This document shows positions 1-64,000 of a stretch of 64,000 nt of DNA, in pieces (the first letter of the stretch is position 1; each line of letters opens with the position of its first letter). Source of the stretch: Candidatus Intestinimonas merdavium (GTDB lineage Bacteria; Bacillota; Clostridia; Oscillospirales; Oscillospiraceae). The notes below the pieces were generated by a model, which ran no database searches, had not been told where the DNA came from, and saw only the letters and a list, made by a program, of their open reading frames with translations. The stretch is from positions 1-64,000 of the forward strand of contig DXCX01000033.1 in assembly GCA_019115785.1 (NCBI GenBank), given 5' to 3'. A program made the position numbers and the translations under genes.

Positions 1-2592
<2,592 letters not shown>

Positions 2593-2615
2593 AAAGTCAT
2601 TCCTTGCCTGTCAAA

Positions 2616-2939
2616 TTATTTTGTGGTGTCCTCGTCCAGGACGGCCAGCTCATAAACCACCGGACGGACACCGTCGGTACAGCAGAGGACGTGGCGGTCT
2701 GCATGGGAATACCAGTCGTTGGAGATGGGGCCGTTGGAGAGGGCGGAGATGGCCCGGTAGAGATCAATCCAGGCCCAGGGACACAGGCCATCCGGTTTCT
2801 CCGCGCCGCCGTCATAATAAAAGATATCCCCCGGCGTCTGAATGGGGCAGGGCCCGGCCTCCCGTCCGTCGGTGAGGTAACGCTGAGCTAGCTCGGGATA
2901 AAATTCGGTTTTCAGCACCGTAATCTTTACCTTCTTCAT
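2616..2939 (-). CDS. TIGR04076 family protein
   Basis: 107 aa MKKVKITVLKTEFYPELAQRYL...CPIQTPGDIFYYDGG..PDGLCPWAWIDLYRAISAL matches the TIGR04076 family pattern as recalled. Confidence 0.8.
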   Translation of the reverse strand: MKKVKITVLKTEFYPELAQRYLTDGREAGPCPIQTPGDIFYYDGGAEKPDGLCPWAWIDLYRAISALSNGPISNDWYSHADRHVLCCTDGVRPVVYELAVLDEDTTK

Positions 2940-3044
2940 GGAATATCCTCCTCATCTAACAAAGCTTTGCTCCATACAGAGCCAGCGTTTCAGGCAGCCA
3001 GCCTCGCTGCGGGGGTCACTCTCTACATGGATGGCCTCGGCCTC

Positions 3045-5012
3045 TCACCTGCCCCTGAGCTCGATGATCCGGTCCCGGAGGACGGCGGCGTACTCAAACT
3101 CCAGACGCTTGCTGGCCTCCTTCATCTCCTTTTCCAGCTTTTCGATGGCGGCATCCCGCTCCTTCTTGGAGAGATGAGTCTTCTTCCGCAGCAGCTGCTC
3201 GCTCTCCTCCTCGGCGGCGGAGAGCTCGATGACATCCCGCACCGACTTGATGACGGTCTTGGGGATGATGCCGTGCTCCTTGTTGAAGGCGTCCTGCTTC
3301 CTGCGGCGGCGCTCCGTTTCGCCGATGGCCGCCATCATGGAGGGGGTCATCTTGTCGGCGTACATGACCACCAGACCGTCGGCGTTCCGGGCGGCCCGCC
3401 CAATGGTCTGGATGAGGGAGGTCTCCGACCGGAGGAAGCCCTCCTTGTCGGCGTCCAGAATGGCCACCAGACTCACCTCCGGGAGGTCCAGGCCCTCGCG
3501 CAGCAGGTTGATGCCCACCAGCACGTCGTAGGTCCCCAGCCGCAGGTCCCGGATGATCTCCTGTCGCTCGATGGTGTCGATATCGTGGTGCATATACTGC
3601 ACCTTGATGCCGGCGTTTTTGAGATAGGCGGTCAGGTCCTCCGCCATCTTCTTGGTCAGGGTGGTGACCAGCACCCGCTCGTTCCGTTCCACCCGCTGGT
3701 TGATCTCCCCGATGAGGTCGTCGATCTGGCCCTCCACAGGGCGCACGTCGATTCTGGGGTCCAGCAGGCCGGTGGGGCGGATGACCTGCTCCACGATCTG
3801 ACCCGAGCGGGTTTTCTCATACTCCCCGGGGGTTGCCGAGACATAGACCACCTGATTAACTCGCTGTTCAAATTCCTCGAATTTCAACGGACGGTTATCA
3901 AAAGCGCTGGGCAGCCGGAAGCCGTAATCCACCAAGGTGGTCTTTCTGGCCCGGTCGCCGTTGTACATGGCCCGGACCTGGGGGAGGGTGACGTGGGACT
4001 CGTCGATGAACATGAGGAAGTCCTTGGGAAAATAGTCCATCAGCGTCATGGGGGCGGAGCCAGCGGGACGGCCGGCGATGGGCCGGGAGTAGTTTTCGAT
4101 GCCGGAGCAGTAGCCCAGCTCCTGCATCATCTCAATGTCGTACATGGTCCGCTGCTTGATGCGCTGGGCTTCCACCAGCATGTTCCGCTCCTGGAACCAG
4201 GCTACCCGCTCCTCCAGCTCCTTGTAGATCAGCTGGATGGCCTTGTCCATCTTCTCCTTGGGGGTGATATAGTGGCTGGCGGGGAAGATGGGGATGTGCT
4301 CCAGCCGCCGGACAGGGACGCCGGTGACCACGTTGATCTCGCTGATGCGGTCGATCTCGTCCCCAAAGTACTCCACCCGGATGGCGGTGTCCTTGTAGTA
4401 GGCCGGCCACAGCTCCACGGTATCGCCCCGGACCCGGAACATATTGCGCTCAAAGGCGATGTCGTTGCGCTCATAGCGGATCTCGATGAGGCGCTTTAAA
4501 AGCTCGTCCCGGGGGAACTCCGTCCCCACCCGGAGGGGGACCATCATCTTGGCGTAGTCGTCGGGCTCGCCCAGGCCATAGATGCAGGAGACGGAGGAAA
4601 CCACAATGACGTCCCGGCGCTCCATGAGGGAGGCGGTGGCCGAGAGCCGCAGCCGGTCAATCTCGTCATTGGTGGCCGAGTCCTTCTCGATATAGGTGTC
4701 GGTGTGGGGGATATAGGCCTCGGGCTGGTAGTAGTCATAGTAGGAGACGAAGTACTCTACCGCGTTTTTCGGGAAAAACTCCTTGAACTCGGCACAGAGC
4801 TGGGCGGCCAGAGTCTTGTTGTGGGCCAGCACCAGGGTGGGACGCTGGACGGCCTCGATGACCTTGGCCATGGTGAAGGTCTTGCCCGAGCCGGTGACGC
4901 CCAGCAGGGTCTGCTCGGAGAGGCCGTTTTCAATGCCGGCGGCCAGGGCGGCGATGGCCTCGGGCTGGTCTCCCGCGGGAGAGTAGGGGGATACCACTTC
5001 AAAGTCGGGCAC
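3045..5012 (-). CDS. uvrB: Excinuclease ABC subunit B (UvrB)
   Basis: 655 aa; [14 protein letters not shown] Walker [13 protein letters not shown] hairpin region, [35 protein letters not shown] start. Confidence 0.98.
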
Positions 5013-5066
5013 AGTTGAAGACCTCCTCGGGTGGATCTGGGCGCTTTTCGCGTCCGATGTACCAAC

Positions 5067-5095
5067 ATTTTACCAAAACATTTGTTCTATTGCAA
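5067..5095 (-). promoter_or_regulatory. Candidate uvrB promoter with an embedded LexA/SOS box
   Basis: Reverse strand: TTGCAA (5090-5095), 17-nt spacer, TAAAAT (5067-5072); the spacer contains AGAACAAATGTTTT (5075-5088), close to the Firmicutes box CGAACN4GTTCG. Confidence 0.7.
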
Positions 5096-5115
5096 TAGAA
5101 AAGGAACAGGTTTCG

Positions 5116-5793
5116 TCAGCAGGAAAAGAGACCGCTGTCCTTGAGGGAAACCATGTCGTCATCGGTAAAGATCAGGTGGTCCAGCAGCTCCACACCCACG
5201 CTCTGTAGGATGGCGCAGAGCCGTTGTGTGGTCATGAGGTCGGCGTTGGAGGGGAGGGCCAGTCCGGAGAGGTGGTTGTGGGCCAGGATGGCGGCGGCAG
5301 CGTTATGGGCCAAGGCCAGCTCTACCACCTTTCTGGGGGTGATCTCGGCGGCGTTTACCGAGCCCTCGCTCAGCTTATGGCAGCCCAATACCTTATATTT
5401 CCCATCCAGACAGACGAGATACGCCATTTCGTTTCGTGCGCCCTGGGAAAAGAAGGGCCGGAGGTACTGGCCGGCGGCATGGGTGGAGTCCAGAATGGTG
5501 CCCACACCGGACCGATCTGCATGATAGCGGCCGGAGAGGGCGGGGATGAGCTTGAGGAGGACAGCGGTGTGCTCTCCCACGCCTGGGACCTGGGTGAGGG
5601 TCTCGGGCAGGGCGTCCAGCACGCCGGACAGGGAGCCGAACCGGTCCAGCAGCCGGTGGGCCAGCGCATTCACATCTCCCTGAGGGATGGCGTAGCAGAG
5701 CAGCAGCTCCAGGAGCTGGTGGTCATGGAAGCCGTCTCCGTGGGTGAGGAACTGGGCCTTGAGCCGCTTGCGGTGGCCGTCGTGGAGTCCCAT
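5116..5793 (-). CDS. radC: RadC family JAB-domain protein
   Basis: 225 aa with N-terminal HhH region (LTQVPGVGEHTAVLLKLIP) and JAB motif AHNHLSG...TDADLMTTQRL-like (LAHNHLSGLALPSNADLMTTQRL). Confidence 0.93.
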   Translation of the reverse strand: MGLHDGHRKRLKAQFLTHGDGFHDHQLLELLLCYAIPQGDVNALAHRLLDRFGSLSGVLDALPETLTQVPGVGEHTAVLLKLIPALSGRYHADRSGVGTILDSTHAAGQYLRPFFSQGARNEMAYLVCLDGKYKVLGCHKLSEGSVNAAEITPRKVVELALAHNAAAAILAHNHLSGLALPSNADLMTTQRLCAILQSVGVELLDHLIFTDDDMVSLKDSGLFSC

Positions 5794-5891
5794 GGATGCC
5801 GCACCTCCTTTTCTGCGCAGTGGAGGACGGCCCTCCGCCGGTCCCGCCGCGGCGGGGGCTGAGGGCCGCCCTGTCTCCTGTTCCTTTTATG

Positions 5892-6086
5892 CCTTGGGGC
5901 CGTACTGCTCCAGATAGGCCTCCATCCAAAATGCGGGTTTTTCCTGCGGGAAAAACCACCGCGCTCCGCGCGCCGCATTTTCCGGGGGGAACCAGTTTCC
6001 CCCGGAGACCCCCTTCTGCTCTCCGAGGGGACGGGGGCTTTTGGGATCAGCCCTTGGGGCCGTACTGCTCCAGATAGGCCTCCATC
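5892..6086. repeat. 35-bp direct repeat (5892-5926 and 6052-6086) of the pyrE 3' end flanking a structured ~125-nt segment
   Basis: CCTTGGGGCCGTACTGCTCCAGATAGGCCTCCATC occurs twice; the interval contains GGTTTTTCCTGCGGGAAAAACC, AAATGCGG...CCGCATTT and CCGGGGGGAAcc/TTTCCCCCGG dyads. Confidence 0.9.
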
Positions 6087-6727
6087 TTTGCCTTCATCTC
6101 GTCGTCAATGTAGACCTTGCCGTCGATCTCCCGGTTGTGAAGGAAGGCGATGATCTCACGGACGGTCACAATGGGGTAGACGGCGATGCCGTGGTCGGCC
6201 CGCAGCTCATCCAAGGTGGAGCAGTCTCTAGTCCCCCGCTCCATCCGGTCCACCGAGACAATGAGGGCCTTCATGTTCACCTTGGCCACCTGTTTGAAGA
6301 GCTCAATGGACTCCCGCACGGCGGTGCCGGCGGTGACTACGTCCTCCACGATGACCACATGGTCGCCGTCCTGGGGTTTGTAGCCCACCATGGAGCCGCC
6401 CTCGCCGTGGTCTTTGGCCTCCTTGCGGTTGAAGCAGTAGGGGAGGTCACGCCCGTAGTTGCGGTAGAGGGAGGCGGCGGCCGAGACGGCCAGAGGGATG
6501 CCCTTGTAGGCCGGACCAAAGAGGCAGGTGACGCCGTCGGGCAGATTCTGCTGGATGCAGGCGGCGTAATAGTCCCCCAGCTTGGCGGCCTGAGCGCCGG
6601 TCTTGTAGTTGCCGGTGTTGATAAAGTAGGGGGTCTTCCGGCCGGACTTGGTGGTAAAGTCGCCGAAGGTGAGCACGCCGGAGCGCACCATAAAGGTGAT
6701 GAATTCCTCTTGATAGGTCATGGACAT
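6047..6727 (-). CDS. pyrE: Orotate phosphoribosyltransferase
   Basis: MSMTYQEEFITFMVRSGVLTFGDFTTKSGRKTPYFINTGNYKTGAQ...VVIVEDVVTAGTAVRESIE (PRPP motif). The ORF track start is further upstream; the internal ATG at 6727 has a GGGAAAGGG SD. Confidence 0.95.
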   Translation of the reverse strand: MSMTYQEEFITFMVRSGVLTFGDFTTKSGRKTPYFINTGNYKTGAQAAKLGDYYAACIQQNLPDGVTCLFGPAYKGIPLAVSAAASLYRNYGRDLPYCFNRKEAKDHGEGGSMVGYKPQDGDHVVIVEDVVTAGTAVRESIELFKQVAKVNMKALIVSVDRMERGTRDCSTLDELRADHGIAVYPIVTVREIIAFLHNREIDGKVYIDDEMKAKMEAYLEQYGPKG

Positions 6728-6890
6728 GTGATGGCACCCTTTCCCATGTTTTGCGCCCCGGGCGGCAGCCCCGGACGATCTGGTCATTGTGTTTTATTAT
6801 ACACCATTTGACGGTCCTTGACAATGGAGAAGGCCCAGGCAAGTTTCCGTACCAGGGGGAATATACTTCCCTGAGAAGGGAGGTGTTCCC

Positions 6891-8453
6891 TTGAAGTGGG
6901 ACCCCGCATCCGTGCGCTACGGCACGCTGCTCCTCACCATCACCGGCCTTGTGAATCAGCTTCTGGGCTTTGTCTACCGCATCCTGCTCTCCCGGCTGGT
7001 GGGAGCGGAGGTCATGGGACTCTATCAGCTGGTGATGCCGGTCTTTTCGGTGCTGCTGTCGGTGACCGCCATCGGTCTGACAGCGGCGGTGGCCAACCTC
7101 ACCGCCGAGTACCGGGCCCTGGGCCGGGAGGGAGCGGCAGAACAGGTCCTGCGGCGCTGCCTGGTGCTGCTGGCGTGCCTGTTGGTCCTGCCCACTCTGG
7201 CGCTGCTCGTTTTCTCCGATCCCATCTCGGTCTATATCCTGGGGGACGCACGGACCCGGCTGGGCCTGCTGCTGCTGCCCCCCTGTGTCCTCCTCACCGG
7301 GGTGGAAAATCTCCACAAGCATGCCTTCTACGGCGCCGGCCTGGTCCGGCCCCCTGCCTTTTCCGAGGTGCTGGAGCAGGTGGTCCGCACCTGCGCCGTA
7401 CTGGGGCTCCTCCTTCTCTTCCTGCCCCAGAACCCAGAGCGGACGGTGGGGCTCATTGTGGCCGGTATGGTGATCTGCGAGGTCTTCTCCGCCTGTACCC
7501 TCACCCTGCTGTGGCACCGGAGGCAGGGAGGAGGCGGAGAGCGGGAGAGGGGCCGCGTTCTGGACCGGCGCATTGCCAAGGTGGCGCTGCCGGTAGCGGC
7601 CACCGCCCTGCTGGGCAATCTGATGGGCTCGGCCTGTGCCGTAATCATTCCCCAGAAGCTGGTGGAGGGGGGGATGGAGGTGTCGCAGGCCGTCTCCGCC
7701 TTCGGCGTGCTGTTCGGCATGTCCCTGCCCATGCTGGGTCTGCCCACCGCCTTCATCTCGGCCCTTGGACTGGTCCTCATGCCAAAGCTGTCCCAGGCTG
7801 CCGCTTTGGGCCGGTGGCAGGAGGTGCGGCGGCGGGTGAGCGGGGCCATGCTGGCCACTTCAGTACTCATGCTCCCCGCCATGGCCCTGCTGGCGGTACT
7901 GGGGCCTGACCTGGGGGTCCTCCTCTTCCGGGAGCCCACCGCCGGGGCCTACCTGCCGCCTCTGGCGGTATCGGTGGCCCTCTCCTGCTACCGCTCCGTC
8001 CTGGCCTGCTCCCTCAACGGGGTGGGGAGGCAGGCCGCCGCAGCCCGCAACGCCCTCCTGGCCGGAGCGGCAGAGCTGGGGCTCACCGCCCTTACCGTGG
8101 GCATCCCCGGGGTGGGGCTCAAAGGATATGTGCTCTCCGCTCTGGTCAGTGAGCTGCTGGGGGTGGTGCTGAACCTCGTCTCCCTGTGCCGGGCCGCCGG
8201 GCTGCGACCGGAGTTCTTCCGGTGGCTCACCGCCCCTGGTCTGGCCGCCCTCCTCATGGGACTGGATGTCAACCTCCTCTTCCAGGTGCTTCAGGACCAG
8301 GGCCTCTCCAAAGGGGGGAGCGGGACGGTCTGCCTCCTGTTCGGCGCTGTGATCTACCTGGCTGCCCTGTCCGCCCAGGGAATCTCCCTTCGGGCCCTGC
8401 TGGGAATGGAGAAAAGGGGGTATGCCATGGGGGCCGAACGTGGTAAACTATAG
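6891..8453 (+). CDS. SpoVB-like/MOP-superfamily polysaccharide flippase
   Basis: 520 aa polytopic: GTLLLTITGLVNQLLGFVYRILLSRLVGAEVMGLYQLVMPVF; TTG start with upstream GGGAGGTG SD. Confidence 0.87.
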   Translation: MKWDPASVRYGTLLLTITGLVNQLLGFVYRILLSRLVGAEVMGLYQLVMPVFSVLLSVTAIGLTAAVANLTAEYRALGREGAAEQVLRRCLVLLACLLVLPTLALLVFSDPISVYILGDARTRLGLLLLPPCVLLTGVENLHKHAFYGAGLVRPPAFSEVLEQVVRTCAVLGLLLLFLPQNPERTVGLIVAGMVICEVFSACTLTLLWHRRQGGGGERERGRVLDRRIAKVALPVAATALLGNLMGSACAVIIPQKLVEGGMEVSQAVSAFGVLFGMSLPMLGLPTAFISALGLVLMPKLSQAAALGRWQEVRRRVSGAMLATSVLMLPAMALLAVLGPDLGVLLFREPTAGAYLPPLAVSVALSCYRSVLACSLNGVGRQAAAARNALLAGAAELGLTALTVGIPGVGLKGYVLSALVSELLGVVLNLVSLCRAAGLRPEFFRWLTAPGLAALLMGLDVNLLFQVLQDQGLSKGGSGTVCLLFGAVIYLAALSAQGISLRALLGMEKRGYAMGAERGKL

Positions 8454-8476
8454 AAAAAAGAAAAGGAGATGGACCA

Positions 8477-9238
8477 ATGAAGGCGCTGGTGACAGGTGCC
8501 AGCTCGGGCATCGGACGGGAGATCGCCAGAGTGCTGGCCCAGCGGGGGTATGACCTCATTCTGACGGCCCGGCGGACCGACCGTCTGGCGGCTCTGGCGG
8601 CGGAGCTGCCGGTAAAGGTAGAGGTGCTCCCTGCCGACCTCACCGACCGGGCTCAGGTGCGGACCCTGTGGGAGAAGGTGAAGGGGGAGGACATTGACAT
8701 CCTGGTAAACAACGCCGGCCGGGGGCTCTTTGGGCCCTTTGATGAGACAGACCTGGACACCGAGCTTGAGATGCTGGAGGTCAACATTGTGGCACTCCAC
8801 ACCCTTATGAAGCTGTTCCTGCCCAAGATGAAGGCAAGAGGAAGCGGCCGCATCCTGAACGTGGCCTCCTCGGCGGCCTTCCTGCCGGGGCCGCTGCTCT
8901 CCTCCTACTACGCATCCAAGGCCTACGTGCTGCGGCTTTCCGAGGCGGTGGCGGAGGAGCTGCGGCGGGCGGGGAGCGGGGTGACGATCAGCGTCCTGTG
9001 CCCTGGGCCGGTCCCCACGGAGTTTGACCAGGTGGCGGATGTGCGCTTCTCCATTCCCGGGACGGACAGCCGGATGGTGGCCCGGCTGGCGGTGGAGGGG
9101 ACCCTCCGGGGGCAGCTCCTCATCCTCCCCGGCGCGCGAATGAAAGCGGTCCACTTCTTCCAGCGCTTTGTGCCCGACAAGATCCTGGCCCGGCTATGCT
9201 GGGAGGTCCAGCACCGGAAGAGCGGCTCTGTCCGGTAA
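8477..9238 (+). CDS. SDR family NAD(P)-dependent oxidoreductase
   Basis: MKALVTGASSGIGREIARVLAQRGYDLILTAR..; NNAG; SSYYASKAYVLRLSEAVAEEL (YxxxK). Confidence 0.93.
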   Translation: MKALVTGASSGIGREIARVLAQRGYDLILTARRTDRLAALAAELPVKVEVLPADLTDRAQVRTLWEKVKGEDIDILVNNAGRGLFGPFDETDLDTELEMLEVNIVALHTLMKLFLPKMKARGSGRILNVASSAAFLPGPLLSSYYASKAYVLRLSEAVAEELRRAGSGVTISVLCPGPVPTEFDQVADVRFSIPGTDSRMVARLAVEGTLRGQLLILPGARMKAVHFFQRFVPDKILARLCWEVQHRKSGSVR

Positions 9239-9243
9239 AAAAT

Positions 9244-9277
9244 ACCATGCCCGCTGTCCACAGACAGCGGGCATGGT
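9244..9277. terminator. Bidirectional hairpin terminator between convergent genes
   Basis: Perfect 15-bp dyad ACCATGCCCGCTGTC-caca-GACAGCGGGCATGGT. Confidence 0.85.
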
Positions 9278-9282
9278 CCATA

Positions 9283-10122
9283 TCAAAGCAGTTCCCGGAG
9301 AAGGGGTTCAAATTGGACGCCATCCAGCATAGGGGTGCCGACGGCCAGGGTGCGAGCCACAGATTTTTGGATGAAGTCCACAGCCCTGGCGGTGGACTCG
9401 GAAAGGGTCTCCCCCCGGAGAAGGCTGCCCAGCAGCACGGCGGCAAAGAGGTCCCCGGTACCGAAAAAATGGCCTGGCTCCAGGGGCGCCATAGCGAAGC
9501 GGATCTTGCCGCTGCGGCAGTCCAGACAGCCGGCGCCCAGGGCTTTTGGGGTGAAGCTGACGCCGGTGACCACCACGGAGCGTTTCCCATCCAGGGAGAG
9601 GCGGCGGAGCCACTCCTCCATACCGGACTGGCTGGTGGGAATGCGGTGAAAGGGCTCCCCCAGAAGAAGGGCGGCCTCGGTGAGGTTAGGGGTGATGAGG
9701 TCGGCCTCGGCAGCCAACCGGATCATCTGTTCACACATCTCAGGGGTGTAGGTGCGGTAGACACGGCCGTGATCGCCCATGACGGGATCGATCAGGACCA
9801 GAGTCTCCTTCCGGCGCAGACGGTGGATCAGGCTCTGGAGGACATCGATCTGCTGGAGAGAGCCCAGGAAGCCGGAGTAAATGGCGTCAAAGGAGGTATG
9901 CAGGGCCTCCCAATGGACTAGGGTCTGCTCCATGGCACCGGTGAGGTCCTGGAAGGCGGCGACCTCCGGGGCGGGGAAGGCGGTGTGCGCGGAGAGCACC
10001 GCTGTGGGCAAAGGGCAGCACTGGGCGCCCATGACGGAGAGCACGGGCAGGATTACCGAAAGAGAACAGCGGCCCAAACCGGACAGATCGTGGACAGCGG
10101 CCACCTTTGGCGTGCGATTCAT
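9283..10122 (-). CDS. Pyridoxamine kinase (PfkB/ribokinase superfamily)
   Basis: MNRTPKVAAVHDLSGLGRCSLSVILPVLSVMGAQCCPLPTAVLSAHTAF..; VLIDPVMGDHGRVYRTY; GTGDLFAAVLLG. Start placed at internal ATG 10122. Confidence 0.88.
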   Translation of the reverse strand: MNRTPKVAAVHDLSGLGRCSLSVILPVLSVMGAQCCPLPTAVLSAHTAFPAPEVAAFQDLTGAMEQTLVHWEALHTSFDAIYSGFLGSLQQIDVLQSLIHRLRRKETLVLIDPVMGDHGRVYRTYTPEMCEQMIRLAAEADLITPNLTEAALLLGEPFHRIPTSQSGMEEWLRRLSLDGKRSVVVTGVSFTPKALGAGCLDCRSGKIRFAMAPLEPGHFFGTGDLFAAVLLGSLLRGETLSESTARAVDFIQKSVARTLAVGTPMLDGVQFEPLLRELL

Positions 10123-10293
10123 GGAATCCCTCCATGGCGTCCGCCCATGCCTTGGGGCCGGACACCCGTACTTATGTCCCCATGATACCACGTCCCCTAA
10201 CGCCGCGCAATTGACTTTTTTCAGGTTCAATGGTAGAATATGACCTATACTCCATAGGAGAATGGGGGACTGGCCTAGTCCAGAATAAAATAT

Positions 10294-10332
10294 GCGCCTG
10301 TGATGGAATTGGTAGATATGCGAGATTTAGGT
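10294..10332 (+). pseudogene. Partial tRNA-Leu copy (5' half only)
   Basis: GCGCCTGTGATGGAATTGGTAGATATGCGAGATTTAGGT matches the intact tRNA-Leu at 10397 with one mismatch, then diverges inside the anticodon arm; no matching 3' acceptor strand follows. Confidence 0.8.
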
Positions 10333-10396
10333 GTTGTCACCCCAGTGAAGAATTACCGTTCCATTTCCGGTGCCCGCGATCTTTAAAACTGAATAT

Positions 10397-10481
10397 GCGC
10401 CTGTGATGGAATTGGTAGACATGCGAGATTTAGGTTCTCGTGCAGCGATGCGTGTGGGTTCGAGTCCCTTCAGGCGCACCA
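10397..10481 (+). tRNA. tRNA-Leu (anticodon UAG)
   Basis: GCGCCTG...CAGGCGC acceptor stem, encoded ACCA end, loop TTTAGGT in CGAGA/TCTCG anticodon stem, variable arm, GGGTTCGAGTCCC T-arm. Confidence 0.95.
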
Positions 10482-10482
10482 C

Positions 10483-10521
10483 GTCGCCGCGAACGATATG
10501 ACGTCCGCGGCGACTTTTTTT
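10483..10521 (+). terminator. Rho-independent terminator after tRNA-Leu
   Basis: GTCGCCGCG...CGCGGCGAC followed by TTTTTTT. Confidence 0.9.
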
Positions 10522-10655
10522 GCATGTGGCACCTTTTACTCATACTGTTACGGTGCACTTCTGACAAGAAATGAAGGTGGAAATGGGGTAATAATTCAAG
10601 TTTTCGGCGTCTGATGGATGCCTGAAGTGAGAAAGCGAGAGGAGAGGAAAACCAT

Positions 10656-11243
10656 ATGGAAAACAAAAAAGTGAAAAAGGTCAATATGCTTTATCTGCTG
10701 GGGTACATCCTGATCCCCATCGTGGTCATTGTCTTATGTGCGTGGTGTGGCGCCACCTTTTTTGGCAGCAAAGGAAAAATAGCGTCGGCACTGTTTACGG
10801 GACCATTTATTCTCTCCGTACTCTGGTGGGTTTTTGGCGGCCGGATGATCTATGACAGAAAGAGAAAGGCCATGGAAAAGGAACTGGATGCCAAGGGATT
10901 TGTCCGCAACCATACCTTCAAAGGCAGTGACTGCACAGTGATCGTTGACGCAGAAAACGGACAGATCGCGCTGCTCTTCCGCTGGAATCCCTTTGCGTAT
11001 TTTGTCCTCCCAACCAGCCGCATTTCCAAGGCCTGGGTGGATGACGGCCGCTTTGGCGCGGGCTTCATGGAGGGCAGTAACCGGGTCAGCTTTCTCTTTC
11101 TCGCCGATGGCGTCAAGGTCCGGGTCAATACGTTTTTCTCCAACAAGAGGTGGCGCATGGACAGCGACTATATCCTCACCGGCATCTCCAAGGCCGATAT
11201 GATGGTAAAGATATTGGAAGCCGCCAGAACACAGAACGTCTGA
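10656..11243 (+). CDS. Hypothetical membrane-anchored protein (two predicted N-terminal TM segments)
   Basis: 195 aa, MENKKVKKVNMLYLLGYILIPIVVIVLCAWCGATFF...; SD GAGAGGAG upstream. Confidence 0.75.
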   Translation: MENKKVKKVNMLYLLGYILIPIVVIVLCAWCGATFFGSKGKIASALFTGPFILSVLWWVFGGRMIYDRKRKAMEKELDAKGFVRNHTFKGSDCTVIVDAENGQIALLFRWNPFAYFVLPTSRISKAWVDDGRFGAGFMEGSNRVSFLFLADGVKVRVNTFFSNKRWRMDSDYILTGISKADMMVKILEAARTQNV

Positions 11244-11472
11244 TATGGGAATTTTCAGTAAACTGAAGGCGTCCCTTCGAGATGACTGGTGTGGAAGCTG
11301 CCGGACCCAAATGGACGAGACTGTCCGGCAGCTCTATATGCTCCCCATGACAGTGGGCCACTAAATATCCGCCCGTTGTTACCCCCGTTATATAGCGGTA
11401 AGCGGCAGGCCGCAAGGCGGAATTGACAGATGTGGAACTTCTGATCTTCCCTGTGAGGTACGGCTGAAGAAG

Positions 11473-13401
11473 TCACGCCTCGGTGTGCAAAAGCCAGACA
11501 AAGCCATAGGGACACAGCTCCACATGGCCGAGGTCGTTGAAGTGACCGCCGTAGATCAGCTCCTCAAAGGGGCCGGTCTCCCGACAGGAGGCGGTGAGGA
11601 ACTGACCGCTGAAGTTGAACAGGGCGATGAGCTTGCGGCCGTTGTACCAGCGTCCCACGCCCAGCACGTGAGGGCTGCCGGTGTCAAAGGTCCAGACATC
11701 TGCCCGGGCGTCGAAGGCCGGCTCGGCACACCGCAGCTCCTCCAGCCGGCGCAGGCCCAAAAACTGCTTTCCCTGGCGGGTATCCGGGTCATGGCGCAGC
11801 TCGGCCAGCGCCCATTGAAAGGCCCCTCGATGGAGATACCGGCTGTCCTCCCGCTTTTCCTCGTCCTGGTGGTAGGAGTAGTCGTTGAGCTGTCCCACCT
11901 CGTCGCCGCTGTACAGCACCGGTATGCCGCTTTGTGTGAGCATCCAGGCGTGGAGCATCAGGTCACAGGCGATGGAGCGCTCCAGCTTGATGGGGTCGCG
12001 TTCATAGTCAGCGGCCTCCACCCCGCACAGGGAGGCGGTGGTACCGCACAGTCGGGCGTCCCCTAGCCGTGGGTCGTCGTTGTAGAGCTCGCCGCGGCTG
12101 TCGCTGGAGGGCCAGCGGCCGGTGAAGTAGTCGTTGAGGAATTTCTTGTGTGCCACCTCGTCGGTGCCGAAGTGGGTGTGGAGCCAGGGGTAGTCCAGCC
12201 CCCAGCCGATGTCGTCGTGACAGCGCAGGTAATTGAGGAAGAGAAAATCCCTGGGCAGGGCGGACACGGTATCCAGCTGATGGCGGAGAAGGGAGACGTC
12301 CCCGGTGGCCAGGGTGTGCCAGGTGGTGGCCATGGTGGTCACGTTGTAGAGCATGTGGCACTCAGGCTTGTCCGGGGTACCGAAGTAGGGGACCACCTTG
12401 GATGGCTCCATGACCACCTCGCCCAACAGCAATACGCTGGGGCAGACCACCTCGCAGACCATACGCATCATCCGTACCAGGGTGTGGACCTGGGGCAGGT
12501 TGCGGCAGCTGGTGCCCAGCTCCTTCCAGATGTAGGGGACGGCGTCGAGACGGATGATGTCTATGCCCCGATTGGCCAGGAAGAGGAGGTTTTCGGTCAT
12601 GTCGTTGAAGACCACGGGGTTTGCGTAGTTGAGGTCCCACTGGTAGGGGTAGAAATTGGTCATGACCGCCTGCTGGCAGTCCACCAGCCATGTGAAGCAG
12701 CCGGGCGCGGTGGTGGGAAAGACCTGGGGCACTGTCTTTTCAAAGGCCCGGGGAATATCCCAGCTGTCGTAAAAAAAGTAGCGCTCCCGGTAGTTGGGGA
12801 CACCGGCCCGGGCCTTCCTGGCCCACGGATGGTCCTCGCTGGTGTGGTTCATCACAAAGTCCAGACACAGGCTGATGCCGCTCTGGCGGCAGTCGTCGGC
12901 CAGACGCTCCAGATCCTCCATGGTGCCCAGCTCTGGCTGCACCTTCCGAAAATCGGACACCGCGTATCCGCCGTCGCTGCGGCCCTTTGGACTCTCCAGC
13001 AGGGGCATCAGGTGGAGGTAGTTCACACCGCACTCCTCCAGGTAGGGCAGCTTCTCCCGCACCCCCTCCAGGGTGCCGGCAAAGGCGCCGGTGTAGAGCA
13101 TCATCCCCAGCAGGTCCCGGCGGCGGTACCAGTGGGGGTCGGCCTCCCTGCGCTGGTCCTGGGCACGCAGGTCGGCCTTACGGCCGTCCCAGCTCCGGCG
13201 GAGCATGGAGATGAAGTAGTCAAAGGCGGCCAGGTCTCCATGGTAGAGCTCACAGTAGAGCCACTTGAGCTCGTCATAGTGCCGGGCCAGCCGCCGGTCA
13301 AAGACATCGCAGTCCAGGGCGGCGGGAGAGGCTGGGGAGGCGGACGGCCTTTTAGTCCGGGGGCCGGTGCCGCCTGTGGAACGGATTCGTTTGTTTTTCA
13401 T
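11473..13401 (-). CDS. GH13 amylosucrase-type glycosidase
   Basis: 642 aa; N-terminal helical region then LPYLEECGVNYLHLMPLLESPKGRSDGGYAVSDFRKVQPELGTMEDLERLADDCRQSGISLCLDFVMNHTSEDHPWA; GIDIIRLDAVPYIWKELGT. Confidence 0.87.
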   Translation of the reverse strand: MKNKRIRSTGGTGPRTKRPSASPASPAALDCDVFDRRLARHYDELKWLYCELYHGDLAAFDYFISMLRRSWDGRKADLRAQDQRREADPHWYRRRDLLGMMLYTGAFAGTLEGVREKLPYLEECGVNYLHLMPLLESPKGRSDGGYAVSDFRKVQPELGTMEDLERLADDCRQSGISLCLDFVMNHTSEDHPWARKARAGVPNYRERYFFYDSWDIPRAFEKTVPQVFPTTAPGCFTWLVDCQQAVMTNFYPYQWDLNYANPVVFNDMTENLLFLANRGIDIIRLDAVPYIWKELGTSCRNLPQVHTLVRMMRMVCEVVCPSVLLLGEVVMEPSKVVPYFGTPDKPECHMLYNVTTMATTWHTLATGDVSLLRHQLDTVSALPRDFLFLNYLRCHDDIGWGLDYPWLHTHFGTDEVAHKKFLNDYFTGRWPSSDSRGELYNDDPRLGDARLCGTTASLCGVEAADYERDPIKLERSIACDLMLHAWMLTQSGIPVLYSGDEVGQLNDYSYHQDEEKREDSRYLHRGAFQWALAELRHDPDTRQGKQFLGLRRLEELRCAEPAFDARADVWTFDTGSPHVLGVGRWYNGRKLIALFNFSGQFLTASCRETGPFEELIYGGHFNDLGHVELCPYGFVWLLHTEA

Positions 13402-14351
13402 CGTGCAGCCTCCTTACCGTCTTCCAGCTCCGACAGGGTGGGCATGGCGGGGATGGCGCCGCTGCGGGAGCAGGTTTTGGAGGCCGCCCGGTTGGCAAAG
13501 GCGAGGATCTCCTCCAGCTCCTGGGTGGTGAGATCTTCCAGTGGGCGCACTCCCCGCCGGGTCAGACGGCTGAGAACCGCCCCCAGGAAGGTGTCGCCCG
13601 CGCCGTTGGTGTCGGCCACGGAGGTGGTCACGCCGGACACCAGACCCGACTGTCCCTGCCAGCGGTAGAAGGCGCCGTCGGCGCCCAGGGTAATGAGGAC
13701 CAGGGGAATGCCCTGGTCAGCCAGGCGGCGGCTGCCCTCCTCCGGGTCGCCGGTGCCGGTGATGAGAGGGAGCTCCTCATCGGAGAGCTTGAGGATGTCC
13801 ACCAGGGGCAGGGGGGTGCGCATCCACTCCACGGCCTCCTCCCGGCTGCTCCAGAGGGCCTCCCGGTAGTTGGGGTCATAGCTTACCAGTACGCCGTGGG
13901 ACCGGGCGTGCCGGGCGGCAAAGAGGGTGGCCGAGCGGGCGGGAGCGGCGGTGAGACTCACCGAGCCAAAGTGGAGAATCTTGGTATTCTCCACCAGCCG
14001 GGTATCCACCTCCTCCGGGGTAAGAGCGCTGTCCGCGCCCCGGACGAAGCGGAAGGAGCGCTCTCCGGAGGCGGAGACGGTGACCACCGCCATCGTGGTG
14101 GGGGAGGCGTCGGTCCGCACACCGGATATGTCCACGCTGTTTTCTGAGAGTACATTTGTGAGATAATCGCCGAAGCCGTCCCGGCCCACCTTGCCCAGGA
14201 AGGCCGTTTTGCCCCCCAGACGGGCGGCGGCCACCGCTACGTTGGCGGGGGCGCCGCCGGGATTGGCGGCAAGCAAAGGCACATTTTGGGAGGTAGCACC
14301 GGTCTGGGTCAGGTCGATGAGCACCTCTCCGATGGTGGTAATATCCATCAT
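13398..14351 (-). CDS. PfkB-family fructokinase
   Basis: MMDITTIGEVLIDLTQTG...ANPGGAPANVAVAAARLGGKTAFLGKVG...DTNGAGDTFLGAVLSRL. Start moved inward from the ORF track to 14351. Confidence 0.9.
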   Translation of the reverse strand: MMDITTIGEVLIDLTQTGATSQNVPLLAANPGGAPANVAVAAARLGGKTAFLGKVGRDGFGDYLTNVLSENSVDISGVRTDASPTTMAVVTVSASGERSFRFVRGADSALTPEEVDTRLVENTKILHFGSVSLTAAPARSATLFAARHARSHGVLVSYDPNYREALWSSREEAVEWMRTPLPLVDILKLSDEELPLITGTGDPEEGSRRLADQGIPLVLITLGADGAFYRWQGQSGLVSGVTTSVADTNGAGDTFLGAVLSRLTRRGVRPLEDLTTQELEEILAFANRAASKTCSRSGAIPAMPTLSELEDGKEAAR

Positions 14352-14382
14352 GGCGTAACCGCTTCCTTTCTCTGCGCAAAAA

Positions 14383-15708
14383 TCATATGGTGCAGATCTG
14401 CTCCAGAGGGCCGTCCAGCTGGGTCCCCAGGCCGTAGACCACATGGCTGAGCACATACTCGCCCTCGTTGATAAAGAGCTCGATCAGATTCGGGTCAATA
14501 AAGATGTCCAGCCGGCAGCACGCCCCGGTCAGCCGGGGACTTCGGGCGATGAGGCGGCGGCCCTGGAGTCCGGCGAAGACGGCGCTCCGGTCCCCCTCGA
14601 TCCGGCCGTCCCGCAGACGGACCTGGTAACCGCCCAGGTCCAGGCAGTCCCCCTCACGCAGAGTGGCCCGGAGCCGGACGGGTTTATGTTCCGCCAGGGG
14701 GGAGAGGTCAGATACCGGACGGGTGAAGGCGGCGGATACATCGGGGTGGACCGGGAAGCACACACGGCCCTCCCGGAGCTGCACCACCCTGGGCAGGCAC
14801 ATCATGCCATTCCATGGCCCACGGCCGTCCGGCGCCTCCGGCACGGGCTGGGGCATGCGCATCCATGCCACCACCACCCGGCGGCCCTCACGGTCCAGGG
14901 TGCTCTGGGGGGCGTAGAGGTCCAGGCCATGGTCCAGGAAGGCGAGGGGGTCTCTCAGCGTCATCCGACAGGTCTCCGGGTCAAAGTCGGCCCGGGCGTA
15001 CATGGCCTGGTCGGCGTAGGAGAGGCCGTCGTCCGTGATCCCCATGGGGGAGCCCAGGAAGAGATAGCCGTCGTCCAGCCGGGCCAGGTCGGGACACTCC
15101 AGGACCCTGCCCAGCTCCCGGGAGGCGTACTGGTTGGCATAGGTCCAGGAGAGTCCGTCGTCGCTGCGGAAGAAGAGGACCCGCCCGGTGCCGCCGCGGG
15201 TACTCCCCAGGACCATATAGTAGTGGTCTCCCTCCCTCCACACCTTGGGATCCCGGGTGTCCTTTCGGTCCCCCAGGGCCGGATCGGTGAGCACGGGAAT
15301 GATCTGCCGCTTGTCCTCCCAGTTGTCAAAGTGCCGGCCGTCCCGGGAGATGAGCATGGCCTGGGAGGTCTCATACCGGTCCCCTTCTGCCAGATGGATG
15401 TCCTCCGCCGAGGGCTGTTCATACTTGACCGCCGAGTAATAAAGGTGCATCCGGCCGTCGATCTCCAGAGCGCTGCCGGAGAAGATCCCGTTTCGGTCAT
15501 AGTCCTTGGTGGGAAAGAGGGCCACGCCCAGGTGCTCCCAGTGAACCAGGTCCCGGCTTACCGCGTGGCCCCAGTGCATGGTGCCCCAGCGGGGGGCATA
15601 GGGGAAATGCTGATAGAAGAGGTGGTATTCTCCTTGATAGTAGATAAAGCCGTTGGGATCGTTGCTCCAGTTTCCCGGCGCTTTTAGATGTACACAGTCC
15701 TTCAACAC
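14383..15708 (-). CDS. GH32 beta-fructofuranosidase/sucrose-6-phosphate hydrolase
   Basis: HLKAPGNWSNDPNGFIYYQGEYHLFYQHFPYAPRWGTMHWGHAVS; TRDPKVW (RDP motif); ECPDLARL (EC motif). Confidence 0.95.
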   Translation of the reverse strand: MLKDCVHLKAPGNWSNDPNGFIYYQGEYHLFYQHFPYAPRWGTMHWGHAVSRDLVHWEHLGVALFPTKDYDRNGIFSGSALEIDGRMHLYYSAVKYEQPSAEDIHLAEGDRYETSQAMLISRDGRHFDNWEDKRQIIPVLTDPALGDRKDTRDPKVWREGDHYYMVLGSTRGGTGRVLFFRSDDGLSWTYANQYASRELGRVLECPDLARLDDGYLFLGSPMGITDDGLSYADQAMYARADFDPETCRMTLRDPLAFLDHGLDLYAPQSTLDREGRRVVVAWMRMPQPVPEAPDGRGPWNGMMCLPRVVQLREGRVCFPVHPDVSAAFTRPVSDLSPLAEHKPVRLRATLREGDCLDLGGYQVRLRDGRIEGDRSAVFAGLQGRRLIARSPRLTGACCRLDIFIDPNLIELFINEGEYVLSHVVYGLGTQLDGPLEQICTI

Positions 15709-15765
15709 CCGGTTTCCTCCACATTATTTGATAAGCCTTTGGGTCTGTCCTGGCGCTCCCATAAA

Positions 15766-15794
15766 AATCGGGAGCCTCCTCACGAGGCTCCCGA
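15766..15794 (-). terminator. Hairpin between the permease gene and the GH32 gene
   Basis: TCGGGAGCCTC-ctcac-GAGGCTCCCGA. Confidence 0.6.
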
Positions 15795-15887
15795 CAGGAG
15801 GGCCGCGCCGCCGGGACCGTGCCGGCAAGGCGGATGGCCTCCATGCAGACACAGATTGTACCACAAGGGGAGCGCTTTTGATAGCCC

Positions 15888-16748
15888 TTATTTCACCGCG
15901 CCGGACACCACACCGCCGATGATCTGCTTCTGAAGGATCACGTACAGGATCAGGATGGGGATAACACACAGCAGCAGGCCTGCCATAATGGTTCCATAGT
16001 CCGCCGAGTAGGTGCCGTAGAAGCTGTATGTAGACAGAGGCAGGGTGAGCAGCTCCTTATCGGTGAGGACCAGGGAGGGCAGAAGGTAGTCATTCCAGAA
16101 GGCCAGGGAGTTGAGAATGACCATGGTGGAGATGATGGGCTTGAGCAGGGGGAGAACGATCTTGAAGAAGGTCTGTGTGTGGGTACAGCCGTCAATATAG
16201 GCGGCCTCCTCCAAGGCAATGGGAATATTTCCCTTGATAAACCCGTGGAACATGAAGACCGACATAGACATGGAAAAGCCGGTGTGCATAAAGATGAGGG
16301 TGAGGCGGTGGTTGAGCACATTGAGGGTGCCGCCATAGATGCTCACCAGGGGGATCATGATGGCCTGGAAGGGGATGATCATAGAGGCCACCATGAGGGC
16401 AAAGGTGATCTTGGAGATCTTGTTGTTGTGGCGGACGATGTAATAGGCCAGCATGGAGGCCAGAAGGGTCACCAGCAGGGTGGAGCAGACGGTGACGATA
16501 AGGGAGTTTTTAAAGGCGTTGAGGAAGTCCATCTGGGTAAAGGCCTTGACAAAGTTGTCAAAGGACAGGCCTTTGATGGTAAAGAGCCAGGAGAAGGGGC
16601 TCTTGATGATGTCGCGCTTTTCCTTGAGGGAGTTGATGACCACCATGACGAAGGGGAACATGTAGGCGATGAAGATGATGATAAGGCCGGTCATGGCCAG
16701 CGCGTTGGTCATCTTGCGTTTGCTGCCGCCAATGGATGCGTTGTTCAT
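15888..16748 (-). CDS. Carbohydrate ABC transporter permease (MalG/MsmG type)
   Basis: 286 aa; GLIIIFIAYMFPFVMVVINSLKEK; EEAAYIDGCTHTQTFFKIVLPLLKPI (EAA motif). Confidence 0.93.
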   Translation of the reverse strand: MNNASIGGSKRKMTNALAMTGLIIIFIAYMFPFVMVVINSLKEKRDIIKSPFSWLFTIKGLSFDNFVKAFTQMDFLNAFKNSLIVTVCSTLLVTLLASMLAYYIVRHNNKISKITFALMVASMIIPFQAIMIPLVSIYGGTLNVLNHRLTLIFMHTGFSMSMSVFMFHGFIKGNIPIALEEAAYIDGCTHTQTFFKIVLPLLKPIISTMVILNSLAFWNDYLLPSLVLTDKELLTLPLSTYSFYGTYSADYGTIMAGLLLCVIPILILYVILQKQIIGGVVSGAVK

Positions 16749-17620
16749 TATGCCTCGACCTCCTGTCGCTTGGTGAGGTAGACCTGAATCCCGCTGATGA
16801 TGGCCACAATGACGAAGAGGATGAGGGCCTCAGCCTGGCCCACGCCGAACTGGCGGGAGGTGAAGGCCTTTTCATAGACGTGCATAGCGGCCATTTCGGT
16901 GGTGCCGTAGGGGGCGCCGGCGGTCAGGGAGAGGTTGACGTCGTATACCATGAATGCCCGGGACAGGGTAAGGAAGAGGCAGATGGTGATAGAAGACATC
17001 ATGAGGGGGAGGATAATGCTTCTGAGCTTGACCCAGCCGGTGGCGCCGTCGATGCTGGCGGCCTCCATCACATCCTGGTTGAGCCCCATGAAGCCGGCCA
17101 CGTAGATGAGGATCATGTAGCCGGACAGCTGCCACACGGAGACCAGCACCAGGGCGGCAAAGGCCAGGTTGGGGTCGGAGAGCCAGGAGCTCTCAAAAAG
17201 GCTCCAGCCGGTGGCCTCACCGATGCCCACAAAGACCCGGGAGAAGACGAACTGCCAGATATAGCCCAGCACCAGGCCGCCGATGAGGTTGGGCGTGAAG
17301 AAGCCGGCCCGGAAGAAGTTCTGGCCCTTGATGCCGCGGGTGAGCAGATAGGCGATGGCAAAGGCCAGTATGTTGACGATGATGACCACAAAGATCACAT
17401 ATTTAAAGGTGAGCAGTAGGGACGTCCAGAACTGGGTGTCCTTGAGCACACTGGCGAAGTTTTGGAACGCCACAAAATTCTTTACAGCGGACACGCCGTT
17501 CCAGTCCGTCATGGTGAGATAGACGCCGTAAAGAAATGGAATGATGACCACGGCAAAGAAGCAGAACATACCGGGCAGCGCAAAGCCGCAGAAGTCCTTT
17601 CCTCCACTTTTCCCTTTCAT
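16748..17620 (-). CDS. Sugar ABC transporter permease (MalF/MsmF type)
   Basis: 290 aa; FFAVVIIPFLYGVYLTMTDWNG; MEAASIDGATGWVKLRSIILPLM EAA motif; start overlaps the next gene by 1 nt. Confidence 0.93.
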   Translation of the reverse strand: MKGKSGGKDFCGFALPGMFCFFAVVIIPFLYGVYLTMTDWNGVSAVKNFVAFQNFASVLKDTQFWTSLLLTFKYVIFVVIIVNILAFAIAYLLTRGIKGQNFFRAGFFTPNLIGGLVLGYIWQFVFSRVFVGIGEATGWSLFESSWLSDPNLAFAALVLVSVWQLSGYMILIYVAGFMGLNQDVMEAASIDGATGWVKLRSIILPLMMSSITICLFLTLSRAFMVYDVNLSLTAGAPYGTTEMAAMHVYEKAFTSRQFGVGQAEALILFVIVAIISGIQVYLTKRQEVEA

Positions 17621-17632
17621 TTTGTTTCCTCC

Positions 17633-19015
17633 TTATTTCTGTTGTGCCCAGTAGTCCTCGATGGAGGCGATGAGCTCCGCCCGGTCGCTGCGTCCGGCCA
17701 GATATTTCTGCATGGCAGCGCCGAGGATCGACCAGTGGTCGTTGGGCACGATGGCGGAGGCGTTGAACGCGGTCCCATCGTGCACATGGCTATAAATGTC
17801 CCGGCTGAGGGGGTCGGAGGGCTCATAGGGGTTGTTCCGGAAGGGGGGGATGATGTTGCAGGTTTTGACCAGCATCTGCTGCCCGATCTCGCTGTATACG
17901 ATCCAGTTGAGGAATTCCTTGGCGGCGGCCAGCTGCTGCTCGGTGGCCACCACGCCGTCCAGCATGACCTGCTTGGAGGGGGAGGCCTGGATCTGCCAGT
18001 TCACAAAGTCGTCGGGGTCGTTGTTCATGAAGTAGGGCAGGAAGCCGTACTCGTCGTCCTTCTCCGCGTCGGCATCCTCCAGGTTGGGCCAGGCCCAGTT
18101 GCCGTTGAACCAGAAGGCGGTCTTCCCATCCACCAGGTCAATGGCCATCTCGTCGTAGTCGGCGCCCAGAGGGTCGCTCTTGGCTACATTATAGGTGCGG
18201 AGCACATCAAACATATCCAGGAACTGGGACATGCGGTCGTAGCTGGTGAGGTCCAGCTGTCCGCTCTTGAGCAGCTCGATGGCCTCAGCGGCGCCGGCGG
18301 AAGTCCCGTCGTAGGTCTCATAGACATACTGGAGATGATGGGCGCCCAGGGACCAGTCCTCCATGGCCAGGGAGACAGGGCGCTCGATGCCCGCCTCCAC
18401 CAGGCGGTCCAGCAGGGCCGTAAAGTCGTCCAGGGTACGGATGGAGGCGGGGTCAAAGGTCTCGCCCAGGGCCGTCTCGATGACCGCCTTGTTGTAGATC
18501 ATGCCGCGGCCCTCGATGCAGAGGGGGAAGCTGTAGACCTTGCCGTTGACCTCGGTGAGGTAGCCCTCCGCCTCGGCCAGCCAGGGCTCGCTGGACAGAT
18601 CGGCGGCCTTCTCCTCTGCCAGGGCGATGACATCGGTGGTGTCAAGAATGGACATGGTGGGGGGATTGCCGGAGTTGTAGAGGCTGACCACCTTGGTGTA
18701 GGGGGAATCGCCGTCAGTCACGGGCATGACCTCCACGTGGACACCGGATTTCTTCTCAAACTCAGCTCCCATCTCCACCAGGGCGCTCTGGATCTCCGCC
18801 TTGGAGTTGAGCAGGGTGATGCTCGTCCCCTGAAGCGACGGATCGTACGCAAAGGTGTCCACGGAAGTGTCGATGGGTTCCACCTCCTCCACCTCGTTGG
18901 GGTCGTCCGGGTTGCTGGCAAAGCCGAACCGGCACCCAGTGGAGGCTGTCGCGATCAGGGCAGACAGCACCCCTAAGGCGATCAGCCTGGAAAAGATGCT
19001 TTTTTTCATATTCAC
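17633..19015 (-). CDS. Extracellular sugar-binding lipoprotein (ABC importer)
   Basis: 460 aa; signal SALIATASTGCRFG lipobox; family 1 solute-binding pattern NSGNPPTMSILDTTDVIALAEEKAAD...FWFNGNWAW. Confidence 0.92.
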   Translation of the reverse strand: MNMKKSIFSRLIALGVLSALIATASTGCRFGFASNPDDPNEVEEVEPIDTSVDTFAYDPSLQGTSITLLNSKAEIQSALVEMGAEFEKKSGVHVEVMPVTDGDSPYTKVVSLYNSGNPPTMSILDTTDVIALAEEKAADLSSEPWLAEAEGYLTEVNGKVYSFPLCIEGRGMIYNKAVIETALGETFDPASIRTLDDFTALLDRLVEAGIERPVSLAMEDWSLGAHHLQYVYETYDGTSAGAAEAIELLKSGQLDLTSYDRMSQFLDMFDVLRTYNVAKSDPLGADYDEMAIDLVDGKTAFWFNGNWAWPNLEDADAEKDDEYGFLPYFMNNDPDDFVNWQIQASPSKQVMLDGVVATEQQLAAAKEFLNWIVYSEIGQQMLVKTCNIIPPFRNNPYEPSDPLSRDIYSHVHDGTAFNASAIVPNDHWSILGAAMQKYLAGRSDRAELIASIEDYWAQQK

Positions 19016-19049
19016 GCCTCCTGTTTTAAAAGGTCAATAAAACACTGCA

Positions 19050-19065
19050 TGAAACCGGTTACTTT
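19050..19065. promoter_or_regulatory. Candidate LacI-family operator 1
   Basis: TGAAACCGGTTACTTT in the region between the divergent SBP and lacI-family genes; core AACCGGTT is palindromic. Confidence 0.6.
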
Positions 19066-19278
19066 AGCTTTATATTAACATTTTTTTAAAGAATACGTCA
19101 ATCGTTTGTCGTCAAATATCCCAATTTTGTAAATATTGTATGATTTGATTTAGTCTAATTATACACATTTAACAAGAGCCAGGGCGGCTTTTGGTTGTAT
19201 GCCGTCAAATTCTCTGATATAATGATGAAAATTAACCCAATAAGGGGAAAGACCGACAGGGAAACAAGGGGCGCTGTT

Positions 19279-20325
19279 ATGGAAGGGAAGAAAAAAATCA
19301 CATTTGACGACATTGCGCGATACACCAATTTTTCTAAAACCACGATCTCCCGGTACTTCAACAACCCCGACACGCTGGCGCCGGAGAGCCAGCGGATCAT
19401 CTCCGAGGCCCTGGTAAAGCTGGACTACAAGGAGAACAAGGTGGCTCGCATCCTGGCCAACGGCCAGACGGAATTTATCGGGATCATAGTCCCGGAGTTT
19501 TACCACCGTTTTTTTTCCGAGGTGCTCAACCAGATTCTCTCCACCTACGAGACGTACGGCTATAAATTCCTGGTGTTTGTGGGAAACCGCAACGAAGAGA
19601 GTGAGCGCCGGTACATCCAGGAGCTGCTCTCCTATCAGATCGAGGGGATGATTGTCCTTAGCCATACCATTTCGTCGGAGGTGCTCTCCCGGCTCCAGAT
19701 TCCCATTGTGACCATCGAGCGGGAAGACGAGCATGTATGCAGCGTCAACACAGACAACTACACCGGGGGTTACCGGGCCGCGGCGCTGCTGGCGGAGCAC
19801 GGCTGTGACGTGCTCATCCACATCAATTCGCCCACCGATCCGCGCATCCCGGCCTATGGGCGCATCACAGGCTTTCAGGACTGCTGCCGGGAGCGGGGCG
19901 TCATGCACGAGGTCATGTTCCGGGCGGTGGACCGGTCCCATGAGGGGGATCTGGCGATCCTCCGGGAGATCGTCGGCACCCTGGAGCAGACCTACGGGGG
20001 AAAGAAAAAGGGGATTTTCCTCTCCAACGACACCTTGGCCAGTACCCTCCTGAACCTGCTCTTCCGAAAGTACGGGAAGCTTCCTGAGGACTATCTTATC
20101 GTAGGCTTTGACAATTCCCCGGCCTCCCGGGAGGCCATCGTCCCCATCAGCACCGTGGGCCAGCAGGTGGACAGGCTGGCTGCTGAGGCAGTGCGTTTGG
20201 TGGTGGAGCAGATCGACGCCCGTAAGAAGGGCAGGCCCATGCGGGGGAGAAAGCCTGTCCATCTGGTGATCGACCCGGTACTCATCCGGCGGGAGTCCAC
20301 CGAGGGATGTTCCGCGGAGTGCTGA
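19279..20325 (+). CDS. LacI family transcriptional regulator
   Basis: MEGKKKITFDDIARYTNFSKTTISRYFNNPDTLAPESQRIISEALVKLDYKENKVARILANGQTEFIGIIVPEF. Confidence 0.95.
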   Translation: MEGKKKITFDDIARYTNFSKTTISRYFNNPDTLAPESQRIISEALVKLDYKENKVARILANGQTEFIGIIVPEFYHRFFSEVLNQILSTYETYGYKFLVFVGNRNEESERRYIQELLSYQIEGMIVLSHTISSEVLSRLQIPIVTIEREDEHVCSVNTDNYTGGYRAAALLAEHGCDVLIHINSPTDPRIPAYGRITGFQDCCRERGVMHEVMFRAVDRSHEGDLAILREIVGTLEQTYGGKKKGIFLSNDTLASTLLNLLFRKYGKLPEDYLIVGFDNSPASREAIVPISTVGQQVDRLAAEAVRLVVEQIDARKKGRPMRGRKPVHLVIDPVLIRRESTEGCSAEC

Positions 20326-20394
20326 AGGGCCTGTCTCATGTTATGGCCTGGGGCGCGCCGGTATGACTGGAACCGTTCCTGTTTTGAGAAAAAG

Positions 20395-20440
20395 AATACG
20401 CTCTGGATTCTGCTGATTGCAGAGTCCAGAGCGTATTTGT
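20395..20440. terminator. Convergent-gene hairpin terminator
   Basis: AATACGCTCTGGA...TCCAGAGCGTATT followed by TTGTTTTT. Confidence 0.8.
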
Positions 20441-20450
20441 TTTTCCCAGG

Positions 20451-22148
20451 TCAGCCCTCCAGGACCCAGACGGCGGCCTCCCAGGGCTGGAAAATCATCG
20501 TAGATGGGACGGCGGGGGCGCTGGGCCAGTTGGCGATGAGCAGGCGGCCAGACCTTCCCGCCAGCGCTGCCGGCGGGGTGAAGTCCGCCGGGGCGCCGGA
20601 GAGGTTGCACACCGTAAGCAGGACTTTGTCCTCCAGGGTACGGGTATAGGCGAAGAGCTGCGGGTGGTCCGGCAGGAGGAGGCGGTATTTGCCGTAGACG
20701 ATGAGCGCGCTGTCAGGAGAGCTCCGGCGCAGGGTGATGAGCTTTTGGTAATAGTGGAATACGGAGTCGGCCCGCCCCAACTGCTCCCGGGCGTTGATCT
20801 CTTTATAGTTGGGGTTGACCATGATCCAGGGCGTACCGGTGGTGAAGCCGGCGTTGGGGGAGTCATCCCACTGGAAGGGGGTGCGGGCGTTGTCCCGGCT
20901 TTTGTAGGCGATGGCCGCCAGCAGTTCCTCCTTCGGGAGTACCCTCCGCGCACTCAGGTCCCGGTAGGCATTGATGGACTCCAGGTCCCGGTAGTTTTCA
21001 ATGGGTCCGAAGGGGACGTTGGTCATACCCAACTCCTCCCCCTGATAGACGTAGGGGGTGCCCTGCATCATATGGAGGCAGGTGGCGATGCACTTGGCTG
21101 AAAGCTCCCGGTACCGGGGGGAGTCGTCCCCCAGCCGGGAGACGATGCGGGGCTGGTCATGGTTACAGAAGTAGAGGCTGTTCCAGGCCACCTCGTCCAG
21201 CTCGTCCTGCCACCGGGAGAGCAGCCTTTTGAGGACCACCAGGTCGATTTTCCGGGTGCTCCACTTCCCGGTGACGGCGTCGCCGCCATCCAGGTCCACA
21301 TGCTCGAATTGGAAGACCATGTTGAGCTCGGTGCCCTGGGCGTTGGCGTACTGCTTGGCCTGGTCAATGGTTACCCCGGCGCACTCGCCCACCGTCAGCA
21401 GGTCATAGTTGGAGAGGACCTTCCGGCGCATCTCCTGGAGGTATTCATGGACGTGGGGGCCGTTGCAGCAGCCCAGGCCGCAGGGTCCGTAGGGGGCGCC
21501 GCCGGTGGGTACGTCGGGCAGCCCCTCCCGCTTGGAGATCATGGAGATGACGTCCATGCGGAAGCCGTCGATGCCCTTTTCGCACCACCAGGTCATCATG
21601 TCAAAGACGGCCTGCCGGACCTCCGGGTTGTCCCAGTTGAGGTCGGGCTGCTTGGGGGAAAAGCAGTGGAGGTAGTACATGCCGGTGGTATCGTCGTAGG
21701 TCCAGGCCGGCCCGGAGAAGGAGGAGCCCCAGTTGTTGGGCTCCTTTCCGTTCCTGCCCTCCCGCCAGATGTAGAAGTCCCGTTTGGGGCTGTCCTTGGA
21801 CCGGCGGCTCTCCACGAACCAGGGGTGCTCGTCGGAGGTGTGGTTGACCACCAGGTCCATGACGATCTTGAGGCCCCGGGCGTGGGCCTGGGAGAGGAGG
21901 CGGTCAAAGTCGGCCATGGTGCCGAACGCCTCCATGATGGCCTGGTAGTCGCTGATGTCGTAGCCGTTGTCGTCGTTGGGAGAGCGGTAGACCGGCGAAA
22001 GCCAGATCACGTTGACCCCCAGGGCACGGATGTAGTCCAGCTTGCTGGTGATACCGGCCAGGTCACCGATGCCGTCACCGTTGGAGTCGCAGAAGCTGCG
22101 GGGATAGATCTGGTAGATGACGCTCTCCTTCCACCATGCCTTATTCAC
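20451..22148 (-). CDS. GH13 alpha-glucosidase (oligo-1,6-glucosidase-like)
   Basis: 565 aa; MNKAWWKESVIYQIYPRSFCDSNGDGIGDLAGITSKLDYIRALGVNVIWLSPVYRSPNDDNGYDISDY; VMDLVVNHTSDEHPWF; IDGFRMDVIS. Confidence 0.95.
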   Translation of the reverse strand: MNKAWWKESVIYQIYPRSFCDSNGDGIGDLAGITSKLDYIRALGVNVIWLSPVYRSPNDDNGYDISDYQAIMEAFGTMADFDRLLSQAHARGLKIVMDLVVNHTSDEHPWFVESRRSKDSPKRDFYIWREGRNGKEPNNWGSSFSGPAWTYDDTTGMYYLHCFSPKQPDLNWDNPEVRQAVFDMMTWWCEKGIDGFRMDVISMISKREGLPDVPTGGAPYGPCGLGCCNGPHVHEYLQEMRRKVLSNYDLLTVGECAGVTIDQAKQYANAQGTELNMVFQFEHVDLDGGDAVTGKWSTRKIDLVVLKRLLSRWQDELDEVAWNSLYFCNHDQPRIVSRLGDDSPRYRELSAKCIATCLHMMQGTPYVYQGEELGMTNVPFGPIENYRDLESINAYRDLSARRVLPKEELLAAIAYKSRDNARTPFQWDDSPNAGFTTGTPWIMVNPNYKEINAREQLGRADSVFHYYQKLITLRRSSPDSALIVYGKYRLLLPDHPQLFAYTRTLEDKVLLTVCNLSGAPADFTPPAALAGRSGRLLIANWPSAPAVPSTMIFQPWEAAVWVLEG

Positions 22149-22163
22149 GTTGGATGACCTCCC

Positions 22164-24347
22164 TTACACGGACTCAATATAGTACTGGACGGCCTCGCAC
22201 TCGTCCAGGAAGGGCAGGGCCAGACCGGCGTACATAAGCTCGTCGCCGCCGTAAACCTGGCCGTTGATCCGGTAATTCCGGTCCGGGTCCAGACCTTTGA
22301 GGCGCAGCAGGGGGCGCACCGGGTTGGCGTGGCGCTGGGTCTGGACCAGTCCCACCAGAGCCCGATCCCGGTCGGGGGAGACGTGCATCCAGGCGCAGAA
22401 GGGCACCTCCTGCCGGAAAGGATCGCTGATGCGGTAGTAGTCTCCCCGCATCACCAGATCCCAATAGGTGCGGAAGCCGGCGATCTGAGCCGAGACCTCC
22501 TCCAGCTCGGCGGCGGTGAGCTCGTTGAGGTCCAGCTCATAGCCGAAGGTGCCGGCGGCGGCCACCACGCCCCGGGTGTGGAGGGGGGTGGAACGGTGGG
22601 TCAGACCGTTGGGCACGGCGGAGACATGGGCGCCCATGGAGGCGCAGGGATAGCAGAAGGAGGTACCGTACTGGATACGCAGGCGGTCCATGGCATCGGT
22701 GTTGTCGGAGCACCAGATCTGGGGGGTGTAGTAGAGCATGCCGCAGTCAAAGCGCCCGCCGCCGCCGCTGCATCCCTCGATAAGCAGGTCGGGAAACTCC
22801 CGGTGCAGGGCCTCCAGAATCTCATACACGCCCAACACAAAGCGGTGGTAGACCTCGCCCTGCCGCTCCGGGGGCAGGGCGGCGCTCCACACATCGGTGA
22901 GGCTGCGGTTCATGTCCCATTTGAGATAGGAGATGTCGGCGCTTTTGAGGGTGGCGCACAGATGGTCCAGGATGTACTGCCGCACCTCCGGACGGGAGAG
23001 GTCCAGTACCAGCTGATAGCGGCCCCGGGTGACAGGCCGGCCGGGCACCTGGAAGGCCCAGTCAGGGTGGGCCCGGTAGAGATCGGAATTTTCATTGACC
23101 ATCTCCGGCTCCACCCAGAGGCCGAACTTCATGCCCAGACTACCGATGCGTCCGGCCAGAGGGGCCAGGCCGCCGGGGAGCTTCTTCTCATTGACGTTCC
23201 AGTCGCCTAGACCGCCAAAATCGTCGTTGCGCTCCCCGAACCAACCGTCGTCCATGACCATCATCTCCACCCCCACCCGGCTGGCCGCCTGGGCGATGGA
23301 GTAGAGCTTTTCAGCGTCAAAGTGGAAGAGGGTGGCCTCCCAGTTGTTGATGAGGATGGGCCGCCGGGCGTCCTTCCAGGGCCCCCGGCACAGGTTGAGG
23401 CGGATGGCCCGATGGAACATGCGGCTCATGTGGCCCAGGCCCCGGGCGGAGAAGACCATGGCGGCCTCCGGAGCGGTGAAGGTCTCACCAGGTTGTAGGA
23501 GCCAGGCGAAGTGGAAGGGGTGGATACCCATGGTCATTCGCGTCTCGTGGAACTGGGTGTACTCGGTGGAGGCCAGGAAGTTGCCCGAGTAGACCAGGGC
23601 CATGCCCCAGCACCGACCGGCGTCCTCGGTGGCGTCCCGGTCGCAGAGGATCAGGAAGGGGTTTTGCTGGTGGCTGGAGGAGCCCCGGACGCTGCCGGCG
23701 GTGTGGACGCCCTGGGTGAGCCGGGCCCGTACCGGCTCCCGCTCCCGGGCATAGGCGCCGCCCAGGGTGATGAGGTCGTGCTCTCCCGCGGGGAAGTCCA
23801 GGCAGGCCGAGGCCACCCGGGTGAGTCGGACGGGGGCGGCACCGTCATTCCGGACGCGGACGGCCCGGGTGATCATATCATACTCCTCCAGTACCCCGTA
23901 GAGCAGCTCCACTGTCAGGCCGCTGCACAGGTCCCGGAGTTCCACGATGAGGGTCTGGGCGGTGACTCCGTCGCCGTAGAAGGCGGGCAGGCCATCCAGA
24001 GCATATTTGCCCTGGGAAACGGTGTGTCTCACATAGCGCAGGTCCGCGGTATGGCTGCCGTTTTCCAGGTCGGTTTCCAGGGAGGGGAGACGGAAGTCCC
24101 CCACGCCGCTGGAGGAGTACTCCTGAGGCTGGGTGTCCAGAGACCAGGTGCGGTCGGTTCCCACCTCATCAGGGTTGGGTGAGAATCCCCGGTCCTCGGG
24201 GCAGATGAGCCGGGAGAGGTCGCCACCCCGAAGCCTCTGCCCATAATAGGTGTGCAGCAGCACTCCGGTGGGGGCGATCTTCATCTGATAGCTGGTGCTG
24301 CGGGTGTTCAGGGTGATGGTACGCTGGAAAGCGTCGTATCCGATCAT
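22164..24347 (-). CDS. GH36 alpha-galactosidase
   Basis: 727 aa; NNWEATLFHFDAEKLYSIAQAASRVGVEMMVMDDGWFGERNDDFGGLGDWNVNEKKLPGGL; YLKWDMNRSLTDV; IEGCSGGGGRFDCGMLYYTPQIWCSDNTDA. Confidence 0.97.
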   Translation of the reverse strand: MIGYDAFQRTITLNTRSTSYQMKIAPTGVLLHTYYGQRLRGGDLSRLICPEDRGFSPNPDEVGTDRTWSLDTQPQEYSSSGVGDFRLPSLETDLENGSHTADLRYVRHTVSQGKYALDGLPAFYGDGVTAQTLIVELRDLCSGLTVELLYGVLEEYDMITRAVRVRNDGAAPVRLTRVASACLDFPAGEHDLITLGGAYAREREPVRARLTQGVHTAGSVRGSSSHQQNPFLILCDRDATEDAGRCWGMALVYSGNFLASTEYTQFHETRMTMGIHPFHFAWLLQPGETFTAPEAAMVFSARGLGHMSRMFHRAIRLNLCRGPWKDARRPILINNWEATLFHFDAEKLYSIAQAASRVGVEMMVMDDGWFGERNDDFGGLGDWNVNEKKLPGGLAPLAGRIGSLGMKFGLWVEPEMVNENSDLYRAHPDWAFQVPGRPVTRGRYQLVLDLSRPEVRQYILDHLCATLKSADISYLKWDMNRSLTDVWSAALPPERQGEVYHRFVLGVYEILEALHREFPDLLIEGCSGGGGRFDCGMLYYTPQIWCSDNTDAMDRLRIQYGTSFCYPCASMGAHVSAVPNGLTHRSTPLHTRGVVAAAGTFGYELDLNELTAAELEEVSAQIAGFRTYWDLVMRGDYYRISDPFRQEVPFCAWMHVSPDRDRALVGLVQTQRHANPVRPLLRLKGLDPDRNYRINGQVYGGDELMYAGLALPFLDECEAVQYYIESV

Positions 24348-24413
24348 GAGGAATCATCCTTCTGATATAGAGTGGTGGCCGTCATGGCCCGGGAAAGATA
24401 GCCTTATTGTATC

Positions 24414-24430
24414 ATATGTAACCGGTTTTT
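24414..24430. promoter_or_regulatory. Candidate LacI-family operator 2 (upstream of the GH36 gene)
   Basis: ATATGTAACCGGTTTTT; reverse complement AAAAACCGGTTACATAT matches operator 1. Confidence 0.6.
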
Positions 24431-24521
24431 CCAGCCCAATTCTCAATAAAATAGATAAAAATAAAAAAGTGGGCCGCAGGCCGCGTCCACACCCGAAATG
24501 TTTGGCGATAATCCACAAAAA

Positions 24522-24538
24522 AATGTAATCGGTTTTAT
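24522..24538. promoter_or_regulatory. Candidate LacI-family operator 3 (GH36/msmK divergent region)
   Basis: AATGTAATCGGTTTTAT; reverse complement ATAAAACCGATTACATT, one core substitution relative to operators 1 and 2. Confidence 0.5.
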
Positions 24539-24848
24539 CAATGTTACAAAAACGTTGGGGCCTGTCAGCTTTCTCTTGATTATTCCACCAGGGTATTGTT
24601 AAAATCATAGATAAGATGACCCGTGTGGTTATGCTGGTCCGCCGCTGGAGCGGACGGCAGACGGTCGGGTCCGGAGCACGGGTCCTCCTGGCTACTCCAT
24701 TTCCATAGCTTTGCGGACCCAGAAAAGGAGGAAAAAGACCGCCGGCCGGCGGTGCGGCAGTGTGGAGACCTGCCGTAAACCCGTCAGGGTTCTGCTCCCG
24801 GACGGGAAGGCCCTCTCGCGGAGGCGGGACGGCCACGGCCAAGCTGAT

Positions 24849-25982
24849 ATGGCGACTGTAAGCCTCAAGAACATCTTCAAGATCTACGATGGAAATGTGA
24901 CCGCGGTGAGTGACTTCAATCTGGAGATTGCCGACAAGGAATTCATCGTCTTGGTGGGACCCTCGGGCTGCGGCAAGTCCACCACTCTGCGGATGGTGGC
25001 CGGATTGGAGGAGATCACCAAAGGAGAGCTGCGCATCGACGACAAGCTGGTCAACGATGTGGAGCCCAAGGATCGGGACATCGCCATGGTATTCCAGAGC
25101 TACGCCCTTTATCCCCACATGACGGTACGGGAAAACATGGCCTTCCCTCTGAAGCTGCGGAAAATGGACAAGGCGGAGATCGCCCGGCGGGTCAATCAGG
25201 CCGCCGAGACCCTGGACATCACCCAGTATCTGGACCGCAAGCCCAAGGCCCTCTCCGGCGGCCAGCGGCAGCGTGTGGCCATCGGCCGGGCCATCGTCCG
25301 GGAGCCCAAGGTGCTGCTGATGGACGAGCCTCTTTCCAATCTGGACGCCAAGCTCCGCAATCAGATGCGGGCCGAGATCATCAAGCTCAGGCAGCGCATC
25401 AATACCACCTTTATCTATGTCACCCACGACCAGACCGAGGCCATGACCCTGGGCGACCGGATCGTCATCATGAAGGACGGCTTTGTGCAGCAGATCGGCA
25501 CCCCCCAGCAGGTATTTGAGAGCCCGGTGAACCTCTTTGTGGCCGGCTTTATCGGCACCCCCCAGATGAACTTCTTCCACGCCCGGCTGGAGAAGTCCGG
25601 CGAGGGCTATCTCATCCGGTGTATGGGCGCCGCCATTCCTGTGACCGCCGATATGGCCTCCAAACTGGCCGCCAAGGGCCGGGAGAGCACCGATGTGATC
25701 CTGGGCGTGCGCCCGGAGCACATCTCTCTCCAGGCGGATCCCGCGTCCTCCATCACCTGCACCGTGGAGGTCTCTGAGCTGATGGGCAGTGAGTTCTATC
25801 TCCACGGCACCGTGGGCGAGGGGGCTGAGCAGCAGAACCTGGTCATGCGGGTCCAGACCGGGGACCTGCCGGAGGTCTACCGTTCCGGGGTGCCCTTCGG
25901 GACCAAGCTGAACTTTACCTTCCACAGCCATCTCGTCCATCTTTTTGATCCCGCCACAGAGAGGAATCTGCTGGCGGACTGA
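24849..25982 (+). CDS. msmK: ABC sugar-importer ATPase (MsmK/UgpC type)
   Basis: MATVSLKNIFKIYDGNVTAVSDFNLEIADKEFIVLVGPSGCGKSTTLRMVAGLEEI; LSGGQRQRVAIGRAIVREPKVLLMDEPLSNLDAKLR; C-terminal TOBE region. Start placed at internal ATG 24849. Confidence 0.93.
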   Translation: MATVSLKNIFKIYDGNVTAVSDFNLEIADKEFIVLVGPSGCGKSTTLRMVAGLEEITKGELRIDDKLVNDVEPKDRDIAMVFQSYALYPHMTVRENMAFPLKLRKMDKAEIARRVNQAAETLDITQYLDRKPKALSGGQRQRVAIGRAIVREPKVLLMDEPLSNLDAKLRNQMRAEIIKLRQRINTTFIYVTHDQTEAMTLGDRIVIMKDGFVQQIGTPQQVFESPVNLFVAGFIGTPQMNFFHARLEKSGEGYLIRCMGAAIPVTADMASKLAAKGRESTDVILGVRPEHISLQADPASSITCTVEVSELMGSEFYLHGTVGEGAEQQNLVMRVQTGDLPEVYRSGVPFGTKLNFTFHSHLVHLFDPATERNLLAD

Positions 25983-26003
25983 TCTGCGTTCATAAAAGAG
26001 AGC

Positions 26004-26034
26004 GCCCGGAGCCGTTTGGCTCCGGGCTGTTTTT
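26004..26034. terminator. Bidirectional terminator
   Basis: GCCCGGAGCC-gttt-GGCTCCGGGC followed by TGTTTTTA, between convergent genes. Confidence 0.88.
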
Positions 26035-26626
26035 ATGACGTCTCCAGAACATAGTGCCGGTAGGCGTTGATGATGGAGGTGGGGCCGCGTTCTGTCCGCC
26101 TGGGAAGTCCGGGGCCGTAATTCAGATGGATGTGTCCGTGGATAAAGTACCGGGGAGCATATCGGTCCAACAGGTCCACAAAGCATTGGAAGCCACGGTG
26201 AGGGAGGTTCTCCAGGTCGTTGATATGCCGGGCGGGGGCGTGGGTGAGAAGGATATCGAAGCCTTGGTGGCGCCAGAGCTGGAGGCGCAGACGGGCGATC
26301 CGCCGCCGCATCTGGGCCTCGGTATACATGTTCTTTCCGGGGCGGTAGCGGTGGGAGCCGCCCAGACCCAGAATCCGCAGGCCATGGCAGACCACGATCT
26401 TATCCTCTGCGCAGAGGCAGCCCTCTGGGGGGGCGTTCTCCAGCCGGTCGTCATGGTTGCCCCGGACATAGACCACCGGGCAGCCGGCCAGAGTGCTCAA
26501 AAACTCCAGATACTCCCGGCGCAGGTCGCCGCAGGAGAGGATCAGATCGAAGCCCTCCAGCCTGCCGGGGACATAGTGGTCATAATAATAGGAAGACTCC
26601 TCGTCTGATACCGTAAGAATCCGCAC
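26033..26626 (-). CDS. Metallophosphoesterase (YfcE-like)
   Basis: MRILTVSDEESSYYYDHYVPGRLEGFDLILSCGDLRREYLEFLSTLAGCPVVYVRGNHDDRL; DILLTHAPA; FIHGHIH. Confidence 0.88.
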   Translation of the reverse strand: MRILTVSDEESSYYYDHYVPGRLEGFDLILSCGDLRREYLEFLSTLAGCPVVYVRGNHDDRLENAPPEGCLCAEDKIVVCHGLRILGLGGSHRYRPGKNMYTEAQMRRRIARLRLQLWRHQGFDILLTHAPARHINDLENLPHRGFQCFVDLLDRYAPRYFIHGHIHLNYGPGLPRRTERGPTSIINAYRHYVLETS

Positions 26627-26679
26627 AGCTTTTCCTCCTGTTGGAGAGCCGGACGCCCCATTGCGCCGGGCAAGAGATG

Positions 26680-28611
26680 TCAGCTCCGTTTTTCCTTGGT
26701 GGCGTCCACACCCACGATGCCCACGGTGGCCTTTCCGGTGTCACTGAGCTCCTCGTAGGCGGGCAGAGCGCCCACGACATTTTCCACCAGCCAGTCCATG
26801 GTGATGATGCCCTCTACGTCCAGCACGTCACCCTCCGGGACCTGCTGCCGGCCCTCCTGGTCGTAGATGGGGCCGCGGAAGGGGTGGCAGCTGCCGCTGC
26901 GGATGCCGTCCCGCAGCAGGTCGGCCAGCTTCCGGGTGCTGTCAGGCAGGCGGAAGGAGCAGTTCAGGTCCACCACGCCGGCGGAGAGGCCCCAGTAGTA
27001 GTTGAGGGCCTTGTGGCTCTCCTGATACTCGATTTGGAAGGAGCGGTCCTGGATGCGCCGAAGAATGGCCTCATAGTAGACCCCCCAGTTCCAGACCGGC
27101 ATGGCCAGGTTGACCTGGTGGTCAGACTCGATGAGGGAGAGGCCGAAGCTGTGGCTGGAGGCGCTCCGCCGGGCAGGGTCCTGGGCGGAGATGAGGCGGA
27201 TGCCCTTGTCGGTCAGGCGCTGGACAGCGGTCTTGTCGTCGTCCACGGAGGACCACTCCAGATGGACCCGGGCCAGGGGATTGGTGAGCTGTACCCCCAG
27301 GGCAAAGGCGTTGATGCCGGCCACCTGGCCGTAGATGGGATAGTCGCAGATATAGCCCACCGGGTCATTTCCGGCCAGGGCGCCGGCAATGGCGCCGGCG
27401 ATAAATTTTACCTCATACATCCGGGCGTAATAGGTGCGGATATAGCGGTGAGAGGTATTGAGGGAGCAGTTGAGGATGATGACCTCCGGATGGTCCACCG
27501 CCGCCCGCAGGCTGGCGGGCAGGAGGAGGGGAGAGGTGGTGAAAATCACGCCGCTGCCCTCGTCGATGACCTTCTGGAGGATCTGGAGGGGGTCCGTCTC
27601 CATGGCGTTGTACTGGGCGGAGGTCTCCAGACCGCCGCCAAACACCTTTTCCAGATGCCGCCTCCCCAGCTCGTGGCCATAGGTCCAGTTGGAGTGCTCC
27701 GGGTCCTTGTCGTGGACAAAGGCGATCCGTAGGATCTTCTGCTCACCCTTGGGCAAAAACCAGGAGAGGAGGCTGGAGCTCTTTTTTTCCGCCTCTTGGG
27801 GGGAGAGCTTGACGTCGATGGGCTCCTCCTCCTGCTGGAGGGTGATGTCCTCCCAGACCTTGGCCACCGCGGACTGGATGTCCTGGGCGGTCTTACCCCG
27901 CAGAGCGTCATAGTCGTAGATCTTGAGAAAGGCCAGCAGGGCGTCTCCCACAGTGGAGGTGAGCCGGCCGCCGCCCTGGGCGTCATAGGCCTGATGGAAA
28001 CAGTAATAGGCGGCGGTGAAGTCCCGGCGTTCGTCTTCGCTCCACGCCTGATCCGGCAGCTTTCCCAACAGCTTTTGCAGCTCGGCATAGCTGCCTGGCT
28101 TGGAGAACTCCAGGAAATTGATCCGGCTGCACTGGTAGAAGTCCGCAAATTCGTAGTAGAGCTCCATCCCACGGCTCCCATCCCGTCGGGGAAGGATTCG
28201 GGTGACCTGGGCGCTGATGCTGGTGGCGTCAAAAAACTTCAGTACGCTGACCCGCTTGTGGCCCTCCTCCACATAAAAGCGGTTCCGGTATTCCCACACC
28301 TTGATGGGCTCCCAGAGGCCCTCCTCCAGATGGGCCTGACACAGCCGCTGCCACTTCCCGGCAAACTCCGTGTCGGGACTCATCAGGGGCATGAAGCTCC
28401 GGGAAAAGGACTGGGTGCGCCCCAGAGATTTGGTGCCCACCACAAACTCCAGCGGGATGGGTACGGTCCCGAGATTGGCGGTGTGGCACAGCTGATCCTC
28501 CCCCGCCACCTCGCACAGGGCGGGCAGATAGGGATACTCGCCTCTGGCCGTGCAGGCGCGAAACTCCTTTTGCCCCCGCTTAAGGGCATCGTAATAATAC
28601 AGATTCGGCAC
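26680..28611 (-). CDS. Cytoplasmic fusion: ParB/Srx-like N-terminus + BMP (nucleoside-receptor-like) C-terminus
   Basis: GTG start at 28611 with AGGAGG SD; no signal peptide. N-part WEYRNRFYVEEGHKRVSVLKFFDATSISAQVTRILP resembles the ParB-like dGhhRvsva motif. C-part ILRIAFVHDKDPEHSNWTYGHELGRRHLEKVF...YEVKFIAGAIAGALAGNDPVGYICDYPIYGQVAGINAFALGVQLTNP is BMP-like. Confidence 0.75.
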   Translation of the reverse strand: MPNLYYYDALKRGQKEFRACTARGEYPYLPALCEVAGEDQLCHTANLGTVPIPLEFVVGTKSLGRTQSFSRSFMPLMSPDTEFAGKWQRLCQAHLEEGLWEPIKVWEYRNRFYVEEGHKRVSVLKFFDATSISAQVTRILPRRDGSRGMELYYEFADFYQCSRINFLEFSKPGSYAELQKLLGKLPDQAWSEDERRDFTAAYYCFHQAYDAQGGGRLTSTVGDALLAFLKIYDYDALRGKTAQDIQSAVAKVWEDITLQQEEEPIDVKLSPQEAEKKSSSLLSWFLPKGEQKILRIAFVHDKDPEHSNWTYGHELGRRHLEKVFGGGLETSAQYNAMETDPLQILQKVIDEGSGVIFTTSPLLLPASLRAAVDHPEVIILNCSLNTSHRYIRTYYARMYEVKFIAGAIAGALAGNDPVGYICDYPIYGQVAGINAFALGVQLTNPLARVHLEWSSVDDDKTAVQRLTDKGIRLISAQDPARRSASSHSFGLSLIESDHQVNLAMPVWNWGVYYEAILRRIQDRSFQIEYQESHKALNYYWGLSAGVVDLNCSFRLPDSTRKLADLLRDGIRSGSCHPFRGPIYDQEGRQQVPEGDVLDVEGIITMDWLVENVVGALPAYEELSDTGKATVGIVGVDATKEKRS

Positions 28612-28784
28612 GGAAGGTCCTCCTCTCCAAAGCTCCTGCCCGTCGGGATGCGCGCCAGGTGGACGGCTATGCCTCCAGCGGTTCCACACTGATCCATAGC
28701 ATAGCACAAATTGGGCAGAATTTGAGATAAAATTCGCCAGGGAGAAACGAGACGGGCCGCCGGGCGGCCGCCTGATCATGTATT

Positions 28785-29711
28785 TTATCTATGGTTCCAT
28801 AGAAAAGGGGGGGGGGGAGATATGGATGCGGCGCCAGAGGAGCAGTGCAGTACGAAGGTGCGAAAGGCCTGAGCGGCGGGGGAGAGGAAGACGGCGTCGT
28901 TGGTGACCAGGAAGAAGTCCCGCCGGTAAGGGGGAGCGCTGATCTGTAGGATGGCCAGGTCCAGTTTGAGCAGCAGGTCCATGTAGGGAACCACGGCGAT
29001 GCCAAAGCCCTGGGCCACCAGACCGGCGATCACCTGATCCTCCTCCGTCTCATAGGCGATGATGGGGGTGCCGCCCACCGCGGTGAAGAGGCTGTCCACC
29101 AGGTCGCGCAGGCCGGAGCTCCTGGAGAAATAGACCTGTGGATAGGGCAGGGCCTCCAAAAGATCGACACTGTGCCGCCCGGCTAGAGGGTGGTCCTTGG
29201 GGGCGATCAGCACCAGGTCCTGCTGGGTCACCGGGAGGGCGGTCAGCCCCAGATCCGGTGCCGGTCTGGAGGAGAAGACCAGATCAAAATTCCGAGCCAG
29301 CAGCCCCTCCAATAGCCCCCGAGTGCGGTCTGTGTGGAATTCAAAGCGGAGCCGCTTTCCCGGATTGGCCTCCAGGAATCGGGCTGCCAGCCTGGGGATG
29401 TACTCGATCCCCAGGGGGCGCAGAAAGCCCAGACGAATGAGGCCCTCCCCCTGGGCGCTGCGCTGGAGGGAGGACACCCCCTGGTCCAAGGTGGACAGGG
29501 TCTGCCGGGCGCAGTCGAGGAACTCGGCCCCGAAGCGGGTCAGGGTGGTGTTTCGTCCCGCCCGTTCAAAAAGCGGTACCCCCAGCTCCGCCTCCAGCTG
29601 GCGGATGGCGTGGCTCAGGCTGGGCTGGGTGATGCACAGCTGCTCAGCGGCCTTTGTGTAGTGTCCCACCTCGGCCAACCGGACAAAATAGCGCAGGTAG
29701 TCCAGATTCAT
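28785..29711 (-). CDS. LysR family transcriptional regulator
   Basis: MNLDYLRYFVRLAEVGHYTKAAEQLCITQPSLSHAIRQLEAELGVPLFERAGRNTTLT. Confidence 0.95.
   Translation of the reverse strand: MNLDYLRYFVRLAEVGHYTKAAEQLCITQPSLSHAIRQLEAELGVPLFERAGRNTTLTRFGAEFLDCARQTLSTLDQGVSSLQRSAQGEGLIRLGFLRPLGIEYIPRLAARFLEANPGKRLRFEFHTDRTRGLLEGLLARNFDLVFSSRPAPDLGLTALPVTQQDLVLIAPKDHPLAGRHSVDLLEALPYPQVYFSRSSGLRDLVDSLFTAVGGTPIIAYETEEDQVIAGLVAQGFGIAVVPYMDLLLKLDLAILQISAPPYRRDFFLVTNDAVFLSPAAQAFRTFVLHCSSGAASISPPPPFLWNHR
28807..28817. repeat. Homopolymer G11 tract inside the 3' end of the LysR gene
   Basis: Direct reading agaaaaGGGGGGGGGGGagatatgg. Confidence 0.9.
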
Positions 29712-29847
29712 CTCCCGTCCACTCCTTCCTCCCCCATTATACCGCCTGTCATAAATAATATCTATGGTTTTATTGAGATGATGTATTATACATGGGAGTG
29801 ACAGGAGGGTACAATGAAGCGGATCTTGTAAAGACGGGGAGGCCCCT

Positions 29848-30525
29848 ATGGTGGAAAAGCCGATTCTCTCTCAAAAGCTGCCTGTATTTCGCGGCGAGCT
29901 GGCCCTTGCCATTGCCGTGGTGATCAACTCCTTCGGCGTTGTGCTGATGCTCTATTCCGGCGCGGGCATCTCGGCCATCTCCAGCGTCCCCTACGCCTTC
30001 TCGGAGGCATTCCCCCTCCTCACCCTGGGGACCTGGACCTATCTTTTTCAGGCGGCGCTGGTGCTCAGCCTGATGATGCTGCGCCGGAAATTCGTATTGC
30101 CGTATCTTCTCAGCTTTGTGGTGGGCTTTGTCTTCAGTGAGCTGCTGGATCTGCATGAGCTGTGGATCGGCGTGCTGCCCACCCGGCTTGGCTGGTGCGT
30201 GCTCTACTTTGTGGTGAGCTACCTGCTTATCTGTGTGGGCATCGCCTTTTCCAACCGCTGCGGACTGCCCATTGTCCCCACCGACCTGTTCCCCAGGGAA
30301 TTTTCCCAGATCACCGGCATCGGATACCCCAAGGTCAAGATCTCCTTTGACGCCCTCTGTCTCATGGTGACGGCGGGGCTGACCTTCTGCTTTTTGGGGC
30401 GGATACGGGGAATCGGGATTGGCACGGTGCTGGCGGCGCTGACCATGGGAAAGACCATCGGGGTGATCGGAGGCTGGATGGATCGGCACTTCACCTTTGT
30501 GACGGGGCAAGGCCGGCGTGAGTGA
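29848..30525 (+). CDS. YczE/YitT-like integral membrane protein (DUF6198-like)
   Basis: 225 aa polytopic; INSFGVVLMLYSGAGISAISSVPYAFSEAFPLLTLGTWTYLFQ; divergent from a LysR gene as is common for this family. Confidence 0.75.
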   Translation: MVEKPILSQKLPVFRGELALAIAVVINSFGVVLMLYSGAGISAISSVPYAFSEAFPLLTLGTWTYLFQAALVLSLMMLRRKFVLPYLLSFVVGFVFSELLDLHELWIGVLPTRLGWCVLYFVVSYLLICVGIAFSNRCGLPIVPTDLFPREFSQITGIGYPKVKISFDALCLMVTAGLTFCFLGRIRGIGIGTVLAALTMGKTIGVIGGWMDRHFTFVTGQGRRE

Positions 30526-30545
30526 ACGGCTCACGCCGGCCTTTC
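30511..30545 (+). terminator. Hairpin terminator overlapping the gene 3' end
   Basis: GGCCGGCGTGAG-tgaacgg-CTCACGCCGGCC then TTTC. Confidence 0.75.
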
Positions 30546-30666
30546 TGCGCCATGGTGACAATGTCACGGAAAGGCATGGGGAAAACAGGTAGGATATAAA
30601 ATAGAAATGGAGAGTGTCCAAGATCAGTGCCGTCGAGAGGACCGAGACGGCGGAAAGGCGGTATAC

Positions 30667-30879
30667 ATGGAGAAGACGGGAAGAAGGCTCCGCAGAGCCT
30701 TCGTGACCAGGGAGGACTGCGTGGCCTGCGGCTGCTGTGTAAAGGTGTGCCCCCTGGGGGCCATCGCCGTGGTAAAGGGCATCGCGGCCCAGGTGGACGG
30801 GGAGCGCTGCGTGGGCTGCGGCAAGTGCGCCAGGGAGTGCCCGGGCACCGTCATTGAGATCCGGGAGGTGCCGGCATGA
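30667..30879 (+). CDS. 2x[4Fe-4S] ferredoxin
   Basis: CVACGCCVKVCPLGAI and CVGCGKCARECPGTVI. Confidence 0.93.
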   Translation: MEKTGRRLRRAFVTREDCVACGCCVKVCPLGAIAVVKGIAAQVDGERCVGCGKCARECPGTVIEIREVPA

Positions 30880-31448
30880 AGAAGCACTGGTACGACTATC
30901 TGTGGGTCCTGTCGCTGACCTATCTGATCCTGGGATTTTTCAACATCCTGTTTGCCTGGCTGGGGCTGCTGTGCTTTTTCATCCCCCTCCTCATCGCCAT
31001 CATTGGGGGGAACAAGGGCTACTGCAACCGCTACTGTGGCCGGGGGCAGCTCTTTTCCCTGGTGGGTGGGCGCTTTGGCCTGTCCCGGCGGAAGGACGTG
31101 CCCCGCTGGCTCAAGAGCAAAGGGTTTCGCTATGGCTTCCTGATCTTCTTCTTCCTCATGTTTTTCCAGATGTTGTGGACAACTTACCTGGTTTTTTCCG
31201 GCGCGCAGGACCTCCGGCAGGTGGTCACCCTGGTGTGGACCTTCCGGCTGCCGTGGCAATGGGCCTATTCCGGCGGGGTGACCCCCTGGGTGGCTCAGTT
31301 CGCCTTTGGCTTTTACAGCGTCATGCTCACCTCCACAGTGCTGGGCTTTGTGACCATGCTGCTCTTCAAGCCACGCTCCTGGTGTGTCTACTGCCCCATG
31401 GGCACCATGACCCAGCTCATCTGCAAGGCCCGGCACCGGGGGAGCTGA
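30876..31448 (+). CDS. Polytopic 4Fe-4S membrane protein (NapH/NosR-like)
   Basis: 190 aa; paired cysteine motifs CNRYCGRGQLFSLVGG and CVYCPMGTMTQLI in a multi-TM protein; ATG overlaps the preceding stop. Confidence 0.8.
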   Translation: MKKHWYDYLWVLSLTYLILGFFNILFAWLGLLCFFIPLLIAIIGGNKGYCNRYCGRGQLFSLVGGRFGLSRRKDVPRWLKSKGFRYGFLIFFFLMFFQMLWTTYLVFSGAQDLRQVVTLVWTFRLPWQWAYSGGVTPWVAQFAFGFYSVMLTSTVLGFVTMLLFKPRSWCVYCPMGTMTQLICKARHRGS

Positions 31449-31466
31449 TCCGGTCAGGGAGACGAA

Positions 31467-31498
31467 CACTGCCCGCCGGGGTCCCCCGGCGGGCAGTG
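31467..31498. terminator. Bidirectional terminator
   Basis: CACTGCCCGCCGGG-gtcc-CCCGGCGGGCAGTG between convergent genes. Confidence 0.85.
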
Positions 31499-31500
31499 AA

Positions 31501-32160
31501 TCAGGCGTTGCGCAGGCTTGTGAGACGCTCGATGTCCGTGAGCTCTACCGCCCCCCGGGTGAGGTGGACCATTCCCTCGCTCTGAAAGTAGCGGAGCATC
31601 CGGGTGACCACCTCCCGGGCGGTGCCCATATGGTTGGCAATGCGCTCATGGGTGAGGTGGAGGGTGGTGGTCCCCTCCAGCAGGCTCTCCTCCAGCAGAA
31701 AGGCGGCCAGGCGGGTGTCGAAGCTCTTCCACATCACCTGCTCCATGAGCCACATGACCTCGGAAAACCGGCTGCCCATGATGTCATTGGTGTAGTTGGC
31801 CACAGCGGCCGACTCCTCCATGAGGGATTGATAGATGTCGGAGGGGATCACCCAGAGCTGGGTGTCCTTCTCCGCCGCGATGGTGACGTCAAACTGGATG
31901 TTTCGCAGAAGGCAGGAGGCGGAGAAGAGGCAGATGTCCAGGTCAAAGAGCCGATAGAGGGTGATCTCCCGGCCCTGATCGGAGAGAATATAGGTCCGCA
32001 GCTGTCCGGAACAAACCACCAGCAGGCCCAGACAGTCGGTGCCGTCCTGGTGGAGCACCGCTCCGGCCTTCACCGTGCGCAGGACGGCCCCTTCCTTGAG
32101 CCGCTGGCGCTGTTCAGATGTGAGTTTTTCCCAGAAGGGAAAAGCGTTGGAAAGGTCCAT
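31501..32160 (-). CDS. Crp/Fnr family transcriptional regulator
   Basis: MDLSNAFPFWEKLTSEQRQRLKEGAVLRTVKAGAVLHQDGTDCLGLLVVCSGQLRTYILSDQGREITLYRLFDLDICLFSASCLL...LTHERIANHMGTAREVVTRMLRYFQSEG. Start placed at 32160. Confidence 0.93.
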   Translation of the reverse strand: MDLSNAFPFWEKLTSEQRQRLKEGAVLRTVKAGAVLHQDGTDCLGLLVVCSGQLRTYILSDQGREITLYRLFDLDICLFSASCLLRNIQFDVTIAAEKDTQLWVIPSDIYQSLMEESAAVANYTNDIMGSRFSEVMWLMEQVMWKSFDTRLAAFLLEESLLEGTTTLHLTHERIANHMGTAREVVTRMLRYFQSEGMVHLTRGAVELTDIERLTSLRNA

Positions 32161-32215
32161 GCCGATACCTCCGCGCAGTTTAGGATCTCCCGGCCGTGCA
32201 AGGGAATCTGGCCCC

Positions 32216-32243
32216 TTGACACATAAGGCGGGTACGGTATAAT
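32216..32243 (+). promoter_or_regulatory. Candidate sigma-A promoter for ccdA-tlpA
   Basis: TTGACA-N16-TATAAT. Confidence 0.75.
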
Positions 32244-32341
32244 GGGGAAACAGCGCCGCCGGACGATCCCATTGTACCACAGATGCGGCCTTGTTTCCAT
32301 CCCGCATTCGCGGAGGCAAGACAACAAAGGAGCGTGACGAC

Positions 32342-33004
32342 ATGCAGTATCTGATCTCCTTCCTGGAAGGAGTCATCACCTTTATCTCCCCCTGCCTGCT
32401 GCCGATGCTGCCCATCTACATCACCTATTTCGCCGGGGGCGGCGAGCGGAGCACCGGCCGGACCCTGGCCGGCGCCGCCGGCTTCGTGCTGGGCTTCACC
32501 CTGGTCTTTGTGGCCATGGGCGCCTTGGCCGGGACGGTGGGCGGCTTTCTCAAAAGCCACCAGACTGGGGTCAATCTGGTCTCCGGCGCCGTGGTCATCC
32601 TCTTCGGGCTCAGCTACATGGGGGTTTTGAAGCTCCCCCTCTTCCAGGGCGGCGGCCACAGCGTGAAAGCGGAGGGCATGAATTTTTTCTCCGCCATCCT
32701 TTTCGGCGTTATTTTCTCTCTGGGGTGGACCCCCTGTGTGGGGGCCTTCCTGGGCTCCGCCCTGCTGCTGGCCTCCCAGCAGGGGCATGTGCTGGAGGGC
32801 ATGGGTATGCTCCTGGTCTATTCCCTGGGCCTGGGGGTTCCCTTCCTGCTCAGCGCTGTGCTCATTGACAGGCTCAAGTCCACCTTCGACTGGATCAAGC
32901 GCAACTACCGCGCCATCAACCTGGTCAGCGGCGCTCTCCTGGTGCTCATCGGTGTGCTCATGGCCACCGGCACCCTGGGGCGACTGTTGGAAGTCCTGAA
33001 TTAA
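32342..33004 (+). CDS. ccdA: CcdA-type cytochrome c biogenesis/thiol-disulfide transmembrane protein
   Basis: MQYLISFLEGVITFISPCLLPMLPIYITYFAGG...FSLGWTPCVGAFLGSALLLAS. Confidence 0.93.
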   Translation: MQYLISFLEGVITFISPCLLPMLPIYITYFAGGGERSTGRTLAGAAGFVLGFTLVFVAMGALAGTVGGFLKSHQTGVNLVSGAVVILFGLSYMGVLKLPLFQGGGHSVKAEGMNFFSAILFGVIFSLGWTPCVGAFLGSALLLASQQGHVLEGMGMLLVYSLGLGVPFLLSAVLIDRLKSTFDWIKRNYRAINLVSGALLVLIGVLMATGTLGRLLEVLN

Positions 33005-33015
33005 GGAGGCTCTCT

Positions 33016-33612
33016 ATGAAGAAAAAGACATCGCTTCTGGTGCTTATTCTGGTATTCGTGGTGCTCATCGGCGGCGCCTATGTGCTCTACAGCCGTCTGA
33101 GCGCCGGCACCCAGTCCGACAACCTGTCCGCCCAGGCGGCCGCGCCCGCCCAGGAGACGGAGACGGCCGGAGGGGAGGAAAGTCCCAGGGTGGAGGCTCC
33201 CGACTTCACCGTGGTGGACGCCGACGGGACAGAGGTCAAGCTCACAGACTACGTGGGCAAGCCCATCGTCCTCAATTTCTGGGCCAGCTGGTGTTCCCCC
33301 TGCAAAAGCGAGATGCCTGATTTCAACGAGGCTTGGGGGGAGCAGGGGGAGGAGGTCCACTTCCTTATGGTCAATATGACCGACGGCTCCCGGGAGACGA
33401 TGGACACCGCCAAGGCCTATGTGGAGGAGCAGGACTTCTCCTTCCCCGTCTTCTTTGACACCCAGTCTGAGGCGGCCATCGCCTATGGGGCCTACTCGCT
33501 GCCCACCACCTACTTTATTGACGCCGACGGCTATGTGGTGGCCCGGGCCATCGGCGCCATTGACAGCGCCACCCTCCAAAAGGGAATCGACATGATCCTG
33601 CCCCAGGCATAA
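33016..33612 (+). CDS. TlpA/ResA-like extracytoplasmic thiol-disulfide reductase
   Basis: N-terminal TM; APDFTVVDADGTEVKLTDYVGKPIVLNFWASWCSPCKSEMPDFNE. Confidence 0.94.
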   Translation: MKKKTSLLVLILVFVVLIGGAYVLYSRLSAGTQSDNLSAQAAAPAQETETAGGEESPRVEAPDFTVVDADGTEVKLTDYVGKPIVLNFWASWCSPCKSEMPDFNEAWGEQGEEVHFLMVNMTDGSRETMDTAKAYVEEQDFSFPVFFDTQSEAAIAYGAYSLPTTYFIDADGYVVARAIGAIDSATLQKGIDMILPQA

Positions 33613-33666
33613 GGCAGTCAAAAGGCCCTTTCCATCCAGTGCGGTATCACTTCTGGCAGATGCTCA

Positions 33667-33704
33667 GGCCGGCGGCACGCAGCAGCGTGCCGCCGGCCTT
33701 TTCT
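33667..33704 (+). terminator. Rho-independent terminator
   Basis: GGCCGGCGGCACGC-agca-GCGTGCCGCCGGCC followed by TTTTCTC. Confidence 0.88.
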
Positions 33705-33735
33705 CTGCCGGAATACGCGCGGGTGGAGGGTGCGG

Positions 33736-33764
33736 TTGTATTTCCGACAGAAAACAGGTATAAT
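33736..33764 (+). promoter_or_regulatory. Candidate sigma-A promoter for ppa
   Basis: TTGTAT-N17-TATAAT. Confidence 0.65.
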
Positions 33765-33830
33765 AACTCTGACGACTGGTCCGGGCCACCCTGGCCCGGC
33801 AGAGATTAGAAAGAAAAGGAGCGTGTCCTC

Positions 33831-34403
33831 ATGTCCAACATCTGGCACGACATCAGTCCCGACCGCATCAAACCGGAAGACTTCGTGGCCGTCATCGAGA
33901 TCCCCAAGGGCAGCAAGAAGAAATATGAGCTGGATAAGGAGACCGGCCTCATCATCCTGGACCGGGTCCTCCACACCTCCACCCACTACCCTGCCAATTA
34001 TGGCTTTATCCCCCGGACCTATGGCGACGATGGCGACCCTCTGGATGTGTTGGTCCTCTGCTCCGAGTCCATGGACCCCCTCACCCTGGTGCGGGTCTAT
34101 CCTGTGGGCTTCATCTCCATGCTGGACGGCGGAAAGAACGACGAGAAGATCATTGCCATCCCCTTCTCCGATCCCACCTACAACAGCTATCAGGACATCT
34201 GGGAGCTCCCCGGACACATCTTTGACGAGATGGCCCACTTCTTCTCGGTCTACAAGGCCCTGGAGGGCAAAGAGGCCGTGGCTGGTGATGTCAGCGACCG
34301 GAAGGCCGCCGTGGAGGTCATCCAGCGGGCTATGGACCACTACAGCGAGAGCTTCCTGGGCGTGACCCGCCCCACCTCCGGAAAGCCAAGCTCCAACCGC
34401 TGA
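33831..34403 (+). CDS. ppa: Inorganic pyrophosphatase (family I)
   Basis: VIEIPKGSKKKYELDKETGLIILDRVLHTSTHYPANYGFIPRTYGDDGDPLDVLVLCSE. Confidence 0.96.
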   Translation: MSNIWHDISPDRIKPEDFVAVIEIPKGSKKKYELDKETGLIILDRVLHTSTHYPANYGFIPRTYGDDGDPLDVLVLCSESMDPLTLVRVYPVGFISMLDGGKNDEKIIAIPFSDPTYNSYQDIWELPGHIFDEMAHFFSVYKALEGKEAVAGDVSDRKAAVEVIQRAMDHYSESFLGVTRPTSGKPSSNR

Positions 34404-34548
34404 GAAGCCGGGACTTTTATCAAACCTTAATACTTTTTTCGTTCCCATTTATATTTTCCTGTGGTAAAATATAGTTCACTGACAGGAATCTATGCCTCTT
34501 TTGGTTTTGGCAAGGCCAACAAAGAGGCGGAGAAAGTGAGGACATCGG

Positions 34549-35709
34549 ATGGAGAGGACCTTTGACTGCCTGGTGATCGGGGCCGGCTACGCCGGGGCCG
34601 TGGCCGCCCGGGAGCTGGCCGAGCGGGGCGGAAAGCGGGTGCTGGTGCTGGAGCGCCGGGACCATGTGGCCGGCAATGCCTATGACTGCCTGGATCAGAA
34701 CGGCGTGCTCATCCACCAGTACGGCCCCCATATCTTTCACACCGCCAGCAGACGAGTCTATGACTGGCTCAGCCGGTTTACCCAGTGGAGGGATTATCAG
34801 CACCGGGTGCTGGCCAACGTCCACGGCGTGTACATGCCCGTCCCCTTCAATCTGACCTCTCTTCACATGGCCTTTCCCGCCCAGCAGGCTGCCCGGCTGG
34901 AGGAAAAGCTCCTCGCCGCCTATGGGGAAGGGGCCCGAGTCACCATCCTGGAGCTGCGGGAGAACACAGACCCGGAGGTCCGGGCGGTGGCCGATTACGT
35001 CTATGAAAATGTCTTCGTCTACTACACCATGAAGCAGTGGGGTCAGACCCCGGAGGAGATCGATCCCGCCACCACTGCCCGGGTGCCCATCCTGCTGAGC
35101 AGGGACGACCGGTACTTCCAGGACCCCTATCAGGGCATGCCTCTGGAGGGCTATGCCTCCATGTTCCAAAAGATCCTGGACCATCCCAACATCACTGTGG
35201 AGCTGGGTGTGGATGCCCGGGACCGGCTGCGTCTGGAGGAGGGCGCGGTCACCGTTGACGGAGCCCCCTTTGCCGGGACGGTGATCTACACCGGCCAGGT
35301 GGACGAGCTCTTTGGCTTCCGGTTCGGGCGCCTGCCCTACCGCACCCTGGACTTCGGTTTCGAGACCCTGACCATGGACCGGTTCCAGCCGGCGGCCACG
35401 GTGAACTACACCGTCAGCGAAGACTATACCCGTATCACAGAGTACAAACAGCTCACCGGACAGGTGCTGCCCGGTGTGACCACCATTATGAAAGAGTACT
35501 CCCGCGCCTATACCGGAGCGGTGGGGGAAACCCCCTATTACGCCATTATCAACCCGGAGAACAACGCACTCTATGAGCGATACCGGGCGCTGGCGGAGGG
35601 CTGCGGCGATCTCCATCTGCTGGGTCGGCTGGCCGAGTATAAATATTACAATATGGATGCCATCGCCCTCCGGGCTCTGGAGCTGTGCGATGGCCTCTTA
35701 CAGAAGTGA
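34549..35709 (+). CDS. glf: UDP-galactopyranose mutase
   Basis: FDCLVIGAGYAGAVAARELAERGGKRVLVLERRDHVAGNAYDCLDQNGVLIHQYGPHIFHT; AEYKYYNMD. Confidence 0.96.
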   Translation: MERTFDCLVIGAGYAGAVAARELAERGGKRVLVLERRDHVAGNAYDCLDQNGVLIHQYGPHIFHTASRRVYDWLSRFTQWRDYQHRVLANVHGVYMPVPFNLTSLHMAFPAQQAARLEEKLLAAYGEGARVTILELRENTDPEVRAVADYVYENVFVYYTMKQWGQTPEEIDPATTARVPILLSRDDRYFQDPYQGMPLEGYASMFQKILDHPNITVELGVDARDRLRLEEGAVTVDGAPFAGTVIYTGQVDELFGFRFGRLPYRTLDFGFETLTMDRFQPAATVNYTVSEDYTRITEYKQLTGQVLPGVTTIMKEYSRAYTGAVGETPYYAIINPENNALYERYRALAEGCGDLHLLGRLAEYKYYNMDAIALRALELCDGLLQK

Positions 35710-35723
35710 CAGGAGCGGATCTT

Positions 35724-36746
35724 GTGAAATTGCTGACATTCGCGGTACCCTGCTATAATTCCGAGGCCTACATGGAACACTGTATTCAGACCCTGCTGGA
35801 GGGTGGGGAGGATGTGGAGATCATCCTGGTGGATGACGGCTCCAAGGACGGCACCGGCGACATCGCCGACCGCTACGCCGCCCAGTACCCCACCATTGTC
35901 AAGGCGGTCCATCAGGAGAACGGAGGCCATGGCGAGGGGGTCAATCAGGGCCTGCGCCGGGCCAGCGGCCTTTATTATAAGGTGGTGGATTCCGACGACT
36001 GGGCCGATGTGGAGTCCCTCAAAAAGGTCATTGAAAAGCTGCGGGAATTCTCCCAAATGGAAAAGCCCGTGGATCTGCTGGTGTGCAACTATGTCTATGA
36101 GCATGTGGAGGACAACACCCAGAAGATCATGCGCTACACCAATGTCTTCCCCCGGGAGCGGGTCTTCACCTGGGAGGAGATCGGCCGGTTCCGGCCCTCC
36201 CAGTATCTGCTGATGCATTCGGTATTCTACCGCACCCAGCTGCTGCGGGACTGCGGTCTGGAGCTGCCCAAGCACACCTTTTATGTGGACAACATCTTCG
36301 TCTATCAGCCCCTCCCCTTTGTGGAGACCCTCTACTACATGGATCTGGACTTCTACCGCTACTTCATCGGCCGGGCCGACCAGAGTGTCAATGAGCAGGT
36401 GATGGTAAAGCGGGTGGACCAGCAGGTCCGGGTGACCAAGCTGATGATCGAGGCCCACGACCTGCGGAAGGTGGCGGCCCAGCACCGCCGCCTGAGCCGG
36501 TATATGTTCAACTACCTGGCCATGATGATGACCATCTCTTCCATCTTCCTTCTCATAGACGGCTCACCTGCCGCTCTGGGGAAGAAGACCGAGCTGTGGG
36601 AGTACATGCGCACGGTGGACCCGGCCATCTACCACAAGATGAAGTACCGTGCCATCTCCGCCGTGAGTAATTTCCCGGGCTATCAGGGGCGCAGGCTTTC
36701 GGTGGGCCTGTACCGTCTGGCCAGACGGATCTACAAATTCAACTGA
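35724..36746 (+). CDS. Family 2 glycosyltransferase
   Basis: GTG start; KLLTFAVPCYNSEAYMEHCIQTLLEGGEDVEIILVDDGSKDGTGDIADRYA; VVDSDDW. Confidence 0.93.
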   Translation: MKLLTFAVPCYNSEAYMEHCIQTLLEGGEDVEIILVDDGSKDGTGDIADRYAAQYPTIVKAVHQENGGHGEGVNQGLRRASGLYYKVVDSDDWADVESLKKVIEKLREFSQMEKPVDLLVCNYVYEHVEDNTQKIMRYTNVFPRERVFTWEEIGRFRPSQYLLMHSVFYRTQLLRDCGLELPKHTFYVDNIFVYQPLPFVETLYYMDLDFYRYFIGRADQSVNEQVMVKRVDQQVRVTKLMIEAHDLRKVAAQHRRLSRYMFNYLAMMMTISSIFLLIDGSPAALGKKTELWEYMRTVDPAIYHKMKYRAISAVSNFPGYQGRRLSVGLYRLARRIYKFN

Positions 36747-36752
36747 CGCGGG

Positions 36753-36786
36753 AAAAGAGCGCGGTCCGGCTGGGCCGCGCTCTTTC
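36753..36786 (+). terminator. Rho-independent terminator
   Basis: AAAGAGCGCGG...CCGCGCTCTTTC. Confidence 0.8.
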
Positions 36787-36815
36787 AAAGAAAATGGGGG
36801 AAAGGAGGAGCGGGC

Positions 36816-37331
36816 ATGTCTCCCTGGCTGATTTGTCTTCTGGTGCTGCTGGGCGGTGGGCTGCTGCTGGCCGGCATCTTCTACTGGACCGCACGGCGTC
36901 GGGACCTGGTCCGGCGGCCGGTGGAAAAGCGGGTGGGCTACGGCGCCAGAGGGGCGCTGCTCATCTACCAGCCCTCCAACCGGGGCAAAAACCACGCCAT
37001 TGCCTGGGCCCTGGCCAGGACCCTGGCCCGGACCGGATATACCGTTACACTCAACTACCCCTCCCCAGTGCTCAACTACGACCCCCAGGACTATGACTTG
37101 TTTATCTTCGGGGGCAGCGCCTATATGGGGGAGGTGGGCCGGCCGTTGAAGGACTACCTCTCCTCCCTTCATTTTCAGGGCAAGCAGGTGCTCCTCTTCG
37201 TGGTGGGGGATCTGGAGCGGGCGCCCGAGCTGGCGGGGCTGCGGCTATGCGTCCCCGAGGGGAACCGCATCCGCTCCATCAAGATCCGGCCCAGTGAGGA
37301 AAAGAAGCTGTGCCAGTTTGCCCTGGGATGA
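36816..37331 (+). CDS. Flavodoxin-like protein with N-terminal TM segment
   Basis: MSPWLICLLVLLGGGLLLAGIFYW TM; ALLIYQPSNRGKNHAIAWALARTLARTGYTVTLNYP...YDLFIFGGSAYMGEVGRPLKDYL. Confidence 0.72.
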   Translation: MSPWLICLLVLLGGGLLLAGIFYWTARRRDLVRRPVEKRVGYGARGALLIYQPSNRGKNHAIAWALARTLARTGYTVTLNYPSPVLNYDPQDYDLFIFGGSAYMGEVGRPLKDYLSSLHFQGKQVLLFVVGDLERAPELAGLRLCVPEGNRIRSIKIRPSEEKKLCQFALG

Positions 37332-37430
37332 GCCCTTGCATTTTCCACAGGGTGTGAGTAAAATAATGTCTGCCGGGCAGGGCGCGCCGCGCTCCGCCCA
37401 AAGGGCAGAAAGGAGCGTGGACGGTCCGCC

Positions 37431-38072
37431 ATGACCCGTGAGGAAGCCTTTGAATTTCTGGACCGGGCGGCCCGGGGGATTGCCGAGATGTTCGGCTCCT
37501 CCTGTGAGACCCTGGTCCACGATATGGGTGTGCCCAGCCACCCCATTTTATCCATCTACAACGGCCACGTCTCCGGCCGCGCTGTGGGCTCCACCCTGGA
37601 CATCCTGGGCACCGACCGGGAACTGGAGCCGGAGGCACGTACCAGCGACCAGGTCAACCTATATGCCACCACTCCATCGGGGGCCCAGATCAAGTCCTCC
37701 ACCTTTCATCTCATCGGCGAGGACTATAATCTGGCCCTGGGCATCAATTTTGACTATACCTCCCTGGTGTACGCAAACCGCATCCTGGTGGACCTGATGA
37801 GTGCCCAGGCCGACCTGAAGACGGCCCTGTGGCAGGGAGGGGACACGGCCCTGGGCGATCTCTTCGACGAGTGTCTGGCTGCCCTGGGCAAGCCGGTGGA
37901 CGCCTTGGGTAAAGCCGACCGGCTCAAGCTGGTGGCCATGCTGGAGCAAAAGAACGCATTCTCCTACCGCAAGAGTGTGCCCTTCGTCTCCCGCCGCCTG
38001 GGAGTGAGCCGGTACACGGTCTATAAATATCTGGATGAGCTGGCCAGGCGGGATGGAGAAGCGTCCTCATGA
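37431..38072 (+). CDS. YheO/DauR-type PAS-HTH transcriptional regulator
   Basis: LGINFDYTSLVYANRILVDLM and C-terminal AFSYRKSVPFVSRRLGVSRYTVYKYLDEL match the YheO-like family pattern. Confidence 0.85.
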   Translation: MTREEAFEFLDRAARGIAEMFGSSCETLVHDMGVPSHPILSIYNGHVSGRAVGSTLDILGTDRELEPEARTSDQVNLYATTPSGAQIKSSTFHLIGEDYNLALGINFDYTSLVYANRILVDLMSAQADLKTALWQGGDTALGDLFDECLAALGKPVDALGKADRLKLVAMLEQKNAFSYRKSVPFVSRRLGVSRYTVYKYLDELARRDGEASS

Positions 38073-38119
38073 AGACAGCGCGGCGCGGCGCGGCCGCTCC
38101 GCGGAAAGGAAGGAATACC

Positions 38120-39532
38120 ATGTATCAGGAAAAGATCGAAGCCTATTGGAGCGACCCCGACCGGGAGCGGGAGCTGGTGGCCGCCATCTCCCGGCTGGTG
38201 GCCGTGAAGAGCGTGAAGGGGGAGGCCGAGCCCGGCAAGCCCTTCGGCGCCGGTCCCGCCGCCGCCCTGGACGAGGCCCTGAAGCTCTGCGCTGAGCTGG
38301 GCTTTACCACCACCGACTATGACCACTATGTGGGTCTGGCCGACCTCAACGACAAGGAGACCCGCCTCCACATCCTGGGCCATCTGGACGTGGTGGGGGA
38401 GGGCTCCGGCTGGTCTACCGATCCCTATACCTGCGTGGAGAAGGATGGCATGCTCTACGGCCGCGGGGTCAGCGACGACAAGGGGCCCGTGGTGTGCGCC
38501 CTGTTGGCCATGAAGGCCGTCCGGGACCTGGGGCTCCCTCTCACCGCCAACGCGCGGATGATCCTGGGCACCGATGAGGAGAGCGGCTCGTCCGACATCG
38601 CCTACTACTACAGCAAGGAGCCTTACGCCCCCTATGCCTTCACCCCTGACGCCGACTTCCCCGTCATCAACATTGAGAAGGGGCACTATCACCCCGACTT
38701 CGGCGCCCAGTGGGCGGCCTCGGACGCGCTCCCCAGGGTGGCCGCTATGACCGGCGGCTTCCGCCAGAATGTGGTGCCTCCTGAGGCCGAGGCCATGGTG
38801 CTGGGCGTATTCCCCGCCGACGTCCAGGACCTCTGCGACGCTGTGGCCAAAGGGACCGGCGCTGTCTTTACCGTCAACGGCTCCGCCAACGGCTGCCACA
38901 TCCACTGTGCGGGCAGGAACGCCCACGCCGCCTCTCCCGACGACGGCATCAACGCCATTGCCGCCCTGCTGGAGGTGCTGGGCGGGCTGGAGCTGGCCGA
39001 CTGCGGCTCCACCAAGGCCATCCGGTCCATGCACGCCTTCTTCCCCTTTGGGGACAACCGGGGCAGAGCCCTGGGCATTGCCCAGGAGGACGAGCAGTCC
39101 GGTCCCCTTACCCTGAATCTGGCCATCATGAAGCTCACAGAGACTGGCTTCACCGCCAAGTTCGACGTGCGCTTCCCCCTGTGCGCCAATGAGGACAACT
39201 GCAAAAGGACCTGCGAGGCCAGCTTTGCCGCCCACGGCATTTCCGTCACCGGGGACCCGGATATGACCACCGTCCACTGTGTGGAGGCTGACTCCCCCCT
39301 GGTGCGGACCCTCCTGAGCTGCTATTCCACCTACACCGGGGTGAAGGACCCCAAGCCCATCGCCATCGGCGGCGGGACCTATGTCCACGACATCCCCGGC
39401 GGAGTGGCCTTCGGCTGTGACTTCCCCGGCTTTGACCCCAAGATGCACGCCGCCGACGAGCAGGCCAGCATCGCCAACCTGCTCCTCTCCTGCAAGATCT
39501 TCACCCAGGCCATCGCGGAGCTGTGCCGGTGA
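38120..39532 (+). CDS. M20 (Sapep/PepV-like) metallodipeptidase
   Basis: LHILGHLDVVGEGSGWSTDPYTCVEKDGMLYGRGVSDDKGPVVCALLAMKAV; GTDEESGSSD; start at ATG 38120 with AAAGGAAGG SD. Confidence 0.95.
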   Translation: MYQEKIEAYWSDPDRERELVAAISRLVAVKSVKGEAEPGKPFGAGPAAALDEALKLCAELGFTTTDYDHYVGLADLNDKETRLHILGHLDVVGEGSGWSTDPYTCVEKDGMLYGRGVSDDKGPVVCALLAMKAVRDLGLPLTANARMILGTDEESGSSDIAYYYSKEPYAPYAFTPDADFPVINIEKGHYHPDFGAQWAASDALPRVAAMTGGFRQNVVPPEAEAMVLGVFPADVQDLCDAVAKGTGAVFTVNGSANGCHIHCAGRNAHAASPDDGINAIAALLEVLGGLELADCGSTKAIRSMHAFFPFGDNRGRALGIAQEDEQSGPLTLNLAIMKLTETGFTAKFDVRFPLCANEDNCKRTCEASFAAHGISVTGDPDMTTVHCVEADSPLVRTLLSCYSTYTGVKDPKPIAIGGGTYVHDIPGGVAFGCDFPGFDPKMHAADEQASIANLLLSCKIFTQAIAELCR

Positions 39533-40230
39533 GGGGGAGGGTGTTCCGGCGATGGGCCGCCGTGGGAACCGCCCTGGCGTTGAGCCTGTCCCTGGCCGCC
39601 TGCGCCGGGGAGACCATGACCGCCTTTGACGCCACCGCCTATGTAAAGGGCGTGCTGGACGAGACGTACAAGGGTACCTGGGACAACGCCTTCCTGGATC
39701 TTGTGGATCTGACCGATGGAGAGGCCAAGGACGCCTATGAGGCCTCCTTGGAGGAGGAATACCGGCGCTTTGCCTACCAGTTTGACCTCAACGACAGCCT
39801 CCTCACCGAGGAGACCCGCCAGTCCGTCCTGGACCTGCTCACCGAGGTGGCGGCAAAGGCCCAGTATACTGTCCAGCAGGGGGTGGCCCTGGACGACACC
39901 CGGTATGCCGTGGAGGTGTCGGTACGGCCCATGGACCTCTTTATCCAGGTTCGGGAGGACGCTCTGGCCGACTTCCAAACGGAATTTGCCGCCCAATACG
40001 CCGACGTGGATCTGGAGGGGCGGTCGGCGGAGGAACGGGCAGAGCTGGAGGCCGAGTATGAAAACGCCTGGGCGGCCGGCATTGTGGAGCTGTGCCGGAG
40101 TCGGCTGGGCCTTTTGGGCTACGGGGATGTGGAGAGCATCCTGGTGCTGGTGGCTCCCGACGACGACGGGCTCTATACCATGGGGGACAACGACTTTTCC
40201 AACCTATCCGCCCTGATCCTACCCTATTGA
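39523..40230 (+). CDS. Hypothetical lipoprotein
   Basis: Signal plus lipobox ALSLSLAACAGE; acidic, no family recognised. Confidence 0.8.
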   Translation: MPVRGRVFRRWAAVGTALALSLSLAACAGETMTAFDATAYVKGVLDETYKGTWDNAFLDLVDLTDGEAKDAYEASLEEEYRRFAYQFDLNDSLLTEETRQSVLDLLTEVAAKAQYTVQQGVALDDTRYAVEVSVRPMDLFIQVREDALADFQTEFAAQYADVDLEGRSAEERAELEAEYENAWAAGIVELCRSRLGLLGYGDVESILVLVAPDDDGLYTMGDNDFSNLSALILPY

Positions 40231-40401
40231 CGCCCCATAAACCTGCCGCTGCGTGTCCGGAAGAGGGATGCAGCGGCAGTTTTGCGCTGCCTTTGCGGCA
40301 TGGCGGCGAGCTGGGCGTGGGATCGTGTTGCATCTGGCGCCGATACCGGGTACAATGGGAGCACATCTCCGGCCAGGCCGGAAGGAAGGGAGCGGGAGTC
40401 C

Positions 40402-41115
40402 GTGGACGAGGCCAGAATTCTCTTGATCGAAGATGACCCGGATATTCGGGAGGGGGTGCGTCTCCTGCTGGAGAGCGAGGGCTATTTTGTGGACGAGGCC
40501 GCCGATGGCGAGACAGGACTGGCTCTGGTGGGGGAGGACACCGACCTGGTGATCCTGGACATAATGATGCCGGGTATGTCGGGGCTGAAGGTGTGTCAGG
40601 AGCTGCGCAGGAGCTCCAATGTGCCTGTCCTCTTCCTGACCGCCCGTGCCCAGGAGTCGGACAAGCTCATCGGTCTGATGGCCGGGGGGGACGACTACCT
40701 CACCAAGCCCTTTTCCTATACCGAGCTGATGGTCCGCACCCGGGCCCTCCTGCGGCGCTACCGGATCTATCGGGGAAAGGGCGTGTCACCCGTCAGGGAA
40801 CAGCCCACCCAGCTCAATGCCGGCGGCATTCGGCTGAGTACGGTGGGCAATCAGGTGTGGGTGGACGGAAAGGAGGTACGGCTCTCCGGACTGGAATATC
40901 GCCTGCTGCGGCTGCTGATGGAGTACCCCGGTACCATTTTTTCCGCTCAGACCCTCTACGAGCGGGTGTGGGAGGAGCCCTATTTTTACAGCTGCGGCAG
41001 TACGGTGATGGTCCACGTCCGGAAGCTGCGGCTGAAGGTGGAGCGTGACCCCCAGCGGCCAAAGCGGATCGTCACCGAGTGGGGAAAGGGGTATCGGTTT
41101 GAGGCTGTGGAGTAG
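40402..41115 (+). CDS. OmpR-family response regulator
   Basis: GTG start; ARILLIEDDPDIREGVRLLLESEGYFVDEAADG; VILDIMMPGMSGL; LTKPFSYTELMVRTRALLRR; winged-helix C-terminus. Confidence 0.95.
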   Translation: MDEARILLIEDDPDIREGVRLLLESEGYFVDEAADGETGLALVGEDTDLVILDIMMPGMSGLKVCQELRRSSNVPVLFLTARAQESDKLIGLMAGGDDYLTKPFSYTELMVRTRALLRRYRIYRGKGVSPVREQPTQLNAGGIRLSTVGNQVWVDGKEVRLSGLEYRLLRLLMEYPGTIFSAQTLYERVWEEPYFYSCGSTVMVHVRKLRLKVERDPQRPKRIVTEWGKGYRFEAVE

Positions 41116-42403
41116 GAGAAGCTCCATCCGGGCCAGGCTGGGACGCCTGCTGGTGCTGGCGGCAGTGGTGGCGGGACTATGCTTTGTGGGCCTGGACCTG
41201 GTGGGACGAAACCTGATGGACCGATACCTCACCAGCGAGGACTTTGTCCATCAGAAGGACCAGCAGTACCTGGATGACCTGCGCGACTATATCCGGGCGG
41301 AGTCGGTGACAGCCTGGGACGCCGACAAGCTCACGGAGTGGGTCTACCAACAGGCGGTGGTGTCCATCCAGGTGGTGCGGGATGGGATGGTGACCTATGA
41401 CTCCTTCTATCCCGAGGCGGACTATGTTGCCTATCCTGCGGCGGGGCAGCACTACGAGTGGGGGGACTATCACACGATCATGTTTGCCGACGGACCGGCC
41501 GTGGTCTGGCTGTATGGCTATTACTATTACCAGTATGATGTACGCCTGCTGGTGCTCTCCCTGGCGGGGGCCTTTCTGGTGTTTCTCGGCATCGTTATGG
41601 CCGGACTCCAGGGTACCATTACCTATATCCGCCAGTTGAGCCGGGAGATCGGCGTGCTGGAAGGGGGAACCCTGGACGTGCCCATCACCATTCGGGGTCG
41701 GGATGAGCTCACCGATCTGGCCCAGGGGCTGGATGCCATGCGGGATTCCTTTCTGCGTCAGACCATGCGGGAGCGGCAGCTGGTGCAGGCCAACCAGCGC
41801 ATGATCACCGAGATGTCTCACGACCTGCGCACACCCCTCACCGCCATCCTCCTCTATGTGGAGCTTCTGCGCCGGAACGGCGAAGACACAGGGAAACGGG
41901 AGGAGTATCTGGACCGCCTGGAGGGCAAGGTGGAGCAGATGAGGACTCTGGCCGACCATCTGTTCCGCTATGCCCTCTCCAGCGGGGAGGGGGCGGCGGG
42001 GACCACCGAGCCGGTGACCCTGGAGTCCGGTCTGGGGGATGCCCTCTCCGAACTGGCGGCCTGCCTGACGGATCGCGGCTTTCGGGTGGAGGCCCACCTC
42101 CCCTGGAGTGGGCGGCAGGTGGTCATGGACTGCGAGGGAGCGGCCCGGGTGCTGGATAACCTGACCTCCAACCTCATGAAATACGCCGATCCCTGCCGGC
42201 CAATAGTTCTGGAGGAATTGGAAGAAAGGGACTATAACGGAGTCCGAATTACCAACGCCCTGGGGGTGAGCGGCGGGGCGGTGGAGAGCAGCGGTGTGGG
42301 CCTGGCCAGCGCCTCCCGGCTGATGGAGCAGATGGGCGGACGGCTGGAGTGGGGGAGGACAGGAGAGGATTTCCAGGTTACCCTGCTATTCCGATATGTG
42401 TAG
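41099..42403 (+). CDS. Sensor histidine kinase
   Basis: Two TM segments, HAMP-like DVPITIRGRDELTDLAQGLDAM, H-box MITEMSHDLRTPLTAILLYVELL, N-box DNLTSNLMKYA; start uncertain (TTG 41099 assumed). Confidence 0.92.
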   Translation: MRLWSRRSSIRARLGRLLVLAAVVAGLCFVGLDLVGRNLMDRYLTSEDFVHQKDQQYLDDLRDYIRAESVTAWDADKLTEWVYQQAVVSIQVVRDGMVTYDSFYPEADYVAYPAAGQHYEWGDYHTIMFADGPAVVWLYGYYYYQYDVRLLVLSLAGAFLVFLGIVMAGLQGTITYIRQLSREIGVLEGGTLDVPITIRGRDELTDLAQGLDAMRDSFLRQTMRERQLVQANQRMITEMSHDLRTPLTAILLYVELLRRNGEDTGKREEYLDRLEGKVEQMRTLADHLFRYALSSGEGAAGTTEPVTLESGLGDALSELAACLTDRGFRVEAHLPWSGRQVVMDCEGAARVLDNLTSNLMKYADPCRPIVLEELEERDYNGVRITNALGVSGGAVESSGVGLASASRLMEQMGGRLEWGRTGEDFQVTLLFRYV

Positions 42404-42409
42404 GCAAAA

Positions 42410-42455
42410 GCCCGGAGAGTGTGCGGAGTGCGCGCCCTCCGGGCATCTGCTTTTT
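42410..42455 (+). terminator. Rho-independent terminator
   Basis: GCCCGGAG...CTCCGGGC with outer GCAAAA/TGCTTTTT complementarity. Confidence 0.7.
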
Positions 42456-42562
42456 GGGAGGTGTTAAGAAGAATTAAGAAAGACGTTTAGGGGGACGGTA
42501 AGATTTGGGTGCTATGCTCTTCCTAACCAAGAGCGCGGTGCTCTGTTCCCGGAAAGGAGGGC

Positions 42563-43105
42563 ATGACCGTGTCCTGTTCATTCATCAATCAATACCCCGC
42601 CGGAGAGGGGCTTCTCCAGGCCTACCTGCGGGAGTCAGTGGCCCGGGACCTGAGCTGGGCCTGCCTCATTCTGGGGGCGCTGGGCGGGATTTTGTCCGTA
42701 TTGCTGACCGGAGGCGGGCTTTGGGTGGAGGGTGGACTGTGCCTTGGGCTGTCACTGCTGGCCCTGGCTGCCGCCGTAGGGGCGAGAGTCCTGACCCACT
42801 GGAAGGGGCGGAGGACCCGCATCGGCCCGGAGCGGGTAGGCGTGGTGGAATTTGGCCCCCGGATTCGGGTCACAGAGGGGGCGGAGGTCTTTTGGGCCGA
42901 CTACGCCCAGATCGTCCGGGTCAGACGTCTGACCACCTTCTCGGTGCTCCTGCTGGACAACGCCGAGGCCATCGTGGTGGCCAACAACGGCTTCACCCGG
43001 GGAGAACCGGAGCGATTTTGGCCCTTTTTGGAGGAGATGATGGCTCGCCGTAGGGCGGACCCTGAGCAGAATACGCCGGAACGCGGCGGAAGGGAGCAGA
43101 TATGA
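42563..43105 (+). CDS. Membrane protein with YcxB/PH-like C-terminal region
   Basis: Two TM then RIGPERVGVVEFGPRIRVTEGAEVFWADYAQIVRVRRLTTFSVLLLDNAEAIVVANNGFTRGEPERFWPFLEEMM. Confidence 0.65.
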   Translation: MTVSCSFINQYPAGEGLLQAYLRESVARDLSWACLILGALGGILSVLLTGGGLWVEGGLCLGLSLLALAAAVGARVLTHWKGRRTRIGPERVGVVEFGPRIRVTEGAEVFWADYAQIVRVRRLTTFSVLLLDNAEAIVVANNGFTRGEPERFWPFLEEMMARRRADPEQNTPERGGREQI

Positions 43106-44289
43106 AGATCGCGCAGGCCTTTAAAATGGCCATTCGGTCCATCACCGCGAAAAAGGTGCGGGCCATCCTCACCATGCTGGGCATCATCATCGGCGTGGCC
43201 TCGGTGGTCATCATGGTGTCGGTGGTCAAGGGCTCCAATCAGAAGATGATGGAGTACTTCGAGCGGCTGGGCAACAATAAGGTGACGGTGCTCATTCACG
43301 GCAGGGACCGGAAGGAGCTCAAAGAGATGCTCTATGAGTACTGTGGGCGGAGGAAGGATCTCATTGCCGGCATCACACCGGATGTGGACCTAAGTCTTCC
43401 CATCAGCTACAATTCCAGAAGCACCACCAAGATGGAGACAGGGGGTCCCAGCGTCTATCTGGGGAATACGGACTACTCCATCTGCAACAATTTCAAGATC
43501 GGCAGGGGCCGGGACCTGAGCTATCTGGACAGCAAGCTCTGCCGGAACGTGGTGGTACTGGGGGCCAGGACGGCCTCCTACCTCTTCGACCAGGTGGACC
43601 CGGTGGGGAAAGAGGTGCACATCGGCGGCCAGCCCTTCCTGGTCATCGGGGTCTATATGGCCAAGGACCCGGACTCCGAGTACTCCATGGACAACATGGC
43701 GGTGGTGCCGGAGACGGCCACCCGCATCCTCAGAAGTCAGGAGCGCATCACCAGCTTTACCGTTAAGGCCAAAAACCGTGCGGCGGTAAAGCAGGCCATC
43801 ACCCTCCTGGGTGGCTATTTAGAGGGCCAGGTAGGTAAGGATAACTGTACGGTGCAGTCGGACGACCAGTTTATCGACGACAGTAAGCGGCAGAACGACA
43901 CCATGAGCCTGGTCCTGGGCGGTATCGCCGGGATCTCCCTGCTGGTGGGCGGCATCGGCATCATGAATATCATGCTGGTCACTGTGTCGGAGCGCACCCG
44001 GGAGATCGGCATCCGAAAGGCCATCGGCGCTCCACGCTCCTCCATCCTCCTCCAGTTCCTAGTGGAATCGGCCATGGTGTGCGGCCTGGGGGGCGTGCTG
44101 GGGATCTTGCTGGGGTTTGTGGGCACTCTGGTGGCCGGCAAGCTCATCCTGAAATTTCTCCTCTTCCCCGATCCCGTCCTGTCCGCAGGGGCCTTCCTCT
44201 TTTCGGTGGTACTGGGCATCGCCTTTGGCATGTACCCGGCCATTATGGCCTCCGGCCTCACGCCGGTAGCCGCCCTGCGGACGGACTGA
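43102..44289 (+). CDS. MacB-like ABC transporter permease
   Basis: MKIAQAFKMAIRSITAKKVRAILTMLGIIIGVASVVIMVSVVKGS; ISLLVGGIGIMNIMLVTVSERTREIGIRKAIGA. Confidence 0.94.
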   Translation: MKIAQAFKMAIRSITAKKVRAILTMLGIIIGVASVVIMVSVVKGSNQKMMEYFERLGNNKVTVLIHGRDRKELKEMLYEYCGRRKDLIAGITPDVDLSLPISYNSRSTTKMETGGPSVYLGNTDYSICNNFKIGRGRDLSYLDSKLCRNVVVLGARTASYLFDQVDPVGKEVHIGGQPFLVIGVYMAKDPDSEYSMDNMAVVPETATRILRSQERITSFTVKAKNRAAVKQAITLLGGYLEGQVGKDNCTVQSDDQFIDDSKRQNDTMSLVLGGIAGISLLVGGIGIMNIMLVTVSERTREIGIRKAIGAPRSSILLQFLVESAMVCGLGGVLGILLGFVGTLVAGKLILKFLLFPDPVLSAGAFLFSVVLGIAFGMYPAIMASGLTPVAALRTD

Positions 44290-44314
44290 CCATAGATTTC
44301 CCATCACCTTTCTG

Positions 44315-44359
44315 AACGGCAGCGGCCCTCCTGTGGAAAACGGGAGGGCCGCTGCCGTT
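44315..44359. terminator. Bidirectional terminator
   Basis: AACGGCAGCGGCCCTCC...GGAGGGCCGCTGCCGTT, perfect 17-bp stem between convergent genes. Confidence 0.88.
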
Positions 44360-44362
44360 GTC

Positions 44363-45448
44363 TTAGCGGAAGAGATCGGTGACCGGAAGAAAGTCCGGGG
44401 TCTGGTACAAAGGAAACTGGAGGGGGGCCGGGCGCTCCAGCAGGGGTTCCAGCTCCAGATACCGTATCCGCTGGTTTTCGTAGGTGGTCCAGTAAAAGCG
44501 GCGGGACTGGGCGCAGCAGACGCTGGTGTAGACGGTATAGTCGTAAGGGACGGTGTGGGTGTCCAGCTCCGTCACGGGGCTCTGGTGGCTCACCCGCACC
44601 GCCCCCAGGGGGAAGGCGGCGCTCTGAAGCAGGCGGAACATCCGGGCAACCCCGGACGCTTCCCCCTCTCCGGTGGGAGCAAAGGCGCGCAGAAAGGCGA
44701 GGCGGACAAAGCGGGAGGGGGAGCTCCAGTCCCCGGGAAGGCCCTGGGCGCCGCTGCCGGAGAAGCACTGCTCCAGCTCCTTGGCCAGAGGGGTGCCGGG
44801 GTGGTCCAGATCCCGGAGTCCGGCGTAGTTGAGGAGGTTGAGCCGGTGCCAGGGGTAGCCGGGGCTGTTGGTCATGACCCCCAGGGTATTTCGGTAGATG
44901 TGGAGCCCCTCCCGGTCGGGCTCCACCACAATGCTCTCACCGGTCCGGTCGGAGAAGGACCAGTGGAGAGGGGGGACCGTTCCCAAGAGGGGGAGGGGAA
45001 CCAGACGCAGCTCCTTCTCCAGACAGCGGACGGCCTCCTCCACGGTGGCGCACTGGGCCAGCAGATGGAGGACCAGGAAGGGAGGTTGGATGGGGCGGGC
45101 ACCGGCGGCGGGCCCCTCCCCGTAGTGGGCAAAGCCCCGGTAGTAGAGCTGCCCCCCCATCAGTCCCGCCTCGTTGAGTCCCTCATAGAGCACCGGCGCC
45201 GGCCCCAGCAGCAGTCCCGTGCCGGCGCAGGCGTAGAGGACAGCGGCGGTGTGGTCCTTTCCCCCGCTGTCTCCCGCCCACAAGAGCCGGTAAGGGGTAC
45301 CCCGGGGAAGCACGAGGATCCTGGCTCCCTCCGCCAGCCGGTCAAAATCATAATTCCGTCCCCAAAGGGACTTACCGTCCCCGGTGTGCCAGGCCAGGGC
45401 GCTGCATCCAGCCTCCGGCGGCGGAGTAGAGCCGGTAAAACATGCCAT
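44363..45448 (-). CDS. Linear amide C-N hydrolase (choloylglycine hydrolase family, Ntn)
   Basis: MACFTGS...GKSLWGRNYDFD; LYEGLNEAGLMGGQLYY; GVMTNSPGYPWHRLNL; start at ATG 45448 preceded by AGGAGGGG. Confidence 0.85.
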   Translation of the reverse strand: MACFTGSTPPPEAGCSALAWHTGDGKSLWGRNYDFDRLAEGARILVLPRGTPYRLLWAGDSGGKDHTAAVLYACAGTGLLLGPAPVLYEGLNEAGLMGGQLYYRGFAHYGEGPAAGARPIQPPFLVLHLLAQCATVEEAVRCLEKELRLVPLPLLGTVPPLHWSFSDRTGESIVVEPDREGLHIYRNTLGVMTNSPGYPWHRLNLLNYAGLRDLDHPGTPLAKELEQCFSGSGAQGLPGDWSSPSRFVRLAFLRAFAPTGEGEASGVARMFRLLQSAAFPLGAVRVSHQSPVTELDTHTVPYDYTVYTSVCCAQSRRFYWTTYENQRIRYLELEPLLERPAPLQFPLYQTPDFLPVTDLFR

Positions 45449-45547
45449 ATGGACCCCTCCTTTTACCTTCAGTGTGCGCTGGCAGGGAAAAGATATACCT
45501 GTATAAGTTGGGCCAGGCTGGATAGACTGAGTTTGGGAGGTGCCGCT

Positions 45548-46096
45548 ATGGTGATCCGATTTTTCTGGACCCGGGCTGCGTCTGTCTGGATTGCGGTCCT
45601 CTATATGGTTCTGGGCCTGCTGCTGCTCCTGTTTCCAGACGCCAGCGGGCGATTTTTTATCCGGGCCCTGGCCGCCGGCGCCGTACTGTATGGCGTTGTC
45701 CACCTGTGGCGCTACGGCCAGAGCCGACGGACAGCGGAGGACTCGCCGGGAGATCTTTTCCTGGGTGTTCTTCCCCTGGCCTTTGCCGCCTTTGCCCTGC
45801 TGCGCCCCCTGACCATTCTGTCCTTTCTGCCCCTCACCCTGGGGCTTTTGCTCCTGGTCGACGGCATCGGGAAGGCGCCTCTGGCAATACGGGCGGTACG
45901 GGGGCGGGGGGCCGACCGCTTTCCCCAGCTGATCGCCTGCCTGCTGCCCATAGTGCTGGGGGGACTGCTGGTGGCCGACCCCTTTCAGGGTGCCCGGGCC
46001 GTCATCATGGTCTTTGGCTTCGCCTTGCTGGCCGACGGGGCCAGCGACCTGGCCACAGCCATCCTGGCCCGGCGGTCAGGGGGCAGCGGCGGATAG
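45548..46096 (+). CDS. HdeD-like/DUF308 membrane protein
   Basis: MVIRFFWTRAASVWIAVLYMVLGLLLLLFPDASGRFFIRALAAGAVLYGVVHLWRYGQ, repeated TM pairs. Confidence 0.75.
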   Translation: MVIRFFWTRAASVWIAVLYMVLGLLLLLFPDASGRFFIRALAAGAVLYGVVHLWRYGQSRRTAEDSPGDLFLGVLPLAFAAFALLRPLTILSFLPLTLGLLLLVDGIGKAPLAIRAVRGRGADRFPQLIACLLPIVLGGLLVADPFQGARAVIMVFGFALLADGASDLATAILARRSGGSGG

Positions 46097-46114
46097 AGAA
46101 GGGAGAGGTACACC

Positions 46115-46246
46115 TTGCTGTTTCTGTTGTCTGTGCTGCTGATGATCGCACTGGCCCTGACCTGGAAAATTCGGCCGGCATCCACCGCCCTATCCCTCCA
46201 GGGTGTTCCCCGAAAGGAGGGACTTCCGCCCGCCGGCAGCCTATGA
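46115..46246 (+). CDS. 43-aa hydrophobic ORF overlapping the next gene (+1 frame relationship)
   Basis: TTG start after GGGAGAGG; (M)LFLLSVLLMIALALTWKIRPASTALSLQGVPRKEGLPPAGSL*. Confidence 0.4.
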   Translation: MLFLLSVLLMIALALTWKIRPASTALSLQGVPRKEGLPPAGSL

Positions 46247-46856
46247 CCTGTTCTGGACCTTCCTGGCAGGAGGCTTTCTGGGGGAGCGCATCGAGGTGGT
46301 CTATATCTGGAGCGCCACCGGGGAGGTCATGAGCCGCAGCAGCCTCCTCTACGGCCCCTTCAGTCTGGTGTGGGGGCTGGGCGCCGCCCTGGTAACGTGG
46401 TTCCTCTGGCCCTTCCGGCACCGGGGACCCTGGGTGCTGCTGGTGGCGGGCGGTGTGCTGGGAGGAGGATTTGAATATGTGGCCAGCGCGGTGGGGGAGG
46501 CCATGTACCACAAGATCTTTTGGGACTACTCCCACATGCCATTCCACCTGGGGGGAAGGACCAATCTGATTTTCGCGCTGCTGTGGGGCCTGGGGGCGGC
46601 GTTGTGGGTCCTCCGGGGGTTCCCGCTCCTGGCCCGCCTGACGGAGCGCCTGCCGCCCCGAGGCGGGCAAGCTGCCCTCAGGGTCCTTTCGCTGGTGCTG
46701 GCGGCGGATCTCCTCCTCTCTGCCGCCGCTCTGCTGCGGATGGAGGAGCGGGAGGCGGGACAGCCCGCCGCCGGGCCGGTGGCCCGGGCCATGGACCGCT
46801 GGTATCCCGATCCGGTCCTCCACAGCCGGTATCGAAATCTCATGGAGCCGCATTAA
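46203..46856 (+). CDS. CmpB-type putative ABC transporter permease
   Basis: YDLFWTFLAGGFLGERIEVVYIWSATGEVMSRSSLLYGPFSLVWGLGAAL...FEYVASAVGEAMYHKIFWDYSHMPFHLGGRTNLIFALLWGLGA. Confidence 0.8.
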   Translation: MFPERRDFRPPAAYDLFWTFLAGGFLGERIEVVYIWSATGEVMSRSSLLYGPFSLVWGLGAALVTWFLWPFRHRGPWVLLVAGGVLGGGFEYVASAVGEAMYHKIFWDYSHMPFHLGGRTNLIFALLWGLGAALWVLRGFPLLARLTERLPPRGGQAALRVLSLVLAADLLLSAAALLRMEEREAGQPAAGPVARAMDRWYPDPVLHSRYRNLMEPH

Positions 46857-46861
46857 AATCG

Positions 46862-46895
46862 CAGAGCGCCCCGGACGGAAGTCCGGGGCGCTCTG
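46862..46895. terminator. Bidirectional terminator
   Basis: CAGAGCGCCCCGGAC-ggaa-GTCCGGGGCGCTCTG. Confidence 0.88.
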
Positions 46896-46905
46896 GTATG
46901 TCCGT

Positions 46906-47367
46906 TCATTGGGCCTGGAGATAGGCCAGAATGTCGGCGGCGTTGGTATCGGGCTTGACCTTGGGCATCACCTTTTCAATGACGCCATCCTCGTTGATGA
47001 GGTAGGTGGTGCGGACCACACCCATACTCACCTTGCCGTAGAGCTTCTTCTCCTGCCACACGCCGTAGGCCTGTAGGACCTCCAGTTCCGGGTCGGAGAG
47101 CAGGAGGAAGGGAAGGTCATATTTTTGGGCGAACCGCTGGTGGGAGGCGGCGGAGTCCTTGCTCACGCCGATGACCACCGCGCCCAGGGCCTGGAAGGCG
47201 GCGTAGCTGGCGGCAAAGGCGCAGGCCTGCCTGGTGCAGCCGGGGGTGTTGTCCTTGGGGTAGAAATAGAGAATGACCTTTTTCCCTCTGAAGTCGGAGA
47301 GAGTGACGGGGTTCCCATCCTTGTCAGGGAGGGTGAAGTCGGGGGCCTGGATACCGGGGTTCAGCAT
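46906..47367 (-). CDS. bcp: Peroxiredoxin (BCP/thiol peroxidase)
   Basis: MLNPGIQAPDFTLPDKDGNPVTLSDFRGKKVILYFYPKDNTPGCTRQACAFAASYAAF. Confidence 0.95.
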   Translation of the reverse strand: MLNPGIQAPDFTLPDKDGNPVTLSDFRGKKVILYFYPKDNTPGCTRQACAFAASYAAFQALGAVVIGVSKDSAASHQRFAQKYDLPFLLLSDPELEVLQAYGVWQEKKLYGKVSMGVVRTTYLINEDGVIEKVMPKVKPDTNAADILAYLQAQ

Positions 47368-47391
47368 GGTGATCGCTCCTTTTCCTGTTTG

Positions 47392-48432
47392 TTACAGGGC
47401 CATATCAATGGCCACTTTGATGACGCCGTCCCGGTGGCCCTCAAAGAGGTCGTAGGCGGCGTCCATTTCCCGGAGGGGATAGGTGTGGGTAATGAGGGGG
47501 GTGGTGTCCAGTTTGCCCTGGGCAATGAGGTCCAGGGTCCTGGCACAGTGGCAGCCGTCCACCCCGCCGGTTTTGAAGGTGAGATTTTTGCCGTACATAT
47601 CGGGGAGAGGGAGGACCTGAGGGCCGTCGTACAGGGCCACCACGGTCACGACCGCGTTGGGCCGGGCGCACTGCCAGGCCAGGCGGAAGGTCTCCTCCGT
47701 ACCCGCCGCCTCAACCACGGCGTCGGCGCCGCCGTGGTCGCTGTGGGATAGAACAAAGGGGAGCGCCTCTTCCGGGCTCACTGTCAGGACCTGGGGATAG
47801 TGAGCCTCCACAAAGGCCCGGCGCAGGGGGTCCCGCTCGCAGACGATGACCTGTTTGGGGCGGCGGAGCAGCAGGCATTGGAGGGTGCACACCCCGGTGG
47901 GGCCGGCGCCGATAAGGAGCACGGTGTCCCCGGCATCCACAGGGGTGATGTCGGCGGCCCAGTAGCCGGTGGCCAGGATGTCCCCCACAAAAAGAGCTTG
48001 GCGGTCGCTCACCCCGTCGGGGATGGGGGTCAGACCCTGATCGGCCAGAGGGACCCGGACATAGGGGGCCTGTCCGCCGTCGATGCGGCAGCCCAGAGCC
48101 CAGCCTCCGCTGGGGTGTGTGCAGTTGTTGACCCAACCCCGGCGGCAGAAGAAGCACTCGCCGCAGAAGGTCTCCACATTCACCGCCACCCGGGTTCCGG
48201 GTTTAACCTGGGTGACGGCGGTCCCCACCGCCTCCACCACGCCCACCATCTCGTGGCCCAGGGTGATACCGGGCACCGCCCGGGGCACCGAGCCGTGCTT
48301 GATATGGAGGTCGCTGGTGCAGATGCTGGAGAGAGTCACCTGGACGATGGCGTCCCGGTCCTCCAGCAGCACCGGTTTGGGCTTTTCCAACAGCCGGAGA
48401 TCTCCCCGGCCCACGTAGGTATAGGCCAGCAT
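47392..48432 (-). CDS. Zinc-dependent medium-chain alcohol dehydrogenase
   Basis: STICTSDLHIKHGSVPRAVPGITLGHEMVGVVEAVG; ETFCGECFFCRRGWVNNC structural zinc motif. Confidence 0.94.
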   Translation of the reverse strand: MLAYTYVGRGDLRLLEKPKPVLLEDRDAIVQVTLSSICTSDLHIKHGSVPRAVPGITLGHEMVGVVEAVGTAVTQVKPGTRVAVNVETFCGECFFCRRGWVNNCTHPSGGWALGCRIDGGQAPYVRVPLADQGLTPIPDGVSDRQALFVGDILATGYWAADITPVDAGDTVLLIGAGPTGVCTLQCLLLRRPKQVIVCERDPLRRAFVEAHYPQVLTVSPEEALPFVLSHSDHGGADAVVEAAGTEETFRLAWQCARPNAVVTVVALYDGPQVLPLPDMYGKNLTFKTGGVDGCHCARTLDLIAQGKLDTTPLITHTYPLREMDAAYDLFEGHRDGVIKVAIDMAL

Positions 48433-48453
48433 GCAGGCCACTTCCTTTCTCGG

Positions 48454-48795
48454 TTACTCCCCCAGGCCGGTGGCCAGCAGGGGAATGGCGTTGATGACGG
48501 GCTCCTCGTAGGGGTGGACCTTTTTGACGGCGGAGATGGTCCGGGACAGGTCGTCAGTCCGGCAGGTGACCTCCACCTTCAGCTCCGGCGACGTGCACAG
48601 CTCCCCCACCCTCCCCAGGTAGGGGGAGGTGCCGGGGAGGGGCCGCCAGCAGCTGGTGACCGGGGCGTAGGAGAGGCAGCCGTCGTAGGCGCCGATGTGT
48701 CCGGCGTCCACCGACAGGAGGGCGGCGCGGACAGCCTCCAGGTGGCTCTCCGGGACAAAGATCTCCAGTTTGCAGTATGCACTGAGCATGCTCAC
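48454..48795 (-). CDS. CutA/NIF3-C-terminal-like (YqfO-like) small protein
   Basis: AYCKLEIFVPESHLEAVRAALLSVDAGHIGAYDGCLSYAPVTSCWRPLPGTSPYLG..KVHPYEEPVINAIPL. Confidence 0.78.
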   Translation of the reverse strand: MSMLSAYCKLEIFVPESHLEAVRAALLSVDAGHIGAYDGCLSYAPVTSCWRPLPGTSPYLGRVGELCTSPELKVEVTCRTDDLSRTISAVKKVHPYEEPVINAIPLLATGLGE

Positions 48796-48844
48796 ACCTC
48801 CTCACCCATTGCCGGCGAAAACAGTCCTGGCTTCCCCCACCGGC

Positions 48845-49672
48845 TCACCGGGCTCGCAGCTCCCAGAAGGCCACGGCGCTGGCCGCCGCCACATTGAGGG
48901 AGTCCACCTGGTGGGACATGGGGATACGTACGGTATAGTCGCACCCGGCGATGGTGCGGGGGGAGAGGCCGTCCCCCTCGGTGCCCAGCACGATGGCCAG
49001 CCGCGCCACCTCCCGAAGCCGGGGGTCCTCGATGGAGAGGGCGGTTGGGCTCAGCGCCATGGCGGCGGTGGAGAAGCCCAGGGTGGCCAGACGCTCCAGC
49101 CCAGGGTGGGGCCAGTCCTCCGCCCGGCTGCCGATGACCGTCCAGGGAATCTGAAAGACGGTTCCCATGCTCACCCGCACCGCACGGCGGTGGAGAGGGT
49201 CACAGCAGGTGGGGGTCACCAGCACAGCATCCATATGGAGGGCGGCGGCGGAACGGAAGACGGCGCCCACGTTGGTGGGGTCCACAATGCCCTCCAGCAC
49301 GGCCACCCGTCGGGCGCCGGCGCACACCGCCTCCACCTCGGGCAGGGGGGGCCGGTGCATGGCGCACAGGATACCACGGGTCAGACGGTAGCCGGTGAGG
49401 GACTCCAGCAGGTCGCTCTCTCCGGTGTAGACCGGGACCTCGCCGCACCGGGAGATGAGGTCCCGGCCCTGCCCCCGGAGGTGCCGCTCCTCCATCAGAA
49501 GGGAGACGGGCACATAGCCGGCGTCCAGGGCGTGGCCGATGACCTTGGGGCTCTCGGCGATAAAGAGCCCCTCCTCCGGGCGGCGTTTGTTCCGCAGCTG
49601 GTGCTCGGTGAGCCGGGCATAGGGGGAGAGACCGGGGTGGGTCAGATCGGTGACGGGGACGATGGTTGCCAT
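48845..49672 (-). CDS. TrmH/SpoU family RNA 2'-O-methyltransferase
   Basis: VAVLEGIVDPTNVGAVFRSAAALHMDAVLVTPTCCDPLHRRAVRVSMGTVFQIPW; LGTEGDGLS; IPMSHQVDSLNVAAASAVAFWE. Confidence 0.93.
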   Translation of the reverse strand: MATIVPVTDLTHPGLSPYARLTEHQLRNKRRPEEGLFIAESPKVIGHALDAGYVPVSLLMEERHLRGQGRDLISRCGEVPVYTGESDLLESLTGYRLTRGILCAMHRPPLPEVEAVCAGARRVAVLEGIVDPTNVGAVFRSAAALHMDAVLVTPTCCDPLHRRAVRVSMGTVFQIPWTVIGSRAEDWPHPGLERLATLGFSTAAMALSPTALSIEDPRLREVARLAIVLGTEGDGLSPRTIAGCDYTVRIPMSHQVDSLNVAAASAVAFWELRAR

Positions 49673-49744
49673 GGGTGCTCCCTTCCGGTCCGCGCCGGCG
49701 GACCGCTCCAGAGTGCTCCGCTCTCCGGCGGGGCCTATATCAGC

Positions 49745-49773
49745 ATTATAGTCGTCCACGGCCGGGATGGCAA
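49745..49773 (-). promoter_or_regulatory. Candidate promoter for the TrmH gene
   Basis: Reverse strand TTGCCA-N17-TATAAT. Confidence 0.6.
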
Positions 49774-49784
49774 GGGGCCCCGGC

Positions 49785-49812
49785 TTGACAGGGACTGCCA
49801 GCAGACTATAAT
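49785..49812 (+). promoter_or_regulatory. Consensus sigma-A promoter for the exonuclease gene
   Basis: TTGACA-N16-TATAAT. Confidence 0.78.
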
Positions 49813-49878
49813 AGAAGAAAATGGGGCCCCAATCCGGCGGGAGGCGGGTCGGCCATCAAAAGGGCCAGGGAGGACAGG

Positions 49879-50448
49879 ATGGGATACCAACGGTACATTG
49901 CCTTTGATGTGGAGACGCCCAACCACGCCAATGACCGCATGAGCGCCATCGGCGTGGCGGTGGTGGAGGATGGGGGTGTGGCGGAGACTTATGACCTGCT
50001 GGTCGACCCTCAGGTGCCCTTTGACCCCTTTAACGTGGCCCTCACCGGCATTACCCCCGCCCTGGTGGCCGGAAAGCCCACCTTCCCGGAGGTGTGGGAG
50101 GTACTTCGGCCCGTGTTTGAGAGCGGACTGCTGGTGGCCCACAACGCCCAGTTCGATATGTCAGTGCTGGCCAAATGCCTGCGTGCCTATGGGCTCTTCT
50201 GGCGGGAGCGGGTGGACTACGCCTGCACCTGCCAGATGAGCCGGCGGTTGCTGCCCCAGCTGCCCAATCACCGGCTGGACACCCTGTGCCGCAGCCTGGG
50301 GCTGTCGCTGGACCACCACCGGGCAGGCAGCGACAGCGAGGCCTGTGGGCGTATTCTGCTCCACCATCTGGCTGCCGGCGCGTCGGTGACCCCCTTTCTC
50401 CGTACCTATGATCTGATGGGGGCACGTACGGTGCGGGCGGGCCGTTGA
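49879..50448 (+). CDS. DnaQ/PolC-like 3'-5' exonuclease
   Basis: RYIAFDVETPNHANDRMSAIGVAVVEDG; LLVAHNAQFDMSVL; LDHHRAGSDSEACGRI (DEDDh). Confidence 0.92.
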   Translation: MGYQRYIAFDVETPNHANDRMSAIGVAVVEDGGVAETYDLLVDPQVPFDPFNVALTGITPALVAGKPTFPEVWEVLRPVFESGLLVAHNAQFDMSVLAKCLRAYGLFWRERVDYACTCQMSRRLLPQLPNHRLDTLCRSLGLSLDHHRAGSDSEACGRILLHHLAAGASVTPFLRTYDLMGARTVRAGR

Positions 50449-50466
50449 GAGGCGGGAAAGGGACAA

Positions 50467-50513
50467 AATGCCGCTCCTGTTCCAACCTGGCTTGGGCTGG
50501 AAAAGGAGCGGCA
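50467..50513 (+). terminator. Hairpin terminator after the exonuclease gene
   Basis: ATGCCGCTCCT..TTCCA...TGGAA..AGGAGCGGCAT long dyad. Confidence 0.75.
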
Positions 50514-50599
50514 TATTTCATGCGCTGCCCCGGCGTTGGGGTCGCAATCCTGTCGGAGCGGTTCACAAAGGCGGAGAAGGGGGCCATCTGCCCGACACT

Positions 50600-51361
50600 T
50601 CAGTCCCGGAAGGGGTCCTCCGGGCACTGGTATCGGGGCTTGTCCCGGCTGATCTTCCCGTATTCAATGGCTGAGGTGGGACAGCCGCAGATGCAGGCCA
50701 TGCAGTGGGTACACCGTCCGCCCCAGACGGGCCTGCCCTGCTCCAGGCGGATGTTGCCCAAAGGGCAATCCCGCTCACATTTGCCGCAGGAGATGCAGGC
50801 ATTGGAGACGGCAAAGGGGCCGGCCTTGACCTGAAAACGGTAGAAAAGGTCATTGACTATCCCCGATTTCAGACCGTCAAGAAGGCTTACCCGTCCCTCC
50901 GGGAAGTCCGCTCCCGCCCGAATGCAGGCGGCTGCCCGCTCCAGAGTGGGACGGGCGGCGGCCAGGATGGGGAGGGCCTCCTCTCGCTCCGGGGCAGAGA
51001 ACATGGCAATATAATTTTCCGGCATGACCACCGGGAGGGTCCCCCGGCAGCGCAGGCCCAGCCGGGCGGAGAGGGCGTGGTTGTACCGGGCGGCGGCGCC
51101 GATGTCCGCGCCGCAGGTCATGACGAAGTAGGCATCCCGGGCGCCGGAGAGGCGGCTGGCGCGGAGAAATTCGGCAAACACCCGGGGCAGACGCCAGCTG
51201 TAGGTGGGCGCCACAAACACCCAGGGGGTCTGGGAGGTGAACTCCCCCGCAATGCCGTTTCGGATAAAGGAAAATGTGTCCGTACAGGAGTCGTCCAGGG
51301 CAGATGAGAGCCATTTGGCGCAGGCGCGGCTGTTGCCCGTGCCGGTGAAGTAAAGGATCAT
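50600..51361 (-). CDS. EFR1 family ferredoxin-flavodoxin fusion
   Basis: MILYFTGTGNSRACAKWLSSAL flavodoxin-like N-terminus; CISCGKCERDCPLGNI and CTHCMACICGCPTSAI ferredoxin motifs. Confidence 0.9.
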   Translation of the reverse strand: MILYFTGTGNSRACAKWLSSALDDSCTDTFSFIRNGIAGEFTSQTPWVFVAPTYSWRLPRVFAEFLRASRLSGARDAYFVMTCGADIGAAARYNHALSARLGLRCRGTLPVVMPENYIAMFSAPEREEALPILAAARPTLERAAACIRAGADFPEGRVSLLDGLKSGIVNDLFYRFQVKAGPFAVSNACISCGKCERDCPLGNIRLEQGRPVWGGRCTHCMACICGCPTSAIEYGKISRDKPRYQCPEDPFRD

Positions 51362-51374
51362 GCCTCGTCCCTCC

Positions 51375-51968
51375 TCAAAAGGCCAGCCGCTCTGGCGGGA
51401 TCTTGTCCTCTTCGGTCACGGGGCGGATGGGGCGACAGGGCACCCCCGCGGCCACCACCCCCGCCGGGATGTCCCGGGTGACCACGCTGCCCGCGCCGAT
51501 GACAGAGCCCTTGCCAATGGTAACGCCGCCGCAGACCACGGCGTTGGCGCCGATCCACACATCCTCCTCCAAAGTAATGGGCCTGGAGGTGCTGATGCCC
51601 GATGAGCGCTGTGCGGGGTCGATGGAGTGCCCGGCGCAGCTCAGGCACACCCCCGGCGCCAGAAAGGCCCCTGCCCCGATGTGGACGGGAGAGGTATCCA
51701 GGATTACACAGTTATAATTGATGACGGCCAGGCCGTGGGTGTGGATGTTGAAGCCGAAGTCACAGCGGAAGGAGGGTTCAATGAAGGTCAGTGGGTGGCA
51801 GGTGCCGAAGAGCTCCCTCAGGATCTCCTGACGTCGGTGAGCGGCGTCTGGTGGGGACTGGTTGTATTCCCAGCACAGCCGTCTGGCCTTGCTCTTCAGC
51901 TCCGGCGGGAGGTTCCGGTTTTGGCCCATGTGGCCGGTCGGGTCTTTTAGGATCTCCATATATTCCAT
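51375..51968 (-). CDS. Sugar O-acetyltransferase (maltose/galactoside acetyltransferase type, LbH)
   Basis: FRCDFGFNIHTHGLAVINYNCVILDTSPVHIGAGAFLAPGVCL...VWIGANAVVCGGVTIGKGSVIGAGSVVTRDIPAGVVAAGVPCR. Confidence 0.92.
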   Translation of the reverse strand: MEYMEILKDPTGHMGQNRNLPPELKSKARRLCWEYNQSPPDAAHRRQEILRELFGTCHPLTFIEPSFRCDFGFNIHTHGLAVINYNCVILDTSPVHIGAGAFLAPGVCLSCAGHSIDPAQRSSGISTSRPITLEEDVWIGANAVVCGGVTIGKGSVIGAGSVVTRDIPAGVVAAGVPCRPIRPVTEEDKIPPERLAF

Positions 51969-52085
51969 GGATGCTGCTCCTTTTTGGTGGTGTCTGGCAA
52001 GAGGGGATGCCTCCATTGCCGCTTGGATCTCAGGATACCACAAACGGGCGCCGGGTGCAAACCAGCCCGCATAATACGGGATGCG

Positions 52086-53681
52086 TTATATGTCCTCACT
52101 CTGCCTGGGCGCGATCTGGGAGCATCCCACCCGCTTGAGCAGGGTCTTATCATGGTGAATGATATAGTCAAAGGTATCCCGCAGGGACAGAAACAGGCGG
52201 GGCTGGACATGATAGGTCTGACACCGAGGATTTGTGATCAGGTTGATGTGTTCCAGCTGGACTGGCCGCAGACACATGTGGATACGCCATTTTCCGGCCG
52301 CGGTCCGCAGGATAAAGTACCTCTCATCGTGCTGGAAGAGGAGACGGTGCTCAGAGCACCATTGGGCCAGGGTTTCGCAGCACTCACCGGGGCGTACTTG
52401 GCTGGTGATAGGGATGGAGTATGGGATGTCCTGCTTTGCGGTTGGCTTGCACAGACGGCAGGGAGAATAGCCGGCCTGAACGGCATCCCGGTACCGGGGG
52501 AAGCCCCTGAACTGGCTGAGTCCCGCAATCTTGGGGCAGCTCTTCACATGGAAGGTCTGATAGCCTGCCCCCGCCCAGAAGGCCAGGCCGGGATGCGTCA
52601 GCTGAAGGGCCCTGTCGCGCTGTGACGCGGTCAGCCCCTTTTGACTCCAAATGTCATCCTGATCCTGCTTTGCCTGGTAAAACCGCTTTAGGGCGTCCGC
52701 CACTTCAGCTGGCGAGACAGGGCTTGTGCTTTTCGGAGCCTCTAGGTATGGGGTGTGGGGGTGAGGGCGGCAGAGCTTGCAGGGCCGCCGGGAGCGGGCA
52801 CAGGTGTCATAGTGAAAGGTGTACCGGATCTCCCGGATCATCAGCACATGGGGGCAGCTTTTGGTGTGAAATACACGGGAGTTACCGGAATAGAGGAAGG
52901 GATAATCAGCGCGAGAGATCCACTCGGCATTTCGTTTGCGCAGAGCCTCAAAATATTCCCTTCGGCAGCAGATGCAGGCCTGATAGCCTCTTCGGATGGG
53001 GACCCGAAAGGAGGTATATCCCGGCAGATACCGAGCTTCCGGCAGACAGTCGCAATCCGAGCGGTGGAGCAGTCTGGTCTCCGGGTCATAGAGCAGCCGG
53101 AACGTGGGGGAACCCCTTTGCGCGGGAGTATCCTTGCTCCATTGCTCCGGGGGAGTATACAGTCTGCTCTGCGGGAATCCGATCCCCTTCAAAAGGGCCT
53201 GCATGGTGAGTATATTACTCAGAGCGTCATCGGCTGCCTGCGGGACCTGAATGCCATGGGCCATACAGAGCTTCTGGGGCGTTCCCACGGAGCAGGGCTG
53301 TTGGAACAGCCAGCCGAACAGATATTCGCTCAGAAAAATGGACTTGTCGGCTTTGGAACTGGCATAATCCGCATGGGAAAGCCGGAAATAGACCCGCTTG
53401 GACACTCTTGTCCACCAGCAGAGGATGTCGTCAGGCACAAGCCACGCCTGAAAAGCGTGCAATACCTCTGTTGTTTCGCCGGATGGCGGGGCATCCGTCT
53501 CCCAGCAACAAGAAGGATGCAAATCATCCTCTTGCTGTATGGGACAGTCCTTCGACCCGATTGCGGCAGAGAAGGTGTCCACCGTGTCCCAGTCCTCATT
53601 GACCCGTATGGCAGCCAACTGAATGGGACAGTTGGGGTTCTCCAAAGTCGAGACCAACTTAATATCTGTTAGAACATACAC
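52086..53681 (-). CDS. Uncharacterised protein: degenerate DnaQ-like N-terminus + three FHxxxC...PCxxC (Ada-like zinc) motifs
   Basis: Start re-placed at GTG 53681 behind GGGAGGG. N-part VYVLTDIKLVSTLENPNCPIQLAAIRVNEDWDTVDTFSAAIG. Repeats: LLHRSDCDCLPEARYLPGYTSFRVPIRRGYQACICC; VFHTKSCPHVLMIREIRYTFHYDTCARSRRPCKLCRP; TFHVKSCPKIAGLSQFRGFPRYRDAVQAGYSPCRLCKP. Confidence 0.8.
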   Translation of the reverse strand: MYVLTDIKLVSTLENPNCPIQLAAIRVNEDWDTVDTFSAAIGSKDCPIQQEDDLHPSCCWETDAPPSGETTEVLHAFQAWLVPDDILCWWTRVSKRVYFRLSHADYASSKADKSIFLSEYLFGWLFQQPCSVGTPQKLCMAHGIQVPQAADDALSNILTMQALLKGIGFPQSRLYTPPEQWSKDTPAQRGSPTFRLLYDPETRLLHRSDCDCLPEARYLPGYTSFRVPIRRGYQACICCRREYFEALRKRNAEWISRADYPFLYSGNSRVFHTKSCPHVLMIREIRYTFHYDTCARSRRPCKLCRPHPHTPYLEAPKSTSPVSPAEVADALKRFYQAKQDQDDIWSQKGLTASQRDRALQLTHPGLAFWAGAGYQTFHVKSCPKIAGLSQFRGFPRYRDAVQAGYSPCRLCKPTAKQDIPYSIPITSQVRPGECCETLAQWCSEHRLLFQHDERYFILRTAAGKWRIHMCLRPVQLEHINLITNPRCQTYHVQPRLFLSLRDTFDYIIHHDKTLLKRVGCSQIAPRQSEDI

Positions 53682-53730
53682 CGCAGTCACCCTCCCGGCC
53701 CGTATTTCTCCTGGTACCGGGATTAGAATA

Positions 53731-53768
53731 ACACATACATAGTCCAATAAAATGGACTATGTATGTGT
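53731..53768. repeat. Perfect inverted repeat, 16-bp arms, 6-nt loop
   Basis: ACACATACATAGTCCA-ATAAAA-TGGACTATGTATGTGT. Confidence 0.97.
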
Positions 53769-53807
53769 TGGAGCCAGAAGACAGGAGGGGATGGAGCTTC
53801 CCAACGC

Positions 53808-54560
53808 TCAGGGCAGCTTGTCGTATGCCTCGTCGGTGACGGCCTCCAGCCACTCGTTGGAGCAGCCCTCGCCGGGGACCTCGATGGCCAGATGGGAGAA
53901 CCAGCTGTCTGGGGCGGCGCCGTGCCAGTGCTTCACCTCCGGCGGGATGTTGACCACATCCCCCGGACGCAGGGTCCGGGGCGCCTTGCCCCACTCCTGG
54001 TAGTAGCCCTGGCCGGCCAAACAGAGCAGTATCTGCCCGCCGCCCTTGACGGCGTGGTGGATATGCCAGTTGTTGCGGCAGCCAGGCTCGAAGGTCACGT
54101 TGTACACCCCCACCTGGCTGGTGGAGAGGGGAGACAGGTAGCTCCTACCCACAAAATATTGGGCAAAGCCGTCGTTGGGGGCGCCGATGGGGAAGACCAT
54201 CTCTTTTTGGTGCCGGGCCTTGGCATCCCCACCGGCCTCCTCGTTCCAGACCTCCTTGGCCATGCGGAAGGCCGCCCAGGCCTTGGGCCAGCCAGCGTAA
54301 AAGGCCGCATGGGTCAGGATCTCCGCGATCTCCTGCCGGGTGATGCCGTTGTGTTTGGCGGTGGTCAGATGGTACTGGAAGGAGCTGTCCACCAGCCCCT
54401 GGGCCATGAGGGCTACCACTGTAACCAAGGACCGGTCCCGCAGGGAGAGCTTGTCCTCCCGGCTCCAGACCTGGCCAAACAGAACATCATCATTCAATTC
54501 CGCGAATTGGGGGGCGAATTCGCCCAGAGCGTCTCTGCCCGCCGTCTGTTTCACAGCCAT
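53808..54560 (-). CDS. Carboxymuconolactone decarboxylase-cupin fusion
   Basis: CMD-like DRSLVTVVALMAQGLVDSSFQYHLTTAKHNGITRQEIAEILTHAAFYAGWPKAWAAF, then cupin VTFEPGCRNNWHIHHAVKGGGQILLCLAGQGYYQEWGK. Confidence 0.92.
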   Translation of the reverse strand: MAVKQTAGRDALGEFAPQFAELNDDVLFGQVWSREDKLSLRDRSLVTVVALMAQGLVDSSFQYHLTTAKHNGITRQEIAEILTHAAFYAGWPKAWAAFRMAKEVWNEEAGGDAKARHQKEMVFPIGAPNDGFAQYFVGRSYLSPLSTSQVGVYNVTFEPGCRNNWHIHHAVKGGGQILLCLAGQGYYQEWGKAPRTLRPGDVVNIPPEVKHWHGAAPDSWFSHLAIEVPGEGCSNEWLEAVTDEAYDKLP

Positions 54561-54572
54561 ACTGAATACCTC

Positions 54573-55079
54573 CTATTCCAGAGAAAATGTAATGGAAACC
54601 GTTCCATCCCCCAGCTTTTCCCTCAGGTCAGTGGGGTCATCGATTCTGGCAAGCCTGGTAAAATTCCAGGAGTTGGTGCCGTAGTAAATGGTGATCTGAT
54701 CGCCCTGATAGAGGATCACATCGCCAGGCTCAGTGGTGATCTGCTGGTCGCTGCGGGGGAGGGTTGTCCCCAGCGGGCCCACCTTTTCAAAGCCGCCATA
54801 GTCCGACATCTGGACGGTCACCGGTCCCTGGGAGAGCAGCTCTTTGAATGCCTCCGCAGAGGGGTTGTCCTCAAAGGTGGCCAGCAGCTCATAGTCTCCG
54901 AAGGTGATTTTCAAAGTGGAGCCATCCCCATCGGATTCCAGCTGTGTGGATGGCTGCTGGGCCGGTTCCTGTTCGGAAACCGCAGCCTGAGGAGGAGGTG
55001 TGCCAGGGGAGGCCGGTGCCTCGCCGGTCCCGCAGGCGGAGAGCCCCAGGATGGCGAGGAGCATATAGATCAGACGCAC
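54573..55079 (-). CDS. Lipoprotein with cyclophilin-like fold
   Basis: Lipobox LAILGLSACGTG; ITFGDYELLATFEDNPSAEAFKELLSQGPVTVQMSDYGGFEKVGPLGTTLPRSDQQITTEPGDVILYQGDQITIYYGTNSWNFTRLARI. Confidence 0.87.
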   Translation of the reverse strand: MRLIYMLLAILGLSACGTGEAPASPGTPPPQAAVSEQEPAQQPSTQLESDGDGSTLKITFGDYELLATFEDNPSAEAFKELLSQGPVTVQMSDYGGFEKVGPLGTTLPRSDQQITTEPGDVILYQGDQITIYYGTNSWNFTRLARIDDPTDLREKLGDGTVSITFSLE

Positions 55080-55104
55080 AAAAATCCCCCTTTCGTTGGA
55101 TTTC

Positions 55105-56079
55105 TTACTTCAGGTAGGTCCGGAGGAACCCTTCGATCTGATCAAAGGGAATGATGTCCTTCCGGTCATAGAGATCAGTGTGGACCGCGCCGGGGAGGAT
55201 GAGCAGCTCCTTGTTGTCGGTGTAGGGGCTGTCCTTCACCATAGCGGCATAGGCATCCCGGCTGAAGTAGCAGGAGTGGGCCTTTTCCCCGTGGATCATC
55301 AGCACGGCACTGCGGATCTCATTGCTGTAGTGCAGAATGGGCATGTTGAGGAAGGATAGGGAGGAGGTCACATTCCAGCCGTCGTTGGAGTTGAGGGATC
55401 GCTCGGTGTAGCCCCGCTCCGTCTTGTAGTAGTCGTAGTAATCCTTGACAAAAAAGGGAGCGTCCTGGGGCAGTGGGTCCGCCACGCCGCCCGCCCGGGC
55501 ATAGGTCCCGTTTCTATAGTCCTCCGTCCTCTGGGCGTTGAGGGCTTTTTTTGTCTCATACCGGGCGTCAGCGCTGTCGGCGGCGTCAAAGTAGCCGTTG
55601 GCATTTACCCGGGTCATGTCGTACATGGTGGAGGTGACAGTGGCCTTGATCCGGGTATCCATGGCGGCGGCGTTGAGGGCCATACCGCCAAAGCCGCAGA
55701 TGCCCAGGATGCCGATCTTCTCCGGGTCCACAAAGTCGCGGGTGGAGAGAAAGTCCACCGCGGCGGAAAAATCCTCGGTGTTGATGTCGGGGGAGGCCAC
55801 ATTCCGCGCCTCACCGCCGCTCTCACCGATGAAGGAGGGGTCAAATGCCAGGGCGGCAAAGCCCCGGCTGGCCAGCTCCTCGGCATACAGCCCGGAGCAC
55901 TGCTCCTTCACGGCGCCGAAGGGGCCGGATACGGCCACCGCGGACAGCCGGCCGGTTGCCCCTCTGGGCAGGTACAGGTCGCCCGCCAGTGCAATGCCAT
56001 AGCGATTGTGAAAACGCACTTTTTCTCTGGTAACGGTGTCCCGAAGGGGGAAAGAGTATCCGTCATATCTGGAGCGCAT
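55105..56079 (-). CDS. Alpha/beta hydrolase
   Basis: VRFHNRYGIALAGDLYLPRGATGRLSAVAVSGPFGAVKEQCSGLYAEELASRGFAALAFDPSFIGESGG; IGILGICGFGGMALNAA. Confidence 0.9.
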   Translation of the reverse strand: MRSRYDGYSFPLRDTVTREKVRFHNRYGIALAGDLYLPRGATGRLSAVAVSGPFGAVKEQCSGLYAEELASRGFAALAFDPSFIGESGGEARNVASPDINTEDFSAAVDFLSTRDFVDPEKIGILGICGFGGMALNAAAMDTRIKATVTSTMYDMTRVNANGYFDAADSADARYETKKALNAQRTEDYRNGTYARAGGVADPLPQDAPFFVKDYYDYYKTERGYTERSLNSNDGWNVTSSLSFLNMPILHYSNEIRSAVLMIHGEKAHSCYFSRDAYAAMVKDSPYTDNKELLILPGAVHTDLYDRKDIIPFDQIEGFLRTYLK

Positions 56080-56092
56080 GGTCGATTCCTCC

Positions 56093-56632
56093 TTAAATCT
56101 TTTTTCCCATCTCATAGGCCGCTGTCAGCTTTTCGGTCAGCCGGGCCATCTCCCCGGGATCGTTGGCGCCGCCGCCCCGGACCACACCGGCAAGGCGGGC
56201 CTTTTCAAAGCAGGAGATCCACCCCATCAGGCCGTTGATCGGCCCATCAGAGGCGCTGTCCCCCTCAGCGGAGGCGGTGAGAAGGTAGACATCCCGGAAC
56301 TGATAATCGGCGGAGTAGAGGGGATTGGCCCGGTCCAGCAGGGTCTTCATCTGGCCGGACAGCTCATAGTAGTACACCGGTGTGGCGAAGCAGAGGACCT
56401 CCGCTGCCCCCATTTTCTCCACAATGTCGTTGGCATCGTCCCGGATCACGCACCGGGGCGCCTTCAGACAGGCCATACAGCCGTTGCAGAAGCGCAGGTC
56501 CTTGCCATGCAGGGAGATGAGCTCCACCTGATGGCCGGCCTCCCGGGCGCCCTGGGCAAACTGCTGTGCCAGCAGGTCGGAATTGCTGCCCAGGCGCAGG
56601 CTGGTGGAGAGGATCAAGACCTTTTTACTCAT
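56093..56632 (-). CDS. Flavodoxin/NADPH-dependent FMN reductase family protein
   Basis: [64 protein letters not shown]. Confidence 0.92.
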
Positions 56633-57210
56633 TGCAGCTCCTCCTCACCCAAGTGTCGGATGATCTTTGCGGGCACACCGCCCACAATGGTGTTCTCCGG
56701 GACATCCTTCGCCACCACGGCCCCCGCCGCCACGATGGCTCCGTCGCCGATGGTCACGCCCGGCAGAACGGTGGCATTGGCGCCGATCCACACATGCTTC
56801 CCAATGTGGATGGGGGCGGGGATCATGCTGCTGCGGTCCATTGGGGGTCTGGCGTGGTTGAGGGTGGCCAGGACCACGTTGTGGCCGATGAGGGCGCCGT
56901 CTCCGATAAAAATGCCGCCCTGGTCCTGGAACTTGCAGCCCATGTTGATGAATACATTTTTTCCAATGGTGATGTTTTTTCCACAGTCGGTGTAAAAGGG
57001 CGGGAATAGTCCAAAGCCCTCGTCCACAGGCTTTCCAATCAGCTGAGAGAAGAGGGCGCGCAGCTCCTCCGGCTCATGATAGCTGCTATTGAGCTCTGCG
57101 GTAAGCTTCAAAGCCTGCTGACTGACGCCGTGCATGAACAGGTGGGCCTCGCCGCCCCCCCGTACCGGCTTTCCGCTGTTGAGGTGGTCCAAAAATGCCT
57201 CTAAATCCAT
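56629..57210 (-). CDS. LbH-type sugar O-acetyltransferase
   Basis: [55 protein letters not shown]...[46 protein letters not shown]. Confidence 0.93.
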
Positions 57211-57276
57211 CTTTGCACTCCCGATACACATAAATTTGCAATGCCATTGTAGCACGAGGAAAGCCTGATAACAAAT

Positions 57277-57314
57277 ACCTATATAGAATAGCTTACTATG
57301 CTTGAAACCTATAT
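57277..57314. promoter_or_regulatory. Direct repeats of ACCTATAT spaced 30 nt, candidate LysR sites
   Basis: ACCTATAT at 57277-57284 and 57307-57314 in the divergent promoter region. Confidence 0.45.
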
Positions 57315-57353
57315 CTATCCTGTGCTATGATCAGAGCAGAGGGGGTGTGCCGG

Positions 57354-58253
57354 ATGGAATTGCGTGTGCTGCAATACTTCCTGGCGGTGGCGAAGGAGCA
57401 GAATATCTCGGCGGCGGCCCAGTCTCTCCACCTCACCCAGCCCACCCTATCCAGACAGCTCAGGGAGCTGGAGGAGGAGCTGGGCAAGCAGCTGATGGTC
57501 CGGGGCAGCCGGAAGATCACCCTCACCGAGGAGGGGATGCTGCTGCGAAAGCGGGCGGAGGAAATTCTGGAGCTGGTGGACCGGACAGAGAAAGAGGTTA
57601 TGCGGTCCATCGATGCCGTCAGCGGGGACATCTACATCGGCACCGGGGAGACCGACGGTGTGCGGCAGATCGCCAGGACCGCAAACCAGCTCCAGGAGCG
57701 CTGTCCCGGGGTCCGTTTTCATATCGTCAGCGGGGACGCCGTGGACGTATGTGAGCGCCTGGACAAGGGACTGCTGGATTTTGGTGTCCTTCTGGGCGAC
57801 ATCGACAAAACCAAATACCACTACATGGAGCTGCCCATGCGGGATGTCTGGGGGGTCCTGATGCGGCGGGACAGTCCGCTGGCCGCCCAGGATGCCGTCT
57901 CCCCCAGGGACCTGTGGGACAAGCCGTTGATCCTCTCCCGGCAGATGGACAACAAGAGCGGCCTGTACCGCTGGCTGCGGAAGGAGCCGGCAGAGCTCCA
58001 GACCGTCGCAACCTATAACCTGATCTATAACGCCTCCCTGATGGTGGACGAGGGGATGGGCTATGCCTTTACGCTGGACAAGCTGGTCAACACCAGGGGC
58101 AGCGACCTCTGCTTTCGGCCCCTGAGGCCCAGGCTGGAGCTGGGGATGTACCTGGTGTGGAAAAAATCCCAGATATTTTCCAAGGCGGCAGAGCTGTTCC
58201 TCAACGGCCTGCAGGAGCATCTGGCGGTGGATCAGGGGGATGGGGAGGGGTGA
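57354..58253 (+). CDS. LysR family transcriptional regulator
   Basis: MELRVLQYFLAVAKEQNISAAAQSLHLTQPTLSRQLRELEEELGKQLMVRGSRKITLTEEG. Confidence 0.95.
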   Translation: MELRVLQYFLAVAKEQNISAAAQSLHLTQPTLSRQLRELEEELGKQLMVRGSRKITLTEEGMLLRKRAEEILELVDRTEKEVMRSIDAVSGDIYIGTGETDGVRQIARTANQLQERCPGVRFHIVSGDAVDVCERLDKGLLDFGVLLGDIDKTKYHYMELPMRDVWGVLMRRDSPLAAQDAVSPRDLWDKPLILSRQMDNKSGLYRWLRKEPAELQTVATYNLIYNASLMVDEGMGYAFTLDKLVNTRGSDLCFRPLRPRLELGMYLVWKKSQIFSKAAELFLNGLQEHLAVDQGDGEG

Positions 58254-58274
58254 ACCTTCTGGCCGCAACGCAAA

Positions 58275-58306
58275 AGGGCGGCACCCTTGTGTAAGGATGC
58301 CGCCCT
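58275..58306 (+). terminator. Hairpin terminator
   Basis: AGGGCGGCACCCTT...AAGGATGCCGCCCT. Confidence 0.75.
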
Positions 58307-58414
58307 CTGTCTGAGGAAACAGCGGGAAAGGGAGACGGGCAGTGAGTGGGTACAGACCTTTGGCATAGGGAGCTTTGGTTCTGGAGGGACAAGGCAGGAG
58401 CGTTATCCACAATT

Positions 58415-59401
58415 CTATTCTGACTGTGTATGGTTCAGGCAGGCATGCGCAAACCGGCGGCTCAGCGTCCGGATCTCCTCGTATTTTGCGGTAGTCTCGG
58501 CCCATTCCCGGGGAATCGCCTCCGCGCCGTACCAGAGGCCGGCAAGTCCCCCGGCCACCTCGGCGGTGGTATCTGTGTCCTCTCCGAGGTTGACGGCCTT
58601 CAATACGCACGCTGCGTAGTCCGAGGTAGTGAGCAGGCACCACAGGGCGGCCTGCAGTGTGTGGAGGACATATCCGGTGCTGTAGACCTGAGATTCCTTC
58701 CAGGACATGATGTCTGTGAGCGATGTGAATTCGGGGTACACGCCGGAGAACTCCGCTGCCTTGCGGTAGTATGCGAGGGCGGAGCTCACCCCGTTTTTCA
58801 CGGCGGTATGGAGTTCTTCGCCGGTACACAGCTGAAAGATCACGGAGCTGTATATGCCGCAGGCCATCTGGCAACGTGGATGGGCATGGGTACAGATGGA
58901 TGCGCTGTGGATAAGTGCGGCGGCCCTGGCGTCCAGAGCGGTATTCCCGTATCGTCCCACGATATAGAGCGATGTGGGGACGATCCGCATCAGAGAGCCG
59001 TTTCCGCAGGTGTTTTCCCCCCGTTCACCGCACTCCAATGGGGGCACGCCTTTGACAAACTGGAAGATGGCGTGTTTGGTCGTGCCGCCCACGTCGAATA
59101 CCTGACCATGGGCGGTGTTGGAGCCATTCCATAACCAGTCAGCAAAGCGCCTCATCTGATCGTGATAGTCGATGCCAGCTTCTATGATGGAGTCCATGGT
59201 ACAAAGGGTCATGCTGGTGTCATCGGACCACGTTCCAGCGCGCTGACCATGGGCTCCCCCGGACCGCATACCGCACACTGGATCTCTGCGCAGCGCGCTC
59301 CGGGTCATAAACTCGGCCGGCACGCCCAGCGCGTCTCCAACTGTGAGCCCCAGAATGGCGCCCTCCACAAATTGAGAAAAGCGGTTTTGTGCTTCCGGCA
59401 T
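58415..59401 (-). CDS. ADP-ribosylglycohydrolase family protein (DraG-like)
   Basis: FVEGAILGLTVGDALGVPAEFMTR; GTWSDDTSMTLCTMDSI; NLGEDTDTTAEVAGGLAGLWYG. Confidence 0.94.
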   Translation of the reverse strand: MPEAQNRFSQFVEGAILGLTVGDALGVPAEFMTRSALRRDPVCGMRSGGAHGQRAGTWSDDTSMTLCTMDSIIEAGIDYHDQMRRFADWLWNGSNTAHGQVFDVGGTTKHAIFQFVKGVPPLECGERGENTCGNGSLMRIVPTSLYIVGRYGNTALDARAAALIHSASICTHAHPRCQMACGIYSSVIFQLCTGEELHTAVKNGVSSALAYYRKAAEFSGVYPEFTSLTDIMSWKESQVYSTGYVLHTLQAALWCLLTTSDYAACVLKAVNLGEDTDTTAEVAGGLAGLWYGAEAIPREWAETTAKYEEIRTLSRRFAHACLNHTQSE

Positions 59402-59593
59402 GTTGGGACAGCTCCTTTCTGTACACTGTGTTCTGAGGTCTGCCGCTCTGTTCTCCATGGACCAGGTCCTGTTGGGCTATGGAGATGGGACCGGCGGCGA
59501 GGGGGGCGTCTTCGCCGGGAGATTCCCGGCAGTCCTAACGGCGCAAAAGGGTCGTACCAGGGGGAAATACTGCATATTGCAAGGAGAGATTCT

Positions 59594-60415
59594 ATGGAAG
59601 TCCGTATTACAGACTTATTTGATCTGGGAAAGATCGTCGACAGCGGCCAGTGTTTCCGGGCTGCTCTGCTTCCGGAGGGGGACTATCGGTTTATCACCGG
59701 AGGACAGGTGCTGTACATACAAAAACGCGCGGAGGAGACCTACCGGGTGAGCTGTGACCGGGAGTCCTGGGAGCGCGTCTGGGTCCCTTATTTTGATCTG
59801 AACCGGAGCTACCGCGACATCAGCGGACAGATCCCGGAGAAGGATACCTTTCTGCGTCTGGCCGCCCAGGCGGGGGCGGGGATTCGCATCCTCCGACAGG
59901 ACCCCTGGGAAACGCTGGTCACCTTTATTCTCTCTCAGCGCAAGAGTATTCCGGCCATCCGGGCCATGGTGGAGCTGCTCAGCCAGCGGTATGGGACGGC
60001 GCTTGAGACACCCCACGGGACGCTGTACACATTTCCCACGGCCCAGCAGCTGGAGCGGGCGGGGCTGGAGGACTATATCGCCTGCAAGGCGGGATACCGG
60101 GCGCCTTATCTCTGTGACGCGGTCTGTCAGGTCCTCTCCGGCAGGTTGGATCTGGAGCGCATCGCCGCTCTCCCGGACGGAGCGCTGATCGACGCCCTGG
60201 AAGGAGTGCGGGGGGTGGGGGTGAAGGTGGCCAACTGTGTGGCCCTGTTCGCCTATGGCCGGACCGCCTGCGCCCCGGTAGACACCTGGATCAAAAAAAT
60301 CATCCAGCGGGAGTATCGTGGCCGGGACCCCTTTGGACGGTACGGCGCCGCCGCCGGAATCATGCAGCAGTACTTCTTTTACTACGCCCAGAGCCACAAG
60401 GAGGAGACGGCATAG
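59594..60415 (+). CDS. 8-oxoguanine DNA glycosylase/DNA-3-methyladenine glycosylase-like (HhH-GPD)
   Basis: DLGKIVDSGQCFRAALLPEGDYRFITG; FILSQRKSIPAIRAMVELLSQRYG; ALEGVRGVGVKVANCVALFAYGRTACAPVDTWIKKII. Confidence 0.93.
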   Translation: MEVRITDLFDLGKIVDSGQCFRAALLPEGDYRFITGGQVLYIQKRAEETYRVSCDRESWERVWVPYFDLNRSYRDISGQIPEKDTFLRLAAQAGAGIRILRQDPWETLVTFILSQRKSIPAIRAMVELLSQRYGTALETPHGTLYTFPTAQQLERAGLEDYIACKAGYRAPYLCDAVCQVLSGRLDLERIAALPDGALIDALEGVRGVGVKVANCVALFAYGRTACAPVDTWIKKIIQREYRGRDPFGRYGAAAGIMQQYFFYYAQSHKEETA

Positions 60416-60468
60416 TACGCATAAAAAGGGATGGTTCGGCGCACTCAGGCGCCATTCATGTGGGCAGC

Positions 60469-60879
60469 TCAGATAAGGATGCCCTCGCAGTGGTCGATCT
60501 CGTGCTGGATGATCTGGGCTGTTAGGCCGGTAAAGACCCTGGAACAGGACAGGAACCCCTCGTCCTGATAGCGCACCTCAATGATTTTCCAGCGCTTGGC
60601 CGGTCGGAAACCGGGGAGGGAGAGGCATTCCTCCTCCGCTTCATAGGGCTCGGACTTCTTGATGATCTCCGGGTTGAACATGACCATATAGCTGCCCTCG
60701 TTGTTAAAGACGATGATCCGCTTGTTGACGCCGATCATGTTGGCCGCCATACCCCAACAGTCCTCCTGGTGATGGGTCAGGGTTTCCAGCAGATCCGCCG
60801 CCACGGGAAGGTCATCCGGTGTGGCGGGTTCCGCCTTCTGAGCCAGAAAGATTTCGTCTTCACAGATCTCACGAATCAT
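60469..60879 (-). CDS. Peptide deformylase family protein (non-canonical motif I)
   Basis: WGMAANMIGVNKRIIVFNN; EEECLSLPGF; QIIQHEIDHCEGILI. Confidence 0.88.
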   Translation of the reverse strand: MIREICEDEIFLAQKAEPATPDDLPVAADLLETLTHHQEDCWGMAANMIGVNKRIIVFNNEGSYMVMFNPEIIKKSEPYEAEEECLSLPGFRPAKRWKIIEVRYQDEGFLSCSRVFTGLTAQIIQHEIDHCEGILI

Positions 60880-61070
60880 GGTTGGCCCTCCTTACATTGT
60901 GAAATGGACGACGCTGTGCGTATTTCCCTGGCGTGGAGACCCGGCCCAGCGGGGCGGCTCCTCTCCTTGATGGTGCCACTGCGCTGTCCCCTGTTGTTTA
61001 TATTTTACAACCTACTTTTTTCTCCGTCAATTTGAATCGCTTCCCGTTACGAGGACAAAATCTGTCCGCC

Positions 61071-62399
61071 TCAATATCCGTATTGCGCTTGGAATACCTT
61101 CAGGAAACACAGGGAGGTACACAGAGACAGCAGCTCGGCCGCGGCCAGCGACCACCAAATGCCCTCCATGCCCAACAGAAGCGGCAGCAGAAACACCGCC
61201 GCAACCTGGAATACCAGGGTGCGCAGGAAGGATACCGCCGCCGAGACCGGCCCGTTGTTGAGGGAGGTAAAAAAGGAGGAGGTGTAGATGGTAAAGCCGA
61301 AGAATAAAAAGGAGATGGAATAAATCAGAAAGGCGTGGGCCGTCAGCGCAAACAGAGCCCGGTCATATCCAACGAACAAAGTGGCCAAAGGCTTCGCAAG
61401 CAGCAGGGCCAGGGCAAACATCGTCCCGGAGAAGACCGCTACGGTGGCAAAGCACTTGCGCTTCATATTCCGCAGCTCTGTCCGATTCCCGGCTCCATAA
61501 TGATAGCTGACCACTGGCGCCACCCCCACGGAGAATCCAATAAAAATGGCGTTGAACACCATGCTCAGATACATCAGCACCCCGTAAGCCGCAACGCCAT
61601 TTTCCCCAATGTATCGCAGCAGCTGGATGTTATAAAGCATGCCCACGATGGAGGTGGCAATGTTGCTGAGCATCTCCGAGGAGCCGTTGAGGCATACCTG
61701 AAGCAGCGCTCTCCCGTCAAAGTCCGCCCTGCCCAGACGGAGCAGGCTGCCGTTTTCCCGGGCGAAGTAGATCAACGGTAAGATCCCGCCCACGCACTGC
61801 CCGATGGCGGTGGCCGCCGCCGCGCCCTCCAGGCCCCAGGAGAGGACTGCTACAAACAAGGCATCCAGCACGGCGTTGGTCAGCCCAGCCGCCACCGTGA
61901 TCGCCAGTCCCAGGCTGGGCTTGTTGGCGGTGGCGAAGAGGCATTGAAACTCAAATTGCAGAATATAGGCGGTGGTGGCCAGCAGGACCACCCGGCCGTA
62001 CTGAACGCAGTTTTCCAGCAGCTCACCGTCGGCGCCTAAAAAACAGGCCACTGGGCGCAGAAGCAAAAGTCCCAGTACTGTCAATACTACGCCGAAGACG
62101 GCAGACAGATACACCACCATGGAGAAGATCCGGTTGGCCTTCTCCGGGCAATGTTCCCCCATGGTCTTGGCGATGAGGGCTCCGCCGCCGGTACCCATCA
62201 TAAAGCCGATGGAGCCTATGACCATGAGAAAAGGCATGATGAGATTGACCGCCGCGAAAGGGGTTTTGCCTACAAAGTTGGAGACGAAGAAACCATCCAC
62301 CACGCTGTAAACGCTGGTGACCACCAGCATCACCATAGAGGGAAGGGTCAGCCGGAGCAGTTTACGGTAGGTGAAGTGATCGGATAGTTGGATGCTCAT
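61071..62399 (-). CDS. MATE family efflux transporter
   Basis: 442 aa polytopic; LLRLTLPSMVMLVVTSVYSVVDGFFVSNFVGKTPFAAVNLIMPFLMVIGSIGFMMGTGGGALIAKTMGE. Confidence 0.95.
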   Translation of the reverse strand: MSIQLSDHFTYRKLLRLTLPSMVMLVVTSVYSVVDGFFVSNFVGKTPFAAVNLIMPFLMVIGSIGFMMGTGGGALIAKTMGEHCPEKANRIFSMVVYLSAVFGVVLTVLGLLLLRPVACFLGADGELLENCVQYGRVVLLATTAYILQFEFQCLFATANKPSLGLAITVAAGLTNAVLDALFVAVLSWGLEGAAAATAIGQCVGGILPLIYFARENGSLLRLGRADFDGRALLQVCLNGSSEMLSNIATSIVGMLYNIQLLRYIGENGVAAYGVLMYLSMVFNAIFIGFSVGVAPVVSYHYGAGNRTELRNMKRKCFATVAVFSGTMFALALLLAKPLATLFVGYDRALFALTAHAFLIYSISFLFFGFTIYTSSFFTSLNNGPVSAAVSFLRTLVFQVAAVFLLPLLLGMEGIWWSLAAAELLSLCTSLCFLKVFQAQYGY

Positions 62400-62505
62400 G
62401 TTGTCCTCCCAAGAAATACCTCATAAAGCCCTTTTCCCGTGGGGGCAAGGGGCTTGATCTCCCGCAGGATGATGTTGACGGCCAGATGCTGATCGCTTCG
62501 GCTGT

Positions 62506-62534
62506 CCATATAGTCCGTATTGCGGACTATATGG
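62506..62534. promoter_or_regulatory. Candidate MarR operator upstream of the MATE gene
   Basis: CCATATAGTCCG-tattg-CGGACTATATGG, 12-bp perfect arms. Confidence 0.75.
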
Positions 62535-62571
62535 GGAAAAATTTCTCCCACATTGCTGTGGGAGTTGGGGG

Positions 62572-63003
62572 TCAGCCGTTCAATTCCTCACAGAAAGCGG
62601 CGGAAAACCGCTCCAGCAGACGGAAGAAGGTCTCCTTCTCCTCCGGGGAGAACTGCTGGATGCTGCGGCTCTCCGCACGGCTGATTTTTGGTAAAATCTG
62701 CGCGGCCAGTTCCCTCCCTCTGTCACTGAGGAGGATGGATTTGCGCCGCCTGTCCTCCGGCAGCTCCAGCATTTCTAAAAGTCCCTGTTTGTAAAAGGAC
62801 ATGACAATGGTGTTGATGGTCTGCTTGGGCAGCATAGTGAGGGCACAGAGCTCCTTTTGGGTACAAGGCTGGCGCTCCCAGATGAGCTGGAGCAGCGCCA
62901 AGGAGGAGTAGGTCATCCCACAGGATCGTGCGTACCGCTCATAGGCGCGATCCATTTTCTGAAATACCTCGTCAAATCGTTTTCCCAGATCCCTGTTATC
63001 CAT
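62572..63003 (-). CDS. MarR family transcriptional regulator
   Basis: RSCGMTYSSLALLQLIWERQPCTQKELCALTMLPKQTINTIVMSFYKQGLLEMLELPEDRRRKSILLSDRGRELA. Start re-placed at 63003. Confidence 0.93.
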   Translation of the reverse strand: MDNRDLGKRFDEVFQKMDRAYERYARSCGMTYSSLALLQLIWERQPCTQKELCALTMLPKQTINTIVMSFYKQGLLEMLELPEDRRRKSILLSDRGRELAAQILPKISRAESRSIQQFSPEEKETFFRLLERFSAAFCEELNG

Positions 63004-63024
63004 CGCGGAGGCACCTCTCCCAAT

Positions 63025-63043
63025 TAGTCCGTTACTCGTACTA
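63025..63043. promoter_or_regulatory. Candidate MarR operator upstream of marR
   Basis: TAGTCCGTTACTCGTACTA aligns with TAGTCCGTATTGCGGACTA at 62511-62529. Confidence 0.72.
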
Positions 63044-63342
63044 ATATAACAGCCTACAGCGGTGTTGTCAAGCATGGTATCGCCCTGCCAACAGGGAAAA
63101 TGGCTGGAAAAGACAAAGAATATGCTTGTTGGACGGCGGTCTTCCAATGACGTGCGCAGCGGCAGACCAGTGCTCCGGCATAGATATTGAGGCCCAATTA
63201 GTTCCACGCCGATCCCCGCGGAGAGGTCTTGCCGGTAGGCAGAAGCGGGGGATGGGGCTGCCCGGTGACTATTTCAAAATCATAATTAGCAGCGGGAGAC
63301 ACTTTAGCGATGCGAATCGTTCATAAAGCCATGTCATGGAAT

Positions 63343-63389
63343 GAGAACCCCATTCGTAACTCGCAGTTCGAGTTATAAATGGGGTTCTC
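63343..63389. terminator. Long stem-loop (21-bp arms, two mismatched positions)
   Basis: GAGAACCCCATTCGTAACTCG-cagtt-CGAGTTATAAATGGGGTTCTC, downstream of the minus-strand ORF at 63413. Confidence 0.8.
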
Positions 63390-63412
63390 CAATCTATGCC
63401 GTTCCGAAATGT

Positions 63413-63625
63413 TTATTTTTCATACTCACGCAGAAGATCAAGCAGTTTCGCGGCGTGTGCCGCTTCATCGTCCGCAAACTCGGAAAATAGTTTGGCAAGT
63501 TCCTTGTGATCCTTCTCGATTTCATGAGCATAGGCCTGATAGTCCCGCACAAGCTCGGTTGAATTTTGCCAGGCTCTGAGCACATGGTCGCGATTGGTAA
63601 TGGTAAAGCCATTTTTTGTATCCAT
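63413..63625 (-). CDS. 70-aa hypothetical helical protein
   Basis: MDTKNGFTITNRDHVLRAWQNSTELVRDYQAYAHEIEKDHKELAKLFSEFADDEAAHAAKLLDLLREYEK; strong AGGAGG SD. Confidence 0.75.
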   Translation of the reverse strand: MDTKNGFTITNRDHVLRAWQNSTELVRDYQAYAHEIEKDHKELAKLFSEFADDEAAHAAKLLDLLREYEK

Positions 63626-63693
63626 ACAAATACCTCCTAACTTTGATCTCGCGTTAGCCTCTGTGTGATTAGCTGATGGTTCAAATCCTTGCC

Positions 63694-64000
63694 TCAGCTT
63701 TTCAGATTACCCGTTGCCGGATTGTCGATCAGCGCCCCGTCTTCGGTGAAGCGGGAGCCGTGACAGGGGCAATCCCAGGTGTGTTCGATAGGCCGCCTTT
63801 TCCTCAAAGCCGCAGTCCATATTCCGGCACAATTCCCGGTATGTCTGAAGGGCTGCCTCGTTGGCGGCAAGATATTGCTTTGCTTGCTCGACTCCAAACT
63901 TGGAAATCAGCTTGTCATAGATCAGCCCATGCTGGCTGGTAATCTTAGCGGTGGTGTTTTTCGTGATGCCGCTGCATACGGTTTTCGCTTCCACCAGCAC
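63694..64000 (-). pseudogene. Internally deleted, frameshifted FAD-dependent oxidoreductase with C-terminal Rieske domain (continues past the window edge)
   Basis: DAO-like frame ...LISKFGVEQAKQYLAANEAALQTYRELCRNMDCGFEEKAAY then, in another frame, IEHTWDCPCHGSRFTEDGALIDNPATGNLK; the first Rieske Cys-x-His box is absent. Confidence 0.85.

Follow-up and report, generated by a model that had tools for sequence, protein, structure and literature searches.

DEDDh exonucleases of the RNase_T/DnaQ type, such as ExoI, RNase T, ERI1/3'hExo, MrfB, and the respective domain of DinG, have a fold like that of residues 1-172 of the protein described here, and their motif I (D-x-E) and motif III (H-x4-D) recur in the relatives of this protein, whereas the E, H, and D of these motifs are lost in the protein itself. 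To our knowledge, none of these nucleases carries three Ada-like zinc modules or the C-terminal tail reported below. A separate zinc domain is present in CRN-4, a DEDDh nuclease from C. elegans (PDB 3CG7), which was also obtained as a Foldseek match for the model of the closest relative (P0008). As in the family studied here, its DEDDh domain is followed by a zinc-binding domain, but CRN-4 has a single, unrelated zinc domain and is eukaryotic and active. The closest working analogue is Maelstrom, whose MAEL domain has the fold of DEDD nucleases but retains just the first D, together with a structural zinc site; the domain is nuclease-dead in animals, active in a protist relative, and serves as an RNA-binding module (PMC4408791, PMC2628886). 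The same fold with only the first catalytic D is found in our protein. However, the zinc site of Maelstrom (ECHC) lies inside the nuclease fold, whereas the zinc motifs of our protein are separate (residues 205-411) and lie outside residues 1-172. Maelstrom is eukaryotic, the relation seen is no closer than the fold, and the Pfam search with our protein matched no MAEL model; the resemblance to animal Maelstrom is best read as convergence. The N-terminal domain of Ada (Ada_Zn_binding, PF02805) and DUF6233 (PF19746) align with each of the zinc modules, with relatives scoring above the Pfam cut-offs. In Ada, the methyl group is accepted by Cys38, which is also a zinc ligand (PMC10814553), whereas the modules have a His at this place, are shorter, and occur in three copies. 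Patchily distributed DEDD proteins on mobile or defence islands of Clostridia are also known from the diDNases, which are NrnC-like nucleases of clostridial and actinomycete genomic islands; these are DEDDy-type dinucleases, described without mention of zinc (PMC11706625).

The 531-Amino-Acid Gene and Its Layout

The window, i.e., the whole stretch of 64,000 nt of contig DXCX01000033.1 from Candidatus Intestinimonas merdavium, contains one gene for such a protein (in the following, the window copy) with these features:

52086..53681, minus strand: whole gene, 531 amino acids, GTG start to TAA stop (frame read; start conserved with L065)
53690..53696, minus strand: GGGAGGG, ribosome-binding-like, before the GTG (read directly)
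53166..53681, minus strand: DnaQ/DEDDh exonuclease domain, residues 1-172, active site lost (alignment, profile, model, Foldseek)
52953..53096, minus strand: zinc module 1, residues 196-243, with H206, C210, C236, and C239 (motif scan, 21-copy alignment)
52758..52910, minus strand: zinc module 2, residues 258-308, with H272, C276, C301, and C304 (motif scan, 21-copy alignment)
52434..52589, minus strand: zinc module 3, residues 365-416, with H378, C382, C408, and C411, best Ada_Zn_binding match (motif scan, Pfam, 21-copy alignment, zinc profile against PDB)
52137..52433, minus strand: conserved C-terminal domain, residues 417-515, predicted helix, strands, helix (invariant columns, model)
53730..53769, no strand: perfect 17-bp inverted repeat with a 6-nt loop, between the 531-amino-acid gene and the upstream CMD-cupin gene

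The 531 codons form one intact frame without a stop. An earlier note on this DNA had re-placed the start to the GTG at 53681 behind GGGAGGG, and coordinates, strand, and start were right. The re-placed start is supported by the nearest relative (L065), whose gene begins at the corresponding residue and has an identical AGGGTGA leader. The window copy alone gave nothing firm in NCBIfam, PADLOC, or, by sequence, the PDB, and in Pfam it matched Ada_Zn_binding below the cut-off (E 0.037; 14.5 bits against a gathering score of 23). As it is almost invisible to family libraries by itself, relatives were needed to establish its family identity. The note had recognized no named family in this architecture; likewise, we found no model for it in Pfam, NCBIfam, PADLOC, or PHROGs, and the search for a characterized family with the same three-motif layout gave no match.

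A DEDDh Fold With a Lost Active Site

The RNase_T gathering score of Pfam was passed by the relatives P0009, P0011, and P0013, while P0002, P0004, and P0006 scored just under it. With a profile built without the window copy, the exonuclease domain of the latter scored 108 bits (E 1.2e-32), compared to 38 bits for a KapD/ERI-like exonuclease and at most 6.8 for 500 shuffles. Foldseek with the AlphaFold model of the window copy yielded 35 PDB matches at E<=1e-3, and among the matches listed all were DEDDh exonucleases (ExoI, DnaQ, RNase T, ERI1/ERI3) or the helicase SaDinG with its exonuclease domain of this kind. Among the matches listed for P0008 the same kinds were found, and both models retrieved PDB DEDDh exonucleases with a probability of 1.00, CRN-4 and Cap18 included. 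Named exonucleases were also among the top matches in a viral library. The models were built from shallow alignments (five sequences) and have mean pLDDT values of 67.8 and 71.4 and a pTM of 0.34-0.37. Since this whole-chain confidence is modest, our claim is limited to the domain fold: residues 1-172 have, as modeled, the DnaQ-like fold that the earlier note had proposed to check with Foldseek, whereas domain arrangement and active-site geometry lie outside the claim.

Within this fold, the window copy keeps D6 but has lost the other catalytic residues (E8K, motif II acid to V, H151 to D, D156 to N), so that none of motif I D-x-E, the motif II acid, and motif III H-x4-D is present. The D-x-K that had been read in place of D-x-E was borne out (D6-I-K8), as was the lack of a normal motif III, whereby QAADDALSN is a remnant aligned with HCSQNDILA or HQSENDVRA of relatives. 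Motif I and motif III are present in all eight three-module relatives; motif II is uncertain even in the relatives, with E or D at the expected place in most of them and Q/A in two. As 8/8 relatives keep D-x-E and H...D, family members normally are probably active nucleases, from which the window copy is a derived and decayed form. The inactive exonuclease scaffold suggested in the earlier note is thus supported for the window copy, which has the exonuclease fold and an evidently dead site, but not as a property of the family. In P0007, a relative with one zinc module, the same residues have been lost (D-M-V, N, S) independently of the window copy. At 49879-50448 of the window, 1.6 kb from the decayed gene, lies a gene for a canonical exonuclease of the DnaQ type (RNase_T E 2.8e-22).

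The loss is confined to one part of the protein. In a leave-one-out test on eight sequences, in which positions invariant in the other seven were scored, the window copy retained 10 of 24 positions of the exonuclease domain and lost 14, whereas all 46 positions in zinc modules and tail were kept (19/19 in the tail alone). By this measure, none of the other seven sequences retained fewer than 10 of 13 positions of the exonuclease domain. W9 and N155 are also lost in the window copy, together with E8, H53, H151, and D156, and are invariant in the seven other sequences. The tree groups the window copy with the intact P0008 (100/100), with an end branch of 1.03 compared to 0.32 for this sister. 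Counted with six outgroups, changes in the exonuclease domain that are unique to the window copy amounted to 23-37, against 7-14 for P0008, while the zinc modules had similar numbers, the tail showed no consistent difference, and the variable stretch 309-364 was mixed. Judged from these alignments, the pattern is a domain-specific loss of constraint and not whole-gene decay. The gene as a whole may nevertheless have lost its function very recently, the closest relative being only 46% identical.

Zinc Modules and C-Terminal Domain

The motif [FLIVYM]H-x3-C-x(18-36)-C-x(1,2)-C occurs three times, from residues 205, 271, and 377, which agrees with the three motifs claimed before; among 20,000 shuffles of the protein, three motifs were found in none and two motifs in 2. 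Its H, C, C, and C are invariant over 21 aligned copies, and metal binding by the modules is predicted from the sequence. The Ada-like character that the note had given them was recovered by a profile of the module, which matched only four Ada N-domain sequences of the PDB at E<=10 (best E 0.076, weak but exclusive). The module aligns with Ada residues 35-74, which places its His at Cys38 and its C-x2-C at the PCKRC of Ada; the Ada_Zn_binding gathering score is passed by three relatives but not by the window copy. The full set of four Cys ligands of Ada, including the nucleophile Cys38, is not present, as all 21 aligned copies have the His. A methyl-repair role was rejected for this reason, and because the methyl-accepting Cys is replaced, the modules are predicted to be structural or binding sites instead of repair centres. 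In other Clostridia, DNA/RNA non-specific endonucleases and MBL-fold hydrolases carry one copy of the same motif at their C-terminus, which would be consistent with nucleic-acid binding by the predicted zinc modules. The C-terminus of about 100 amino acids had been left unassigned, and no counterpart was found in Pfam and the PDB; it is, however, a real conserved domain, in which the window copy keeps 19 of 19 otherwise invariant positions.

Relatives and Their Genomic Surroundings

The family was found via a distant relative from a search of related genomes and then extended from that relative. Eight relatives share the layout, which the window copy also has, of a DnaQ domain, three H-x3-C..C-x2-C modules, and a C-terminal HIN..YHxQPRxFLSLxDTFxYIxxHD domain. 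Five are from other clostridial genomes and three from elements of a viral-contig collection, one of which is clearly a phage replication module:

Genomes: G221 (P0004), G405 (P0005), G685 (P0010), G745 (P0011), G834 (P0012 and P0013, one gene across a contig break, with an overlap of 46 identical residues)
Viral-contig collection: L065 (P0008), L066 (P0009), L093/L094/L097/L098 (P0015)

The window copy is homologous to them over its full length, with 46% identity to P0008 over 530 columns and 30-33% to the others. Complete copies are rare, being found in 4 of 396 genomes of the order and 2 of 392 of the class (the window's own included in both counts), and among 330 genomes of the phylum in the window's own alone. 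No match was obtained with the window copy in 10 genomes of the same genus, nor with P0004 by tblastn in named phage and plasmid records, and PHROGs searched with three relatives gave nothing useful. The family is unnamed and patchily spread among Clostridia and phages; judged from its sequences, its usual form is probably a 3'-5' exonuclease of the DEDDh type that carries three Ada-like zinc modules and is predicted to be active.

Three further relatives (P0002, P0006, P0007) have one module and a different, CHHCC-type C-terminal half. This sister family (L029:9192-10523, L030:4172-5821, L004:8752-10128) consists of the exonuclease, one Ada-like module, a C..H..HDC-x4-C domain, and a new tail whose end reads HxRxVDGHFVT; a CHHCC domain of a similar kind seems to exist separately in L013 and L014. 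An exonuclease with a single zinc module and the tail of the three-module form is encoded at L101:613-1800. The module stands alone at L102:740-1342, where it is followed by this tail or its beginning, and probably likewise at L090:6078-6617, near a gene that by eye is relaxase-like. Module and tail therefore look like a shuffled unit.

The gene of the window copy stands by itself, flanked by an acetyltransferase gene and a CMD-cupin gene, its surroundings comprising a hexapeptide acetyltransferase, the CMD-cupin protein, a cyclophilin-like lipoprotein, a hydrolase, and an FMN reductase. A function based on an operon was rejected. Few neighbours recur near relatives, namely the hydrolase 6.5 kb from the G405 gene and, close to the G041 relative with one module, a flavodoxin/ferredoxin protein, and this was taken as coincidence. 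No defence family was found in the ten neighbouring genes scanned, and Rfam detected nothing near the gene. The inverted repeat at 53730-53769 (AACACATACATAGTCCA-N6-TGGACTATGTATGTGTT) is present once in the genome and is possibly a terminator or operator.

Among the relatives, the G745 gene is located 78 bp upstream of sbcD-sbcC on the same strand (L087:5419-10988), and a WYL regulator and a macro-domain gene are found on its other side. In the phage form, the gene is flanked by a D5-like primase gene and a block of family-A DNA polymerase and DUF2800. In L066 (955-6399) the exonuclease gene follows the PADLOC candidate defence operon PDC-M33A-B-C after 19 bp on the same strand, which suggests a fourth component of this operon or a linked defence gene. 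L065 carries serine recombinases. Two genes downstream of the exonuclease gene, for a membrane protein and a DUF4230 protein (L028:11093-12629, L065:11815-13396), are 93-95% identical between G405 and L065, although identity is only 37% for the exonuclease genes themselves, a pattern to be expected of exchangeable cargo.

A Probable Pseudo-Exonuclease That Would Bind Without Cutting

By its sequence, the window copy belongs to an unnamed DEDDh-derived family and would qualify neither as an active DEDDh exonuclease nor as an Ada repair domain. We consider it probable that it is a pseudo-exonuclease of this clostridial and phage family, which most likely binds without cutting. In the usual form, the exonuclease would trim the 3' end of DNA (or RNA), while zinc modules and tail would hold or select the nucleic acid. 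The window copy has lost the two-metal active site and would retain recognition only, whereby the target may be an end or a structure of DNA or RNA, or else a partner. The DNA-metabolism setting of the relatives (sbcD-sbcC, phage polymerase A with the D5-like primase, PDC-M33ABC) was counted in favor of this explanation.

It is rather unlikely that the gene is decaying as a whole, i.e., that it is an early pseudogene without function. The long end branch would fit, and the single copy without a match in the 10 same-genus genomes may point to a transient arrival; on the other hand, all 531 codons are free of stops, the composition by codon position is alike along the gene, the 46 invariant zinc and tail positions are complete, and no consistent excess of changes is seen outside the exonuclease domain, the variable stretch 309-364 aside. 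Very little probability is given to a nuclease that is still active via a rewired metal site of D6 and acids such as D45, D84, D85, and D152. D6, D84, and D85 are indeed kept and motif II is already non-canonical across the whole family, but E8, H53, H151, and D156 are lost together with W9 and N155, and an intact DEDD has been reported to be required for cleavage (PMC11706625). Equally improbable is a dominant competitor or immunity-type factor that blocks an active mobile-element or phage relative via shared targets or partners. The occurrence of active-looking relatives on a phage and on mobile or defence-associated elements and the conservation of just the predicted binding modules would fit such a factor, but neither an active copy in the same genome assembly nor a defence family among the ten neighbouring genes scanned was found. 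A wider reading, which we hold to be unlikely, is that of an undescribed bacterial and phage family of triple-zinc-clamp exonucleases acting in phage-host or mobile-element conflict, whose chromosomal copies have turned into dead antagonists or sensors, as a bacterial counterpart of Maelstrom.

The family, which is found in bacteria and phages and has three zinc modules per chain, comprises probably active and evidently dead members at modest distance from each other. Such an active/dead pair could be used to test which task a DEDDh protein performs after cutting stops, and whether the Ada-like His-Cys3 module, which is common on clostridial nucleases, is a nucleic-acid clamp.
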